Notes under the pieces: model-generated | Databases searched by the model: none | Told to the model about the DNA's origin: nothing | What the model saw: the letters and a program-made list of their open reading frames with translations, nothing else | Origin: Acetatifactor sp. | GTDB lineage: Bacteria > Bacillota > Clostridia > Lachnospirales > Lachnospiraceae | Length of the DNA stretch: 64,000 nucleotides | Direction: 5' to 3' | Assembly: GCA_022511465.1 (NCBI GenBank) | Contig: JAFLRM010000005.1 | Location: 39,663 to 103,662, forward strand | Program-made: the position numbers and the translations under genes | Shown here: positions 1 through 64,000 of the stretch, one piece after another | Numbering within the stretch: position 1 is the first letter of the stretch | Layout of the letters: every line of letters begins with the position of its first letter

Positions 1-527
1 AGTTTCAGTCCTTCCGCCGTAGGAAGCTCCAGATTCACACTCATGCGGTCCACCAGAAAACCGGTCCGACGAATCACTTCCGAATCTGCACCGGGTATGG
101 CCTTTACATGGATATAGCCGTTAAAATAATAGCGGTTGCGCAGCAGCCACACCGTGCGACAGATCAATTCCATAGTAAAGGTGGGATTCTCCAAAATGCC
201 GGAACTTAAGAACAGCCCTTCTATATAATTCCTCCGGTAAAATTCCAGTGTGAGGGTACAGACCTCCTCCGGCGTAAAAGTGGCTCTCGGCACATCATTG
301 GAACAGCGGTTGATGCAGTACTTACAGTCGTAAATACACTCGTTAGTGAGTAGAATCTTAAGAAGGGAAATACACCTCCCATCGCTGCTGAAGCTGTGAC
401 AGATCCCGCAGGACACGGCGTTTCCTGTAGAGTGACCATCCCCACGCCTGTCCACGCCGCTGGAGGTGCAAGCCACATCATACTTCGCCGCATCCGTCAA
501 TACTCCCAATTTCTCCATGAGGGACAT
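1..527 (-). CDS. Putative DNA modification/repair radical SAM protein (SplB-like), 3' part cut by the window edge
   Basis: Minus-strand reading from ATG at 527 gives MSLMEKLGVLTDAAKYDVACTSSG...ISLLKILLTNECIYDCKYCINR, with a CxxxCxxC radical SAM motif; AGGAGG upstream of the ATG. The 221..493 ORF in the track is a different frame of the same DNA. Confidence 0.8.
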   Translation of the reverse strand, partial: MSLMEKLGVLTDAAKYDVACTSSGVDRRGDGHSTGNAVSCGICHSFSSDGRCISLLKILLTNECIYDCKYCINRCSNDVPRATFTPEEVCTLTLEFYRRNYIEGLFLSSGILENPTFTMELICRTVWLLRNRYYFNGYIHVKAIPGADSEVIRRTGFLVDRMSVNLELPTAEGLK

Positions 528-574
528 TTTCCCTCCTAAAGTCAAAAACTCCACACTCTCGCCTCTTTCTGTAT

Positions 575-613
575 CGAACATTTGTTCTTATTTTAGTTTA
601 GCACATATGTTCG
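575..613 (-). promoter_or_regulatory. Promoter (TTGTCA-N17-TAAACT) overlapped by two LexA/DinR-like boxes
   Basis: Boxes cgaacatttgttct (575-588) and agcacatatgttcg (600-613) each fit the CGAACRNRYGTTYG consensus closely. -35 TTGTCA at 623-618 and -10 TAAACT at 600-595 on the minus strand. Confidence 0.65.
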
Positions 614-714
614 TTTTTGACAAGTTGTTTTTTATCTAAAAAACTATTGCAAAATACCCCAAAACGCGGTTAAATGAAATAGAATGTTTATTTTATTAGG
701 AAGAGGAACGTGAT

Positions 715-1725
715 ATGTCAAATTTAATCGTACCCAAAGATTACACTTCTCAACTGAATCTGTACAAGACACAGATTGCCATCAAGACCGTGAAGGACTG
801 CTTTCAGACGCTCCTTGCTGAGAATTTGCATCTGCTGCGCGTGACTGCACCGCTGATGGTGGATCCCACTTCGGGCCTGAATGACAACCTAAATGGTGTG
901 GAGCGTCCTGTCAACTTCGATATTAAATATCAGAATGGCAGAGAGGCAGAGATTGTACACTCTCTTGCTAAGTGGAAGCGCTTTGCTCTGAAAAAATATG
1001 GCTTTTCCAATGGAGAAGGCCTCTATACGGACATGAGCGCAATCCGCAGGGATGAGGATGTTGACAATATTCACTCTATCTATGTGGATCAGTGGGATTG
1101 GGAGAAAGTCATCACCAAAGAAGAACGTAACCTTGACACTTTGAAGGAGACTGTTCGCACCGTCTACAAGGTACTTCGCAAGACGGAAAAATACATGGCA
1201 ATTCACTTTGACTACATAGAGGAGATCCTTCCATATGATATTTTCTTTGTGACCACCGGCGAGCTGGAGGAGAGATTCCCCGAATGCACGCCCAAGGAGA
1301 GAGAGTATCATATCGCAAAGGAAAAGGGGGCCGTCTGCATTATGCAGATCGGCGATAAACTGAAAAACGGCGAGCCTCACGACGGCCGCGCCCCGGACTA
1401 CGATGATTGGAGCCTGAATGCGGACATTGTGGTGTATTATCCCGTTTTGGACATCGCTCTGGAGCTGTCCAGCATGGGCATCCGTGTGGACAGGGACGCT
1501 CTGCTGTCCCAGCTTGAGAAAGCCGGCTGCCCTGAGAGAGCCGAACTTCCTTTCCACAGGGCTGTGATCGAGGAGGAACTGCCTTTCACTATAGGCGGCG
1601 GCATCGGCCAGTCCCGCATCTGCATGTTCTTCTTGAGAAAAGCCCATATCGGCGAGGTACAATGCTCTCTGTGGCCGGAGGATATCATGACAGAAGCCAA
1701 AGAAAAAGGACTTCAACTCTTATAA
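715..1725 (+). CDS. asnA: Aspartate--ammonia ligase (asparagine synthetase A)
   Basis: 336 aa; characteristic AsnA sequence (LNLYKTQIAIKTVKDCFQ, GLNDNLNGVERPV, IGGGIGQSR). Confidence 0.95.
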   Translation: MSNLIVPKDYTSQLNLYKTQIAIKTVKDCFQTLLAENLHLLRVTAPLMVDPTSGLNDNLNGVERPVNFDIKYQNGREAEIVHSLAKWKRFALKKYGFSNGEGLYTDMSAIRRDEDVDNIHSIYVDQWDWEKVITKEERNLDTLKETVRTVYKVLRKTEKYMAIHFDYIEEILPYDIFFVTTGELEERFPECTPKEREYHIAKEKGAVCIMQIGDKLKNGEPHDGRAPDYDDWSLNADIVVYYPVLDIALELSSMGIRVDRDALLSQLEKAGCPERAELPFHRAVIEEELPFTIGGGIGQSRICMFFLRKAHIGEVQCSLWPEDIMTEAKEKGLQLL

Positions 1726-1753
1726 TCTGTAATATGACTTGCGCTAACTACAG

Positions 1754-1788
1754 CGGCGGCCCTTGCAAGCAAGGGCCGCCGTTCTTTT
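1754..1788 (+). terminator. Intrinsic terminator after asnA
   Basis: CGGCGGCCCTTGC-AA-GCAAGGGCCGCCG followed by TTCTTTTT. Confidence 0.85.
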
Positions 1789-1798
1789 TATTACCTTC

Positions 1799-2545
1799 TC
1801 AAGTGCGGGCCAGACCATCAACACTCAGCACTACGCCGGTGATGTAGCTGGCTTTATCGGAAGCCAAAAACACCAGCGCGTTGGCAATGTCTTCCGGCTT
1901 GCCGATGCGGCGCATCGGGATGGAGTTGATCATCGGCTCAATGACCTGTTTGGGCAGGGCTTTGACCATATCCGTCTCGGTAATGCCGGGAGCAACAGCG
2001 TTCACGCGCACGCCTTTGGGCGCCAGCTCACGAGCCAGAGACAGCGTAAATCCGTTGACTGCAAACTTGGAAGTCGGATAAGCGATACCCGCCGGCTGAC
2101 CATAACGGCTGACCATAGAAGAAACATTCAGGATGGAACCGTTTGCCTGTTTGACCATCCAATCGGCGGCCGCTTTGGAGCAGTTATATACGCCCTTGAC
2201 GTTCAGATCCATCACGCGGTCAAATACTTCCTCCGTATAATCGGCGAACGGCGTATTCTCGGAAACGCCAGCGTTGTTGACCAGAATATCGATGCGGCCG
2301 TATTTCTCCACCACCGCGTCAAAAGCGACTTTAACGTCCGCATAATCAGACAGATTCGGCCAGATGCCCTCCACCTTGGCATCTGAATCTTTCTCCTTGA
2401 TCTGGGCAACTGCCTTTTCTGCGGTCTCCTGACGGCTGCCGCATAAAACCACGGTGGCACCCTCCTGCAAAAAAGTCTCAACCACAGCCAGACCAATGCC
2501 GCGGCTGCCGCCGGTAACGATCGCTACTTTCTCCTGCAAATTCAT
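1799..2545 (-). CDS. SDR-family oxidoreductase (FabG-like)
   Basis: TGGSRGIG, NNAG and YPTSK motifs; start chosen at MNLQEKVAIVTGG. Confidence 0.85.
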   Translation of the reverse strand: MNLQEKVAIVTGGSRGIGLAVVETFLQEGATVVLCGSRQETAEKAVAQIKEKDSDAKVEGIWPNLSDYADVKVAFDAVVEKYGRIDILVNNAGVSENTPFADYTEEVFDRVMDLNVKGVYNCSKAAADWMVKQANGSILNVSSMVSRYGQPAGIAYPTSKFAVNGFTLSLARELAPKGVRVNAVAPGITETDMVKALPKQVIEPMINSIPMRRIGKPEDIANALVFLASDKASYITGVVLSVDGLART

Positions 2546-2685
2546 ACAATACCTTCTTTCCGAGGCTGCGCAAACCACTTTGCTGCACCTCATTGTTATA
2601 AAATACAACCGCACTTAACGGCCAGTTCTATTATAGCAAGTTGTTGTAAAAAATTCAATATACCGAGATGTTTGTATCCTTTCTC

Positions 2686-4695
2686 CTATCTTCCAGCACA
2701 CTCCCACACCCCAAACTTCTCGTTGCGAAAAGTCTGTTCGTATCCGTACTCTCGCATAAACTCCACGATCAGCTGCCACTTGGCATCCTCCTCCAAGGGC
2801 ATCAGATCCTCCGGCAGCGGCTCGGCCGCTCCAACGGTCAATCCTAACTCGGAAATCGGTTCCAAATACCGCACACACTTATTCTCCATAATGATAACAG
2901 GGCGATAGGAGGCATCTTCTGCCATCCGAACGCGCATTTCATCCATTGCCTGCTCCATAGCTTCCAGACTGTAGGACTGCAGCTCGCTCCATATGTTAAA
3001 CGCGGCCGGTAACTGCAGATAGTAGGCCAGGGCCGGAATCCCATTGGGTCTCCCATCACGACGAAGTCCCGCATATAGGATCACATCGCTTCCAGTAAGT
3101 CCCCGCTCCCCCACATAAGCGCTGATCGAGCTTAGCCACTCTGCCCGCTCCGGATCCATCTTTATTCCCCTCAAAATCTCATTGTTCTCCACTTTGGCAG
3201 TGACATTCTGCACACCGGTGGCCTCCGCAAAGACAAAGTAGGTGCCAAAGAGAACACTCTGCACCAGAAAAAGCGCAAGAAATGCGCACAAAGTCCCCTT
3301 CACCGGAAAGGAACAGATCGTGATCTGCTTCCACTTCCAGTCCTTCACTCCTCGCACAAACCGCCAACTCTCCCACAGCGTGTAGGGTGCCGCCACGAAC
3401 AGATTGTTTATGCTTGGGTAGAGCTTATTGTTACTTCCAATAGAAGTGATAAGCACTACAAGGATCACCAGTCCACTGATCAGCTTCTCTCTTTTGTCGC
3501 TGCCTCGGTGAAAAATACGAATTCCCGCAATTCCCATGGTCAACAGCAAAAACAGGACTCCCGGCCGGTACATGGGACCGTAGGTGTAGAGGACCAGGTC
3601 ACAAAAACCCCTGTCATACAGCCAGACCAACATGGCCACATCCACACCACACCACAAAATGCGTACGCCCAACCGAAGTACTACCGCCATCTGCTCTCCA
3701 TTCGCAGAATTTGTATTCGCCGCACGCTTCTTTCCCCAGTCAAGCAACCATTCCACCAGACCAAAAAAGAGAATTCCCACCACAACAATAAACAGGATCC
3801 GGACTCCCCAATACATCATATGATCTACATACTCGTAGATCATGCCATAGAGCATGGAAGTCGCCTTGTAGTCCGTGGCGTTGTCCGTCATGGCAAACAG
3901 CCGCCCAATGCCTGCAATATAATTGTCCAATCCGTATCGGATGTGGATATAGCCAAAAAGCGCCGCCAGAGCGCTCAGATAACCGCTCAGGCACCACAGA
4001 GTGCGGCGGAATGTCCTGCCCCAGGCGGACGAGCCATCTCTTTTCTCCCTCGTTTGTTTCCGAATTTTTCTCTCCTCCAGCCACTCGATCACGCCAAAAG
4101 CCCACACTGCCACGATCAGCGCTGCCTCCGGCAGATTGGAGAACCTCACCAGCACATTGCTCCCCAGACAGACTCCTGCCGCATACAGGCACCACTTCTT
4201 TTCCTTCGTCAGTCCCACATACAAAAAGGCTACACAGGCAAGGAGCAGCACATAAGTCAGATAGTTGTACAGAAGAGCCGTAGGGCACCAGCAAAGACTG
4301 ATCGCCGCAAGCTCCCCCAAAAACGTGATCCATCCGTAAATCTGAAGCTTCCGCGTGGCAAAGAAATACCCCACCACTGCCAGCACACTGACAAACAGAC
4401 CGGTGTAAAAATTCATTCCCTTTAACGTCCCCGCAAAGGGGAGAAGGGTCAGAAAATGCCCTACCCCGTTGGCCAGATAGGTAGAATATAACCACATGGG
4501 ATCCATGTGATCCAGTCCCATATATTGAAAGTTGGCATAGTTGTATCCCGTGTCCCAAAGATCCAGTCCCCAGCCGATATGGCGCAGGGGGTACAGGGTC
4601 AGGATCAGGACAGCTACGGTTTCCCACACTATTTTATTTTTCAGAATTGTGTCTTTTTGTCTTTGACTGTTTTGCATGAAACTCTTCCCGCTCAA
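2686..4695 (-). CDS. Multi-pass membrane protein, probable GT-C-type glycosyltransferase
   Basis: 669 aa, many hydrophobic segments and a C-terminal soluble domain; GT-C assignment is by overall architecture only. Confidence 0.55.
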   Translation of the reverse strand: MSGKSFMQNSQRQKDTILKNKIVWETVAVLILTLYPLRHIGWGLDLWDTGYNYANFQYMGLDHMDPMWLYSTYLANGVGHFLTLLPFAGTLKGMNFYTGLFVSVLAVVGYFFATRKLQIYGWITFLGELAAISLCWCPTALLYNYLTYVLLLACVAFLYVGLTKEKKWCLYAAGVCLGSNVLVRFSNLPEAALIVAVWAFGVIEWLEERKIRKQTREKRDGSSAWGRTFRRTLWCLSGYLSALAALFGYIHIRYGLDNYIAGIGRLFAMTDNATDYKATSMLYGMIYEYVDHMMYWGVRILFIVVVGILFFGLVEWLLDWGKKRAANTNSANGEQMAVVLRLGVRILWCGVDVAMLVWLYDRGFCDLVLYTYGPMYRPGVLFLLLTMGIAGIRIFHRGSDKREKLISGLVILVVLITSIGSNNKLYPSINNLFVAAPYTLWESWRFVRGVKDWKWKQITICSFPVKGTLCAFLALFLVQSVLFGTYFVFAEATGVQNVTAKVENNEILRGIKMDPERAEWLSSISAYVGERGLTGSDVILYAGLRRDGRPNGIPALAYYLQLPAAFNIWSELQSYSLEAMEQAMDEMRVRMAEDASYRPVIIMENKCVRYLEPISELGLTVGAAEPLPEDLMPLEEDAKWQLIVEFMREYGYEQTFRNEKFGVWECAGR

Positions 4696-4753
4696 TCTGC
4701 CACTTTCTCATTCTTCAGTCATAACGTGGCTTTTATTAAATATCAGTCGTTAT

Positions 4754-5908
4754 TTACCCCCGAAACAGCTCGTCCACGGCATTGACCTTATCTACCACAA
4801 AGCGATAGGGGCTCAGATGAAGCAGTCCCCTGTGAAATGTTCTCATAAGAACGGCCCGTGCCATATCTACCAAAACACCCACAATAAACACAACTATCAC
4901 TGCAAACAGCGTCCGCAGAAGAAGTTCTGCCACACTTTGGATCCGACCGGCTCCAAACCACAGCTGCCACTGGTAGCGCACACCCATGTTTTCATGAAGC
5001 AGATACACTCCTAGTGTGTAGGGTGCAATGCGATTGACCGATTCGGTCATTTTCTTCGGCAAACGGATCAAGCGGAACACACCGAACATTCCCACCGAAG
5101 CTAAAAAGGGAAGAAGGTGATTATATTCAATAGGCACCTTGATAATGTGCTCCAAACTGCCCGTCCTAAGATACAGCAGCCTGAGTGCCATAAGCTCCAC
5201 AAAGGTCGCCGCACAGCCCAATAGATACAGACAGAGTGCTACCCCTTTTCTCTTAAGGAAAGGAACTCCAAAACGCCGGATATAGGCCGCCGTCATAAAC
5301 ACACACAGATACCACAAGACATCGTAACCCTGTCCATCCATCTCCAGTCTGGCAGGAAGGATGGATTTGAGGAGGCAGAATGTAAAGAGCAAAAGACACA
5401 ACACCGCCTTTATCTGCTGCCTGCTCATGCTGCGCGCCGCCATGCCAACTAACGGCAACAGCAGGTATAAGAACACGTACGCTGTCATAAACCAGTAATG
5501 TCCCATGATCACCGGAAAACCCAGGGTGAGCAGATAGTGAATGCTAAACTCCTCCGCGGGATAAATGCCAAAGCCGGCCGCAAGAAGTCCCACAGCCACT
5601 GAGTACACCCACACTTGCAGATAGAGACCAATCAGCCTGCTCAGCTTGAAGGAGGAAGTACACAGAAAGTAACCGCTGATCAGCATATACACATTCACGG
5701 CCACAATGCAGAAAATCTCCAGCACCCACGCTGCAAATCCCACACTGCCCATAGATTCCTCCGACAGATTTCCCAGAATGTCGCCTTTTCCCAGAAAGTG
5801 CAACACCACTACCATCATCATTGCCACACAACGGAGAAGCTCCAAATTCGCCATGCGGGGCCTGCTATTTTTTGCCCTTTCTACACTTATTTCCTCAGAC
5901 ATACTCAT
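4754..5908 (-). CDS. Acyltransferase 3 family membrane protein
   Basis: N-terminal RMANLELLRCVAMMMVVVLHF typical of acyltransferase-3 proteins; start placed at MSMSEEIS, preceded by AGAGG. Confidence 0.8.
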   Translation of the reverse strand: MSMSEEISVERAKNSRPRMANLELLRCVAMMMVVVLHFLGKGDILGNLSEESMGSVGFAAWVLEIFCIVAVNVYMLISGYFLCTSSFKLSRLIGLYLQVWVYSVAVGLLAAGFGIYPAEEFSIHYLLTLGFPVIMGHYWFMTAYVFLYLLLPLVGMAARSMSRQQIKAVLCLLLFTFCLLKSILPARLEMDGQGYDVLWYLCVFMTAAYIRRFGVPFLKRKGVALCLYLLGCAATFVELMALRLLYLRTGSLEHIIKVPIEYNHLLPFLASVGMFGVFRLIRLPKKMTESVNRIAPYTLGVYLLHENMGVRYQWQLWFGAGRIQSVAELLLRTLFAVIVVFIVGVLVDMARAVLMRTFHRGLLHLSPYRFVVDKVNAVDELFRG

Positions 5909-6033
5909 AAACGCCTCTTTTATATCCTCATATTTTTGATAGGAAATTGACTTTGCACCCTTTCTCATTATTCTAGCATGCGGCCAACAATATGTCATTT
6001 ATTTTTTCTGGGAATAGAAATTAAAGATTTAAA

Positions 6034-6066
6034 GGCGCGGACTGTCTCTTGACAGCCCACGCCTTT
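6034..6066 (-). terminator. Terminator-like hairpin after gltD
   Basis: Minus strand GGCGTGGGCTGTC-aaga-GACAGTCCGCGCC followed by TTTAAATCTTT. Confidence 0.6.
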
Positions 6067-6084
6067 TTTGTTTGCACTACGCTT

Positions 6085-7578
6085 TTACTGCACCACCAGA
6101 TTGGAGTAACCCATCAGGCTCTCGTCCACTGCTCTGGCGGCTTCTCTGCCCTCGCGGATCGCCCACACTACCAAAGATTGACCCCTGCGCATATCACCGG
6201 TGACAAACACATTGTCCACGCTGGTCTGGTACTTGCCAGCCTCAGTCTTTACGTTGGTACGCTCATTAAGTTCCACGCCGAAGGCCTCTGTTACATACTT
6301 CTGAGAACCTAGGAAACCGGCCGCGATCAGCACGATCTCTGCGTCCAGAACCTTCTCGCTGCCCGCGATCTCCGACATCTTCATACGTCCTGTGTCGGGA
6401 TCCTTCTCCCAGTTCAGCCGCACGATCTTCACACCTGTCAGATTGCCCTTCTTATCCTTGATAAACTCCTTCACGGTAGCCTCGTAGAGACGGGGATCCT
6501 GGCCGTACACCGCGATGGCCTCCTCATGTCCGTAGTCCGTCTTGCAGACCTTGGGCCACTCGGGCCAAGGGTTATCCTCCGTACGTTTGTCCGGCGCCTT
6601 AGGCATCATCTCCAGAAGGGTCACGGACTTTGCGCCATGGCGGATGGAGGTACCCAGACAATCGTTGCCGGTATCTCCGCCGCCGATGATCACCACGTTC
6701 TTACCCTTGGTATCCACATACTGCTTATCTGTAAAGTCAGAGTCCAGCAGGCTCTTGGTGTTGGCCTTCAGGAAGTCCACCGCAAAGTAGATTCCCTTTG
6801 CGTCCCTGCCGGGAGCACTTATATCTCTGGGGTTGGAGGCGCCACATGCCAGGATCACGCGGTCAAAATCGTGAAGCAGCTTATCTGCCCTTACATCCTT
6901 GCCCACGTCAGCGCTTGTGACAAAGGTCACACCCTCCTCCTCCATGATCTTCACCTTGCGGTCTATCACATGCTTCTCCAGCTTCATGTTGGGGATGCCG
7001 TACATAAGCAATCCTCCCACGCGGTCGGAGCGCTCAAATACTGTCACACTGTGTCCTCTCTTATTCAACTGATCTGCAGCCGCCAGTCCGGAGGGACCGC
7101 TTCCAATGACAGCCACCTTCTTGCCGGTGCGCACCTTGGGCGGCTTTGCGGCCGCATACCCCTCCGCATAGGCGTTCTCAATGATGGCGTACTCGTTCTC
7201 CTTGGTGGAGACCGGATCCCCGTTCAGTCCACAAGTGCACGCCGCCTCGCACAAGGCGGGACATACGCGGGAAGTGAACTCCGGAAAGTTGTTGGTCTTC
7301 TTCAGACGATTGTAGGCCTGCTGCCAGTTACCGGTATACACCAGATCGTTCCACTCGGGCACCAAATTGTGCAGGGGACATCCGCTGGCCATACCACAGA
7401 TCATCATGCCTGCCTGACAAAAAGGTACACCGCACTCCATGCAGCGTGCACCCTGAAGCTGTTGCTTTTCCTTAGGCAAATGCTCATGGAACTCATTAAA
7501 GTGCTTGATCCTCTTCTTTGGATCCTCAGAGATACTGACTTCTCTTTTATAATCCATAAATCCAGTTGGTTTTCCCAT
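6085..7578 (-). CDS. gltD: Glutamate synthase small subunit
   Basis: 497 aa; CMECGVPFC, GSGPSGLAAA and GGGDTGNDC motifs. Confidence 0.95.
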   Translation of the reverse strand: MGKPTGFMDYKREVSISEDPKKRIKHFNEFHEHLPKEKQQLQGARCMECGVPFCQAGMMICGMASGCPLHNLVPEWNDLVYTGNWQQAYNRLKKTNNFPEFTSRVCPALCEAACTCGLNGDPVSTKENEYAIIENAYAEGYAAAKPPKVRTGKKVAVIGSGPSGLAAADQLNKRGHSVTVFERSDRVGGLLMYGIPNMKLEKHVIDRKVKIMEEEGVTFVTSADVGKDVRADKLLHDFDRVILACGASNPRDISAPGRDAKGIYFAVDFLKANTKSLLDSDFTDKQYVDTKGKNVVIIGGGDTGNDCLGTSIRHGAKSVTLLEMMPKAPDKRTEDNPWPEWPKVCKTDYGHEEAIAVYGQDPRLYEATVKEFIKDKKGNLTGVKIVRLNWEKDPDTGRMKMSEIAGSEKVLDAEIVLIAAGFLGSQKYVTEAFGVELNERTNVKTEAGKYQTSVDNVFVTGDMRRGQSLVVWAIREGREAARAVDESLMGYSNLVVQ

Positions 7579-7614
7579 TTTCTCCTCTCATTCTGCCGCT
7601 TTAGCGACTCTAGC

Positions 7615-10600
7615 TCATTTTCTCGTGTTGGCATAGAATGCTTCGATCTGTGCCTGCTCCGCGCTCAATCCCTTTTCCTCCATCTGCACGATGGTCTTTA
7701 AGACTCTCTCGTAGTCGTGAGGAATGATCTTCTTAAACTTGGGCAGATACTCGTTAAAGCTATCCAGGATCTCCTTGCCTTTTGCGGAGTTGGTCAGGGC
7801 CACATGCTCCTGGATCATGCTCTTCAGCTCCATCACATCATATTTGGAGGTAATCTCAGAGGAGGAAACCATCTCTTTGTTCAGACGCTTATAAAGGTCG
7901 TTATCCTCATCCAGCACATAGGCGATACCGCCGCTCATACCTGCTGCAAAGTTCTTGCCGGTGCGGCCAAGGATCACCACGCGGCCGCCGGTCATGTACT
8001 CACAGCCATGATCACCGACACCTTCCACCACTGCGTATGCGCCGGAATTTCTCACACAGAAACGCTCGCCGGCCACACCGTTAATGAACGCCTTGCCGCT
8101 GGTGGCACCGTACATTGCCACATTGCCGATAATAATGTTCTCATCCGCCTTGAATTTACTTCCCTTGGGCGGATATACGATCAGCTTGCCGCCTGAGAGA
8201 CCTTTTCCAAAGTAGTCATTGCTGTCTCCCACAAGCTCCAGCGTCAGCCCTTTGGGGATAAATGCACCAAAGGACTGTCCACCCGCGCCGTTGCACAGGA
8301 TGCGGTAAGTGTCTTCCTCCACATCGCTGCCCAGCTTGCGGGTAATCTCACTTCCCAAAATCGTTCCGAAGGTGCGGTCCGTGTTGGATACGTCCACCTC
8401 AATACTTCTCTTCTGCCCTGCGTTTATCGCTTTTCCAAGCTGCTTTAACAGCACTTTCTCATCCAGCGTCTTCTCCAGTTCAAAATCGTACACCTGCTTG
8501 GGATCGAAGGTTACCTTCTCGCTGGTTCCCTCGTAGGGGTTTGCCAGAATCTGAGACAGATCGATCTGCTTCTGGCTGGGACTCAAGTTCTCCTTCACTT
8601 TTAAAAGGTCGGTTCTTCCCACCAGCTCATCCACAGTCTTCACACCCAATTTGGCCATATATTCGCGGAGTTCTTCCGCAATAAATTTCATAAAGTTCTC
8701 CACGTACTCCGGCTTGCCCTTGAAATTCTTGCGTAGCTCCGGATTCTGAGTGGCAACACCCACCGGACAGGTGTCCAGATTGCAGACTCTCATCATCACG
8801 CAGCCCATGGTCACTAAGGGGGCGGTGGCAAATCCGAACTCCTCAGCGCCCAGCATCGCCGCAATCGCTACATCCCGGCCGCTCATCAGCTTTCCGTCCG
8901 TCTCAATGCGAACTTTGTTACGCAGTCCGTTCATGATCAGGGTCTGGTGGGTCTCCGCAAGGCCCAGTTCCCAGGGGAGGCCCGCGTTATGGATGGAAGT
9001 GCGGGGAGCTGCTCCGGTACCGCCGTCGTAACCGGACACCAGAACCACCTGCGCGCCGGCCTTGGCAACACCCGCGGCGACAGTACCCACACCTGCCTCC
9101 GACACCAGCTTTACAGAAATACGGGCATCTTTATTTGCATTTTTCAGATCATAGATCAACTGCGCCAGATCCTCAATGGAGTAAATATCGTGATGAGGCG
9201 GCGGAGAGATCAGGGACACACCGGGGGTGGAGTGTCTGGTCTTGGCGATCCAGGGGTATACCTTGCCTCCAGGCAGATGCCCTCCCTCGCCGGGTTTCGC
9301 ACCCTGGGCCATCTTGATCTGAATCTCCTTAGCACTGACAAGATATCGGCTGGTGACGCCAAAACGTCCGCTGGCCACCTGCTTGATGGCGGAGCACCGA
9401 TCCAGCCCGTCAGGGCCTACGGTCAGTCTCTCAATATCCTCACCGCCCTCTCCGGAGTTACTCTTTCCGTGCAGGCGGTTCATGGCGATCGCCATGGTCT
9501 CATGGGCTTCCTTGGAGATGGAACCGTAGGACATGGCTCCGGTCTTAAATCGGGTGACGATGGACTCCACCGACTCAACCTTCTCCAAGGGCACTCCCTT
9601 CTCCGGGTACTTAAAGTCCATCAGCCCTCTCAGGTTCTTGATGGAATTCTCGTCGTTCACCATGGCGGTGTACTGCTTGAACATACCGTAATCACCGCGC
9701 TTGGTGGACTCCTGAAGCATATGAATGGTGGCGGGATTGTACAGATGCTCGTCGCCACCGCTTCTGGACTTGTGATGTCCGGGGCTGTCCAGAGTCAGGT
9801 CGCTTGCAAGTCCCAGCGGATCAAAGGCCATGGAATGCAGATCGTCCACATCCTTCTCGATATCCTTAAGAGTAAGACCGCCCACGCGGCATACTGTATT
9901 GCTAAAGTACGCGCTGATCACTTCCTCTGCGATGCCGACGGCCTCAAACAGCTGGGAACCACGGTAAGACTGAATCGTGCTGATACCCATCTTGGCAGCG
10001 ATCTTGACGATCCCATGAAGCACTGCATAGTTATAGTCGTCAACCGCCGCATAGTAATCCTTATCCAACATGTGATTGTCCACCAGCTCCTTGATGGACT
10101 CCTGTGCCAGATAGGGGTTGATCGCGCAGGCACCATAGCCGAGCAGCGTCGCAAAGTGATGTACCTCTCTGGGCTCTCCGGACTCCAAGATCAGGGAGAC
10201 CCTGGTGCGCTTCTTGGTGCGGACCAGATACTGGTTCAGGGCGGACACAGCAAGCAGGGACGGCATGGGCACATGGTTCTCATCCACCCCTCTGTCGGAG
10301 AGGATCAGCACATTGGTACCTTCACGATATGCGCGGTCCACTTCCACAAAGAGTCTGTCTATTGCTCTCTCCAGACTGGTATTCTTATAATAAGTAATGG
10401 GAATGACCTCGACGTGGAAGCCTTCCACCTTCATATTCTTGATCTTCAACAGGTCCGTGTTGGTCAGGATCGGATTGTTGATCTTAAGCATATTACAGTT
10501 TTGTGGTGACTCCTCCAGCAGATTCCCATCTGTTCCCACGTAGACCGTCGTGGAGGTCACAATCTCCTCACGGATACAGTCGATGGGCGGATTGGTCACC

Positions 10601-12162
10601 TGGGCGAACAGCTGTTTAAACGAATTAAATAACGGATGGTGTGTTTTAGACAATACCGGCAGCGGAGTATCCACACCCATCGCCGCAATGGCCTCCCCAC
10701 CGTTCTTCGCCATGGGAAGGATGCTCTGCCGAAGTTCGTCGTAGGTGTAGCCAAACGCCTTCTGCATCCGTTGACGCTCCTCATAGGTGAACTCCGGCAC
10801 TCTCTGATTGGGAATCTTTATGTCGTGAAGCTCCACCAGCTTGCTGTCCAGCCACTCGCCGTAGGGCTGTCTGGAAATATACTGCTCCTTCAGATGCTCA
10901 TCATCGATCACCTTACCTTGCACGATGTCCACCAAAAGCATCTTGCCGGGACGCAGTCTCTCTTTCACACGGATCCTGGCAGGGTCGATATCCAATACCC
11001 CCACCTCGGAGGACAAGATCAGGGTGTCATCATCCGTGATCATATATCGGGAAGGGCGCAGACCGTTGCGGTCCAGCACCGCACCCATAATGTCACCGTC
11101 GGAGAACAAAATGGACGCAGGGCCATCCCAGGGTTCCATCATGGTGGCATAATATTGGTAGAAATCTCTCTTGGTCTGGGACATAGCCTTGTCGTTTGCC
11201 CAAGGCTCCGGTATAGCGATCATCACAGCCAAAGGCAGATCCATACCGCTCATCACCAGGAATTCCAACGTATTGTCCAACATCGCGGAATCGGAACCGG
11301 TCTTGCTGATCGCGGGAAGAACCTTGTGGAGCTGACCTTTTAAGTGCTCGGACTCCATATTTTCCTCTCGGGCTAGCATCTTATCGGCGTTGCCGCGAAT
11401 GGTATTGATCTCACCGTTATGTACCATCAATCGGTTCGGATGGGCGCGCTCCCAACTGGGATTCGTGTTAGTGGAAAAACGGGAGTGCACCATGGCGATA
11501 GCGGACTCGTAATCCTGGCTCTGCAGGTCGGCAAAGAAAGTGCGCAGCTGCCCCACCAGAAACATTCCCTTGTACACAATGGTCCTGCTGGAGAAGGACA
11601 CCACATAGGTGTCATCTGAAGACTGCTCAAACACACGTCTCGCAATGTACAGCCTTCTGTCGAAAGGCAGACCTTTTTCCACGTCCACGGGTTTTTTCAC
11701 AAACCCCTGCATGATGTAAGGCATGCATTCTACCGCCTTGTGTCCCAGCACATTGGGGAAAATGGGCACCTCACGCCAGCCTAAAAACTCCAGCCCCTCC
11801 TTCTCCACAATGATCTCAAACATCTTCTTAGCCTGATTTCTGCGAAGCTCCTCCTGCGGAAAGAAGAACATACCTACACCGTACTCCCGCTCCCCTCCGA
11901 TCTCAATACCAAGCGCCTTGGTCACCTTGGCAAAGAACTTGTGAGGGATCTGGGTAAGGATACCCACGCCGTCACCGGTCTTGCCCTCCGCATCCTTGCC
12001 GGCTCTGTGCTCCAGATTCTCCACGATCTTCAGAGCGTTCTCCACAGTGGCGCGGCTCTTTTGGCCGTTAATATTGACACATGCTCCGATACCGCAGTTA
12101 TCATGCTCAAATTCCTCACGGTAGAGGGGCGCCTGCGGAAGATTATTTTTCACATCAAACAT
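7615..12162 (-). CDS. gltB: Glutamate synthase large subunit
   Basis: 1515 aa; N-terminal CGIGACVNINGQKS glutaminase, central TIM-barrel and C-terminal GXGXG repeats. Confidence 0.97.
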   Translation of the reverse strand: MFDVKNNLPQAPLYREEFEHDNCGIGACVNINGQKSRATVENALKIVENLEHRAGKDAEGKTGDGVGILTQIPHKFFAKVTKALGIEIGGEREYGVGMFFFPQEELRRNQAKKMFEIIVEKEGLEFLGWREVPIFPNVLGHKAVECMPYIMQGFVKKPVDVEKGLPFDRRLYIARRVFEQSSDDTYVVSFSSRTIVYKGMFLVGQLRTFFADLQSQDYESAIAMVHSRFSTNTNPSWERAHPNRLMVHNGEINTIRGNADKMLAREENMESEHLKGQLHKVLPAISKTGSDSAMLDNTLEFLVMSGMDLPLAVMIAIPEPWANDKAMSQTKRDFYQYYATMMEPWDGPASILFSDGDIMGAVLDRNGLRPSRYMITDDDTLILSSEVGVLDIDPARIRVKERLRPGKMLLVDIVQGKVIDDEHLKEQYISRQPYGEWLDSKLVELHDIKIPNQRVPEFTYEERQRMQKAFGYTYDELRQSILPMAKNGGEAIAAMGVDTPLPVLSKTHHPLFNSFKQLFAQVTNPPIDCIREEIVTSTTVYVGTDGNLLEESPQNCNMLKINNPILTNTDLLKIKNMKVEGFHVEVIPITYYKNTSLERAIDRLFVEVDRAYREGTNVLILSDRGVDENHVPMPSLLAVSALNQYLVRTKKRTRVSLILESGEPREVHHFATLLGYGACAINPYLAQESIKELVDNHMLDKDYYAAVDDYNYAVLHGIVKIAAKMGISTIQSYRGSQLFEAVGIAEEVISAYFSNTVCRVGGLTLKDIEKDVDDLHSMAFDPLGLASDLTLDSPGHHKSRSGGDEHLYNPATIHMLQESTKRGDYGMFKQYTAMVNDENSIKNLRGLMDFKYPEKGVPLEKVESVESIVTRFKTGAMSYGSISKEAHETMAIAMNRLHGKSNSGEGGEDIERLTVGPDGLDRCSAIKQVASGRFGVTSRYLVSAKEIQIKMAQGAKPGEGGHLPGGKVYPWIAKTRHSTPGVSLISPPPHHDIYSIEDLAQLIYDLKNANKDARISVKLVSEAGVGTVAAGVAKAGAQVVLVSGYDGGTGAAPRTSIHNAGLPWELGLAETHQTLIMNGLRNKVRIETDGKLMSGRDVAIAAMLGAEEFGFATAPLVTMGCVMMRVCNLDTCPVGVATQNPELRKNFKGKPEYVENFMKFIAEELREYMAKLGVKTVDELVGRTDLLKVKENLSPSQKQIDLSQILANPYEGTSEKVTFDPKQVYDFELEKTLDEKVLLKQLGKAINAGQKRSIEVDVSNTDRTFGTILGSEITRKLGSDVEEDTYRILCNGAGGQSFGAFIPKGLTLELVGDSNDYFGKGLSGGKLIVYPPKGSKFKADENIIIGNVAMYGATSGKAFINGVAGERFCVRNSGAYAVVEGVGDHGCEYMTGGRVVILGRTGKNFAAGMSGGIAYVLDEDNDLYKRLNKEMVSSSEITSKYDVMELKSMIQEHVALTNSAKGKEILDSFNEYLPKFKKIIPHDYERVLKTIVQMEEKGLSAEQAQIEAFYANTRK

Positions 12163-12233
12163 TGCTGTGCTCCTTTCTCTGTCATAATCCGCTGTTAATC
12201 GAATGAGCAGCCTGAAATGCTTCGCATTCGCGC

Positions 12234-12314
12234 AAAAAAAGGTCGCAATGAGCCCTTAAAGCGCTCCATTGCGACCTTTTCCACCACTATACACCTTTTT
12301 TTCCCGTCTGTAAA
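12234..12314 (-). promoter_or_regulatory. Promoter TTTACA-N17-TATAGT followed at once by a terminator-like hairpin in the gltB leader
   Basis: -35 12314-12309, -10 12291-12286. Hairpin AAAAGGTCGCAATGGAGC...GCTCATTGCGACCTTTTTTT spans about 12280-12234, all upstream of the gltB ATG at 12162. Confidence 0.6.
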
Positions 12315-12428
12315 TAACAACTTTATATGAAATTGTCAGAAAATTTGAAAACTTTCACTTTTTCGAGATATAGTCTGTATATTTATCGAATTATTCTTCA
12401 ATTGATGACTTCAACGTACAATTCCATC

Positions 12429-14279
12429 TTACTCCTCAAGGAAAATGTTTATTTTTTTATTTAGCGGCCACAGAGTATATCCAATGGCTGACAAAATCCC
12501 CACCCAGGTCATGGTAAGAAACAGTCGCGCCTCCCTCAATGCAGGCATTCCCCAGTAGGATATTCCTGTCAGAAGCTGTCCACTTTCCGGTTCTCCATTG
12601 ACGGACAGTCCTCCATACTCTGCCAAAGGCATTTCCCCGTTGTCTGTCACCCAGACATACACCGGCTGTTCCGTCTCCTTAATCTCCACTGTCAGCCGGT
12701 AAGTTTCTCTGGGATTCAACTTCCATTTCACATCGCGCCTCTGGTAATTACTTTCCCCAAACTTTTCCACCTGATATATCTCCTGATACTCCAGAGTATC
12801 TCCTCTCCACAGGGAAACCTCACAGTATCCCGTTTCACCACTGCTCTCCAATCCAATATTGAAACCTCGGATCTCCCCAAATGTGGGAGAAAAACTCGTC
12901 TCCAAAAATTCATCTTTTGCCATGGAGATCCTTCTAAATTGTGCCTGACCATTTAAAACAGACAACTCTTCGCGGGCTGTCCTGCCCAAAGGCACCGACA
13001 CCGCCATCACCAAAAGAAGCGCCCCTGCCAACACAAGCCGCCTTCGAAGCGGTACTCTGCGTGGTTTTCTCACACCGGAAACACTGCCAAGCACCATTGC
13101 CAGAAACGCCAGTATACTCACTCCAAAAATGCGGTAGGTAAAATAGTTATGTCCTCTAGTGTGATTACTCAGCACGAAGTACCACACCACGCTGGACAGA
13201 CCTATCAGCAGATATGCATATCGCTTTGTATCCCTGCGCGATCCACCCAGATACAGGGGGCGGCATATCCACCAGATGAGCCAGACCGCAAGGATCCAGG
13301 CATACACCTTGTACTGATAGTGCTTCCAGTTGATGTAGATCGCCTGAAAACGCTCTTCCAGACTTCCGTCCCCCTGCATACCGGAGCGAAAGAAGACCTC
13401 GTTGATCGCACTCTCAAAAATATTGCGGCCCAAGACCACTGTAGCCAATGTCCACTTCATGATCCACAGTCCTGCATAGCCCACGATCCAGCTGATACCG
13501 GAAAATATCACCTCCCGGACCCACACACTCTCTTTCCGTTCAGCCGGATCCATCACCAGCCACCACACCAGGGGGAAGCCCCATGTAAACAGAGGGTATG
13601 TCAGAAGATCAAAATAGCAGGCCGCCATTCCCATTGCCATGAAGAAAAAGATATATCTCGATCTTATAGCAAAATAGTCACGCTTCCATAAAAGTATTAA
13701 AAGACCTGCATAGGCCACATAAAAAATCCAACTAAACTGCAGGGACAATGGCAGCGCAACAGGCATGAGCAGCATGTAGGAAGTGAGAAACATGATCACA
13801 TACCGCATCCCTTTTTCTCTGCCGATGAGAAATACTAACGAAAACACCAACAAAAGCTGAATCGCGCAATTTACTACACGAAACTCCTTGTAGTCAAACA
13901 GGAGCATTAATGGCCGAAGCAGGGAAACATATCCATGCCAATAGTAGGTATAGCCTCCTCCCTCCAGATTATAAGCCTCCATAGCGCGCTTCAGAGGATC
14001 CCCGCTGCTGTTGTCAAAGGCAGTGTATAACATAACAGCATCCGTTGCACTATCCAACCCATCCGGCATTAAAAAGGAATTGTAATGGTTCTCATAACGT
14101 TCCCCGGAAACCACCGCCCGGGTATAACGTCCCTCCTCTGCTAACATTGTATATGTGGAAGCGCGGTTTTTCTCATTGATCGGAAGCATATACGCCAATG
14201 TCAAAAGAATTGTTGCAATAAAGGTTCCTGCCAAAAGAACCAGAAGGCCTTTACCAACTATTTTTCCTATGTCTCTCAT
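12429..14279 (-). CDS. Multi-pass membrane protein of unknown function with C-terminal extracytoplasmic domain (paralog of next gene)
   Basis: 616 aa; closely resembles the adjacent 14304..16181 product along its whole length. Confidence 0.75.
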   Translation of the reverse strand: MRDIGKIVGKGLLVLLAGTFIATILLTLAYMLPINEKNRASTYTMLAEEGRYTRAVVSGERYENHYNSFLMPDGLDSATDAVMLYTAFDNSSGDPLKRAMEAYNLEGGGYTYYWHGYVSLLRPLMLLFDYKEFRVVNCAIQLLLVFSLVFLIGREKGMRYVIMFLTSYMLLMPVALPLSLQFSWIFYVAYAGLLILLWKRDYFAIRSRYIFFFMAMGMAACYFDLLTYPLFTWGFPLVWWLVMDPAERKESVWVREVIFSGISWIVGYAGLWIMKWTLATVVLGRNIFESAINEVFFRSGMQGDGSLEERFQAIYINWKHYQYKVYAWILAVWLIWWICRPLYLGGSRRDTKRYAYLLIGLSSVVWYFVLSNHTRGHNYFTYRIFGVSILAFLAMVLGSVSGVRKPRRVPLRRRLVLAGALLLVMAVSVPLGRTAREELSVLNGQAQFRRISMAKDEFLETSFSPTFGEIRGFNIGLESSGETGYCEVSLWRGDTLEYQEIYQVEKFGESNYQRRDVKWKLNPRETYRLTVEIKETEQPVYVWVTDNGEMPLAEYGGLSVNGEPESGQLLTGISYWGMPALREARLFLTMTWVGILSAIGYTLWPLNKKINIFLEE

Positions 14280-14303
14280 TTCCTGTCCTCCGTCTACAAA
14301 AGA

Positions 14304-16181
14304 CTATGAAGATCTATTCCCCAGCTGTGACCACAGCACATACTCAATTGTTATCAAGACTCCTATCCATGTCATAACAAGAAACAGACGCCTCCATTTG
14401 GAAACGGGCATGTACCAATATGTGATACCTGTGAGCAACTGTCCTTCCACTCGGACTCCGTCTATTGAGAGCGCACCATATTCCGTAAGAGTCATGGCAC
14501 CATTATCCGTCACCCAGACATAGATCGTCTCCTCCGTATCTTTTGCTTCCACTGTCAACCGATAGGTAGTTTTGTGATCTAACTCCCATGTCACACCTTT
14601 CAATTGGTAATTTGAATCACCAAAGTCTTCCAATGGGAAACGTTCCTGATATTTGGGAATATCTCCTTCCCACAGAGTTAATTCGCAATACCCTGTATCC
14701 CCCGTGCTTTGCAGTCCAATATTAAAACTAAGCAGCTTGTCAAAGGTAGGCGAAAACTCTGCCTCCAAAATATCATCTTTTTCCATTGGGAACTGAGTAA
14801 ATTGCTCATAACCATTTAAAACAGTAAACTCTTCTCGTGTCAAATAGACCGGCAAAATAGCGACCACTCCGGTTACCAAATATACACCACACAATAACAA
14901 CCTCTTTCTAAAAGACATTTCTATCCTTACTCCGGCTTCCGGGATGCTTCCCAATACAATAGCAAGAAAAGCCAGCACGCTCACTCCAAAGATACGATAG
15001 GTAAAAAAATGATGTCCCGATGTATGGTCTGACAGCACGAAGTACCATACGATGCTGGATGCCCCTATCAGGAGATACGAACAACATTTTGATCCTCGAT
15101 GTCCTCCCCGAACTAATAAGCACCCCAGCCACCATACTAACCACAACAACAGGATTATCGCGTATACCTTGTATTCATAGTGCTTCCAATTTATATAGAT
15201 CGCCGACAATCGATCTGATAGGAGACCTCCCCCCTGCATCCCTGAGCGCAAAAAAACCTCATTGATAGCAGATTCAAAGATATTGTGACCCAAAATAACA
15301 GTGGCCAACGCCCACTTCATGATCCACATGCCTGCATATCCCGCAATCCATCCAAAGCCGGAAGTGACTACACGCTTGACCCAGAAGCCCGCCTTTTGAT
15401 CCGTTCGGTCCATTACGATCCACCATATCAGTGGGAACCCCCAAGTGAACAGCGGATAAGTCAAAAGGTCCAAAAAACTGGTAGCCATTCCCAGCGCCAT
15501 AAAGATAAAAACATATCTCGCCTCCTTGGCAAAGTAACTATATTTTTTCAAAAGGATGATCGCGCCGACGTAAGCTACATAATACACCCACGAGAATTGA
15601 AACGACAAGGGCATGGCGATCGGCGCCATAAGCATGTAGGAGGTCAAAAGCATAAGCACATACCTAAGCCCCTTTTCCCGACCAATGATAAAAGCAAGGA
15701 TCAGCAGCAGTATCAGTTGAACGGCACAATTTGCAATTCTCAGCTCCGTAAAGTCAAACAAAAGCATAAACGGTCTGAGCAATACGACATAGCCATGCCA
15801 ATAGTAGGAATAATCCCCCATTGTTGCATTATGTCCTTTCATCGCACGAACCAGCGGGTTCCCTTCACTGGAATCCAATGCTGTCCTCAGCATGATGCCA
15901 TCAGTGGAATCATCCAGAACATCCGGCAAATAGGAATGGAAGTGTGTATCCATTGAACGGCTTATTACGGCTGCCCGCGGATACCACCCTTCTTCCTCCA
16001 GTGTATCATAAGAAGTCTTCCTATTCTGCGGATTGACCGGCAGCATATACACTAATGTCAGCAGTACCGTACCGATGACAGTTCCTGCCAAAAGGAGCAG
16101 GAGACCCTTGCCAGCGAAGATTCCCATTCTCCATGACTCCCCTCCTCCTGTTTGTTTATGACTCGCAGTTTGTCTCTTCAT
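14304..16181 (-). CDS. Multi-pass membrane protein of unknown function (tandem paralog)
   Basis: 625 aa; shared blocks such as YYWHGYV.LLRP.MLLFD, SYMLM.P.A.PLSFQFSW, VILGHNIFESAINEVFLRSGMQG. Confidence 0.75.
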   Translation of the reverse strand: MKRQTASHKQTGGGESWRMGIFAGKGLLLLLAGTVIGTVLLTLVYMLPVNPQNRKTSYDTLEEEGWYPRAAVISRSMDTHFHSYLPDVLDDSTDGIMLRTALDSSEGNPLVRAMKGHNATMGDYSYYWHGYVVLLRPFMLLFDFTELRIANCAVQLILLLILAFIIGREKGLRYVLMLLTSYMLMAPIAMPLSFQFSWVYYVAYVGAIILLKKYSYFAKEARYVFIFMALGMATSFLDLLTYPLFTWGFPLIWWIVMDRTDQKAGFWVKRVVTSGFGWIAGYAGMWIMKWALATVILGHNIFESAINEVFLRSGMQGGGLLSDRLSAIYINWKHYEYKVYAIILLLWLVWWLGCLLVRGGHRGSKCCSYLLIGASSIVWYFVLSDHTSGHHFFTYRIFGVSVLAFLAIVLGSIPEAGVRIEMSFRKRLLLCGVYLVTGVVAILPVYLTREEFTVLNGYEQFTQFPMEKDDILEAEFSPTFDKLLSFNIGLQSTGDTGYCELTLWEGDIPKYQERFPLEDFGDSNYQLKGVTWELDHKTTYRLTVEAKDTEETIYVWVTDNGAMTLTEYGALSIDGVRVEGQLLTGITYWYMPVSKWRRLFLVMTWIGVLITIEYVLWSQLGNRSS

Positions 16182-16251
16182 TGTGCCTTTCTCCTTCTGT
16201 ACTTCACAATTCCTCCTATCTGAGGTAGGATCGCTTCTCCAATAGATGATA

Positions 16252-16527
16252 CTAATAGCCCCATTCCACAGTCACAGGATACTCCTTTAATTCATTGATG
16301 GTCAGGTAGTAGGAAACTCCTGCTTTTAGGTGCAATCCCATGTCAATATCCGTGTAGGAATTTACTGACATATTATTGTACTTGATATATTTTTTAAACA
16401 AAATCTCGCTGTCGGCAGTCGTGATCACCAGAGAGTACCCCCTAGACCAATCCTGCGCTTCCTCATCACTGTTCAACACAATGGAGATAGTATGCAGATC
16501 ATTGTACTGCGGCCGGAATTCTTGAGT
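16252..16527 (-). pseudogene. Probable remnant of a third paralog (C-terminal extracytoplasmic domain only)
   Basis: Reading frame FRPQYNDLHTISIVLNSDEEAQDWSRGYSLVITTADSEILFKKYIKYNNMSVNSYTDIDMGLHLKAGVSYYLTI resembles the lumenal domain of the two neighbours. No transmembrane region and no good start. Confidence 0.5.
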
Positions 16528-17342
16528 TATTCCTGCTTTATCCTGTGATAGATTCTCTCTTTCAGCCAGTGATAGCCACCAGAGAAAAAACTATTTTCCG
16601 CCAGAAAACTCCTGAGAGGCGCAAATGTACACAACATAAATAACCGATACCGCAAAAGCTCTCCCGCACTCATATAGGTGGAGGTAATCTGTCTGTGTTC
16701 TTCACGATCCCTATCATGATTCCTTTTATCTTCCGAAACGCCCCCGCCCTCGTAAGAAGACACGGCCATGCCCATATGGATCATTTTCGCCTTTTTGATA
16801 TAATAGCACCACAGAAAATGATCATAGTCCGCCCGAATACGATATTGCAGATCATAGGGCTTCTCTTTGCAGAGCGCCGCACTATAAAAACAGGACTGAT
16901 GACAGGGAATGTTGCGGTAACAGGTGAGACCGGTGATGCGTCCCGCCGATGCGATCATCGTCTGATTTCGGGCGCTGTAGGTATCCCCATAGAGTACCAG
17001 ACCATTCACATCCGCTCCTGCAGCAGCCTGGGACTCTACAGCCTCCGCTGCCCGCTCCAGAACCTTCTCATCGTAGAAAAGATCTCCGCAGTTTAAAAAC
17101 AGGAGAAAATCTCCCCTCGCGTGAGCAACCGCCTGATTCATGGCGTCGTAGATTCCCTTGTCCGGCTCTTTGAACAGACGTATGCAGTGGTCTTGCCTCA
17201 TCTCTTCTATGGATCTGTCGCAGCTTCCCCCATCCTTCACCACAATCTCATACTCCGTATAGGTCTGTGAAAGGATGCTGTCCAAGGTTTGATTTAATTT
17301 TTCTCCCGCATTCAAGCACACTATAATAATCGAAAATCTCAT
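16527..17342 (-). CDS. Glycosyltransferase family 2
   Basis: FSIIIVCLNAGEKLNQTLDSILSQTYTEYEIVVKDGGS and LNCGDLFYD motifs. Confidence 0.9.
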   Translation of the reverse strand: MRFSIIIVCLNAGEKLNQTLDSILSQTYTEYEIVVKDGGSCDRSIEEMRQDHCIRLFKEPDKGIYDAMNQAVAHARGDFLLFLNCGDLFYDEKVLERAAEAVESQAAAGADVNGLVLYGDTYSARNQTMIASAGRITGLTCYRNIPCHQSCFYSAALCKEKPYDLQYRIRADYDHFLWCYYIKKAKMIHMGMAVSSYEGGGVSEDKRNHDRDREEHRQITSTYMSAGELLRYRLFMLCTFAPLRSFLAENSFFSGGYHWLKERIYHRIKQE

Positions 17343-18868
17343 AAGACCTTTTTCCTTTTATTCAGGAAATAGATACTTCCCACTCCGATCACCATAAAGA
17401 TCACACACACTGGCCAGCTGACAAGCTCTCCCACCGCCAAACCGGTGTAAGACAGACAGTAGGACAGAATATTGGAGATCATGTGGATCGCAAGCGGCAG
17501 GCAAAAAGTACCAAAATACTCATAGCTATAGGCGATCAAGCAGCCCATGATAAAAGCATAACCTCCCTGTACCGCATTTCCATGGTAGACGCCAAAGACA
17601 AGCGCCGACAACACTACTGCCAGTCTTATATTGAGAAATCGCCTCATGTAGGAAAAGATCACACCTCGGAACAAAAGTTCCTCCGCGATCGGAGAAATGA
17701 TACCGTAACAAAAGATGCCGATCAGAAAATGGGCAGAATACTGATCTTCCACCACCGCCTGATACACCTCTGACTTATTCGTAACGCCGGACAGTTCCAG
17801 CAAAAGATTCAGGCCGATGACCGCACCCACAGTCGCCAGCCCTATGAGCAGATAATTCTGAACCGGCTCTGCTTTTAAATGTGCCAGCTTTGTCTCCTCC
17901 TTCGTCATATCGATCAACTGCTTCGCCGTTCCCCAGATAGGAAGAATACCCACAATAAATCCCACTGCAGTCATAAGAGTGGTGGCATTTCCGGTATAAG
18001 CGATGATCTCGCCGGTCTCATCCTTTACGATCAGAAAATCACCGACCATTCCCTGCAGACCGGGGCCGATCTGGAGCAAGAGCCAATTTAACGCATACAT
18101 GGCTATATTTCGAAACAAAAGAAACATGATAAAGCAGTAAACCATTGTCCAGATCCGCTGGGCCATGGGGTTCTTCTTTGTCGGCTGCTCCTCCTTTTGC
18201 ACCTCATCGCTTCCGCGGAGCAGAAACTTCTGCAATTCCCCCACGGAGCGCACAATATAGTCAGCCTTAGCCTCCTTCAACTCCTCCATACTGCCGTAAC
18301 CATAAGTGACACCGACACTCTCCACGCCAAGGGCATCGGCCCCCTCCACGTCGTAGCTGCGATCACCGATCATATACACCTCTTCCAACGGTATCGGCTG
18401 ATCGCCAAAGAGACGGTCTAATGCCTCACGTACTACTTCTTCCTTCCGGTCTCTGGTTCCGTCCAGTTCGCTTCCCACTACCACCTGAAAATACTTGTCT
18501 ATCTGAAAATGTTCCAGGATCCGCTTTACAAACACTTCCGGTTTGCTGGAAGCCACCGCCAGATGCATTCCCTTAGACTGCAGAATACGCAGCATTTGAG
18601 GGATGCCGTCGTACACCTCATTCTCAAAAATGCCCGTGTCCTGAAAACGCTCACGGTACTTTGCCACAGCCGCTTCCGCCTGCTCAGGCGAAAGCCCATA
18701 AAACTTCTGAAAACTCTCTCTGAGCGGCGGCCCGATAAAGGGCTCCAGCTTTTCAAGATCCGGTTCCTCAATGCCGAAATCTCTCAGCGCATACTGCACA
18801 CAGGTGGTAATCCCAACCTTGGGATCTGTCAGCGTACCGTCTAGATCAAAAAGCAAGTACTTCTTCAT
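17339..18868 (-). CDS. HAD hydrolase (phosphoglycolate phosphatase-like) fused to a CPBP-family intramembrane protease
   Basis: N-terminus MKKYLLFDLDGTLTDPKVGI...MIGDRSYDVEGA (HAD); C-terminus AEELLFRGVIFSYMRR...VYHGNAVQGGYAFIMG (CPBP). Confidence 0.85.
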   Translation of the reverse strand: MKKYLLFDLDGTLTDPKVGITTCVQYALRDFGIEEPDLEKLEPFIGPPLRESFQKFYGLSPEQAEAAVAKYRERFQDTGIFENEVYDGIPQMLRILQSKGMHLAVASSKPEVFVKRILEHFQIDKYFQVVVGSELDGTRDRKEEVVREALDRLFGDQPIPLEEVYMIGDRSYDVEGADALGVESVGVTYGYGSMEELKEAKADYIVRSVGELQKFLLRGSDEVQKEEQPTKKNPMAQRIWTMVYCFIMFLLFRNIAMYALNWLLLQIGPGLQGMVGDFLIVKDETGEIIAYTGNATTLMTAVGFIVGILPIWGTAKQLIDMTKEETKLAHLKAEPVQNYLLIGLATVGAVIGLNLLLELSGVTNKSEVYQAVVEDQYSAHFLIGIFCYGIISPIAEELLFRGVIFSYMRRFLNIRLAVVLSALVFGVYHGNAVQGGYAFIMGCLIAYSYEYFGTFCLPLAIHMISNILSYCLSYTGLAVGELVSWPVCVIFMVIGVGSIYFLNKRKKVL

Positions 18869-18872
18869 AATC

Positions 18873-19376
18873 CTAAAAACTCCTTATCTTATCACTTCCG
18901 TCATCCACAGTGTTCTCAAACTTCACCACTCGTACATCATACCCCACATTGTCATTCACTTGCACATGAGCAATGTCGCCCACTTTTTTGCCGAGAAGAG
19001 CTTTTCCCATAGGAGACTCATTGCTGATCAACCCTTCCAGCGAATTCCCCCGCACTGTGGTGACGATCTTATAGACTTCCGTCGTACCGTCCTCCACAAA
19101 CTCTACCGTCACCGTATTGTTGATGCCAATCTCATCCTCCGCCGATTCCTCCGAGATCACCTGCGCCGTCCGGATCATCCTCTCCAGATAACGGATCCGG
19201 CTCTCGTTTTGATTTTTCGCTTTCTTCGCAGCATAATACTCAAAGTTTTCACTCAGATCTCCATGCGCCCTGGTCTCCTTGACCTCCTCCAACATTTGAG
19301 GCCTCACCACCAGCTTCCGATACTCGATCTCTTCCTCCATCTTCTTAATATCACTGGGAGTCAACTTATCATACAT
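18873..19376 (-). CDS. greA: GreA-family transcription elongation factor
   Basis: 167 aa; DLSENFEYYAAKKAKNQNESRIRYLERMI and SPMGKALLGKKVGD. Confidence 0.88.
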   Translation of the reverse strand: MYDKLTPSDIKKMEEEIEYRKLVVRPQMLEEVKETRAHGDLSENFEYYAAKKAKNQNESRIRYLERMIRTAQVISEESAEDEIGINNTVTVEFVEDGTTEVYKIVTTVRGNSLEGLISNESPMGKALLGKKVGDIAHVQVNDNVGYDVRVVKFENTVDDGSDKIRSF

Positions 19377-19400
19377 AACCTATGTCCATCCTTTTCTAAC

Positions 19401-20372
19401 CTACTGTATCCCGTATATCACAGCTGCCGCCAGAATGATCTGCACGATGGCAAACCGAAACACTGTCTGCGTATTCGACCAATCCCAATTCTTTCGTACA
19501 TGGTCATGTAATGGCGTTCTCACCTTCGTTAAGATCCGAATCTTCAAAAATCGTAAAAGTGCTACCTTTATAAGTCCCAATCCTCCGTCTAAAATCATAA
19601 CAAGTGTTACCGGAATATACAAAAAAGGTGAACCGGTCTTCAAGATCGCGATACTGATAAACAATCCCATGGCCCTTGAACCGGCATCCCCCATCAAAAT
19701 CCTGCTGGGCGTGGCATTGTACCACAGATACCCCAGAATACACACTGCAAAGATCAAGATCATAAAAGAAAACTTTTCATCCACTCCCTTGATGCGGTCG
19801 ATCAGATAGATCGTCATGATCGTGATGATGGTAAGCGTGCCGGAGAGCCCGTCCACGCCGTCGGTACAGTTTGTCACATTCACCGAAGTCCACACCAACA
19901 CTACTGCCAACAAACCAAATAATAACGGGTGTAATATAAACTTCACATCAAACAGCGCCAGCTCTACTTCACTGGAATTATATCTCAAAAACGTGCATGC
20001 AACCACCACTGCCACACACAGATCCAAAAAACCTTTCTTGTATTCTCCCCAAGGTGCCTCGGAAGCATCGTCCAAAAATCCGGTCAACATGGAGATCACG
20101 ATCAAAACCAGATAAATAATGATCTCCGAAGTCAATGGAAGAAAGAGAAGTGCCGACACCACAAAGGCCAACACAAAAATAATTCCGGCTCCTCTCGGCT
20201 TACCTGCTGAGAGTTTGCCGTCATGGGCAAACTCTCGCCCTGCATCCTTGGGCAGATAAGGACTTAATTTGAAAGTGGCAAACACCGTAGCCGCAAAAGC
20301 AAATAAAATTCCACAAAAGGCAAGCATACCATCCGGACCGGGCGGGCCGCCTTGAATCAAACGATATAACAT
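19401..20372 (-). CDS. MraY-like phospho-N-acetylmuramoyl-pentapeptide transferase / GT4 family
   Basis: GKLSAGKPRGAGIIFV, NVTNCTDGVDGLSG and MGDAGSRAMG motifs. Confidence 0.85.
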   Translation of the reverse strand: MLYRLIQGGPPGPDGMLAFCGILFAFAATVFATFKLSPYLPKDAGREFAHDGKLSAGKPRGAGIIFVLAFVVSALLFLPLTSEIIIYLVLIVISMLTGFLDDASEAPWGEYKKGFLDLCVAVVVACTFLRYNSSEVELALFDVKFILHPLLFGLLAVVLVWTSVNVTNCTDGVDGLSGTLTIITIMTIYLIDRIKGVDEKFSFMILIFAVCILGYLWYNATPSRILMGDAGSRAMGLFISIAILKTGSPFLYIPVTLVMILDGGLGLIKVALLRFLKIRILTKVRTPLHDHVRKNWDWSNTQTVFRFAIVQIILAAAVIYGIQ

Positions 20373-20432
20373 AAAAACTCCTATCTGTACACTCCGGTTT
20401 CCCCTTTTTAGAATGTACTGTCAACTTAATTG

Positions 20433-23120
20433 TCAAAAAGGCTTATCTATCATCTTATCATAAAAACTCTGGGGATGCAATGCATCCACCGCCTCCTTCA
20501 GCCCCTGTGCAGACATACGGATGGCCCCGTCTCCCCATATGATCATCTGCTCCATCCGGTCGGAGGTGGCCACCGTAATATTGGCTTTGTTTGCCATTTT
20601 ATGCACCGTCTTCTCAATATACTGATCCGCCGTCTCCGCCTCCCTGGTGTACACCACATAAATGTTGTAGACCTGAGTCACTGAGCCGGGATTTCCCTTC
20701 ACCTTGTAGGCGTCAAACACCAGGATCAGTGTGCAGCCCAGGTACCCCTGATAATTGCACATAATGTCGATCAGCCGGTCTCTGGCACTGTCGATATTGT
20801 CAGCTGCCAAAGCTCTCAGTTCTTCCCACGCAAAGATAATATTGTAGCCGTCCACCAAAAGATAATCTTCTCTCTTCTCCTGTACCTTGGGCCGGAACTC
20901 CCGCTCCCACGTGCCCTGCTTTGATCGGTGTACTTCCTGATAGCGCTTGTGGTAGCGCCGGAAGCGGTTCTGCGCCTCCTGCTCCTTGTTTTTTCCGTAT
21001 GTCTTGGCAAAAATCGCCTCAATCTCCTCCTGTGTGATATAGTCGGAGACACCGGAATGTCTTTCCTTCTCCCGCTGCCTCTGTCCCATGTCTATGGCGC
21101 AGGCTGTCGCTTCCTCATGGGCATTCTGCCCTAACTCCTCCGCATCGGAAAGCTTCGGCAGACGAAGCCGGCTCTCCACATGCGCGTACTGTGCCACTTG
21201 ATGCCAGTCCACATAGAAGCCTGCACCGTGAGAGCAGAACACCGAACCACAGGGGTTGGCAATGTCCAGATCCGGATCATACTGCCTCTCGGCAATGACT
21301 TCCTCACTGTTGTGACAGGGCTCATACCCTTTCAGGGTACAGGTCAGCCGGCCCCGCCCCTTGGCATAGGCATTTACCTCCCTCTGATAATCCCTCATGG
21401 CAGCCACCGGTGCACTGCCGGTCAAGATACTGACATCCCCCTCCGTCACCGGCGGGTCAAAGGTGCCAAACATCCTCTGGATATCCGACATAGCCCGGCC
21501 AATATACTCGGTAGGCAGTTCCAGGATAAAAGAAAAAACCGGCTCCAGCAAAATGCTCTTGCTGCGGCGAAGCCCGTGTCTCACCGCGCGGTAGGTCGCT
21601 TGCCGGAAATCTCCTCCCTCCGTGTGCTTCTCGTGGGCTCTTCCCGCCACCAGAAGGATCCGCATATCCGTGATCTCGGAACCCGTCAGCACACCGGCAT
21701 GAGCTCTCTCCTCCAAATGGGTCAGGATCAGTCTCTGCCAGTTTCTGTCCAACATGTCCTCACTGCACAGGGAAGCAAACTGTAAGCCACTGCCCCGTTC
21801 TCCCGGCTCCAAAAGCAGATGTACCTCTGCGTAGTGACGAAGCGGCTCAAAGTGCCCGATCCCCTCCACCGGCTCTGCAATAGTCTCCTTGTATACAATG
21901 CTGCCGGCGCCGAAAGTGACATCCAGCCCAAAACGCTCTCGGATCATGCTCTTTAAGATCTCAATCTGTACTTCGCCCATGACCTGAACCTGAATCTCTT
22001 TGCTCTCCTCACTCCAGACAATGTTAAGCTCCGGTTCTTCCTCTTCCAGCAGCCGCAGATAGCCAAGCGTCTGTATGGGGTCACAATTCTCGGGCGGGAT
22101 CACCTGATAGACCAACACCGGCTCCAACACCGGCAGTTCGTTTTCCCTCTCAGCCCCAAGCCCCTGACCGGCAAAGGTGGATTTCAGTCCCAGAACTGCA
22201 CAGACGCCCCCGGCGGGCACTTCGTCCACTGCCTGATATTTTGCTCCATTGTAGACACGCAGTTGGTCTGCCTTCTCTTCCCATACGTCACCCTCTTGCC
22301 CGGCGCTCCCGGCGTTACTGACAATCTGCTTCACACACAGACTCCCGCCAGTCACCTTCAGATAGGTGAGCCGATTGCCGGACTCGTCTCTCGCGATCTT
22401 GAATACCCGGGCTCCAAACTTCTCCTCATATGTGGGAATCGGCGCAAACTTACGGATACCGTTTAAGAGTGTCTCCACACCCCACAATTTCAACGCTGAG
22501 CCAAAGTAGCAGGGAAATATCTGCCTGTCCGCAATAGCCGCTACAATACTCTCCCCGTCCAGTTTCCCATTTTCCAGATATTCCTCCATCAGAGACTCCT
22601 GACACAGGGCGATGCTCTCCAACAGCGAAGCATCCAACTCCTCCGCAAACTCCACACAGTGCTCGTCCAGGCGCATCTGAAGTTCTTTCAGCAGCTTATC
22701 CTTGTCCGTACCCTCTTGATCCATCTTGTTCACAAACAAAAAAGCGGGAATCTCGTAGCGCCTAAGCAGCTTCCACAGGGTCTCCGAATGTCCCTGCACA
22801 CCGTCCGCCCCATTGATCACCAAAACCGCCGCATCCAAGACCTGAAGCGTCCGCTCCATCTCCGCACAGAAGTCCACATGGCCCGGCGTGTCCAGAAGAG
22901 TGATATCCAGATCTTTCCAGGCAAGTTCTGCCTGCTTGGAAAAGATAGTGATACCCCTGTCCCTCTCCAGGGAAAAGTTGTCCAGAAAGGCGTCCCCATG
23001 ATCCACTCGCCCCAGCGAACGGATCTTGCCGCAGGTATAGAGAAGCCCCTCTGCCAGCGTGGTCTTGCCGGCATCCACATGGGCCAGTATTCCAATTACC
23101 AATCTATCGTTTGGCTGCAT
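20433..23120 (-). CDS. TetM/EF-G-like translation-factor GTPase with C-terminal YacP/Rae1-like NYN endoribonuclease domain
   Basis: AHVDAGKTT, RGITI, DTPGH, NKMD at the N-terminus; C-terminal DYLLVDGYNIIFAWEEL...ARDRLIDIMCNYQGYLGCTLILVFDAYKVKG...TREAETADQYIEK...VATSDRMEQMIIWGDGAIRMSA matches the YacP family. Confidence 0.9.
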   Translation of the reverse strand: MQPNDRLVIGILAHVDAGKTTLAEGLLYTCGKIRSLGRVDHGDAFLDNFSLERDRGITIFSKQAELAWKDLDITLLDTPGHVDFCAEMERTLQVLDAAVLVINGADGVQGHSETLWKLLRRYEIPAFLFVNKMDQEGTDKDKLLKELQMRLDEHCVEFAEELDASLLESIALCQESLMEEYLENGKLDGESIVAAIADRQIFPCYFGSALKLWGVETLLNGIRKFAPIPTYEEKFGARVFKIARDESGNRLTYLKVTGGSLCVKQIVSNAGSAGQEGDVWEEKADQLRVYNGAKYQAVDEVPAGGVCAVLGLKSTFAGQGLGAERENELPVLEPVLVYQVIPPENCDPIQTLGYLRLLEEEEPELNIVWSEESKEIQVQVMGEVQIEILKSMIRERFGLDVTFGAGSIVYKETIAEPVEGIGHFEPLRHYAEVHLLLEPGERGSGLQFASLCSEDMLDRNWQRLILTHLEERAHAGVLTGSEITDMRILLVAGRAHEKHTEGGDFRQATYRAVRHGLRRSKSILLEPVFSFILELPTEYIGRAMSDIQRMFGTFDPPVTEGDVSILTGSAPVAAMRDYQREVNAYAKGRGRLTCTLKGYEPCHNSEEVIAERQYDPDLDIANPCGSVFCSHGAGFYVDWHQVAQYAHVESRLRLPKLSDAEELGQNAHEEATACAIDMGQRQREKERHSGVSDYITQEEIEAIFAKTYGKNKEQEAQNRFRRYHKRYQEVHRSKQGTWEREFRPKVQEKREDYLLVDGYNIIFAWEELRALAADNIDSARDRLIDIMCNYQGYLGCTLILVFDAYKVKGNPGSVTQVYNIYVVYTREAETADQYIEKTVHKMANKANITVATSDRMEQMIIWGDGAIRMSAQGLKEAVDALHPQSFYDKMIDKPF

Positions 23121-23212
23121 AGCTTTGATTCCTTTTGTTTGTGTATCTATTTTCGTCCTTGACAGTTCCCCCGCCTCGTATTATAGTAGTGGATGCAACT
23201 ACATAATCTATC

Positions 23213-23384
23213 ACACCGCTAGGGGAGCACATCGCTGAGATTGAGGCAACCGCCTCTAACCCTCATCACTTGAACCGGTTAATACCGGCGTAAGGAAGCA
23301 GGTTATTTCCTTGGGAGACAGATTTCGCATGCCCCCCAGGAAGTACGATGTCGTCCCTCCTTTAGCAGAAAAAGGAGGTTTTTT
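23213..23384 (+). promoter_or_regulatory. TPP (THI-box) riboswitch with terminator/SD expression platform
   Basis: aggggagc...CTGAGA...acccTcatcacTTGAACCGGTTAATACCGGCGTAAGGAAG (23221-23300). Platform hairpin CCTCCTTT-agcagaa-AAAGGAGG + T6 at 23356-23384. Confidence 0.93.
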
Positions 23385-23385
23385 A

Positions 23386-24063
23386 ATGTCCAATTTTATT
23401 TCTACCGAGGATGGGTATTATGCCCTGACTACCGCAGGTATGATCCTGTGCGGAGTGCTGATAGCAGTTCTCGTGCTCGCCACCGCCCTGATCTCCCGCA
23501 GAGACAAAAGCAAACGTCTCTTTTCCACCAAACAGCTTGTGTTCTGCGCTATGGCTATCGCGCTGGGCTTTGCCACTTCCTATGTGAGGATCTTTACCAT
23601 GCCCTGGGGAGGCTCCGTCACACTCTGCTCCATGCTGTTTGTAGCACTGATCGGATATTGGTACGGGCCAAAGATCGGTCTCTGTGCCGGATTCGCATAC
23701 GGCCTGCTGCAGTTTTTACAGGACGGCGGAAGCTATATCCTTTCTCCGCTTCAAGCCTGCCTGGATTACATCGTTGCCTTTGCAGCCCTTGGCTGTTCCG
23801 GATTCTTCACCGATCAAAAGAACAGCCTGATCAAGGGTTATGTGGCCGCAATTCTGGCCAGAGGGCTTTTCCACGCCATCGGCGGTTACCTGTACTGGAT
23901 GGATTATATGCCGGACACCTTTCCGACCTCTCTGGCAGCCATCTACCCCATCGCCTACAATTATTCCTATATTTTGGCGGAGGGCGTTATCACTGTCATC
24001 CTGCTCTGCCTGCCCCCTGTGAAACATGCTATGGCAAATGTGAAAAAACTGGCTGTACAGTAA
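23386..24063 (+). CDS. thiT: ECF-type thiamine transporter substrate-binding component
   Basis: Start at MSNFISTEDG with AAAGGAGG at correct spacing; ThiT-like membrane protein (KQLVFCAMAIALGFATSYV) under a TPP riboswitch. Confidence 0.9.
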   Translation: MSNFISTEDGYYALTTAGMILCGVLIAVLVLATALISRRDKSKRLFSTKQLVFCAMAIALGFATSYVRIFTMPWGGSVTLCSMLFVALIGYWYGPKIGLCAGFAYGLLQFLQDGGSYILSPLQACLDYIVAFAALGCSGFFTDQKNSLIKGYVAAILARGLFHAIGGYLYWMDYMPDTFPTSLAAIYPIAYNYSYILAEGVITVILLCLPPVKHAMANVKKLAVQ

Positions 24064-24090
24064 CGGAACTGCCACGCACACGACAGAATA

Positions 24091-27000
24091 TTAACACGTC
24101 TCCAGGTAAAAGGAATATAGCAGCTTCTCCTTCATGGGAAGCTGCTGTAATTTTGTCAGAGCTTCCGCATAGTAGTCCAACTGCACTGCATAACGGTTCC
24201 ACAAGTCTTCCATGGAATGGATCACATCCGTCTTGTAGTCCAACAATACCAGTTCCCCATCCTCTATAAAAAATACATCTATGATCCCCTGTATCAGCAC
24301 CTTTTCCTCCGCCGGAAATTCCTGCGAAAGTCTTCCCGCCTCAATTCCCAGCACAAAAGGCTGTTCTCTGTAAAGCTGATCTCTGCGCTGCGCCGCCCAC
24401 ATGCGGTAAGCGATCTCCTGTTCCAAAAACCCGATCAATTTCTGCTCCCGCAGGGCTTCCAAATATTCCTGTGGAAGCCGCAGAGAGGCCGTTTCCCCCT
24501 CCAAAAAGGTGTGCAGATCCCCGCTCAGCCGGCCACGATCCAGACCAACGCGGTAAACCTCATAGTTTTCCGGAAATTTTGTAAACTGACCGCCTAAAAG
24601 CGTCTCAAAGTCAAGAAGTTCCATGGCCCGATGGTAAGCGTTACCGCGAACGGTTCCGCTGACCTGCTCCTTCTCCCTGCGAAAAACAGGAATATAAGGC
24701 ACGATCTCTTTCTCCTCAAAAGCATGATAAGCCGCCTCGTCCTTTTCAGCCATGGCAGCGATCTTCAGTTCAGAAACAGTGGTCTTGGTGTATAACTTCT
24801 CCAGATTCCTATAAGGGTACTCGTAAGAGAAACGCTCCTTCAGGCTGTGGAGCGCCTCCTCGTCCACATAGGCGGAAGACTGTTCCAGACTGCTCCTCCT
24901 CCCATATAGATGAACCTGCTCTGAAAACGTTTCGCCAGCCAATTCCTCCCCCGAGACCACGCTGACCTGAACAGAGGTCTGTCCCAGCACAGGCAGCAGA
25001 AAATTCAGATAACTGCCCGCCTCTATAAAGTCAATGTAGGGCAGCCGCTCCCCCGCCTGCTCTTCTGCCAGTTTCCACTTTTCCTGAGCATTCTCCAAAG
25101 ACGCCGTCAAAATCAATTTCTCTCTGACACGGGTCAGTGCCACATAGAGCACACGCAACTCTTCCGCCAAACTGTCTTCCCGCAGTTTCCGGGAGAGCAC
25201 AGTGCGACGCAGCGTTTTATTGCGGACACGTCTCCCGGGATCCACGTAATCACAAGCCAATCCAAGATCCATATCGACGATCAGCGACTGGTTAACATCT
25301 TGCATATTAAACCGTTTGGACAATCCGACCACAAAGGCCACGGGAAACTCCAAACCTTTGCTCTTGTGGATACTCATAATGCGCACCACGTCCGCATTCT
25401 CGTCCAGCAAGTCGGCAGCACCATAGTCCACATCGTATTTCTCCAGCTGTTCCATGTATCGCACAAAGTGAAACAGGCCAAAATAGCTGGTTTGCTCAAA
25501 ATCGGACGCTTTGGTAAACAGCATCTCCACGTTGGCCCGTCGCTTGCTGCCTGAGGGCAGCGCCGTCACATAGTCCAGATAGTCGTAATCGTCCGTGACC
25601 CGCTTAAGCAGATCACGGATAGGCAGATAGACCGTGGCATCACGGTAGTCGGAAATACGGGAGAGGAAATCGCGGCTTTTCTGCACCAGCTTTTCATCCT
25701 TGGCACAGTCATCTATAAAGTCCCCCGCATAGGCACAGAGCGCTTCGTACAGAGGGCATCTCTTCTCATAACTCCGAATTAACGCGATCTCTTCCTCGGT
25801 AAAACCGCCAAAGATGGACTTCATTGCCCCAAACAGCGGAATATCCTGCAGGGGATTGTCCAATACCCGCAGAAACTGCAAAAGCTCCTGCACCTCGGAC
25901 GCCGCAAAGTATCCTGTTTTGGAGGTGATGTGTACGGGAATCCCCTCCTCCTCCAACACCTGCTTAAACTCCTCGTCCCAACCGCTTGTAGTGCGGAGTA
26001 GGATCACCATATCACTGTATTTCACGGGGCGCAATGTCCCGCTTTCTTTGTCTGTCACCAAAAAAAATGCTTTCAATTTCTTGATCTTGTGGGCAACAGT
26101 CAATGCCTCCAGCTGTCTTGCGCCCATTGCCTTATCTTGTGTTCCGCCCGACACCATCTCCCCCGCTGGCGCTCTCTCCACCAGCAGAAGTTCACTCTCG
26201 CAGCCTTCGTTTTCCGGATATACCGCGCCCGCATACAGAGCTGCCTTGTCGTCATATTCGATGCCGCCGTTTTGTCTGCTCATGATCCGTGAAAAAAGCT
26301 CATTTACGGAATCCACTACCTGGGGGCGGCTTCGGAAGTTACGGGATAGATCAATCCGCTGCTCTACTCCGTCCTCCTTGTAATTCCTGTATTTCTCCAG
26401 AAAAAGCTCGGGGCGCGCCAGGCGGAACTTGTAGATGCTCTGCTTTACATCACCCACCATAAAACGGTTAAAACGACCATCCTCCTCGCCGGACACCGCC
26501 CGAAGCAGGTACTCCTGCACCAGATTGCTGTCCTGATACTCGTCGATCAAAACCTCCACAAAATACTGGCGATACTCCAACGCCACAGGACTGGGGTGCA
26601 CCTCACCATTCTTCCTGACAAGCAGGATATCCAGTGCATAATGTTCCATGTCAGAAAAGTCAACCAGCTTTTTCTCCTGTTTCCGCTCCCGCATCCGCCC
26701 GTCAAATTCCACAACAAGATCGATCAGTGTGGCCACCGGTGCCACACATGCTTTTCCTTGTTTGGCAGCAAGCTCCAGAGGTGTTGCAAAGAAATGTTCC
26801 GCCATCTCCTGCACCATATCCTTCACCTCGCCGCGCATCTGCTTTGCCAACTCCCGCTTGGCGGGGGATACGCTGTCATCCTTTTTGGAGGGAAGTCGGC
26901 CAAAGCTGACAGCCGACAGTCTGGTCCCATACTCTTCCAGGCTCCCGCAGGATGCCAGATCTGCAAGCTGTTCCAACTCCTGTTCCACCAGATCACCATA

Positions 27001-27738
27001 CATATAGGGGCCGTCAGTGCTCTCACAGAGTCTTTGTACCTGCTTAAGCTTCTCCACGCAGCCCTCCAGCAGATGCGCTACATGCTCTCTGAGATATTTG
27101 CCATAGCTACTTTGGAGCAATTCCTCCACATTTTCCGCACAATAGTCTTTTTTGCGCTCCAGAAGCCACTCCTCCGGCCACGGAAAACTGGCCGCGTAGC
27201 GGGAGAGATTCAGAATATGTCCCTCCAGCACACTCTCCCTGCCCCCCGGACAAAAATACTCCACACATGCTTCAAAAGCCGTATCTTTCTCCGCAAAAGC
27301 GTCCTCCAAGAGCTGGCTCAATACATCCTGCTGCATCAGCCTGATCTCACCCTCATCCGCCACCCGAAAAGCCGGATCCAGCCCAATCTCATTGAAATGA
27401 TTGCGAAGCAAAAACAGGCTGAAGCTGTCAATCGTAGTGATCTGCGCATTGTGAAGCAGCGTGGACTGCTTTTGAATGTGCTCCGACTCCGGATGTAGAC
27501 GCAACTGTTCTGCGATCCCTGCGGCAATACGCTCCCGCATCTCCGATGCCGCCGCATTGGTGAAAGTCACGATCAACAACCTGTCAATATCCACAGGAGT
27601 TGTCTCGTCACAAACCATCCGAATGATGCGCTCCACCAACACGGCCGTCTTACCGCTTCCCGCAGCCGCAGACACCAGAATGTTCCGATCATGAAGTTTG
27701 ATCACTTGCTGCTGCTCTTTGGTAAATTGAATCGGCAT
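24091..27738 (-). CDS. addA: ATP-dependent helicase/nuclease subunit A
   Basis: MPIQFTKEQQQVIKLHDRNILVSAAAGSGKTAVLVERII; UvrD motifs and C-terminal nuclease DYKTD. Confidence 0.95.
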   Translation of the reverse strand: MPIQFTKEQQQVIKLHDRNILVSAAAGSGKTAVLVERIIRMVCDETTPVDIDRLLIVTFTNAAASEMRERIAAGIAEQLRLHPESEHIQKQSTLLHNAQITTIDSFSLFLLRNHFNEIGLDPAFRVADEGEIRLMQQDVLSQLLEDAFAEKDTAFEACVEYFCPGGRESVLEGHILNLSRYAASFPWPEEWLLERKKDYCAENVEELLQSSYGKYLREHVAHLLEGCVEKLKQVQRLCESTDGPYMYGDLVEQELEQLADLASCGSLEEYGTRLSAVSFGRLPSKKDDSVSPAKRELAKQMRGEVKDMVQEMAEHFFATPLELAAKQGKACVAPVATLIDLVVEFDGRMRERKQEKKLVDFSDMEHYALDILLVRKNGEVHPSPVALEYRQYFVEVLIDEYQDSNLVQEYLLRAVSGEEDGRFNRFMVGDVKQSIYKFRLARPELFLEKYRNYKEDGVEQRIDLSRNFRSRPQVVDSVNELFSRIMSRQNGGIEYDDKAALYAGAVYPENEGCESELLLVERAPAGEMVSGGTQDKAMGARQLEALTVAHKIKKLKAFFLVTDKESGTLRPVKYSDMVILLRTTSGWDEEFKQVLEEEGIPVHITSKTGYFAASEVQELLQFLRVLDNPLQDIPLFGAMKSIFGGFTEEEIALIRSYEKRCPLYEALCAYAGDFIDDCAKDEKLVQKSRDFLSRISDYRDATVYLPIRDLLKRVTDDYDYLDYVTALPSGSKRRANVEMLFTKASDFEQTSYFGLFHFVRYMEQLEKYDVDYGAADLLDENADVVRIMSIHKSKGLEFPVAFVVGLSKRFNMQDVNQSLIVDMDLGLACDYVDPGRRVRNKTLRRTVLSRKLREDSLAEELRVLYVALTRVREKLILTASLENAQEKWKLAEEQAGERLPYIDFIEAGSYLNFLLPVLGQTSVQVSVVSGEELAGETFSEQVHLYGRRSSLEQSSAYVDEEALHSLKERFSYEYPYRNLEKLYTKTTVSELKIAAMAEKDEAAYHAFEEKEIVPYIPVFRREKEQVSGTVRGNAYHRAMELLDFETLLGGQFTKFPENYEVYRVGLDRGRLSGDLHTFLEGETASLRLPQEYLEALREQKLIGFLEQEIAYRMWAAQRRDQLYREQPFVLGIEAGRLSQEFPAEEKVLIQGIIDVFFIEDGELVLLDYKTDVIHSMEDLWNRYAVQLDYYAEALTKLQQLPMKEKLLYSFYLETC

Positions 27739-27788
27739 GCCAACCCCCTTTGCATGTGATCTTACACGATATCTTTCTACTACAAACA

Positions 27789-27825
27789 ATCACACACGCC
27801 ACTGTCAGACCGTAGCGTGTGTGAT
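27789..27825 (-). terminator. Hairpin between the MCP-like gene and addA
   Basis: ATCACACACGC...GCGTGTGTGAT followed by TGTTTG on the minus strand. Confidence 0.45.
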
Positions 27826-27839
27826 CATTGCATCCGTTT

Positions 27840-28664
27840 CTATCGTTTGTTGATATCCTCTTCCAGTTCTCCCGCAAGCCCAACCAATTCTTCCAAAATC
27901 TCCTGGATAGAACTGATATTGCCGCGATATTCGTTTGTAAAATTGCTGGCATCCTTGATGGATGAGATAATGGATACCAGATGTTCCATGATGGTGTTCA
28001 GCGTAGCCTTAATCTCCGTAGCTGAGCTTCCACTGTCGTTTGCCAGCTTGCCCATCTCGGTAGCCACCACTGCAAATCCTCGTCCATACTCGCCGCTGCG
28101 CGCCGCCTCGATGGAAGCATTCAATGCCAGAATGTTGGAGCGGGAGGCGTTACTGTTGATCTTGTTCACCACATCAACTGCATCGTGTACATCGCTCTCT
28201 ACAGTGCTGGTCACCTGATCCATGTCCGTCAGCAGTTTAAACAGGTTCTCGATGCCGCCGACAAGAGTCTGCAGGGACTTATTTATCTCACGTACCGACT
28301 CTTGGAACCGCGCTGCGATCCCCGTCATCTGATCCTTCAAGTCAGCGGAATAAGAACAGATCAAACAACCTACAACCTCATCTCCATCCTTGATCGGCAC
28401 CAACTCTCCTTCAAAGGATTCCCCCATAACACCTTTGGGCAGATAGTTATGCCTAGCTCTTCCGGTCCTTAACACTTCATAAAGGGCTCCCGTGGAATCC
28501 TTGAAAATGTCCCCGACTTTATATCGAGGTGTCTCTTTCTCCGGTACGTTATATCCTCGAATCACTGAATCTGTATCCAACGCTGTAAGATACACATCCT
28601 GCGTAAAAAGCTGGCTGATCACCGGCAGTAATTCTACTGCCTGCTCTAATTTCCTGTTCATCAA
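27840..28664 (-). CDS. Soluble methyl-accepting-chemotaxis-like protein with N-terminal sensory domain
   Basis: [35 protein letters not shown] receptor-tip motif; no transmembrane segments or HAMP. Confidence 0.8.
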
Positions 28665-28800
28665 TATTTACCTCCCGTTCTTTCTATGTGATTTTCTCGT
28701 GTATAATAGTATCATACCCCTATCCTCTATCGAACATCGTCATGTTTAGATTATACACGGATATGACCAATAATTCAAGTATTATATGAAGGTGAAAAAA

Positions 28801-29466
28801 CTATAATCCCAGTTTTGACATAATGCCGTCGGCATCGACGCCCGGATGTGTCAGGTAAAGTCTGCAGATCTGTTCCGCCAGCTCATAGGATAGATGAAAC
28901 TTTTCCGAAAGCTGCTCCACGGAAGTTCCTCTCTGAATTTCCCAGATAATAGCCGGCAGGTGTTCTTTGACTGTGTCCGCCGTGATGGCTTCGTCCTTTT
29001 GTGTCTCCGGATGGGAAATATCAATCCGTTCGATCCGGAAACTTCCGTCATCCTCCACATAGAGCATAGCCATGGTGATAGGCAGACGAAACCTGCGCGA
29101 CCCACAACTCCCCGGGTTCAACCAAGTAATCCCACCCATGGTCTTCTCCTCATATTTATGGGAATGACCGTAGACGATCAGATCATAGGAGGATGTGTCC
29201 TCCTTGATCTGCTTCTTATTATGGATCATAAAGATCCGGATGCCGATGTCGTCTATAACCAGAGTCTCCGGCAGTTCTTTTGCCCACTCTTTGTCCGCGT
29301 TGCCGCGCACCGCATAGGTAGGTGCAAATTGGTCAAGTTCTTCCAGAATGGAAGGACGGGCAATGTCACCGGCATGAAGAATGCGGTCGCAAGTTTGAAG
29401 GTACTTTTTCACTTCATCGCGGAGTAAGTTGTGAGTGTCGGAGAGGATAGCGATTCTGCAAAGCAT
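28801..29466 (-). CDS. YfcE/MJ0936-type metallophosphoesterase
   Basis: AILSDTHN, HAGDI, RGNAD, YGHSH motifs. Confidence 0.88.
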   Translation of the reverse strand: MLCRIAILSDTHNLLRDEVKKYLQTCDRILHAGDIARPSILEELDQFAPTYAVRGNADKEWAKELPETLVIDDIGIRIFMIHNKKQIKEDTSSYDLIVYGHSHKYEEKTMGGITWLNPGSCGSRRFRLPITMAMLYVEDDGSFRIERIDISHPETQKDEAITADTVKEHLPAIIWEIQRGTSVEQLSEKFHLSYELAEQICRLYLTHPGVDADGIMSKLGL

Positions 29467-29478
29467 ACGTGGCTCCTT

Positions 29479-32400
29479 TCAGGTTCTATTTTTCATCTTT
29501 TCAAGGGCTTCCGCCTTCCCCATCCCCTCCAGCATCCGCTGTTCATAGCCGGGGATAGCGCTGTCAAATCCACATACCTTTCGGTAGGCACAATAGGTGC
29601 ACGCTTCCTCTGTCCCTTTTTCATAGGGATTCACGCTGATCTTGCCGTCCAAAATCTCTCGGCCGATGCCGCGCACCTTGTAGTTTACATAATCCGACAC
29701 CACCTGAAGTTCTTCTGCGGACATCACGCCTGACCGGGCCGAGTAGGCGCCGTCCTTTTTCTTCTCCACAGGGATCACGTCGGACTTATCCTGCATATAG
29801 CGATCCAGCCGTGCCACAATGTCAGGCTCCCCGTTTACCACGCCGTTCATGCGAAGTTTTCCCAGAATCTGCTCGTTGATCTCCTGATCCGTCAGCTCCA
29901 CGGTCGTCTCCACTGTGGGATCATCAATATGATAATACAGAAGCGCCGCTGGGATGACTTCCTTGTCCGGATGCCTCTTCGCCTCCATCTCCAAGGCTGC
30001 GTTCATATAGACCACTAACTGCAACTGCAGACCGTAGTATAGTGCCGCCAGGTCAAACTGTCGGTTGCCCGACTTGTAATCGATGACTTTGACGTAGACA
30101 TGCTCCTCGTCTTCAGCAGTGTCAATGCGATCAATGCGTCCTCTCAGGTGCATGTGTTCCCCCTCGGACAGCGCCACGTTGACACTCTCCAGATCCTTTG
30201 CAAAGCGAAAAGACAACTCATAATTGTCCGGTGTAAACGCCCCCTTCTGCAGCTGGTTCTGCAAAGTCAACACGGTTCGTGTCAGTATCCTGCGCATGCG
30301 GGTGATAGCATACTCACCTCTGGCACTGCTGTAGAGCACAGTCTCACCGTAGGTAGCCGCGTATTCTTCCAAAGCCTCTCTCACCGCGTTTTCTCCAAAC
30401 TCCGCCGGAAAATCAAACCACGTATAACCGCTTTCTGCCAGCTTTCCGGCAAAAAGTTCCAGCACAGCATGGTACACGTTTCCCATGTCCACCGCCCCAA
30501 ATCCAAACTCTTCCCGCTCCTTCAAGGTCAGTCCATATTGCAAAAAATGCCGATAGGCGCATGCCGCATAGGTCTCCAAACGTGTGACACTGTTCTCCAA
30601 ATTTCTCCCATACAGCGCTCTTGCCACCGCCTTGGAAAGGGCGGAATCCTGATACCTCCTAAAAGCCGCATCCGTCAAAAGCGCCCGTTTCTTACGCTCT
30701 CCTTCCTCCCCGTAAGCTTGATAGATGGTAAAAAGTTCGCGCTCCCTGTCTCCTCTCACACTGCCCAGGGCATAGTCTCTAAGCTCCCCGGCTAAATAGC
30801 GAAGTCCCTCTCTGGGCGTCACAATCTGCTCTATGACACTGCGGCTCTGCGGATATTGCACCTCGATTCCGGGAAAAAGCTTTCGCACCACATCAATCAG
30901 ATATGCCGGGCGTATGCTCTTGCCCTGACTATTCACCTTAGAGTAGGACAGATACAGCCTGTGGGAAGGCTTTGTCATATTTAAATATAGGTACAGCCTC
31001 TGGATAAACATCTGCTGTCTGGGGCTGGGCGCCAGTTCCAACTCCGACTCTTGAAGAAACTCCCGGTCCATGTCGGAGATGATGCCCCCCTTAGAGGCAT
31101 TCTTGGGAATATTACCATCGTTGATCCCCAAAAAAAACAGTGCCTTCACCTGCTTTAGGCGGGTTCTCTCCATATCACCCACCACCACACGGTCCACATT
31201 CTGGGGAATGGTGCCCACCTCAATCTCACCAAACCCGGCCTCCAAAATATCCGCAAATTCCTGTAGGGAGATGTTCTCCTCCCCCAACAGCCCGTAAATC
31301 TGATCCAAAAGCTCCATCACCAGGCGGTAAATCTGGGCATACTCCCTCTCCTTGGACAGTTGCCCCTGCTCATGGAAAGTGCGCTCAAATTCCACCAGCT
31401 TTTGCTGCACCTGATTCTGTATCAGGAAATCATAGAGCCGGTTGACATAGTCCCTAGCGTGTGCCGTCTTTTCTCCTTGCAGCACGGCCACCTGATCCAT
31501 CATCTGCTGCCGTATCTCGTTCAAATGCTGTAACGGCTCCTCATCCTCCTGCATCTGCGCAGTTTTGGCAGTGAACAGTCTGCTCCACCTCCTAACCCCG
31601 CGGATGCCGGTTTGAATCACATAGTTCTCCAACAGGTCAACGTCCTCCCTTGCGAGACCTGTCAGACCACTCCTCAGATAATGAAATACCGCTTCGTAGG
31701 AAAAGTCCTGAAGATACAGTTCCAGCGCACTCTTGATATACTCGATCATAGGATTTAAAACAATCCCTCTGGTGCGGTCGATAAAACAGGGAATTCCTAT
31801 CTGCTCAAACTCTGCCTCCACATAGGGCGCATAGCCCTCCATATTCCCCATGATGACCGCCATATCCCGGTAGGCAAACTTTTCGGTGCGCACCAACTCT
31901 TGAATGAGAAGCCCTGTCTGGTGCACCTCATCTCTGGGCGCAGTAGTCTCAAAAATCTGAATCTCTTCCTGCTCTCCCGCAAAAGCCTCCGTCGTGTAGC
32001 GGAAAAGCCCTCTCTCCAGATGCAGCAGGGCAGGTGCCTCCAGAAAGCGGTGGCTGCCGTTTCTACGCACTTCGCACTTGTCCACAAAGAGATCCTGTTT
32101 CACAGGATCCTGAAAGCAGACTGCCTCTCCCTCACCTGCCAAAATGAACACATCGCGTCCTCTGGCGACTCCTGCCTGCTCTGCCAGCCTCTCCAGATCC
32201 GCCACCGTCTTCTTACTTAAGTGAAACAACCTTTGCTCCCCGTCCACTTCGTAGGGATATTCTCCCTCCCCCAAAGTCACAGTCACTATGGTTTCTGCGC
32301 TGAGACGCATGACCTCCTGGATCAGGCGGTTTTGGATGGGCGTAAATCCCGTAAAGCCGTCAAACACCACCACACTGTCCGGCAGCAGCTTAGACTTTGC

Positions 32401-32964
32401 AAGCAAACGCCTTAGCACATCCAGCGTCTCCTCGGTTGTGATGAAATTATCCTTGATATATTCCTGAAAGCCTCTATATAGAGTCTGCAGATCCCGCAGC
32501 TTATGGGACAGGGCGCCCCGCTTCCTGGCAAAACGGATCAGCTTATCCACGTCCTCCGCGCTGATGCCATACTGCATAAACTCAGAGATCGCACTTTTCA
32601 CTTCGTGTATATAGCCCTGCTTGTGCAGAAAGCTTCCCAGCGCGGGCAGCTCCTCCTTAAGTCCGGCAGCCACTTTCTGCAGCACCAGACTCTTGCCCGT
32701 GTCATCCAACACAAGAACCTCTCTGCTCCCCACTTCCTCTAGAATACGATGGTTGAGCCTGCCAAAGCTAAGCACATCAATGTTCATGATGCCGCCCCGA
32801 TCGTGCAGCGTCACCAGATCTTTCTGCGTCTGCATGGTAAACTGATCCGGCACAAGGATCAGAAAATTCTGCTTTGGATGCGCAAGGGAACGCTCTATGA
32901 TCTCCGTGTAGATCCCCCTGCTCTTCCCTGCCCCCGACGGGCCAAAATAAAACCGTAAACTCAT
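29479..32964 (-). CDS. addB: ATP-dependent nuclease subunit B
   Basis: 1161 aa; GPSGAGKS near N-terminus, Fe-S cysteines (CAYRHF...CTYCAYRKVC) and DYKSG nuclease motif. Confidence 0.93.
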   Translation of the reverse strand: MSLRFYFGPSGAGKSRGIYTEIIERSLAHPKQNFLILVPDQFTMQTQKDLVTLHDRGGIMNIDVLSFGRLNHRILEEVGSREVLVLDDTGKSLVLQKVAAGLKEELPALGSFLHKQGYIHEVKSAISEFMQYGISAEDVDKLIRFARKRGALSHKLRDLQTLYRGFQEYIKDNFITTEETLDVLRRLLAKSKLLPDSVVVFDGFTGFTPIQNRLIQEVMRLSAETIVTVTLGEGEYPYEVDGEQRLFHLSKKTVADLERLAEQAGVARGRDVFILAGEGEAVCFQDPVKQDLFVDKCEVRRNGSHRFLEAPALLHLERGLFRYTTEAFAGEQEEIQIFETTAPRDEVHQTGLLIQELVRTEKFAYRDMAVIMGNMEGYAPYVEAEFEQIGIPCFIDRTRGIVLNPMIEYIKSALELYLQDFSYEAVFHYLRSGLTGLAREDVDLLENYVIQTGIRGVRRWSRLFTAKTAQMQEDEEPLQHLNEIRQQMMDQVAVLQGEKTAHARDYVNRLYDFLIQNQVQQKLVEFERTFHEQGQLSKEREYAQIYRLVMELLDQIYGLLGEENISLQEFADILEAGFGEIEVGTIPQNVDRVVVGDMERTRLKQVKALFFLGINDGNIPKNASKGGIISDMDREFLQESELELAPSPRQQMFIQRLYLYLNMTKPSHRLYLSYSKVNSQGKSIRPAYLIDVVRKLFPGIEVQYPQSRSVIEQIVTPREGLRYLAGELRDYALGSVRGDRERELFTIYQAYGEEGERKKRALLTDAAFRRYQDSALSKAVARALYGRNLENSVTRLETYAACAYRHFLQYGLTLKEREEFGFGAVDMGNVYHAVLELFAGKLAESGYTWFDFPAEFGENAVREALEEYAATYGETVLYSSARGEYAITRMRRILTRTVLTLQNQLQKGAFTPDNYELSFRFAKDLESVNVALSEGEHMHLRGRIDRIDTAEDEEHVYVKVIDYKSGNRQFDLAALYYGLQLQLVVYMNAALEMEAKRHPDKEVIPAALLYYHIDDPTVETTVELTDQEINEQILGKLRMNGVVNGEPDIVARLDRYMQDKSDVIPVEKKKDGAYSARSGVMSAEELQVVSDYVNYKVRGIGREILDGKISVNPYEKGTEEACTYCAYRKVCGFDSAIPGYEQRMLEGMGKAEALEKMKNRT

Positions 32965-33602
32965 AATGTTTCCTCTTTTATGTAAAACCTCCAGAGATAA
33001 TCCGCCGCTTCTTCCGCGTAATCGATACCGATCCGCTTCCCGGCCTGAATCTGCGACGAATCGATTGCAATTCCCTCCGTCACATAAAAAGTTTTGCTCT
33101 CCACCAAGTCAACATCGTTGTCCGCCCGCGTGATATCCATGGCAATGCACAGCTTTCCCGGGCCGTCTGCCAGATGCTTTTCGACAGATGCCGGTATCTG
33201 CGATACCTGCTTTTTCTGACGCTGCTTCCGCATTCGAAGCTCCAGCATGCGCTCTCTGGACGCTTCATCCGCCGGCACCACACTGCGGATCAGCACTGCC
33301 TGCGGCACGTCCTCCACCGCCGCAGCAATATTCATACAACTGTACATCCCATAGATCAAATACACGTAGGATGTGCCCCCGACATGAAACATCGGTTCCG
33401 TGCGATCCGTCCGTCTGCCGCCATAAGTGTGGGAACCCTTGTCCTCCACCCCCATGTAACTCTCCACCTCCGTGATAACCCCACGGATCGTCCCAACCTC
33501 CGTCTCATGCACCAGCACCTTCCCCAAAAGCTCCTTCGCCACCGTGATCCCATCTCTTGTGAAAAAGGAGCGGGAAAGTCTGCCCTGTACCTCTACTTCC
33601 AT
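32961..33602 (-). CDS. DNA-3-methyladenine glycosylase (AAG/MPG family)
   Basis: ELLGKVLVHE, ITEVESYMGVEDKGSHTYGGRRTDRTEPMF; overlaps addB by ATGA. Confidence 0.92.
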   Translation of the reverse strand: MEVEVQGRLSRSFFTRDGITVAKELLGKVLVHETEVGTIRGVITEVESYMGVEDKGSHTYGGRRTDRTEPMFHVGGTSYVYLIYGMYSCMNIAAAVEDVPQAVLIRSVVPADEASRERMLELRMRKQRQKKQVSQIPASVEKHLADGPGKLCIAMDITRADNDVDLVESKTFYVTEGIAIDSSQIQAGKRIGIDYAEEAADYLWRFYIKEETL

Positions 33603-33614
33603 TTTCTGCCCTCT

Positions 33615-34367
33615 CTATCGCATCTTAAGCTCCACCGGACAATGGTCCGACCCCATCACCTGCGTGTGGATCCGTGCATCCACCAGCCGCTCTTTCAGAC
33701 ACTCCGACACCACAAAATAGTCAATGCGCCATCCCGCATTCTTCGCTCTTGCCTGAAACATATAGGACCACCACGAATAGATCCCCGTCTGCTCCGGATA
33801 AAAATACCGGTAAGTATCCACAAAACCACTCTCCAAGACCTTTCCAAAGCAGGCTCTCTCCTCATCCGTAAAGCCCGCGCTCTGATGATTTGTCTTCGGA
33901 TTCTTCAAATCGATCTCCTGATGTGCCACATTCAGATCCCCACAGTAGATCACAGGCTTTTTCTTCTCTAATCCTTTAATATGATCCAGAAATGCCTCCT
34001 CCCACCGCATCCGGTACTCCAGACGCGTAAGCTCTCTCTGAGAGTTTGGCACATACACCGTCACCACATAGAAATCAGCAAACTCCGCCGTGATCACACG
34101 CCCTTCATGGTCATGCTCCTCCACACCGATCCCGTAGGTCACCTCTACCGGCGTCTCCTTGCAAAATAAAGCGGTTCCCGAGTACCCCTTTTTCTCCGCA
34201 TAATTCCAATACTGATGATAGCCCGGCAACTCCAGATCATGCTGCCCTTCCTGAAGCTTCGTCTCCTGAAGGCAGAACACATCCGCATCCGCCTCCTGGA
34301 AAAAATCTAAGAACCCCTTTTGCAGACAGGCTCTCAATCCATTTACGTTCCACGATACCAGTTTCAC
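33615..34367 (-). CDS. Exodeoxyribonuclease III (AP endonuclease)
   Basis: SWNVNGLRACLQKGF, LQETKLQ, CGDLNVAH, GSDHCPVEL. Confidence 0.95.
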   Translation of the reverse strand: MKLVSWNVNGLRACLQKGFLDFFQEADADVFCLQETKLQEGQHDLELPGYHQYWNYAEKKGYSGTALFCKETPVEVTYGIGVEEHDHEGRVITAEFADFYVVTVYVPNSQRELTRLEYRMRWEEAFLDHIKGLEKKKPVIYCGDLNVAHQEIDLKNPKTNHQSAGFTDEERACFGKVLESGFVDTYRYFYPEQTGIYSWWSYMFQARAKNAGWRIDYFVVSECLKERLVDARIHTQVMGSDHCPVELKMR

Positions 34368-34413
34368 CTGTACTCCTCCTGCTTAATCTAAATGATGCAA
34401 AGCAATTTTCTAT

Positions 34414-34457
34414 CAAAAAAAGTGCTATGACATTACGAACCAGTAACATCATAGCAC
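34414..34457 (-). terminator. Intrinsic terminator after the 34500..35300 SDR
   Basis: Minus strand GTGCTATGATGTTACTGGTTCGTAATGTCATAGCACTTTTTTTG. Confidence 0.85.
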
Positions 34458-34499
34458 AAATTCCGCTTCTTTGAAACAGTCCTTTCCGTTCTTTGCTCC

Positions 34500-35300
34500 C
34501 TATGGCCTCTGGCCCAGACCACCCTCCAGAGTGATAGTCTCACCAGTCATAAATTTAAAGTCAGGGGAGGCCAGCTGTACGCACACGCGCCCAATCTCCT
34601 CCTCCGCATCTCCGTAGTGTCCCATGGGCGGCATCTTCACATTCTGCTTGAATGCCTCCGGATACGCCTGCTCAAACTTCTCCAGCTGGGCCGTCCACGC
34701 CAGCGGGCAGACAATGTTCACATTGATGCCGTCCTTGCCCCATTCAGTCGCCGCCACACGGGTCAGTCCTCGGATACCCTCCTTGGCAGCCGCATACGCA
34801 CACTGTCCATAGTTGCCAAAGAGTCCGGCCCCTGATGCAAAGTTGATCACAGAACCTTTTGTTTTGGCCAGATAGGGGTAGCACTCTTTCATATAGTAAA
34901 AGGTGGCGTACAATCCGGAGTAGAGCGCCAGATCGAACTGTTCGGTGGTATGATCCGCCAGTGTCACTCCTGAAGCGGATGCCTGTGCATTGTTGATCAG
35001 AACATGGATATCTCCAAAAGTATCAATCGTCTGTTTTACCACATTCTTTACCACCGTCTCGTTATCGGCACCCGCATTGACGTCTGCCTGTACCGTGAGC
35101 ACCTTGATACCATACTTTTCCTCCAGATCCGCTTTCGCATCGTCCAGCTTCTGAACGTTGCGCCCGGTGATCACCAGATTAGCACCCTCTTTGGCGTAAG
35201 CAGTTGCAATACCGTAACCGATGGAGCCGCATCGTCCATTGCTGAGCGTGGCTTTGCCGGCGCCCGTAACGATCGCTGTCTTACCTGTCAAAAAACCCAT
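34500..35300 (-). CDS. SDR oxidoreductase strongly resembling bacterial bile-acid 12alpha-hydroxysteroid dehydrogenase
   Basis: Signatures INNAQASASG, DLALYSGLYATFYYMKECYPYL, GSVINFASGAGLFGNYGQC-YAAAKEGIRGL-RVAATEWGKD, ETITLEGGLGQRP, recalled as shared with clostridial 12alpha-HSDH. Confidence 0.75.
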   Translation of the reverse strand: MGFLTGKTAIVTGAGKATLSNGRCGSIGYGIATAYAKEGANLVITGRNVQKLDDAKADLEEKYGIKVLTVQADVNAGADNETVVKNVVKQTIDTFGDIHVLINNAQASASGVTLADHTTEQFDLALYSGLYATFYYMKECYPYLAKTKGSVINFASGAGLFGNYGQCAYAAAKEGIRGLTRVAATEWGKDGINVNIVCPLAWTAQLEKFEQAYPEAFKQNVKMPPMGHYGDAEEEIGRVCVQLASPDFKFMTGETITLEGGLGQRP

Positions 35301-35493
35301 TGTAGTACCTCCTTATTCTGCTCTTTCCTTTGATTATAACCAGTCTAACATTTTCTATGAATAGCGTCAATTCTCATCACTTTTAGGTGGAAAAAAAACG
35401 CAAGGTCTGATACAATAATACCGTCGGCCGCTAAGAGTGCGCACTATCGCAATAAAGCGATTCTTGACACACCATAAGACAGGGAGATACACC

Positions 35494-36324
35494 ATGACAA
35501 CCAACGTGAATTCGGGAAAAATGAGAAATTTGCTCAAGAAGAAGCTCTTTTTGTTTGATATCGACGGCACCATTGCCGTGGGAGATACGCTCTATGCAGG
35601 AAGCCGGGAGCTTCTTGATCACATCGCAGCGATCGGCGGCAAAGCATACTATATTACCAACAATTCTACCAGAAGTGGAGCTGACTATGTCAAAAAGTTT
35701 CGGGATGCTTTCGGCCTTGAGACCACCGAGGATCAGTTCGTCACCTCGGGCTACATGACCATCCGTTTCCTGAAAGAGAATTACACAGGCAAAAAAATTT
35801 TTGTCCTGGGAACCGCTTCTTTCGTGGAAGAGCTTCGCAGAAATGGGCTCTGTGTTACGGAGATCTGTGAAAAAGGGATCGCCTGTGTGCTGGTGGCTTA
35901 CGACAGCGAACTAAATTACAAGAAACTGATTCAGATCAGCCATGTGCTCCTCACTATGGACGTGCCTTTTTACGCTACCAATCCGGATCTGCGCTGTCCT
36001 ACAGACTTTGGCTTTATCCCTGACTGTGGAGCCATCTGCGACATGGTCACAGCTACCACGGACAAAGTTCCCATATACCTTGGAAAGCCGAACAAGGAAA
36101 TGGTGATCCGCTGCCTCGAACTGTCTAAGTTTACTCCGGAGGAGACTCTGGTGGTGGGTGACCGACTTTACACCGACATCGCCTGCGGCATCAACGGCGG
36201 CGTGGACACCTGCGTAGTCTTCACCGGGGAGGCCAAACCGTCCGATCTAGTCAATACCTCCTACCAGCCCACCTACGCATTTACGAGCATAGCGGAGCTT
36301 TACCGTGCCTGCTGTGCCCGATAG
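35494..36324 (+). CDS. HAD-IIA family hydrolase (NagD-like)
   Basis: LFLFDIDGTIAVGDTLYAGSRELLD, TNNSTRS, VVGDRLYTDIACG; start at MTTNVNSG after GGGAGA. Confidence 0.9.
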   Translation: MTTNVNSGKMRNLLKKKLFLFDIDGTIAVGDTLYAGSRELLDHIAAIGGKAYYITNNSTRSGADYVKKFRDAFGLETTEDQFVTSGYMTIRFLKENYTGKKIFVLGTASFVEELRRNGLCVTEICEKGIACVLVAYDSELNYKKLIQISHVLLTMDVPFYATNPDLRCPTDFGFIPDCGAICDMVTATTDKVPIYLGKPNKEMVIRCLELSKFTPEETLVVGDRLYTDIACGINGGVDTCVVFTGEAKPSDLVNTSYQPTYAFTSIAELYRACCAR

Positions 36325-36352
36325 CTTCGCCTTTGATAACCCTCTTTTGCTT

Positions 36353-37252
36353 TTAAATACTCTTTTTAATGATACCGATTCCCAAAGGGTACGGACCTGT
36401 GTGAACAGCAATCGTCGCTCCGATCTGATAGATTGGGATCTCCACCTCACCGTATCCTTTTTCTTTAATGACATTCACCAGATCCTCCCGGAATCTCTCG
36501 GCTTCCTCCCTGTCATATCCATATCCCACGCAGATACTGTAACTATCGGTGGATGCATTCTGCTCTTTCAGGTAGTTCAAAAGGAGATCTATTGTTTTAT
36601 TCACGGTTCCTCTTCTGCTCCTGCCAATGCCGGAGGCAAATATCTCTCCCTGCTTCAACGTGATAATGGGGCGGATCCCCAACACGCTTCCCGCCACGCT
36701 GGCCACTTTTCCAATGCGTCCGCCATGTTTCAAATACTCTATATTACCCACAGTGAAAAAGATTCTGCCCGTGGCCTTGATCTCCTCCAATCTTGCCACT
36801 GTTTGCATATAATCCATGCCTTCGTCCCGCATCCGCACCGCCTCCAGCACATAGATCCCCTGCAGGACCGTGTCGACTGTGGAATCGATGACCGAGATCT
36901 GTGCGTCCGGGAATTCCTCCAGGATCATATCCCTGGCATTGCTGGCGGACACCACCGACCCGCTGAATTTGGCAGTAATACAGATACAGATAACAGGAGT
37001 CCCCGCCTTCGCATAGGGCAGGAATACATCTACATAGTCTTGCGCGGAAGGCATGGAAGACTTGGGGTATACTTTGGAATTGTCTACCATCTGTTGGTAG
37101 AATTCCCGCACGCCAATCTCCACCATCTCTTTTTGATAATGCTCCTCGTCAAAGGACACATAAAAGGGCACTACCGTCACATTCTTCTCCGCCGCAAGCT
37201 CCGGAGGAAGATCACAGGATCCGTCACTGATAATATGATATTTCTCACTCAT
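36353..37252 (-). CDS. DegV family (fatty-acid-binding) protein
   Basis: YHIISDGSCDLPPELA, VIDSTVDTVLQG and C-terminal GPYPLGIGI. Confidence 0.92.
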   Translation of the reverse strand: MSEKYHIISDGSCDLPPELAAEKNVTVVPFYVSFDEEHYQKEMVEIGVREFYQQMVDNSKVYPKSSMPSAQDYVDVFLPYAKAGTPVICICITAKFSGSVVSASNARDMILEEFPDAQISVIDSTVDTVLQGIYVLEAVRMRDEGMDYMQTVARLEEIKATGRIFFTVGNIEYLKHGGRIGKVASVAGSVLGIRPIITLKQGEIFASGIGRSRRGTVNKTIDLLLNYLKEQNASTDSYSICVGYGYDREEAERFREDLVNVIKEKGYGEVEIPIYQIGATIAVHTGPYPLGIGIIKKSI

Positions 37253-37462
37253 TTTAGCCTCCATGCCACTTCTGTGGCATTTTTTCTTTACAGAGCATAG
37301 AATACCATTTTATAACAAAAAAATCAATATGTTTTGGCATTATTATTACAATTAGTAGAAATAAAAATCTTTTTATATGGTTTTCATAACTACATACAAA
37401 GTGACATCTTTAGAGAAAGTTACGCTTGCAATTCTTTGTCATCGTGCTATAATAATTGTCAT

Positions 37463-37536
37463 GGAAGCATAGCTCAGCCGGGATGAGCGTTCGCCTCACA
37501 CGCGAGAGGTCATGGGTTCGAGCCCCATTGCTTCCA
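37463..37536 (+). tRNA. tRNA-Val (anticodon CAC)
   Basis: Acceptor GGAAGCA/TGCTTCC, loop C-T-CAC-A-C on stem TTCGC/GCGAG, T-arm ATGGGTTCGAGCCCCAT. Confidence 0.93.
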
Positions 37537-37541
37537 TTTTC

Positions 37542-38546
37542 TTATTTCATAACCTCTTCATATACTCTAAGTACATTCCCTGCAAAGATCATATCCAGCT
37601 CCTTCTCAGTGTACCCCGCATCTTTCAGCGCTTTCCATAGCCGCTCCATACTTTGCACACCGGGCAGCCCTTCGTTGGTGTCAATCCCGTCAAAGTCGCT
37701 CCCAAGTCCCAACACCTGGATCCCACCTATGTTTGTGATATGCTTTGCATGACGCACCACATCCTCCACAGCACCGGGATTGTACTGGCCACGAGGCACT
37801 TCCCGAAGGAAGTCCGCACAGTAATTAAGCCCCATGACGCCGCCCCGTTCCGCCAGCTTCCGGATCATGTCATCCGTCAGATTGCGCACACAGCGGCACA
37901 CGCTCCGCGCGTTGGAATGGCTGGCCACAAAGGGTTTTTTCGCATGCTCATACACCTGATAGAAGCCCGCATCCGAAAGGTGGGACACGTCCGCGATCAT
38001 TCCCAGACGCTCCATCTCCTCCACAAACTCCTCGCCCCGCTCCGTGAGTCCGTCGGTGACATTGGGCTGATAGAGAAATTCTTCCGGTGCGTTTCCTTTC
38101 TCCTTCGCGTTCAGGTTAGGATGTCCCAGCTCATTGGGATAGTTCCAGGTCAGCGTCAACATCCGTACTCCCATTTGATATAGTCCGCGCAGCTTCTCGA
38201 TCTCTCCCCCGCAGACAGCGCCCTCCTCCACAGTGAGCAGCGACGACAGCTTTCCGGCGGCCTCATTTTCGGCAATATCCGCAAAACGATACACCGGTGC
38301 GATCCAATCAGCATTCTCTAAAAGTTCCTCCTGATAGAGCCGGTGAAGCTGACAGACCTTCTCCCATGGGTGGACACATTTCCCCCGATCCACAAACAGT
38401 GCAAAATTCTGCAGGAGATACCCACTCTCCCTCAGGCGCTTTAGATCCACATGCAGATCATTCTCCTGCAGGGAAACCTTCTCCCCTTTTTCTCTCCGAT
38501 TCCAAAGCACGGATATGGTATCACAGTGCATATCAACAACTCTCAT
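37542..38546 (-). CDS. Membrane (renal-type) dipeptidase
   Basis: MRVVDMHCDTIS, DVSHLSDAGF, ASHSNAR, LGSDFDGI. Confidence 0.92.
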   Translation of the reverse strand: MRVVDMHCDTISVLWNRREKGEKVSLQENDLHVDLKRLRESGYLLQNFALFVDRGKCVHPWEKVCQLHRLYQEELLENADWIAPVYRFADIAENEAAGKLSSLLTVEEGAVCGGEIEKLRGLYQMGVRMLTLTWNYPNELGHPNLNAKEKGNAPEEFLYQPNVTDGLTERGEEFVEEMERLGMIADVSHLSDAGFYQVYEHAKKPFVASHSNARSVCRCVRNLTDDMIRKLAERGGVMGLNYCADFLREVPRGQYNPGAVEDVVRHAKHITNIGGIQVLGLGSDFDGIDTNEGLPGVQSMERLWKALKDAGYTEKELDMIFAGNVLRVYEEVMK

Positions 38547-38676
38547 GCGCTGTCCCCCTTTCTGCCTTTGATCACCATTTTCCTCTATTTGACCTATGCG
38601 CTTTTTCCTCCTGTTATTCCTGCAGACAGGCATCTACATTCTCCCGATCCAACTCCTACTCTGTGATGATCACGCC

Positions 38677-39594
38677 CTACGGCACATTCTCCACCACATG
38701 GCTCTTTAAGTATTCTTTCCAGAGGGGAATATACTGAGCCTTTAAATGAACACCGTCAAAGGTATAAGATCTCACCAATCCGTCGGTCTCATCACAGACT
38801 ACCGGATTCACGTCCAGATAGTAAGTTCTCACATTATCAACCATCTGGGAGAGGCCCTCATTTTTCTCCTCAATTCCCTCGTTGGTAATATAGTCTCCAT
38901 GTGCGGAGCGCTCGCTTGTCACCTTCAGGATCCCTTGAACATAGATGACCGCATCCGGCTGCAGCTCCCTGATACGATTCACTACCTCCGCATACTTTGC
39001 AAGAAAAGTTTCCGTCGTCCCAGTGCCCAACTCATTGATCCCCACCATCAGGTAAATTTTGCCAAACTGCCGATCGGACAGCGCATCCTCTATGGTGACA
39101 TCATCTCCATCGTCCCCCTTGGCAACCACTGTGTCCAAAAGCCGATAGATCGTCATCCCGGTCTCTGCATAGAAAGTGGACACCTCTTCCAGATCGCCGT
39201 ACTCAAACAATCCTACAATGCGGGAGTCCCCGATAAACAGTGCATCCGAAAAATAATCATCCTCCACATCGGTGTAGATCACCTCACTGATATCCCGATA
39301 GTCCGGAAGCACCACCCCCTGCACAGCATCCATCCCTTGAATGTCGCCCTGAACGCCATTTTCCTCTGCTGTCTCAAGTCTTTGGCTCTCTTCTACCGGC
39401 TTTTTTGCTGCAAGCATTTCCTGGGACAGATTGGCTTCCTCCGTGATCTTTTTGTCTCTCGTCCGACTATATATATCCTCCAGAGCCTTGGCATAAATTT
39501 TCTCCGGATCGAAGAATACCATATAAAATACACCACAGACGATCAGCATGATCAAAAAAGACCACTTTCCGGTTCTCCTTCTCAACCCACTCAT
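38677..39594 (-). CDS. SGNH/GDSL-family esterase, membrane anchored
   Basis: DALFIGDSRIVGL (block I), MVGINELG, FDGVHL; N-terminal TM. Confidence 0.85.
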   Translation of the reverse strand: MSGLRRRTGKWSFLIMLIVCGVFYMVFFDPEKIYAKALEDIYSRTRDKKITEEANLSQEMLAAKKPVEESQRLETAEENGVQGDIQGMDAVQGVVLPDYRDISEVIYTDVEDDYFSDALFIGDSRIVGLFEYGDLEEVSTFYAETGMTIYRLLDTVVAKGDDGDDVTIEDALSDRQFGKIYLMVGINELGTGTTETFLAKYAEVVNRIRELQPDAVIYVQGILKVTSERSAHGDYITNEGIEEKNEGLSQMVDNVRTYYLDVNPVVCDETDGLVRSYTFDGVHLKAQYIPLWKEYLKSHVVENVP

Positions 39595-39616
39595 ATTCTC
39601 AACCTCATTTCTTCTG

Positions 39617-40996
39617 TCAAAAATGCAAATACATAAAGGGATTATTGCCCTCCACGGTAATCCGCCACACGCACAGCCAGAACAGTGCCACCAGGATCAG
39701 CTCTGCGGGCTTGGCGTCCCGCCATCTCCGGTAGATCATCTTCACCACCGGTGTGCAGGCCACAAAGGACATCGCAAACAGATACCAGTATCTTCGCAGC
39801 GCGCTGATCCAGTCCCCGGAGCGCACATTAATTCCCTCTACTAAACCAAACATCCTCCCCAAATAAATACCAAGCTGTTCCGGTTCCGTGATCGCAAAAC
39901 ATATCCAAGTCACCGGGATCACCGCCCACAGATACAGATGAGGCAGCACCTTCAAGCGCTTTCCGATCCCCATTCGTTCTATCTGCCGCTCCAATACGAT
40001 AAAAAGCCATAAAAGACCTCCCCATATTAAATAATTGGGCGTCACACCGTGCCACAAGGAGGTCAAAAACCACACAATCAGCAGATTGACTACCGTCCGC
40101 AGTTCTCCCTTTCTGCTGCCTCCCAAAGGGATATACACGTATTTGCAGAACCATCTGCCCAGCGTGATGTGCCACCTGCGGTAAAAATCACGCACTGTTC
40201 GTGCCATATAAGGCATCTGAAAATTCTCCGGCAGTTCAAACCCAAGCATTCTGCCCAGACCCACCGCCATCAGCGAATATCCATGGAAGTCAAAGTAGAG
40301 CTGCATGGAGTAGGCAAGAGCCGCCAGCCATGTCATGCCCGTGGAAAGGCTTATAAATCCGGTGGTCTGTGCCTCGTGCCAGAGAAGCCCTATCCTGTCT
40401 GCCAAAAGCACCTTGGCCGCTAATCCCAAGACAAACACTTTCATGCCGCTTTGAAGCCCAACGGCGTTAAATTTCCTTTTCTTTAAGGCTTCCCTTACCT
40501 CATCATAGCCCACAATGGGGCCGGAAGCTACGCGCGGAAACATGGTAATGTATGTTGCCAGCCGGACAAAGGAATGATCCCGGTAGATTTCTCCCCGATA
40601 TACATCGATCAGATACGACAGGATCTGGAACGTGTAGAAGCTAATGCCAAGCGGCAGCGCAGCACCTGTGCCAAATGTCTCATCCCCTTTGAAAAATGCC
40701 AGCACACACAAATTCCCGATGACTGCAGCCACAAGAAGCAGCCGCTTTCTCTTATACGCTTTACTCTTTTTATAATTGCGATTCTTCTTTCCTCCCACCC
40801 CCAGATGCTGCCCCAGGAAATAATTGACAACAATGGAAGCTGCCAAAAGCAGCAAATGACTCAAATCGCCGTACGCGTAAAAAAACAGGCTTCCGGTCAA
40901 CAACGTAATGTTCTTATATTTTGAGGGTGTTACTCCGTATAGAATGAAAAAGATCGGAAGGAAAAAAAGCAAGAATTCAACACTGCTGAATATCAA
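39617..40996 (-). CDS. MBOAT-family O-acyltransferase
   Basis: FYRRWHITLGRWFCKYVYIPLGGSRKG and LTSLWHGVTPNYLIWG; paired with the SGNH esterase. Confidence 0.93.
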   Translation of the reverse strand: MIFSSVEFLLFFLPIFFILYGVTPSKYKNITLLTGSLFFYAYGDLSHLLLLAASIVVNYFLGQHLGVGGKKNRNYKKSKAYKRKRLLLVAAVIGNLCVLAFFKGDETFGTGAALPLGISFYTFQILSYLIDVYRGEIYRDHSFVRLATYITMFPRVASGPIVGYDEVREALKKRKFNAVGLQSGMKVFVLGLAAKVLLADRIGLLWHEAQTTGFISLSTGMTWLAALAYSMQLYFDFHGYSLMAVGLGRMLGFELPENFQMPYMARTVRDFYRRWHITLGRWFCKYVYIPLGGSRKGELRTVVNLLIVWFLTSLWHGVTPNYLIWGGLLWLFIVLERQIERMGIGKRLKVLPHLYLWAVIPVTWICFAITEPEQLGIYLGRMFGLVEGINVRSGDWISALRRYWYLFAMSFVACTPVVKMIYRRWRDAKPAELILVALFWLCVWRITVEGNNPFMYLHF

Positions 40997-41228
40997 GGAT
41001 TATCACATCTTTCATTTCATCTATATAATAATAGTAGCGTGCTTTTCGACACAATACAACAAAATTATTCTTAATTTTCACTTACGTTTTGTTACAAATT
41101 TGTATCAATAACGTAAAATTATATCACCTTGTATGTTCCGCGTTTATGTTCGTATGATCAGAAATTGCCATTTTGAACATATTGTTTTACAATAATGAAA
41201 AAGGCAAGAAAGTGAGGCTGCTGAACAT

Positions 41229-41990
41229 ATGAAAGAAAAACTCTACACCATCCCCCTAAACGACGCTGTAAACGCACAGGACGAATGTCCTTTTTGCTAT
41301 ATCGAACGCAAGGTCGAGCAAGATCTTCTCGATTTTTGTCTCGGCTCCAGCTCCTCCTACATGGAGGCGGATATCCGCGATATGACGGACAAAGCCGGCT
41401 TCTGCAGGAATCACTTTCAAAAAATGTATACGTACGGCAACACGCTGGGAAACGCATGGATCTTAAAGACACACTACCAACGCATGGTCGGGGAGATGCA
41501 GAAGACCTTCGAAGGCTTCCGCCCCGGCAAGATTGCCCGCAAGAAAATACTGCATGACAAGAAAACCGCCGCCAATCCCATAAGCATGTGGGTTCAGGAA
41601 AAGGAAGATTCCTGCTATATCTGTCGTGAGTTTAAGGAGACATACGCCCGCTATCTGAACACCTTTTTCTATCTGTTCAAAGAAGACGGGGAATTTCGTG
41701 AAAAGATCAAGAACAGCAAAGGCTTTTGCCTGCCGCACTTTGGCGACCTGTGTACCGATGCCGACACACGCTTAAACGAGAAAGAATTGAAAGAATTTTA
41801 CGACTGTGTACTGCCCCTCATGTTGGAAAACATGAAAAGGGTGTCTGAGGATGTAGCCTGGCTGGTGGAGAAATTCGACTACCGCAACAAGGACGCCGAC
41901 TGGAAGAACTCCAAGGATGCGATCCCGAGAGGCATGCAAAAATTAAAGGGCGGATATCCTGCTGATCCGCCCTACCAGATGAACAAGTAA
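41229..41990 (+). CDS. DUF6062-like cysteine-motif protein
   Basis: Two CPFC...FCRNH / CYIC...FCLPHF modules; family name from memory. Confidence 0.7.
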   Translation: MKEKLYTIPLNDAVNAQDECPFCYIERKVEQDLLDFCLGSSSSYMEADIRDMTDKAGFCRNHFQKMYTYGNTLGNAWILKTHYQRMVGEMQKTFEGFRPGKIARKKILHDKKTAANPISMWVQEKEDSCYICREFKETYARYLNTFFYLFKEDGEFREKIKNSKGFCLPHFGDLCTDADTRLNEKELKEFYDCVLPLMLENMKRVSEDVAWLVEKFDYRNKDADWKNSKDAIPRGMQKLKGGYPADPPYQMNK

Positions 41991-41994
41991 GAGG

Positions 41995-42597
41995 TCAATG
42001 ACTGGTAAGCCCTTTCATCATGTCCAGATAGTCTACAATCTCCTGATAGAGCATATCCGGCTGGAAAGAGGCGTCCTGAAACCGTTCCGTCATCAGGCCC
42101 TTTATAGTAAAATCGAGCATTTTCCAAAGCTTTTCGCCGTCTACACCGGCGGGCAGACTGTTCAGATCGGCCTGTCGGTGGATGGCATCGTACACGGAGA
42201 GCAGATCATTTCGCTTGCCCTCCACGGCCAGCAACACCTCGCTGACATCCTCCGACAGAGAGCGGTTCAGAAACTGCTGCATGTAAGGATAGCCCCTCAT
42301 GGCATGCAGTCTGGCGAGCTCCATCTGCTTGAACAGTTCAAACAGATCTCTCTCTTTTCCGCTCACGGTCGTATTCAGCTCCAGCGTCATATATCGCACA
42401 CTGTAGTCATACACAAAGGTATAAACCCCCAGCTTGCTTCCAAAATAATGGAACAATAGCCCCTTGCTGATCGCAGCCTCCCGCACCATGTCATCCGTGC
42501 TGGCATGACGGTAGCCATTCAACGCAAACATTTTCAGCGCAGCGTTGATCATTCTGTCCTGCTTTTCTTTTTTCAGGTCAAAAAACTTGCCGTTCAT
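41995..42597 (-). CDS. TetR/AcrR family regulator
   Basis: N-terminal MINAALKMFALNGYRHASTDDMVREAAISKGLLFHYFGSK HTH. Confidence 0.92.
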   Translation of the reverse strand: MNGKFFDLKKEKQDRMINAALKMFALNGYRHASTDDMVREAAISKGLLFHYFGSKLGVYTFVYDYSVRYMTLELNTTVSGKERDLFELFKQMELARLHAMRGYPYMQQFLNRSLSEDVSEVLLAVEGKRNDLLSVYDAIHRQADLNSLPAGVDGEKLWKMLDFTIKGLMTERFQDASFQPDMLYQEIVDYLDMMKGLTSH

Positions 42598-42812
42598 GTA
42601 AATTTACTCCAATCTGCCGTAAACGCACGAATCTGCAGGCCGCCAAACACATGATACCGCATATGGCGCAATGGGGTGTCCACTTGCTAGTGTAACACAC
42701 TATCACACTCGATTAAAGATTTATTTTAAAAATTTTATACATAATCTCTTTTCATTTCCACAAAATAGTATTATTATACAAGTATAAGGATGAAACGGAA
42801 AGGAGTAACCCC

Positions 42813-43172
42813 ATGGCAAAGAAATTCGGTAAGTTCCTGGTTTTTACCGCCGCTGCCGGCGCTGCCGCAGCCGCTGTAGCCTATTATCTTCAGAAGAAGG
42901 ACGTACTTAATCTGGCAGATCGTTTTGGCGACGAGGATTACGATGATTTCAGCGAGGACTTAGACGAGGAGTCAGAAACTTCCCGCAACTATGTACCGCT
43001 CAACCCAAGCAGCAAGCAGGACAGCGAGGCTGCAGACAATGCTGACAACTTCACCCCTCTGGCGGATAAAGTTTCCACAGTAGTACCCAAAAAGGCTGAG
43101 GAGACCATTGAGGAGTTTTTTGACGAGGATGACGCCAGCGAAGAAGATTCTCTTTTAGGCGAAGGCAAATAG
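42813..43172 (+). CDS. Small acidic membrane-anchored hypothetical protein
   Basis: GGAGTAACCCC-ATG start, N-terminal Ala-rich TM, acidic tail. Confidence 0.7.
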   Translation: MAKKFGKFLVFTAAAGAAAAAVAYYLQKKDVLNLADRFGDEDYDDFSEDLDEESETSRNYVPLNPSSKQDSEAADNADNFTPLADKVSTVVPKKAEETIEEFFDEDDASEEDSLLGEGK

Positions 43173-43314
43173 CGGCAAAAGAATACTTAAGGGGCTGTGA
43201 AAAAATGGAGTTGAAAAACTCCGTTTTTCCGGTCTCTTTCTTTTTTGTGAGACTTTTCTTCAAATGCAAACTCCACTATTTCTTTCCTCTTATTGATTAT
43301 TTATTTATTATAAT

Positions 43315-43352
43315 AAAAGGTCTTCTTATATTTTACCATAAGAAGACCTTTT
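43315..43352. terminator. Bidirectional terminator between convergent genes
   Basis: AAAAGGTCTTCTTA...TAAGAAGACCTTTT between convergent genes ending at 43172 and 43393. Confidence 0.85.
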
Positions 43353-43392
43353 ACGACATCCATTGGTAGAAAAAATTTTCACCGGGAATTCT

Positions 43393-45501
43393 CTATTCCT
43401 GCAGAATAATCCGTACTCTGCTCTGTATGATATGCGCTACTTCCTGTGCGCTCTTGTCTCCGGCAAAGTATGAAGCCGATTCCTCCCGTACCACAGCCCA
43501 TATATCCGGATCTATCAAAACGCGGCTCAGCTCTCTGTTATAGATGATATCCTCCAAAATCATAATTTCATCCGCAGTCATCGTCATTTCTACCCCATTG
43601 GAACGTATTGTCATACCTTCCTCTGCCATTTCTTTCAGGACAGAACTTCGGATCGGAAAACCGGGATTGGCGATGCCCCGATACTTCTGGTTTGATTCCA
43701 GCAACAGACTCTCTATAAATGCCCAGGCTCCATCTTTCTGTTTGCTTCCGGCATAAATGGCACAACTGTCAGCACATGCAATAATTCCATAAGTCTGTCC
43801 CGAAAGAGTAGGATACCCATAGATTGGGTATTCCCTGCCATAAATATTCATATGGGATAAATATGATGAGAATCCTCCCGCAAATATACTTATACTACAT
43901 AATGCATTCCACTCCCGCTCCTCATAGGTCATTTCCGCTTCATCCGACCAGTCCGCCTGTGCATACTCTCTGCACAATGCAAGCATGTCCATAAATTCTT
44001 CCGTTTCAAATGCCACTGTCTCCTGCTCCCAGTCGATAAACTCTTCCTGCCTGCCGCACATCATGTAATGCAGCAGGCTCTCCGAATCTCCCATGGAGCC
44101 CATGAATATATCTTTATCCCATTGGTTTTTCTCGATCAGCTCAAGAAATGTCTCCATATTCCATTCTTCTACAAAAGCTTCATAATCCGGATGCAGCATA
44201 AGTCCTTCCAACCGAAATTGCGGTACAAAAAGATACAGTCCGCCGTCTATCCTATAGGCATCCAGAACGTTCCATACGATATCATCCCTGTACCGGGACT
44301 GCTCCAGATAAGGGGACAAATCCTCCAGATAACCGTTTTTTACGTAGGATTCATAATATTCGGAATACATCATATCTATGATATCCGGCCCATTTCCGGC
44401 CGCCATGTCCGCATGCATTCGTTCCAGATTACCGTTGTAGTCCCTGATTGTAACATAATAATTTTTATTCTCCTGATTAAATGCGTTAATGGCTGTCCTT
44501 ATGCTGGAGGAGGAATCCGCGTTCACCTTTTCTATCACTCCATATACAAGCTCCGTTCGCTGCTCTGCAAAAGAATCTCTGCTGCTTAACAGGCTGCAGC
44601 GCAGAAATTCCACACCATTCGCGGTCGAACCATACAGCCGCAGCATCCCCTGTTCTGCGTCATAATATCCGGCCATGAGGCCGGAAACCCCCAGCTTCAC
44701 CAGATCGGTCCGTGCTGACAGGCTTCCGGTTTCCCTGTCAAGAAACAGAAGCTCCGTATCCGTTGCCAGACACATCGTTCCCTCTTCACTGCTGCTAATT
44801 CCGTGTACCTGCCCGGCAGATACCTTAAGCCTCCACTTTTCTTCCGCCCTGTTTTCTATTAATTCATATAATGCAATTTCATTTGCTCTCGCTGTTACAC
44901 ATTCCACGTATCCCTCTTTGTTTTCCTGAAAAAAGCAGATACTTCCTCCCGGTTCATACTCACATATCTGCTTTCCGCTTTCATCAAAGCGCGTTACCGT
45001 ATCCCCGTTTACAAGATATACATTTTCACTGCCGTCCACAAAAAAACCGCTCCCTACGATAGTATAACTCTCCTTATCTTCCGGCTTTATCGACATGACA
45101 TCGCTCCACCCGCCGTCTGCACGACGCTTGCGGATCTCAATGGTATCCTCCTCTTTATTCTGAATCTCTGCATAAAGCGTGCCGCTTCGTTCCGCAATAT
45201 TTACAACAAAATATTCCCCTTCCTCCGGCTGCCATTCGATCTCCTCCAGCCCCGATGTCCCACTGCTAAAGACAAGCTTATAAATATAATCGCCCTTCGC
45301 AGGGGTAATTGCCCATGCACTCCCCTGTCCGCAGATGACCTGTTCAGGCAGCATGACCGCCAGATCCTCAAAATAATCAATACCAAAACCCTTTTCCGGG
45401 ATTGCCTCACTTTCTTCCTTTCCGCAGGCGGACAGCATCACTGCCAGAAAAAAAGTAAACAGCCCCATAAAAATAGCCTTTTTATCCATTCGTTTCTGCA
45501 T
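43393..45501 (-). CDS. Lipoprotein: propeller-like N-terminal domain + family 1 extracellular solute-binding domain
   Basis: Lipobox LSAC; C-terminal AINAFNQENKNYYVTIRDYNGNLERMHADMAAGNGPDIIDM typical of SBP family 1; no permease genes adjacent. Confidence 0.85.
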   Translation of the reverse strand: MQKRMDKKAIFMGLFTFFLAVMLSACGKEESEAIPEKGFGIDYFEDLAVMLPEQVICGQGSAWAITPAKGDYIYKLVFSSGTSGLEEIEWQPEEGEYFVVNIAERSGTLYAEIQNKEEDTIEIRKRRADGGWSDVMSIKPEDKESYTIVGSGFFVDGSENVYLVNGDTVTRFDESGKQICEYEPGGSICFFQENKEGYVECVTARANEIALYELIENRAEEKWRLKVSAGQVHGISSSEEGTMCLATDTELLFLDRETGSLSARTDLVKLGVSGLMAGYYDAEQGMLRLYGSTANGVEFLRCSLLSSRDSFAEQRTELVYGVIEKVNADSSSSIRTAINAFNQENKNYYVTIRDYNGNLERMHADMAAGNGPDIIDMMYSEYYESYVKNGYLEDLSPYLEQSRYRDDIVWNVLDAYRIDGGLYLFVPQFRLEGLMLHPDYEAFVEEWNMETFLELIEKNQWDKDIFMGSMGDSESLLHYMMCGRQEEFIDWEQETVAFETEEFMDMLALCREYAQADWSDEAEMTYEEREWNALCSISIFAGGFSSYLSHMNIYGREYPIYGYPTLSGQTYGIIACADSCAIYAGSKQKDGAWAFIESLLLESNQKYRGIANPGFPIRSSVLKEMAEEGMTIRSNGVEMTMTADEIMILEDIIYNRELSRVLIDPDIWAVVREESASYFAGDKSAQEVAHIIQSRVRIILQE

Positions 45502-45515
45502 CCGGTTCTCTCCTT

Positions 45516-45632
45516 TTAAAGCTCCCCGCCACTTGTTTCCTTTGCATAAGCTTTTATGGATGATGTGACGCCGATAAACAACATCCCTATGCAAATCACC
45601 ACTGCACTACATAATCCACATAATTTCTTCAT
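45516..45632 (-). CDS. 38-aa predicted secreted peptide (not in ORF track)
   Basis: ATG at 45632 with AGGAGG 9 nt upstream: MKKLCGLCSAVVICIGMLFIGVTSSIKAYAKETSGGEL*. Signal-peptide-like with possible AYA|KE cleavage; 14-nt gap to the next ATG. Confidence 0.65.
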   Translation of the reverse strand: MKKLCGLCSAVVICIGMLFIGVTSSIKAYAKETSGGEL

Positions 45633-45706
45633 ATACAATTCCTCCTATCACTAACAATAACGAAATCTGTCACTTTGTTACATTCATATGTAATATTTAT
45701 AAATCC

Positions 45707-46396
45707 TTAATTGAATTTTACACTTTCTATCATGGAACACAATTCTTCTATTGACAGTTTATCAGCAGACAATATATACACATATTCTGCATGCTCATAA
45801 TAGGCTCCTACATAACCATCAGAATACAAAGATATGATAGCATTGTCTCCATTTATCTCTTTGACAACTTGGGTATCATACTCAGTATCTACAACAAGGT
45901 TTCCTCCGTCCTGAATCAGCATTTGATCCCATATTATAAGTTCTCCATCATCATTCGCATATGTTATACTAAACAATCTATCTACTATAACCCTATCAAT
46001 CTCCTGATATCCCACCGGTATATATTCGGGCTCACTGCAATGAAAATTGTCTTGCTTCTCATCAACAAAATAAGAATATAGAATAGAGTCTTCCAAACTG
46101 TTCTTAATTGTTTCAAAAAATTTAGTTCTATATGCCTGAACAGTCATTGATAGCAAGAATATAGCGCTGATAATGCACAGCAGCAAAATTGCCGCTCGCT
46201 TAGACTGTCTATAGAATTCACTTATCCAAGGATGTGTTTCTTCCCAAACTAACTTTTCCATCTTACTCTCAAATTTATCAGAAAACTGATATTCATAGTC
46301 AGTTGTTTTTTCTAACTCTCTTATGATAGCCTCATCAACAATCGACATATATTTATATAACCACTCATCAGTTACTCGTATACATTCCATTTCCAT
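45707..46396 (-). CDS. Probable anti-sigma factor (single TM, DUF4367-like C-terminus)
   Basis: Overlaps the sigma gene start-stop; one TM (AAILLLCIISAIFLLSM); C-terminal WDQMLIQDG...ADKLSIEELCSMIESV. Confidence 0.7.
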   Translation of the reverse strand: MEMECIRVTDEWLYKYMSIVDEAIIRELEKTTDYEYQFSDKFESKMEKLVWEETHPWISEFYRQSKRAAILLLCIISAIFLLSMTVQAYRTKFFETIKNSLEDSILYSYFVDEKQDNFHCSEPEYIPVGYQEIDRVIVDRLFSITYANDDGELIIWDQMLIQDGGNLVVDTEYDTQVVKEINGDNAIISLYSDGYVGAYYEHAEYVYILSADKLSIEELCSMIESVKFN

Positions 46397-46931
46397 TCTC
46401 CTCCAGTTTTCTTAATGCATCTTCAATCAACACTTTCCCTCTGACAATTCTTTGTCTTACTGTGACTTCCTGAATGCCACATATTTTCGCTATTTCACTG
46501 TTTTTCATATGTGCTGAATATTTCAGCAGGAAAATATCCCTATATTTTATAGGCAGGTTCTTCAATACATCCAAAATATTGTTATCTACATTTGTCTCCA
46601 TATAAGATATTGGCAAGCCCTCTTCTCCTAATTCGTCAATATATATTTCTTTCTTAATCTGCGTATTCCGTTTTCTATATATATCAATAGCTGCATTTTT
46701 GGCAATTGTTATCAAATACCTCTTGGTAGATAAACTATCCGGTTCTCCAATATCACTCATATGCTTTACTATCTTCATAAACGCATTATGTACCGCATCC
46801 TCTGCCAAATAGGAATCATGAAGTACGTCCACCGCTACTTTCTGCATTAGATACCTATATTTTTCATAGAGAATAACAAATTTTCTTTTATTCTCTGGTG
46901 TGTCTATATCTACCATCATTAAAAAAATCAT
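46368..46931 (-). CDS. ECF-type sigma-70 family factor
   Basis: Sigma2 LAEDAVHNAFMKI..., Sigma4 LPIKYRDIFLLKYSAHMKNSEIAKICGIQEVTVRQRIVRGK. Confidence 0.9.
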   Translation of the reverse strand: MIFLMMVDIDTPENKRKFVILYEKYRYLMQKVAVDVLHDSYLAEDAVHNAFMKIVKHMSDIGEPDSLSTKRYLITIAKNAAIDIYRKRNTQIKKEIYIDELGEEGLPISYMETNVDNNILDVLKNLPIKYRDIFLLKYSAHMKNSEIAKICGIQEVTVRQRIVRGKVLIEDALRKLEENGNGMYTSN

Positions 46932-47052
46932 ATGTGTCCCTCACTGTCACTTCTCTAAAGTCACATTTATTTTCCATAAATTATAACGATATGCAACTGC
47001 TTTTTGTTACATCTGCATTAAAAAATTAAGGAACCGAACCCAATATTGAAAA

Positions 47053-47104
47053 GTTAGAGGAGAAACCATTTCTTACCCAATTTCTAAATGGTCTCTCCTC
47101 TAAC
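47053..47104 (-). terminator. Terminator after MocR-type regulator
   Basis: Minus strand TTAGAGGAGAGACCATTT...AAATGGTTTCTCCTCTAACTTTTC. Confidence 0.75.
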
Positions 47105-47175
47105 ATTTTACCGCCTATATTCTATACCATAAAGTTTTAATAAGTATAATTTCTTCACAGCCCATTTTTTCTTCT

Positions 47176-48594
47176 CTACAGCCAGGCATCTTTCAGGTGC
47201 CCGATTCCCTCTACAATCTCCTCATCTCTCAACGCACCAAATCCAAGCAACACCGTACCTCGCTCCGGAGTCTCCGCCACAAAGCTGTCCGAGAGGCCGT
47301 ACACACGGACACCGTGCTCCGCTGCGCTCCCGATCAGCTCCTCTTCGGCCCGCGGCTGCTTTGCATGTAGAAGCAGATGTAGTCCGGCATCCTCGCCGGA
47401 GATGGCAAACTGTCTTTCAAAGGGCTGCAGGCACTCTAACAGGAGGTCATGCTTGGCTCGGTACCGCTTGCGCATCTTGTTCAGATGTCGCTCAAAATAG
47501 CCATCCCTGATAAATTCATTCAAGATCCTCTGGTCGATACGTGACACCGTACAGGAATAGAAGTAACACTCCCTGAAATAGCGCTCCAAAAGCACCTTGG
47601 GCAACACCATATAGCTGACGCGGATCGCCGGTGCGATCGCCTTGGAAAAAGTTCCCATATAGATCACTTTCCCGTTTTTGTCCGTGGACTGCAGCGAGGG
47701 AATCGGCTTTCCTCGATAGCGAAATTCGCTGTCGTAGTCGTCCTCGATCAAATACCGGTCTTTTGCCCCATTTGCCCAGCGCAGCAGCTCCGCCCTGCGG
47801 CCAATGGACATAACTGCCCCTGTGGGAAACTGGTGAGAAGGCATTACATAGGCGGCACGGGCATTCTGCTGTGCAAGCTTTGACACTATCATCCCATGTT
47901 TGTCCGTGTCCACGGTCACAATCTCGTAGGCAAAAGACTGAAAAATATGGTAAGCCCTCTTATAAGTAGGATTTTCCATGGCAATCCGCACATGTCTTCC
48001 CAGTATTTTCTCAAGCAGCATCAAAAGATAATCGTTGCCCGCTCCGACAATGATCTGCTCCGGCGTGCAGTTCACCCCGCGGGAGGCATGAAGGTACCGA
48101 CTGATGGTCAGACGAAGATCATAATCCCCCTGTGGCTCCCCCTGTGCAAACAATTCGCTGTTCCCGTCGTTCAAAATATTTTTTGTGATACGCTTCCACA
48201 CACCAAAGGGAAATCCAGTCATGTCAATGCCGTTGGGAGAGAAATCATAGAGACAGTCTTCTCTCCCTGACAACAGAGACGGTCGTCCTTCCAGATCCGA
48301 AATGTTCAGGAAATATTCATCCTCCGTCTCCAGCTGAAACAGATTTTCCAGCGGACACACAAAATATCCCCGATATGGCCTCGCCTCGATATATCCTTCG
48401 CTCAAAAGCTGGTCGTAGGCATAATCCACCGTACTCCTGGCCACCTGCAGATATTCCGCCAGAGAACGCGTGGAGGGAAGCCTCTCTCCCGCGAGAAGCT
48501 TCCCCTCCCTGATTTCCTGCCTGATATGTTCATAAATCTGCTCATACAGACATTTTCCGCTGTCTGTGCGCAGCTGTATGGTCATGTCATACAT
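47176..48594 (-). CDS. MocR/PdxR-type GntR regulator with aminotransferase domain
   Basis: N-terminal GntR wHTH (LPSTRSLAEYLQVARSTVDYAYDQL) and aminotransferase region (YLIEDDYDSEFRY, MGTFSKAIAPAIRVSY). Confidence 0.92.
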   Translation of the reverse strand: MYDMTIQLRTDSGKCLYEQIYEHIRQEIREGKLLAGERLPSTRSLAEYLQVARSTVDYAYDQLLSEGYIEARPYRGYFVCPLENLFQLETEDEYFLNISDLEGRPSLLSGREDCLYDFSPNGIDMTGFPFGVWKRITKNILNDGNSELFAQGEPQGDYDLRLTISRYLHASRGVNCTPEQIIVGAGNDYLLMLLEKILGRHVRIAMENPTYKRAYHIFQSFAYEIVTVDTDKHGMIVSKLAQQNARAAYVMPSHQFPTGAVMSIGRRAELLRWANGAKDRYLIEDDYDSEFRYRGKPIPSLQSTDKNGKVIYMGTFSKAIAPAIRVSYMVLPKVLLERYFRECYFYSCTVSRIDQRILNEFIRDGYFERHLNKMRKRYRAKHDLLLECLQPFERQFAISGEDAGLHLLLHAKQPRAEEELIGSAAEHGVRVYGLSDSFVAETPERGTVLLGFGALRDEEIVEGIGHLKDAWL

Positions 48595-48620
48595 ACATCT
48601 ATTCCTTCACGATTATTAGA

Positions 48621-49457
48621 CTACTGCTTTTTCATCTCTGCCAGAATGCGATCCTTAAGATCTCTCGCTCTATCCTTCATGCGAGTGTTAGCACTTGGCG
48701 AGGCGAGAATATTCTGAACGAGCTTGCCGGCCACATCATACTTCTTGAAGTGTGTGGCGAGCTCTGCCAGCAGATAATCCAAGGTGACCTCATCCATACC
48801 GCACATAGGAAAGGGTTCACTCTGGCGAGCCTCTATAAAACCGTTGTAAGCGTTCAGCAGATAGTTCTCCTCCTCCGCCTTCAGTTCTTCCGCCTTGGCT
48901 TTCCCCTCCTCGCTCTCCTGATATCCTCTGAGCAGCCATGCCGTCCTAAGACAGATGTACGATTTCTCGCTTGTTTTTGCACGTTTTACCACGGCATTGG
49001 CCAGACAAAGTTTAAAACGTTCTATGGCCTGCTCGTAGGAATAGGTCTCTCCCTCGTAGTGAGTTAATTTTACATTGTTGCTGATATTCTCTTTGATCAG
49101 CTTGGCCTGACCGGGAGTGACACTGGCAAAAAATCTGCTGAGCGCGGCGTAACCACAGTGAGGGCAGAGCAACACATCATACTTCATGGTGTGAATCCCT
49201 TCATATCTGGGGCGCAGATCCCAGTCGGTACCGATCATCCTCGCCCTTCCGGTCTTCACGATTTTGGTCGGGAAACTTTTGTCACACACAGGGCATTTAA
49301 AGGTCTTGTCATAAACCAGATCCTTCTCTTCCACCTCGGGAGCTTTCTTAACCACCGCTGCAGCCTTCTGTTCTTCCTTTTTCTCCCCCTCAAAGATATC
49401 TACATTTTCCAGATTATCTAAACCCAGTCCGGCCAATCCGGATAACAATCCTGCCAT
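48621..49457 (-). CDS. DUF2225 family protein
   Basis: FKCPVCDKSFPTKIVKTGRARMIGTDWDLRPRYEGIHTMKYDVLLCPHCGYAA. Confidence 0.85.
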   Translation of the reverse strand: MAGLLSGLAGLGLDNLENVDIFEGEKKEEQKAAAVVKKAPEVEEKDLVYDKTFKCPVCDKSFPTKIVKTGRARMIGTDWDLRPRYEGIHTMKYDVLLCPHCGYAALSRFFASVTPGQAKLIKENISNNVKLTHYEGETYSYEQAIERFKLCLANAVVKRAKTSEKSYICLRTAWLLRGYQESEEGKAKAEELKAEEENYLLNAYNGFIEARQSEPFPMCGMDEVTLDYLLAELATHFKKYDVAGKLVQNILASPSANTRMKDRARDLKDRILAEMKKQ

Positions 49458-49509
49458 TTCTCTTTCTCCTTCTCAAACTTAACAATACTACTCTACAGTA
49501 TCCCCTGCC

Positions 49510-51204
49510 CTACTTAGGCAGCACATAAGAACTCTTTAACGATACGATCCGATTGAACACCGGTTTGTCTTCAGTAGTGTCCTTGCTGTCCACACAGAAA
49601 AAGCCCTGGCGCACAAACTGAAAACTGTCATATGCTTTCGCACCCGCAAAAGCAGGCTCCAGACAGCACTCTCTCATCACGGTGAGGGAATTGGGATTCA
49701 GGTTAAGACTGCCATCCTCGTTGTAGACACCCTTTTCCTCATCGATAATGTTCTCATACAGTCTAACCTCAGCTTTTACCGCGTGTGCGGCAGATACCCA
49801 GTGAATCGTGCCCTTGACCTTGCGGCCATCGTTGCTGTTGCCGCCCCTTGTCTCAGGATCATAGGTGCAATGCACCTCTGTGATCTTGCCGTTCTCGTCC
49901 TTCACGCAACCCGTGCAGGTCACAAAGTACGCATTCATCAGACGCACCTCGTTTCCGGGAAACATGCGGAAATACTTCTTGGGAGGTTCTTCCATGAAGT
50001 CCTCACGCTCAATGTAAAGCTCTTTTCCAAAGGGCACTTGGCGGCTTCCCAGCGCCTCGTTATCCGGGTTGTTGACTGCGGTGACATACTCCGTTTGCCC
50101 CTCCGGATAGTTGTCGATGATCAGTTTCACAGGATCCAGCACAGCCATCATGCGGGGTGCCTTTCCCTTTAAATCTTCGCGGATGCAGTACTCCAGCATT
50201 GCGTAATCCACGGAGGACTGGCTCTTGGAGATGCCGCACAGATCCACAAAAAGCTTTATGGATTCCGGTGTAAAGCCCCTACGGCGCAACGCCGCGATGG
50301 ACACCAGTCTGGGATCGTCCCATCCGTCCACGATGCCGTCCTCCACCAGCTTCTTGATATAGCGCTTGCCGGTCACCACATTGGTCAAATACAACTTGGC
50401 AAACTCAATCTGCTTTGGCGGATGAGGGTATTCCAGTTCTCTCACCACCCAGTCGTACAAAGGTCTGTGATCCTCGAACTCCAGTGTACAGATGGAGTGG
50501 GTGATCCCCTCGATAGCATCCTCTATAGGATGTGCAAAATCATACATGGGATAAATACACCATTCATCCCCCGTATTGTGATGTGACATATGTGCTACCC
50601 TATAGATCACCGGATCTCGCATATTGATATTGGGAGAAGCCATATCAATGCGGGCTCGAAGCACTTTCTCTCCGTCCGCAAACTTCCCACTCTTCATATC
50701 TTCAAACAGTTGTAGATTCTCCTCAATGCTCCTTGTGGCGCTGGGATCCTCCTTTCCGGGCTCTGTCAGGCTCCCACGGTACTCCCTGATCTGCTCCGCC
50801 GTCAGGTCGGATACATAGGCTTTCCCCTTTTTGATCAGCTTGACTGCCGCTTCATACATCTGCCCAAAATAGTCAGAGGCAAAGAGAAGCCTGTCCTCCC
50901 ACTCGGCCCCCAGCCACTTTACGTCCGCCTTGATCGACTCCACAAACTCTGTCTTCTCCTTGGTGGGATTGGTATCGTCAAAACGGAGGTTAAACTTTCC
51001 ACCGTATTTCTGTGACAGTCCATAGTTTAACAGAATGGATTTGGCATGCCCGATGTGAAGATACCCGTTGGGTTCGGGAGGAAAGCGGGTATTCACGGTA
51101 TCGTATACTCCCTCCGCCAAATCCTTGTCGATAATCTGCTCGATGAAGTTCCTGCTTTCCTTAACCTCCGTCGTTACAGTTTCCTTGTCACTCATACTGC
51201 TCAT
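49510..51204 (-). CDS. glnS: Glutaminyl-tRNA synthetase
   Basis: [17 protein letters not shown], GlnRS-type class I catalytic core and anticodon-binding C-terminus. Confidence 0.96.
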
Positions 51205-51387
51205 ACCTCTTATCTAAAAAATCTCTTCTTATAATCTTAACACACACACACGCATTTATAAACTATTTTTTCTCCCTTTTTACAAAAGCGTTACTATAGT
51301 AATTCAGATCATGTTCCGATTCCTCTTTACAACACAAATAAAAAAAGGGGATATTTTTTATAATTTATTTTGTACAAAAATACATAA

Positions 51388-52566
51388 TTAGTGGTGGAAC
51401 AGACGGATGCCGGTAAATGCCATCACCATGTCATACTTATTGCAGCACTCGATCACCGCATCGTCGCGCACGGAACCGCCGGGCTGTGCAATATATCTCA
51501 CACCGCTCTTGTGCGCCCTCTCAATATTGTCGGAGAAAGGGAAGAAAGCATCCGATCCCAAGGTCACATTCTGCAGTTTGTCAAGCCATGCTCGTTTCTC
51601 CTCCCTGGTGAACACGGGAGGCTTCACCTTGAAAGTCTTCTCCCACACGCCGTCCGCCAGCACATCCATGTATTCATCGCCCATGTAGACGTCAATAGCG
51701 TTGTCGCGATCCGCCCTGCCAAGACCGTCCACAAACTGTAATCCCAGCACCTGGGGGGACTGGCGCAGAAACCAGTTGTCCGCCTTGCTGCCCGCCAGCC
51801 TGGTACAGTGGATGCGGGACTGCTGTCCGGCACCGATACCAATCGCCTGTCCGTCTTTCACATAGCACACCGAGTTGGACTGGGTGTATTTTAAGGTGAT
51901 CAATGCAATCTTCATGTCGATCAGCGCCTTCTCGGGGATTTCCTTATTGTCCGTCACGATATTGTCCAAAAGTCCGCCGTTTATATCCAGTTCGTTTCTG
52001 CCCTGTTCGAAGGTGATCCCGTACACCTGTTTTTTCTCCAAGGGAGCGGGCTTGTAGGCAGGATCGATCTGTATCACATTGTAGCCGCCCTTTTTCTTCT
52101 CTTTCAAAAGTGCAAGTGCCTCGTCTGTATAGCCGGGCGCGATCACGCCGTCGGACACTTCCCGCTTGATCAGCCTTGCGGTGTCTGCGTCACACACGTC
52201 GGACAGGGCAATAAAATCACCAAAGGAAGACATTCTGTCCGCACCTCTGGCCCTCGCATAGGCACAAGCTAAGGGCGACAGTTCTCCCAGATCATCCACC
52301 CAGTAGATCTTGGCCAGTGTATCATCCAGCGGAAGTCCCACTGCAGCTCCAGCAGGGGACACGTGCTTAAAGGAAGCGGCTGCGGGAAGACCGGTTGCCT
52401 CCTTCAGCTCCTTCACCAGCTGCCAACCGTTGAAAGCATCCAAAAAGTTAATATATCCTGGCTTGCCGTTTAACACAGTAACTGGCAGCTCGCCACCATC
52501 CTCCATGTAGATCCGTGACGGTTTCTGATTGGGATTGCATCCATATTTTAATTCGATCTCGTTCAT
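51388..52566 (-). CDS. purH: AICAR transformylase (PurH C-terminal-type, stand-alone)
   Basis: ELKYGCNPNQKPSRIY, AASFKHVSPAGAAVG; no IMP cyclohydrolase domain. Confidence 0.92.
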   Translation of the reverse strand: MNEIELKYGCNPNQKPSRIYMEDGGELPVTVLNGKPGYINFLDAFNGWQLVKELKEATGLPAAASFKHVSPAGAAVGLPLDDTLAKIYWVDDLGELSPLACAYARARGADRMSSFGDFIALSDVCDADTARLIKREVSDGVIAPGYTDEALALLKEKKKGGYNVIQIDPAYKPAPLEKKQVYGITFEQGRNELDINGGLLDNIVTDNKEIPEKALIDMKIALITLKYTQSNSVCYVKDGQAIGIGAGQQSRIHCTRLAGSKADNWFLRQSPQVLGLQFVDGLGRADRDNAIDVYMGDEYMDVLADGVWEKTFKVKPPVFTREEKRAWLDKLQNVTLGSDAFFPFSDNIERAHKSGVRYIAQPGGSVRDDAVIECCNKYDMVMAFTGIRLFHH

Positions 52567-52604
52567 TTTCTCCTCCATTCCGAAGCGTTCACGCTTCTGC
52601 TCCT

Positions 52605-53312
52605 CTACTGATTCTTATTTACGATCCTGGTCTCATAGCTTCCTGTGGCAATATCGATATAGCGCACAAAGAGAGACACCTTATTCTCCTCGTTCAGGCT
52701 GTCCCAGATCATATCTGTAAACTCATCGATATTATCCATGATTCCAATCTGCTTCGGCTCTCCGGAAAAGCTGGGAAGGGGATCTCCGTCGTGCATGTAA
52801 GTGTGGATAAAATGCCCCTCCCCGGGCAGCGGATTTTCAAACGCATAAGTAAAACGCAGGCAGGAAGATGGATCCCCATGATTGCTTTTCAGAATGGACA
52901 TGGCGTAACTATATCTGCCGCCCTCCACATGGAGAATACCGGAGATACGGGGGGTATAGTTGGGCGCGTCCGGCTCAAACTCCCTGCCGCGCAGGGACTG
53001 CTCAAAGGTGAGCTGCTTGTCCATCCCCTCATAAATAGTGTCCGTCTGGTCACCGTTGGTGACGATGGTCTTATTGCCCAGAACTCTCACAGGTGCGTAG
53101 ATGATCAGGCTGGGATCCTCCAGCTTGGAGGGATCAAATGCCTGTGTGCGGATACCTTCTCCTTCCTGCACAAAGACACGGTTACGGCTGTTGGAGCTTC
53201 TGCCCATGATAAAATATGCTGTGACCGCATACTTTCCGCTGGGCGTTTCACCGATGACAATTCCCCTCCCGGGATATGCATTGCTTTTCAGTTCCTGTTC
53301 CAGTGATATCAT
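52605..53312 (-). CDS. purO: Archaeal-type IMP cyclohydrolase (PurO family)
   Basis: YPGRGIVIGETPSGKYAVTAYFIMGRSSNSRNR; AGGAGG before ATG at 53312. Confidence 0.85.
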   Translation of the reverse strand: MISLEQELKSNAYPGRGIVIGETPSGKYAVTAYFIMGRSSNSRNRVFVQEGEGIRTQAFDPSKLEDPSLIIYAPVRVLGNKTIVTNGDQTDTIYEGMDKQLTFEQSLRGREFEPDAPNYTPRISGILHVEGGRYSYAMSILKSNHGDPSSCLRFTYAFENPLPGEGHFIHTYMHDGDPLPSFSGEPKQIGIMDNIDEFTDMIWDSLNEENKVSLFVRYIDIATGSYETRIVNKNQ

Positions 53313-53335
53313 ATATTTTCCTCCTAAAGTAACAA

Positions 53336-53438
53336 CCGACCTTCCGGGCACCACAAAAACATGGTGCCCAGACGGTCGGCTTTTCTTCTAACTACACTCC
53401 CCGTGGGTGATCCCACTCTTCCGTCAGTTGTGCAGTTT
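53336..53438 (-). ncRNA. ZTP (pfl) riboswitch with expression platform, upstream of purO-purH
   Basis: Minus strand AACTGCACAACTGACGGAAGAGTGGGATCACCCACGGGGAGTGTAGTTAGAAGAAAAGCCGACCGTCTGGGCACC. P1 AACTGCAC/GTGTAGTT; core ACUGACG, GUGGGAU, CACGGGGAG and CCGUCUGGGC match the pfl motif. Confidence 0.9.
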
Positions 53439-53496
53439 CTATCTATTATCTTACATGTTTCACCGTGTTTTGGCAAGACCCGGAGAAATATTTCTA

Positions 53497-54975
<1,479 letters not shown>

Positions 54976-55052
54976 TCAATGATTTAGTGTTTCAAAAGAG
55001 TGTAGCAGAGTTTTGACGCACTGTCAACACAGATTTTTACAAATTCCGCGTG

Positions 55053-55556
55053 TCAGTCCGTGAACACTTTTCGGGGCGCCACATTCTTCAGCACCTTCAC
55101 GAATTCCTCAGAGGGGCTCAGGATAACCAGCTCTCCGCCCTCATAATACATGGCATAGCGCAGATCCGGTTTCAATTCCTCGCCGATGCTGTAATCCTTC
55201 CTCTTGACATTGCGGTTGCGGTAGCTGTCCAGCCGGTGAGATCTGGCCGGTGCAAAGATCTCCATTCGATCCACCGAGTAGGTAGCCACACGCTTACGCT
55301 TTGATTTGGCCAGGACCTTGTCCACGGTAATTTCTTTATCCAGATAGAGGTATTCGTACTCCAGATCGGTATACAGATTGACAAAATAAACTCCCACACC
55401 TGTGATCAGCGCCAACAGCACACTGATAGCACCAAACAAAAACGAGGACAATGCAAAGAGTACCGTCAATACTATCAAAAAGGTCTTTAAAAACTTTCCT
55501 GTACCGGATGTCTTTGCTTTAACCAGACATTCCACATATGCATCACTCATAACCAT
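55053..55556 (-). CDS. DUF6106-like membrane protein
   Basis: Two N-terminal TMs, TDLEYEYLYLDKEITVDKVLAKSKRKRVATY; family name from memory. Confidence 0.65.
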   Translation of the reverse strand: MVMSDAYVECLVKAKTSGTGKFLKTFLIVLTVLFALSSFLFGAISVLLALITGVGVYFVNLYTDLEYEYLYLDKEITVDKVLAKSKRKRVATYSVDRMEIFAPARSHRLDSYRNRNVKRKDYSIGEELKPDLRYAMYYEGGELVILSPSEEFVKVLKNVAPRKVFTD

Positions 55557-55722
55557 TTCCTGCCTTCAAAATTTATTACTTCTATGATATAACATCTCTC
55601 AATAAGTTGCAAGCAAATTGCGTTTTATCCTTTTTTAAGAATATGATCAGAAGGCTTTCATTGACTTTCCGCTGGGAAACTTTTAATATATTAGATAATG
55701 ATTGCGAAAGGTGGGGATCCCC

Positions 55723-56478
55723 ATGGCAGTGATGGATGAATTTAAAGAACAGAGAGCGGCGTTAAAGAACGGAACTTTTAAACAGAAGCTCTCCTATTTC
55801 TGGTACTATTATAAATGGCATACTATCGGCTCCATTGCAGCTCTGGTTGCAGTCATTCTCCTAATACATGATATTGTCAGTCAGAAAAATGAAGTTTTCT
55901 ATGCCGCCATGTTAAACAGTTCTGATCTGCTGCAGGATGAGAGCTTTGCCGAACAGTTTATGGCATATGCCGGTATCGATCCAAATACCGACACTGCCAC
56001 CTTTGATGATTCTCTGAGTATTAGCTTCTCCAATCTGAACGAGATCACCCTTGCCTCCGCCCAGAAACTGCAGGCCACTATAATTGCCGGCAAAGTGGAC
56101 GTGATCGTTGCAGGTGACGAGCTCTTTGAAAACTATGCCAATGACGGGGTCGCAGCGGATCTGCGGCAGATGTTGACATCGGAACAGCTTGCCGTGTACG
56201 AACCCTGTCTCTATTATGTGGATTATGTGCTTGTGGAGCAGATCGCAGAGGCCAACTACAACCTTGACACGTCCTTCCAACCGAAGATTCCGGATCCCAC
56301 CAAACCGGAACAGATGGAAGATCCCATTCCGGTGGGTATCTATGTGGACAGTTCAAAGCTCCTCAACGACAGCTATCGCTTCGGGGATGGAGACAGGATC
56401 GTGGTTGGTTTTCTGGCCAACTCACAGCATACGGATATGTCCATAAAATTTATCGAGTTTCTCCTGGGAGCGGAATGA
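55723..56478 (+). CDS. Hypothetical membrane-anchored protein
   Basis: MAVMDEFKEQRAALKNGTFKQKLSYFWYYYKWHTIGS-IAALVAVILLIHDIV; RBS GAAAGGTGGGG. Confidence 0.75.
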   Translation: MAVMDEFKEQRAALKNGTFKQKLSYFWYYYKWHTIGSIAALVAVILLIHDIVSQKNEVFYAAMLNSSDLLQDESFAEQFMAYAGIDPNTDTATFDDSLSISFSNLNEITLASAQKLQATIIAGKVDVIVAGDELFENYANDGVAADLRQMLTSEQLAVYEPCLYYVDYVLVEQIAEANYNLDTSFQPKIPDPTKPEQMEDPIPVGIYVDSSKLLNDSYRFGDGDRIVVGFLANSQHTDMSIKFIEFLLGAE

Positions 56479-56500
56479 CACCGCTCCCATTTCTTTCTTT

Positions 56501-57931
56501 TTATAGAAGCTCCTTCAACAATTTATTTACACTTGCGGGGTCTGCCTTTCCCTTCATGGCTTTCATGGTCTGACCCACCAGGAAACCGATAGCCTTCTCC
56601 TTGCCGTTTCGGTAATCTTCCACTGACTGGGGATTAGCCGCAATGACTTCCTCCACCGTCTTTCGCAGAGCGCCCTCGTCGTTGACTGTCTTGAGCCCCT
56701 TCTCCTCCACATACTGCACCGGATCAATGTCCTGGTCAAACATGACCTCAAACACCTCTTTGGCCACGGTAGAGTTGATCACCTTCTGCTCCGTCAGATC
56801 GATGAGCGCCGCCAGATGCTCCGGTGAGAAACGGATATCCTCAGGATCCATCTCCCGCTCTTTCAAAAGCCGCAGATTCTCTACCATCAGCCAATTGGAT
56901 ACCTTCTTGGGCTGGCTGCAAATTGCAACGGTGGCCTCAAAAAGGTCGGACAAATGCTTGGAACCGGTGATGATCTCGATATCGTACTCGGGAATATCGT
57001 ACTCCCTTTTGTACCTTTCCATCTTCGCCTCGCGAAACTCCGGCTGCTTCCCACGGATGCTCTCCAGCCACTCGTCGCTGATATGCACCGGCACCAGATC
57101 CGGGTCAGGGAAATAGCGGTAATCCTGTGCATCCTCCTTGGACCGCATAGGATAGGAGCACTCCTTGCTATCATCCCATCTTCTGGTCTCCTGCACCACT
57201 TTCTCGCCGGACTCCAAAAGATCGATCTGCCTGGTACGCTCACCCTCGATAGCTCTGGCGATGGCACGGAAGGAGTTTAAGTTCTTCATCTCCGTGCGGG
57301 TGCCAAACTCCGTGGTGCCCACCTCTCTAACAGACAGATTCACATCTGCACGCATGGAACCCTCCTGCAGCTTGCAGTCGGAGGCTCCTAGATACTGGAC
57401 GAACATGCGAAGCTTCTCCAGATAGGCGATCACCTCGTCCGCACTCCGCATATCGGGCTCCGACACGATCTCGATCAGGGGAACGCCGGAGCGGTTATAG
57501 TCCACCAGCGAGCAGTCCTCCCACTCATCATGGATAAGCTTGCCGGCATCCTCCTCCATATGGATCTCGTGGATTCCTATCTTCTTATCACCCTCCGGTG
57601 TCCGGATCTCCACATAGCCATCCCGACAGATGGGCAGATACAGCTGGGAGATCTGGTAATTCTGGGGATTGTCCGGATAAAAATAATTCTTCCGATCAAA
57701 TTTACAGTACTGGGTGATCTTACAATTAGTGGCCAGACCCACACCGATGGCGTACTCCACCACCTGCTTGTTCAGCACGGGAAGAGAACCCGGCATACCG
57801 GTACAGACAGGGCAGGTATGAGTGTTGGGCACTCCGCCGAAAGCCGTGGAGCAGCCGCAAAATATCTTGGTTTTTGTCGCTAGCTCAACGTGCACTTCCA
57901 AACCGATCACGGTTTCATATTGTTTTGCCAT
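56501..57931 (-). CDS. gatB: Asp/Glu-tRNA amidotransferase subunit B
   Basis: YETVIGLEVHVELATKTKIFCGC. Confidence 0.96.
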   Translation of the reverse strand: MAKQYETVIGLEVHVELATKTKIFCGCSTAFGGVPNTHTCPVCTGMPGSLPVLNKQVVEYAIGVGLATNCKITQYCKFDRKNYFYPDNPQNYQISQLYLPICRDGYVEIRTPEGDKKIGIHEIHMEEDAGKLIHDEWEDCSLVDYNRSGVPLIEIVSEPDMRSADEVIAYLEKLRMFVQYLGASDCKLQEGSMRADVNLSVREVGTTEFGTRTEMKNLNSFRAIARAIEGERTRQIDLLESGEKVVQETRRWDDSKECSYPMRSKEDAQDYRYFPDPDLVPVHISDEWLESIRGKQPEFREAKMERYKREYDIPEYDIEIITGSKHLSDLFEATVAICSQPKKVSNWLMVENLRLLKEREMDPEDIRFSPEHLAALIDLTEQKVINSTVAKEVFEVMFDQDIDPVQYVEEKGLKTVNDEGALRKTVEEVIAANPQSVEDYRNGKEKAIGFLVGQTMKAMKGKADPASVNKLLKELL

Positions 57932-57946
57932 AGTTGCCTCCTCCCT

Positions 57947-59383
57947 CTATCTCGTCGTCTGTTCAAAGGTATATGCTGTCCGGATCAATTTCTTCTCCTG
58001 AAAACAGTCTCCAATCAACTGCATTCCGATGGGAAGTCCGTTCTTGTCTTGTCCACAGGGCACGCTGATGCCGGGCAGACCCGCCAGATTCACAGAGATG
58101 GTGTAGATATCTCCCAGATACATCTTGATGGGATCCGACAGGCTCTCTCCCAACCTGGGCGCCGTGGTGGGTGCCACCGGCCCCAGGATCACGTCGTATT
58201 TTGCAAAGGCATCGTCAAAAGCCTTCTTGATCAGCGCCTTCACGCGTAAAGCCTTCAAGTAATATGCGTCATAATAGCCGGAGCTCAGCACGAAAGAGCC
58301 CAGCATGATGCGCCGCTTCACCTCGGGGCCAAAGCCCTCCGAGCGCGTCCGCTTGTACATGGTGTGCAGCTCCTCCGCATCCTTGGCGCGATAGCCATAT
58401 TTAATGCCGTCAAAGCGCTCCAAATTGGAACTGGCCTCGGCCGCAGCGATGGTGTAATAGGTGGGGATGGCGTACTCAACAAGGCTCAAGTCAAACTCCT
58501 CCACAACAGCACCACGGCTTTTCAGCGCTTCGGCCGCAGAAAGCACCGCCTCTTTTACCTCAGGGTCAAGACCCTCACCAAAGTAATCTCTGGGGATGCC
58601 GATGCGCATTCCTTCCACATCTTCCACCAGCGCAGAAGTAAAGTCCGTGTCCTGCCTCTCCATGGAAGTGGAATCCTTTGTATCGTAGGAGGCGATCACC
58701 TCCAAAATCGTGGCACAGTCCGTCACATCCTTGGAAAGCGGCCCAATCTGGTCCAGAGAGGAGCCGTAGGCGATCAGCCCATATCGTGACACCGTCCCAT
58801 AGGTGGGCTTCATTCCCACCACGCCACAGTAGGATGCCGGCTGACGAATGGAACCGCCGGTGTCCGAACCCAGTGCAAAGAAGCACTCCTCCCCTGCCAC
58901 TGCTGCCGCGGAACCGCCGGAGGATCCGCCCGGTACATGCTCCGTATTTCTGGGATTGCGTGTCACTCCATAGTGGGAAGTCTCCGTGGTGGATCCCATG
59001 GCAAACTCATCCATATTGGTCTTTCCGATGACCACAGCGCCCGCCTTCTCCAGATTGCACAATGCCTCCGCCGTGTAGGTGGGGATAAAATTCTCCAAGA
59101 TCTTGGAGGAGCAGGTGGTCAACATGCCCTCTGTGCAGATATTGTCCTTGATCGCCACGGGAACGCCCGCTAGGGGGCCTTCAAGCTCACTGGCCTCAAT
59201 CTGCTTCTGCACCTCTGCAGCCCTCTTCAAGGCACCCTCCCGGTCTATCGTCACATAACAGTGATATTCACTTTCCGTCCGGTCAATCTGATCCAGAACG
59301 GCCTGCATTGCTTCGACTGCGGTAGTCTCGCCCGCCTTGATGGCTTTTGCCAGCCCCACCGCGGTGTATGATAAGATACTCAT
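57947..59383 (-). CDS. gatA: Asp/Glu-tRNA amidotransferase subunit A
   Basis: Amidase signature GGSSGGSAAAVA, GSDTGGSIRQPASYCG. Confidence 0.96.
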   Translation of the reverse strand: MSILSYTAVGLAKAIKAGETTAVEAMQAVLDQIDRTESEYHCYVTIDREGALKRAAEVQKQIEASELEGPLAGVPVAIKDNICTEGMLTTCSSKILENFIPTYTAEALCNLEKAGAVVIGKTNMDEFAMGSTTETSHYGVTRNPRNTEHVPGGSSGGSAAAVAGEECFFALGSDTGGSIRQPASYCGVVGMKPTYGTVSRYGLIAYGSSLDQIGPLSKDVTDCATILEVIASYDTKDSTSMERQDTDFTSALVEDVEGMRIGIPRDYFGEGLDPEVKEAVLSAAEALKSRGAVVEEFDLSLVEYAIPTYYTIAAAEASSNLERFDGIKYGYRAKDAEELHTMYKRTRSEGFGPEVKRRIMLGSFVLSSGYYDAYYLKALRVKALIKKAFDDAFAKYDVILGPVAPTTAPRLGESLSDPIKMYLGDIYTISVNLAGLPGISVPCGQDKNGLPIGMQLIGDCFQEKKLIRTAYTFEQTTR

Positions 59384-59397
59384 ATTTTTCTCCATTC

Positions 59398-59691
59398 TTA
59401 CTCAAACGTCTTGGGCACCATAAACATGTTGTCCTTCTCGCCGGGTGCATTCTTTAGGATATTCTCACTGTCATCCCCGTTAGTCACCACATCCTCGCGA
59501 AACACATTCTGCACCGAAAAAACATGGGACATGGGCTCAATACCCGTAGTATCTAACTCGCCCAGCTTGTCAATATAATCCAGCATGCTGCCCATATCTT
59601 TCTTGGCCTGCTCCTTCTCCTCATCGGACAATTCCAGTTTCGCCAGGATGCCAACATACTCTATGGTCTCATCACTGATCACATTTGCCAT
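59398..59691 (-). CDS. gatC: Asp/Glu-tRNA amidotransferase subunit C
   Basis: 97 aa; [40 protein letters not shown]. Confidence 0.94.
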
Positions 59692-59717
59692 GTAAAAGCT
59701 GCTCCTTTCTCAATCTC

Positions 59718-61454
59718 CTAATCTCTTACCTTAATGTGTACTTCTCTCAACTGCTGCTCCGTCACCTCGCTGGGTGAACCGCACATGAGATCCTGCGCGT
59801 TGCCGTTCATGGGGAAGGCGATCACCTCCCTGATGTTCTCCTCGTTTCTGAGAAGCATGATCATACGGTCCACTCCAGGCGCCATTCCCGCGTGAGGGGG
59901 TGCTCCGAACTGGAACGCCTGATACAGCGCCCCAAATTTATTTTTTAAGGTCTCCTCATCGTAGCCGGCGATGGCAAATGCCTTCTTCATGATCTCAATA
60001 TCATGGTTTCTCACGGCTCCGGAAGACAATTCCACACCGTTACAGACAATATCGTACTGATATGCCAGCACCTCCAGCGGATCCTTGGTGTTCAGCGCCT
60101 CCAGACCACCCTGAGGCATGGAGAAAGGATTGTGGGTAAAGCCGATCTGCTTGCTCTCCGGATCCCTCTCAAACATAGGGAAATCGTTCACATAGCAGAA
60201 ACGGTAAGCATTCCTCTCGATCAGATCCAGCTTGTCGCCCAGTTCATTTCGGATCTGGCCCGCGTAGTAGTTGGCCCGCTCCTCCTTGTCGGCGATAAAG
60301 AAGATCGTGTCCCCTGCTTCAAGTCCTGCAAGACCGGCAAGCTCTCCCTTGAGCTCCTCCGGTATAAATTTATCGATAGGCCCCTTGTAGGACATATCCT
60401 CCGCCACCTCCAGATAGCCCAATCCTCCCATACCGATTCCGGTGGCAAAGGAGAGCAGTTTCTCGTGAAATCCCTTGGACATATCCGCGTGAACCTTGAT
60501 GGCTCTGACCGTTCTGCCCACAAAGGGCTTGAAGGTACACTTCTGGAAGAAGTCCGTCACATCTATGATGCGCAGCGGATTGCGCAGATCCGGCTTGTCG
60601 GTGCCAAACTCTAACATCGCCTGACGGTAGCTGATCACGGGGTAGGGAGCTGGAGTCACCTCATACCCCTCGGGCGCAAACTTTGCGAAGGTTGCGGACA
60701 ACACTTCCTCACCTGCCCTGAACACATCCTCCTGAGTGGCAAAGCTCATCTCGAAATCCAGCTGGTAAAACTCTCCGGGGGAGCGATCTGCGCGCGCGTC
60801 CTCATCGCGGAAGCAAGGCGCGATCTGAAAGTATCTGTCAAAGCCTGACGCCATCAGAAGCTGCTTATACTGCTGGGGTGCCTGGGGCAGCGCGTAGAAT
60901 TTCCCCTTAAACTTTCTGGAGGGAACGATATAGTCTCTGGCACCCTCCGGAGAGGAAGCGCACAGGATCGGTGTCTGAATCTCCAAAAAGCCCATCTCTG
61001 TCATCTTCTGACGAAGGAAGCTGATCACCTGGGAACGGAAGATGATGTTGTTCTTCACCTTGGAATTTCTCAGATCCAGATAGCGGTATTTCAGGCGCAC
61101 ATCCTCACGGATCTCCTTGGAGGTCATCACCTCGAAGGGAAGTTGGCGGTATACCTTACCCAGCACGTCAATTTCCTGGGCCTCCAGCTCGATGGTTCCG
61201 GTGGGGATCTTCGGGTTGTAGGTCTCCTCGTCGCGCTTCTCCACCGGTCCCGTGACGGACAGGCACATCTCCTTGGTAATGCCGTTTAAAAGTTCCGTTC
61301 TGCGGATAACCACCTGAAGTACGCCGTACATGTCTCTCAAGTCAATAAAGGACACACCGCCATGGTCGCGGATATTTTCCACCCATCCGGCCACCTGAAG
61401 CCGCTGTCCAATATGCTGTTCTCCAATTTCTTTCATAGTGACGTCTCTGTACAT
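59718..61454 (-). CDS. aspS: Aspartyl-tRNA synthetase
   Basis: VAGWVENIRDHGGVSFIDLRD, bacterial AspRS GAD insert, GVDRMIMLL. Confidence 0.96.
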   Translation of the reverse strand: MYRDVTMKEIGEQHIGQRLQVAGWVENIRDHGGVSFIDLRDMYGVLQVVIRRTELLNGITKEMCLSVTGPVEKRDEETYNPKIPTGTIELEAQEIDVLGKVYRQLPFEVMTSKEIREDVRLKYRYLDLRNSKVKNNIIFRSQVISFLRQKMTEMGFLEIQTPILCASSPEGARDYIVPSRKFKGKFYALPQAPQQYKQLLMASGFDRYFQIAPCFRDEDARADRSPGEFYQLDFEMSFATQEDVFRAGEEVLSATFAKFAPEGYEVTPAPYPVISYRQAMLEFGTDKPDLRNPLRIIDVTDFFQKCTFKPFVGRTVRAIKVHADMSKGFHEKLLSFATGIGMGGLGYLEVAEDMSYKGPIDKFIPEELKGELAGLAGLEAGDTIFFIADKEERANYYAGQIRNELGDKLDLIERNAYRFCYVNDFPMFERDPESKQIGFTHNPFSMPQGGLEALNTKDPLEVLAYQYDIVCNGVELSSGAVRNHDIEIMKKAFAIAGYDEETLKNKFGALYQAFQFGAPPHAGMAPGVDRMIMLLRNEENIREVIAFPMNGNAQDLMCGSPSEVTEQQLREVHIKVRD

Positions 61455-61493
61455 ACTTTCTCCTCCTGATTCCTGACAAAGTATCCCGGAACA

Positions 61494-61766
61494 TAAAAAG
61501 CCCCGGAACACAGTCAACTGTATTCCGGGACGGATATTTTCTTATTATCCGCGGTACCACCCGCATTGATAGCCCGATATCTCATCAAACATCGGCCCAC
61601 CCTCTCTTCCACTTAACGCGTGTAACGTGCTGCCCTACTCTTCTTTCAAACAGCCTGCTCCGGAGTGTTCCCTTTGCCGCTTCCCACAAACAGCGCTCTC
61701 AGTCGGTGACGCCGTATTCCTGTCGTTCTCCCCGGCAAGAGTCTCCTTCTTCGCATTTTCGATTTG
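61494..61766 (-). ncRNA. T-box leader of aspS-gatCAB
   Basis: T-box GGGTGGTACCGCGG (61564-61551), terminator CCCGGAATACAGTTGACTGTGTTCCGGGGCTTTTT, stem I around GGAG...CTCC and TTGCCG...CGGCAA. Confidence 0.93.
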
Positions 61767-61772
61767 AGATGA

Positions 61773-61801
61773 ATTCTATCACATCTTGTTTGGAATGTCA
61801 A
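61773..61801 (-). promoter_or_regulatory. Sigma-A promoter of the aspS operon
   Basis: TTGACA (61801-61796) - N17 - TAGAAT (61778-61773). Confidence 0.8.
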
Positions 61802-61805
61802 GCAG

Positions 61806-62075
61806 GAACTGTGGCAGGTTCACCAAACAGAACCGTGGCAGGTTCGCCAGGCAGCAGTATACCTTCACAGTCAGGCTTCGCCAACCACATTTTTCTAATG
61901 TGGCGAAGGCAAGATTTCTGTAAGCTGCGGGACGGAAGCAGGGCGGCATCCATGCCGCATGCTTCCTCACACGGACATCGTGTCCGTGTGCCCTGATGTG
62001 CGGTCGCCACATAAGAAAAATGGGTCGGCTACACAAATGACTGTGAGGGTATACTGCCGCCTGGCGAACTGTCCC
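61806..62075. repeat. Inverted-repeat, multi-hairpin intergenic element (MITE/REP-like)
   Basis: Left arm GTTCGCCAGGCAGCAGTATACCTTCACAGTCA... from 61842; reverse complement of right arm GTTCGCCAGGCGGCAGTATACCCTCACAGTCA... from 62069. Internal hairpins at 61934-61966 and 61968-61990; 24-bp direct repeat x2 at 61806-61853. Confidence 0.75.
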
Positions 62076-62078
62076 TCT

Positions 62079-62735
62079 CTATCCCAGCATTGATAAGCCT
62101 AAACTGATCATTACAATATACATCACAGTCTTTGGTATCATTAACATTCCTATTTTAGGATTCTCCTTTGCAAACATTGTAACCGGAATGTAAAATGCAA
62201 AGCTGAACAAAATGCATACCGCCATTGTGATACCGTAAGCTCCTCCCAAGCTTAAGAATAGTATTACTTCGACGGATCCCATGACAGCAAATACAACGTT
62301 TCTGCATAAAGAAAGTTTCTTATTTCCATCGTTAAACCAGTCGTTTTGGGGCAGCAGACATATTATAATTCTTACTAAAGCCGTACCCCAAATAGAGACT
62401 ACTACGATCCCTGCGATATCCTGATCACCACTTATTGTTTTCCAAATATAGAACAAAATGATATAGAATACGGTCATGGTAATTGACGTAATTGCCAGCC
62501 CCAAATTCATCCACCATTTTACTTTTGCAGAGTTACCTTTTATATTCTTTACAACTCTTGGAACTAAATGAAAAGCATCTCCAAACCCAAGAAGCAGCGT
62601 CATTATGCCATAAAGTAAGTGTAAATTAGTTGAGCCGTTTATTAAAAATAGTATTCCTGCCACTAAATCGAACAGTAAATAGCCAACGCTAAAGATAGAT
62701 TCACCTATTCTCATTCCCATTTTTTGCTTGGACAT
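62079..62735 (-). CDS. Multi-pass membrane protein of unknown function
   Basis: 218 aa, several hydrophobic segments; GESIFSVGYLLFDLVAGILFL. Confidence 0.7.
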   Translation of the reverse strand: MSKQKMGMRIGESIFSVGYLLFDLVAGILFLINGSTNLHLLYGIMTLLLGFGDAFHLVPRVVKNIKGNSAKVKWWMNLGLAITSITMTVFYIILFYIWKTISGDQDIAGIVVVSIWGTALVRIIICLLPQNDWFNDGNKKLSLCRNVVFAVMGSVEVILFLSLGGAYGITMAVCILFSFAFYIPVTMFAKENPKIGMLMIPKTVMYIVMISLGLSMLG

Positions 62736-62742
62736 ACAGTTT

Positions 62743-63774
62743 TCACTCCTTTAAATCAGGGCCTCTTCCGACTATATTATCAATTTTTTGAAGTTCCCCT
62801 TCTGTAAAAGCCCTATTTTCGACAATAGAAACATTTTCACGAATCTGTTCCGGACTGGAGGCTCCGATCAATACGGAGCATACCTCATCATCCTTCAGCA
62901 CCCAGGATAATGCCATCTGCGCCAACGTCTGACCTCTCCCGGCCGCCATCTGATTCAGCATTTCAATTTGCTTCAATCGCTCCGGAGTCAACGCTTCCGC
63001 CTTCAGGAAACGATTGTCTCTGGCGATTCGGCTGTCCTTTGGAATACCATGAAGATACTTGTCGGTGAGCAACCCCTGGGCCAGAGGACTGAACGCAATG
63101 ATTCCCAGGCCCTGCTCCTTACAGCATTTCTTAACACCGTCATCTTCGATAGTACGATCAAATATGGAATATCGTCTTTGGTTTACGATCAACGGACAGT
63201 GCAGTTCTCTCATAATGGTCACTGCTTTTTCTGTATGTTCCCGATCATAATTAGAAATTCCTGCATACAGAGCCTTTCCGCTGCGCACAATAGAGGCCAA
63301 CGCCTCCATGGTTTCCTCCAGCGGTGTCTCGGGATCCATTCGATGATGGTAAAAGATATCTACATAATCCAGTCCCAAACGTTTCAGACTCTGATCTATG
63401 CTGGCTGTCAAATACTTTTTACTGCCCCAGTTTCCGTAAGGCCCGGGCCACATATCGTATCCGGCCTTTGTAGCCACCACCAGTTCATCTCTGTACGGTC
63501 CAAAATCTTCCCTTAAGATTCTGCCAGTATTCTCCTCCGCGCTGCCATATACCGGGCCGTAATTATTGGCCAGATCAAATTGGGTAATTCCCATGTCAAA
63601 TGCGGTTCTGCACATAGCTTTCATAGTATCATAGTTATCTTTGCTGCCAAAATTATGCCAGAACCCCAAAGATACTGCCGGGAATTTCAAACCACTGTTT
63701 CCCACGCGGTTGTATTTCATGTCGTCGTATCTTTTATCACTTGCCACATATACGTTTGCCATCTTTTTCCTCAC
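62743..63774 (-). CDS. Aldo/keto reductase (YghZ/glyceraldehyde-3-phosphate-reductase-like)
   Basis: MKYNRVGNSGLKFPAVSLGFWHNFG, FDLANNYGPVYGSAEENTGRIL, YVDIFYHHRMDP. Confidence 0.9.
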   Translation of the reverse strand: MRKKMANVYVASDKRYDDMKYNRVGNSGLKFPAVSLGFWHNFGSKDNYDTMKAMCRTAFDMGITQFDLANNYGPVYGSAEENTGRILREDFGPYRDELVVATKAGYDMWPGPYGNWGSKKYLTASIDQSLKRLGLDYVDIFYHHRMDPETPLEETMEALASIVRSGKALYAGISNYDREHTEKAVTIMRELHCPLIVNQRRYSIFDRTIEDDGVKKCCKEQGLGIIAFSPLAQGLLTDKYLHGIPKDSRIARDNRFLKAEALTPERLKQIEMLNQMAAGRGQTLAQMALSWVLKDDEVCSVLIGASSPEQIRENVSIVENRAFTEGELQKIDNIVGRGPDLKE

Positions 63775-64000
63775 TAAATCAATATCTTGTTATATTCTAC
63801 AACAATTTCGTCCCAAATTATCTGCTTACTCTCGCTTATATAACATAAAAATGTTATTTTCTATAAAACTTTTACCTTGCACAACAGCTTCTATACAACT
63901 GCCTTTTACACATAATGTATCACAATTTAATTCTAAATTATAGCCCCTCCCATAATAATCTTTGTTTTTCTCTTGTTAACTCGGTTTTTCTTACATTTTC

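Follow-up and report, generated by a model that had tools for sequence, protein, structure and literature searches.

A translational GTPase fused to a Rae1/YacP-type NYN domain as a putative ribosome-associated endonuclease of Lachnospiraceae and other Clostridia

The window (the whole stretch of 64,000 nt from Acetatifactor sp. that was analysed) carries at 20433..23120, on the minus strand, one uninterrupted ORF with an ATG start and 895 codons for amino acids, in which an EF-G-like GTPase is fused to a YacP-type NYN domain. A Shine-Dalgarno-like AAAAGGA was read from the sequence 9 nt upstream of the ATG (23130..23136), and this and all further features of the gene are on the minus strand. 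The G domain (aa 7-226; 22443..23102; Pfam PF00009, GTP_EFTU, 3e-51) has the motifs AHVDAGKTT, RGITI, DTPGH, and NKMD. It is followed by domain II (aa 235-319; 22164..22418; PF22042, EF-G_D2), domain III (aa 333-404; 21909..22124; PF14492, EFG_III), domain IV (aa 407-520; 21561..21902; PF03764, EFG_IV), and domain V (aa 524-605; 21306..21551; PF00679, EFG_C). Domains I, III, IV, and V exceed the Pfam cut-offs, and domain II, with 26.8 bits, falls just below its cut-off of 27 bits. Next come a structured C-terminal extension with the signature SVFCxHGAGFxVxW (aa 606-650; 21171..21305), a flexible linker (aa 651-750; 20871..21170) with a short conserved helix inside it (aa 697-708; 20997..21032), and the NYN_YacP/Rae1-type endonuclease domain (aa 751-882; 20475..20870). 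The initial annotation had described an uninterrupted ORF with all TetM/EF-G GTPase motifs and a complete C-terminal NYN domain; the ORF and the Pfam search confirm this, and each of the three domains it named (GTP_EFTU, EFG_IV, and NYN_YacP) was found in the protein.

Divergent from the fused gene, a TPP riboswitch (23211-23313, plus strand) lies upstream of a thiamine-transporter-like ORF. On the minus strand of the window there are also a 509-aa ORF that, by eye, resembles a fusion of a HAD-type phosphatase with a CPBP/CAAX-like membrane protease (17339-18868), a neighbouring pair of membrane proteins that are paralogous to each other and have no evident identity (616 aa, 12429-14279, and 625 aa, 14304-16181), a ZTP riboswitch (53359-53441), and a TwoAYGGAY RNA motif (61873-62036). 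Elsewhere in the genome, canonical EF-G was recognized as a fragment only, in a 65-aa frame on contig C54 (G000:C54:120872-121045). A true absence of canonical EF-G from this genome was considered and rejected, as the fragment probably points to an assembly gap.

The NYN_YacP profile (PF05991) matches aa 754-882 with 156 bits (1.1e-45; cut-off 24.6), covering 131 of its 166 positions, and the C-terminal tail of stand-alone YacP is absent. The crystal structures 5mq8 and 5mq9 of B. subtilis YacP match the same domain over residues 2-131 (1.3e-28). Residues D7, N10, D53, D81, and D104 of B. subtilis YacP, which by comparison with the PIN/NYN family would be the catalytic residues of Rae1, are invariant in the alignment of 110-111 fused and 28 stand-alone proteins; their equivalents in the window protein are D757, N760, D803, D832, and D854. 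The nuclease reading of the initial annotation depended on conservation of the catalytic aspartates across homologs, and they are conserved throughout the fused set. Identification of the fused domain as a nuclease of the Rae1/YacP type is well supported at the level of sequence. In the NYN tree, the fused domains group with clostridial stand-alone YacP; the number of columns is too small for a precise placement of the donor of the fused NYN. When at least 35 residues after S120 of YacP were counted as a tail, a tail was present in 28 of 28 stand-alone proteins and in 69 of 111 fused proteins, the expression used for the tail end being crude. Rae1 is a translation-dependent A-site mRNA endonuclease in B. 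subtilis (PMC6613710, PMC10100781), and R166P, near its C-terminal end, behaved as a loss of function (PMC6613710). The GTPase may take over the role of the tail that is missing from the window protein.

With its G1-G4 motifs and the catalytic His, the window protein belongs to the translational GTPase superfamily. The G1-G4 motifs are invariant in an alignment of 61 homologs, the P-loop and DTPG being found in 61/61 and the catalytic His81 in 60/61. The closest curated family is NCBIfam tet_protect (NF012153), where the window protein reaches 422.8 bits against a cut-off of 775; unfused relatives and a plasmid copy score 381-450 bits, and a true Tet control (L244) 892 bits. It is also below threshold in the EF-G family TIGR00484 (324 bits, cut-off 659). 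In the GTPase tree, which came from a quick search and has some long branches, the fused proteins come out as one clade (SH-aLRT 99), in which the plasmid copy, which is without NYN, is included as well. This clade is sister to 24 unfused GTPases of about 655 aa (SH-aLRT 91), and both groups together are set apart from TetM/O/W and related Tet proteins (SH-aLRT 84). The nearest named relative is from an uncultured Lachnospiraceae MAG (L138). The tree is compatible with a single origin of the fusion. Fused and unfused members share the domain-IV loops GHFEPLRHYAEV (aa 422-433 of the window protein) and KHTEGGDFRxA (KHTEGGDFRQA, aa 498-508; both within 21561..21902), where TetM/O/W have NPFWASIGL and YYSPVSTPADF. 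They also share the SVFCxHGAGFxVxW extension, at which the unfused proteins terminate. Family score, phylogeny, and loops all bear out the earlier opinion that this is probably not a tetracycline-resistance gene.

An AlphaFold2 model computed with 61 sequences has a mean pLDDT of 84.6 and a pTM of 0.65. The GTPase module is confident up to about residue 645, with a pLDDT of about 92 up to residue 650, and the NYN domain is confident at 751-881. Between them, pLDDT is below 50 at 656-695 and 709-747, flanking the helix at 697-708. The model predicts both modules to be rigid and the roughly 90 aa of linker between them to be flexible, and the moderate pTM fits modules that have no fixed placement relative to each other. 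Linker length in 61 homologs is 69-153 aa (median 89). A regular expression for the linker helix caught only 17 of 61 homologs and was replaced by column conservation, according to which E699 and I703 are conserved in at least 90% of homologs. A Foldseek search with the model returned EF-G structures on top.

Hundreds of genomes carry the fusion, so a chance joining or an assembly error is ruled out. Among 150 genomes sampled from the family, YacP was found in 137, usually within a frame of about 850-1,095 aa, while 13 were without YacP; about 83% of the sampled genomes have the fused gene. Among 293 genomes sampled from the class, YacP was found in 192 and a close relative of the GTPase in 122, as a fusion in 103 and unfused in 19 (fused, unfused, and stand-alone counts for the class were tallied by hand from the YacP and GTPase search tables). 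Named carriers include Lachnospiraceae, Oscillospiraceae, Fusibacter, Anaerovorax, Butyrivibrio, and Ruminococcus flavefaciens. One genome (G055) has a fusion with a diverged GTPase, two (G033 and G119) have what resemble frameshift-broken fused genes, and in another (G081) the gene ends at a contig edge. No conserved neighbour genes or co-transcribed partners were found around 34 fused genes.

The sole YacP of the window's genome, which is reported as 100% complete, is the fused copy. Stand-alone YacP is present in 4/103 class genomes with the fusion and in 89/190 without it (Fisher p = 2e-16, to be read as a description rather than a test, because the species share ancestry and are not independent). 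The initial annotation had held that a stand-alone Rae1 always coexisting with the fusion would speak against its reading; in the survey, a second YacP accompanies the fusion only in the four genomes G269, G323, G357, and G430. In relatives with stand-alone YacP, the ancestral position of the gene is as a rule cysS-mrnC-rlmB-yacP-sigH. In the window's genome, rlmB adjoins sigH, their aligned parts lie 42 bp apart, and the yacP slot is empty; seven other family genomes with the fusion (L125-L130 and L135) likewise have no room for it. G430 retains the ancestral yacP in the rlmB-sigH slot and has the fusion at another place, while G005 and G054 have no GTPase and a stand-alone YacP in the ancestral slot. 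The best explanation of these sequence data is that the fusion has replaced stand-alone Rae1 across much of Clostridia.

The unfused sister GTPases of about 655 aa (e.g., L224 and L231) have the domain-IV loops and C-terminal extension of the fused proteins and differ in the absence of linker and NYN. In the family, an unfused GTPase occurs as a separate gene in 6 of 8 genomes with clearly stand-alone YacP and in 0 of the 13 without YacP. A strict co-occurrence of the two genes is true for the family but was rejected class-wide, where the association is weak (13/89 vs 6/101, p = 0.055) and six genomes have an unfused GTPase without any YacP, which suggests that the GTPase module can work alone. 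The plasmid copy in the fused clade lies at 5995-7914 (plus strand) of a Ligilactobacillus salivarius plasmid (L218, NZ_CP062072.1), near an IS1380 transposase, and it too suggests that the module is able to function alone. Its annotation is that of a TetM/TetW/TetO/TetS family resistance protein, yet it scores half of the family cut-off. Natural variants of the fusion, with the G domain and NYN kept and domains IV and V undetectable, are L256 in G115 (690 aa; 2858-4930, minus strand) and L072 in G149 (5940-8726, plus strand).

The architecture was already reported in 2015, before Rae1 was described (2017). Atkinson 2015 (PMC4342817) noted, in ten Clostridiales species, 'Tet proteins' that carry an additional NYN RNase domain, for which a role as rRNA RNase or in resistance was suggested, and one fused protein is named 'translation factor GTPase family protein' in RefSeq. 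The initial annotation had thus rightly supposed that the architecture may already be in databases. No functional study of the fused protein was found in the literature searched, to which the primary Rae1 papers (EMBO J 2017; RNA Biol 2018) did not belong. The fusion is real, widespread, and previously glimpsed; the evidence for the fused protein as the Rae1 of this lineage is new from the present analysis.

Compared with known systems, the fused protein shares with Rae1/YacP the NYN domain, the full catalytic set, and, as a rule, the presence of one YacP per genome, but it carries a GTPase, its gene is outside the cysS-mrnC-rlmB-yacP-sigH cluster, and the window protein, like 42 of 111 fused proteins, lacks the C-terminal tail. 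With TetM/TetO/TetW it shares the EF-G-like domains and a C-terminal extension, but it has half of the curated score, other domain-IV loops, and a position in another clade, and the gene is common in the family and without a resistance context. EF-G and EF-G2 have the same fold and GTPase motifs and are the best Foldseek and PDB sequence matches, but with only about 25% identity and without the family-specific domain-IV loops, the extra C-terminal extension, and NYN. The proteins of Atkinson 2015 have the same architecture; they were filed there as Tet, whereas in the present analysis the fused proteins form a clade outside TetM/O/W and appear to have replaced Rae1.

The fused protein is probably a self-delivering, GTP-gated, ribosome-associated mRNA endonuclease that replaces Rae1. 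The initial annotation had already considered such a factor for mRNA cleavage or ribosome rescue, a reading that the present analysis supports in part. EF-G and Tet proteins put domain IV into the A site, the same site as that of Rae1. Domain IV and NYN cannot share one A site, and a sequential or two-ribosome model is therefore needed. In the sequence of events proposed, the GTP-bound GTPase module would dock at the factor site of a ribosome that is stalled or slow and has an enterable A site, and domain IV would probe or clear that site by its family-specific loops. GTP hydrolysis would then withdraw domain IV, and NYN, on its flexible tether of about 90 residues, would enter the vacated A site and cut the mRNA there; the truncated mRNA would lead to decay and ribosome rescue. 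Ribosome binding, A-site cleavage, GTP gating, and this order of events are suggested by analogy with the biology of Rae1 and of EF-G/Tet proteins. Since variants without domains IV and V exist, probing by domain IV would not be universal.

Maturation of rRNA or tRNA by NYN, with the GTPase making the protein a factor of ribosome assembly or quality control and not an mRNA endonuclease, agrees with what was predicted early on for NYN domains (cited in Atkinson 2015, PMC4342817) and with the position of stand-alone yacP next to mrnC (23S maturation) and rlmB (23S methylation). It is nevertheless unlikely, as reports on B. subtilis Rae1 describe an enzyme that acts on translated mRNA, in the A site, and the fused gene is no longer in the mrnC-rlmB neighbourhood. 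Protection of the ribosome from tetracycline or another A-site drug, with an RNase step added by NYN as proposed in Atkinson 2015, is rather improbable: the score of 423 bits is far from the cut-off of 775 and from the 892 of a real Tet protein, the clade is distinct from TetM/O/W, and the gene is present in most of the sampled family genomes with no conservation of neighbours, even though tet_protect is the closest curated family and the transposase-linked plasmid copy, nested in the fused clade without NYN, carries a TetM/TetW/TetO/TetS annotation. Loop III, which is KHTEGGDFR and not YYSPVSTPADF, also differs, but this is not decisive because SPV-to-AAA mutants of TetM loop III remain active (PMC4750697).

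The GTPase could also be a mere tether that docks the protein on the ribosome, with the nuclease not gated by GTP hydrolysis. A long flexible linker and the occurrence of variants without domains IV and V would agree with such an arrangement, but conservation of all G motifs and of the catalytic His in nearly every homolog, and of the G motifs even in the variants without domain IV, makes it quite improbable.

The self-delivering, GTP-gated A-site nuclease, if generalized to a replacement of Rae1 across much of Clostridia that would imply a general coupling of Rae1 to a translational GTPase, is a tentative proposal, with the balance somewhat against it. As a natural covalent link of an EF-G-type factor to an A-site nuclease, the fusion would make the access of Rae1 to the A site directly testable. 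If the proposed function is true, a widespread gene of gut Clostridia labelled as elongation-factor-like or tetracycline-resistance-like would encode a nuclease of ribosome surveillance, and any survey in which the fusion or one of its close relatives is scored as a tet gene would be in error.
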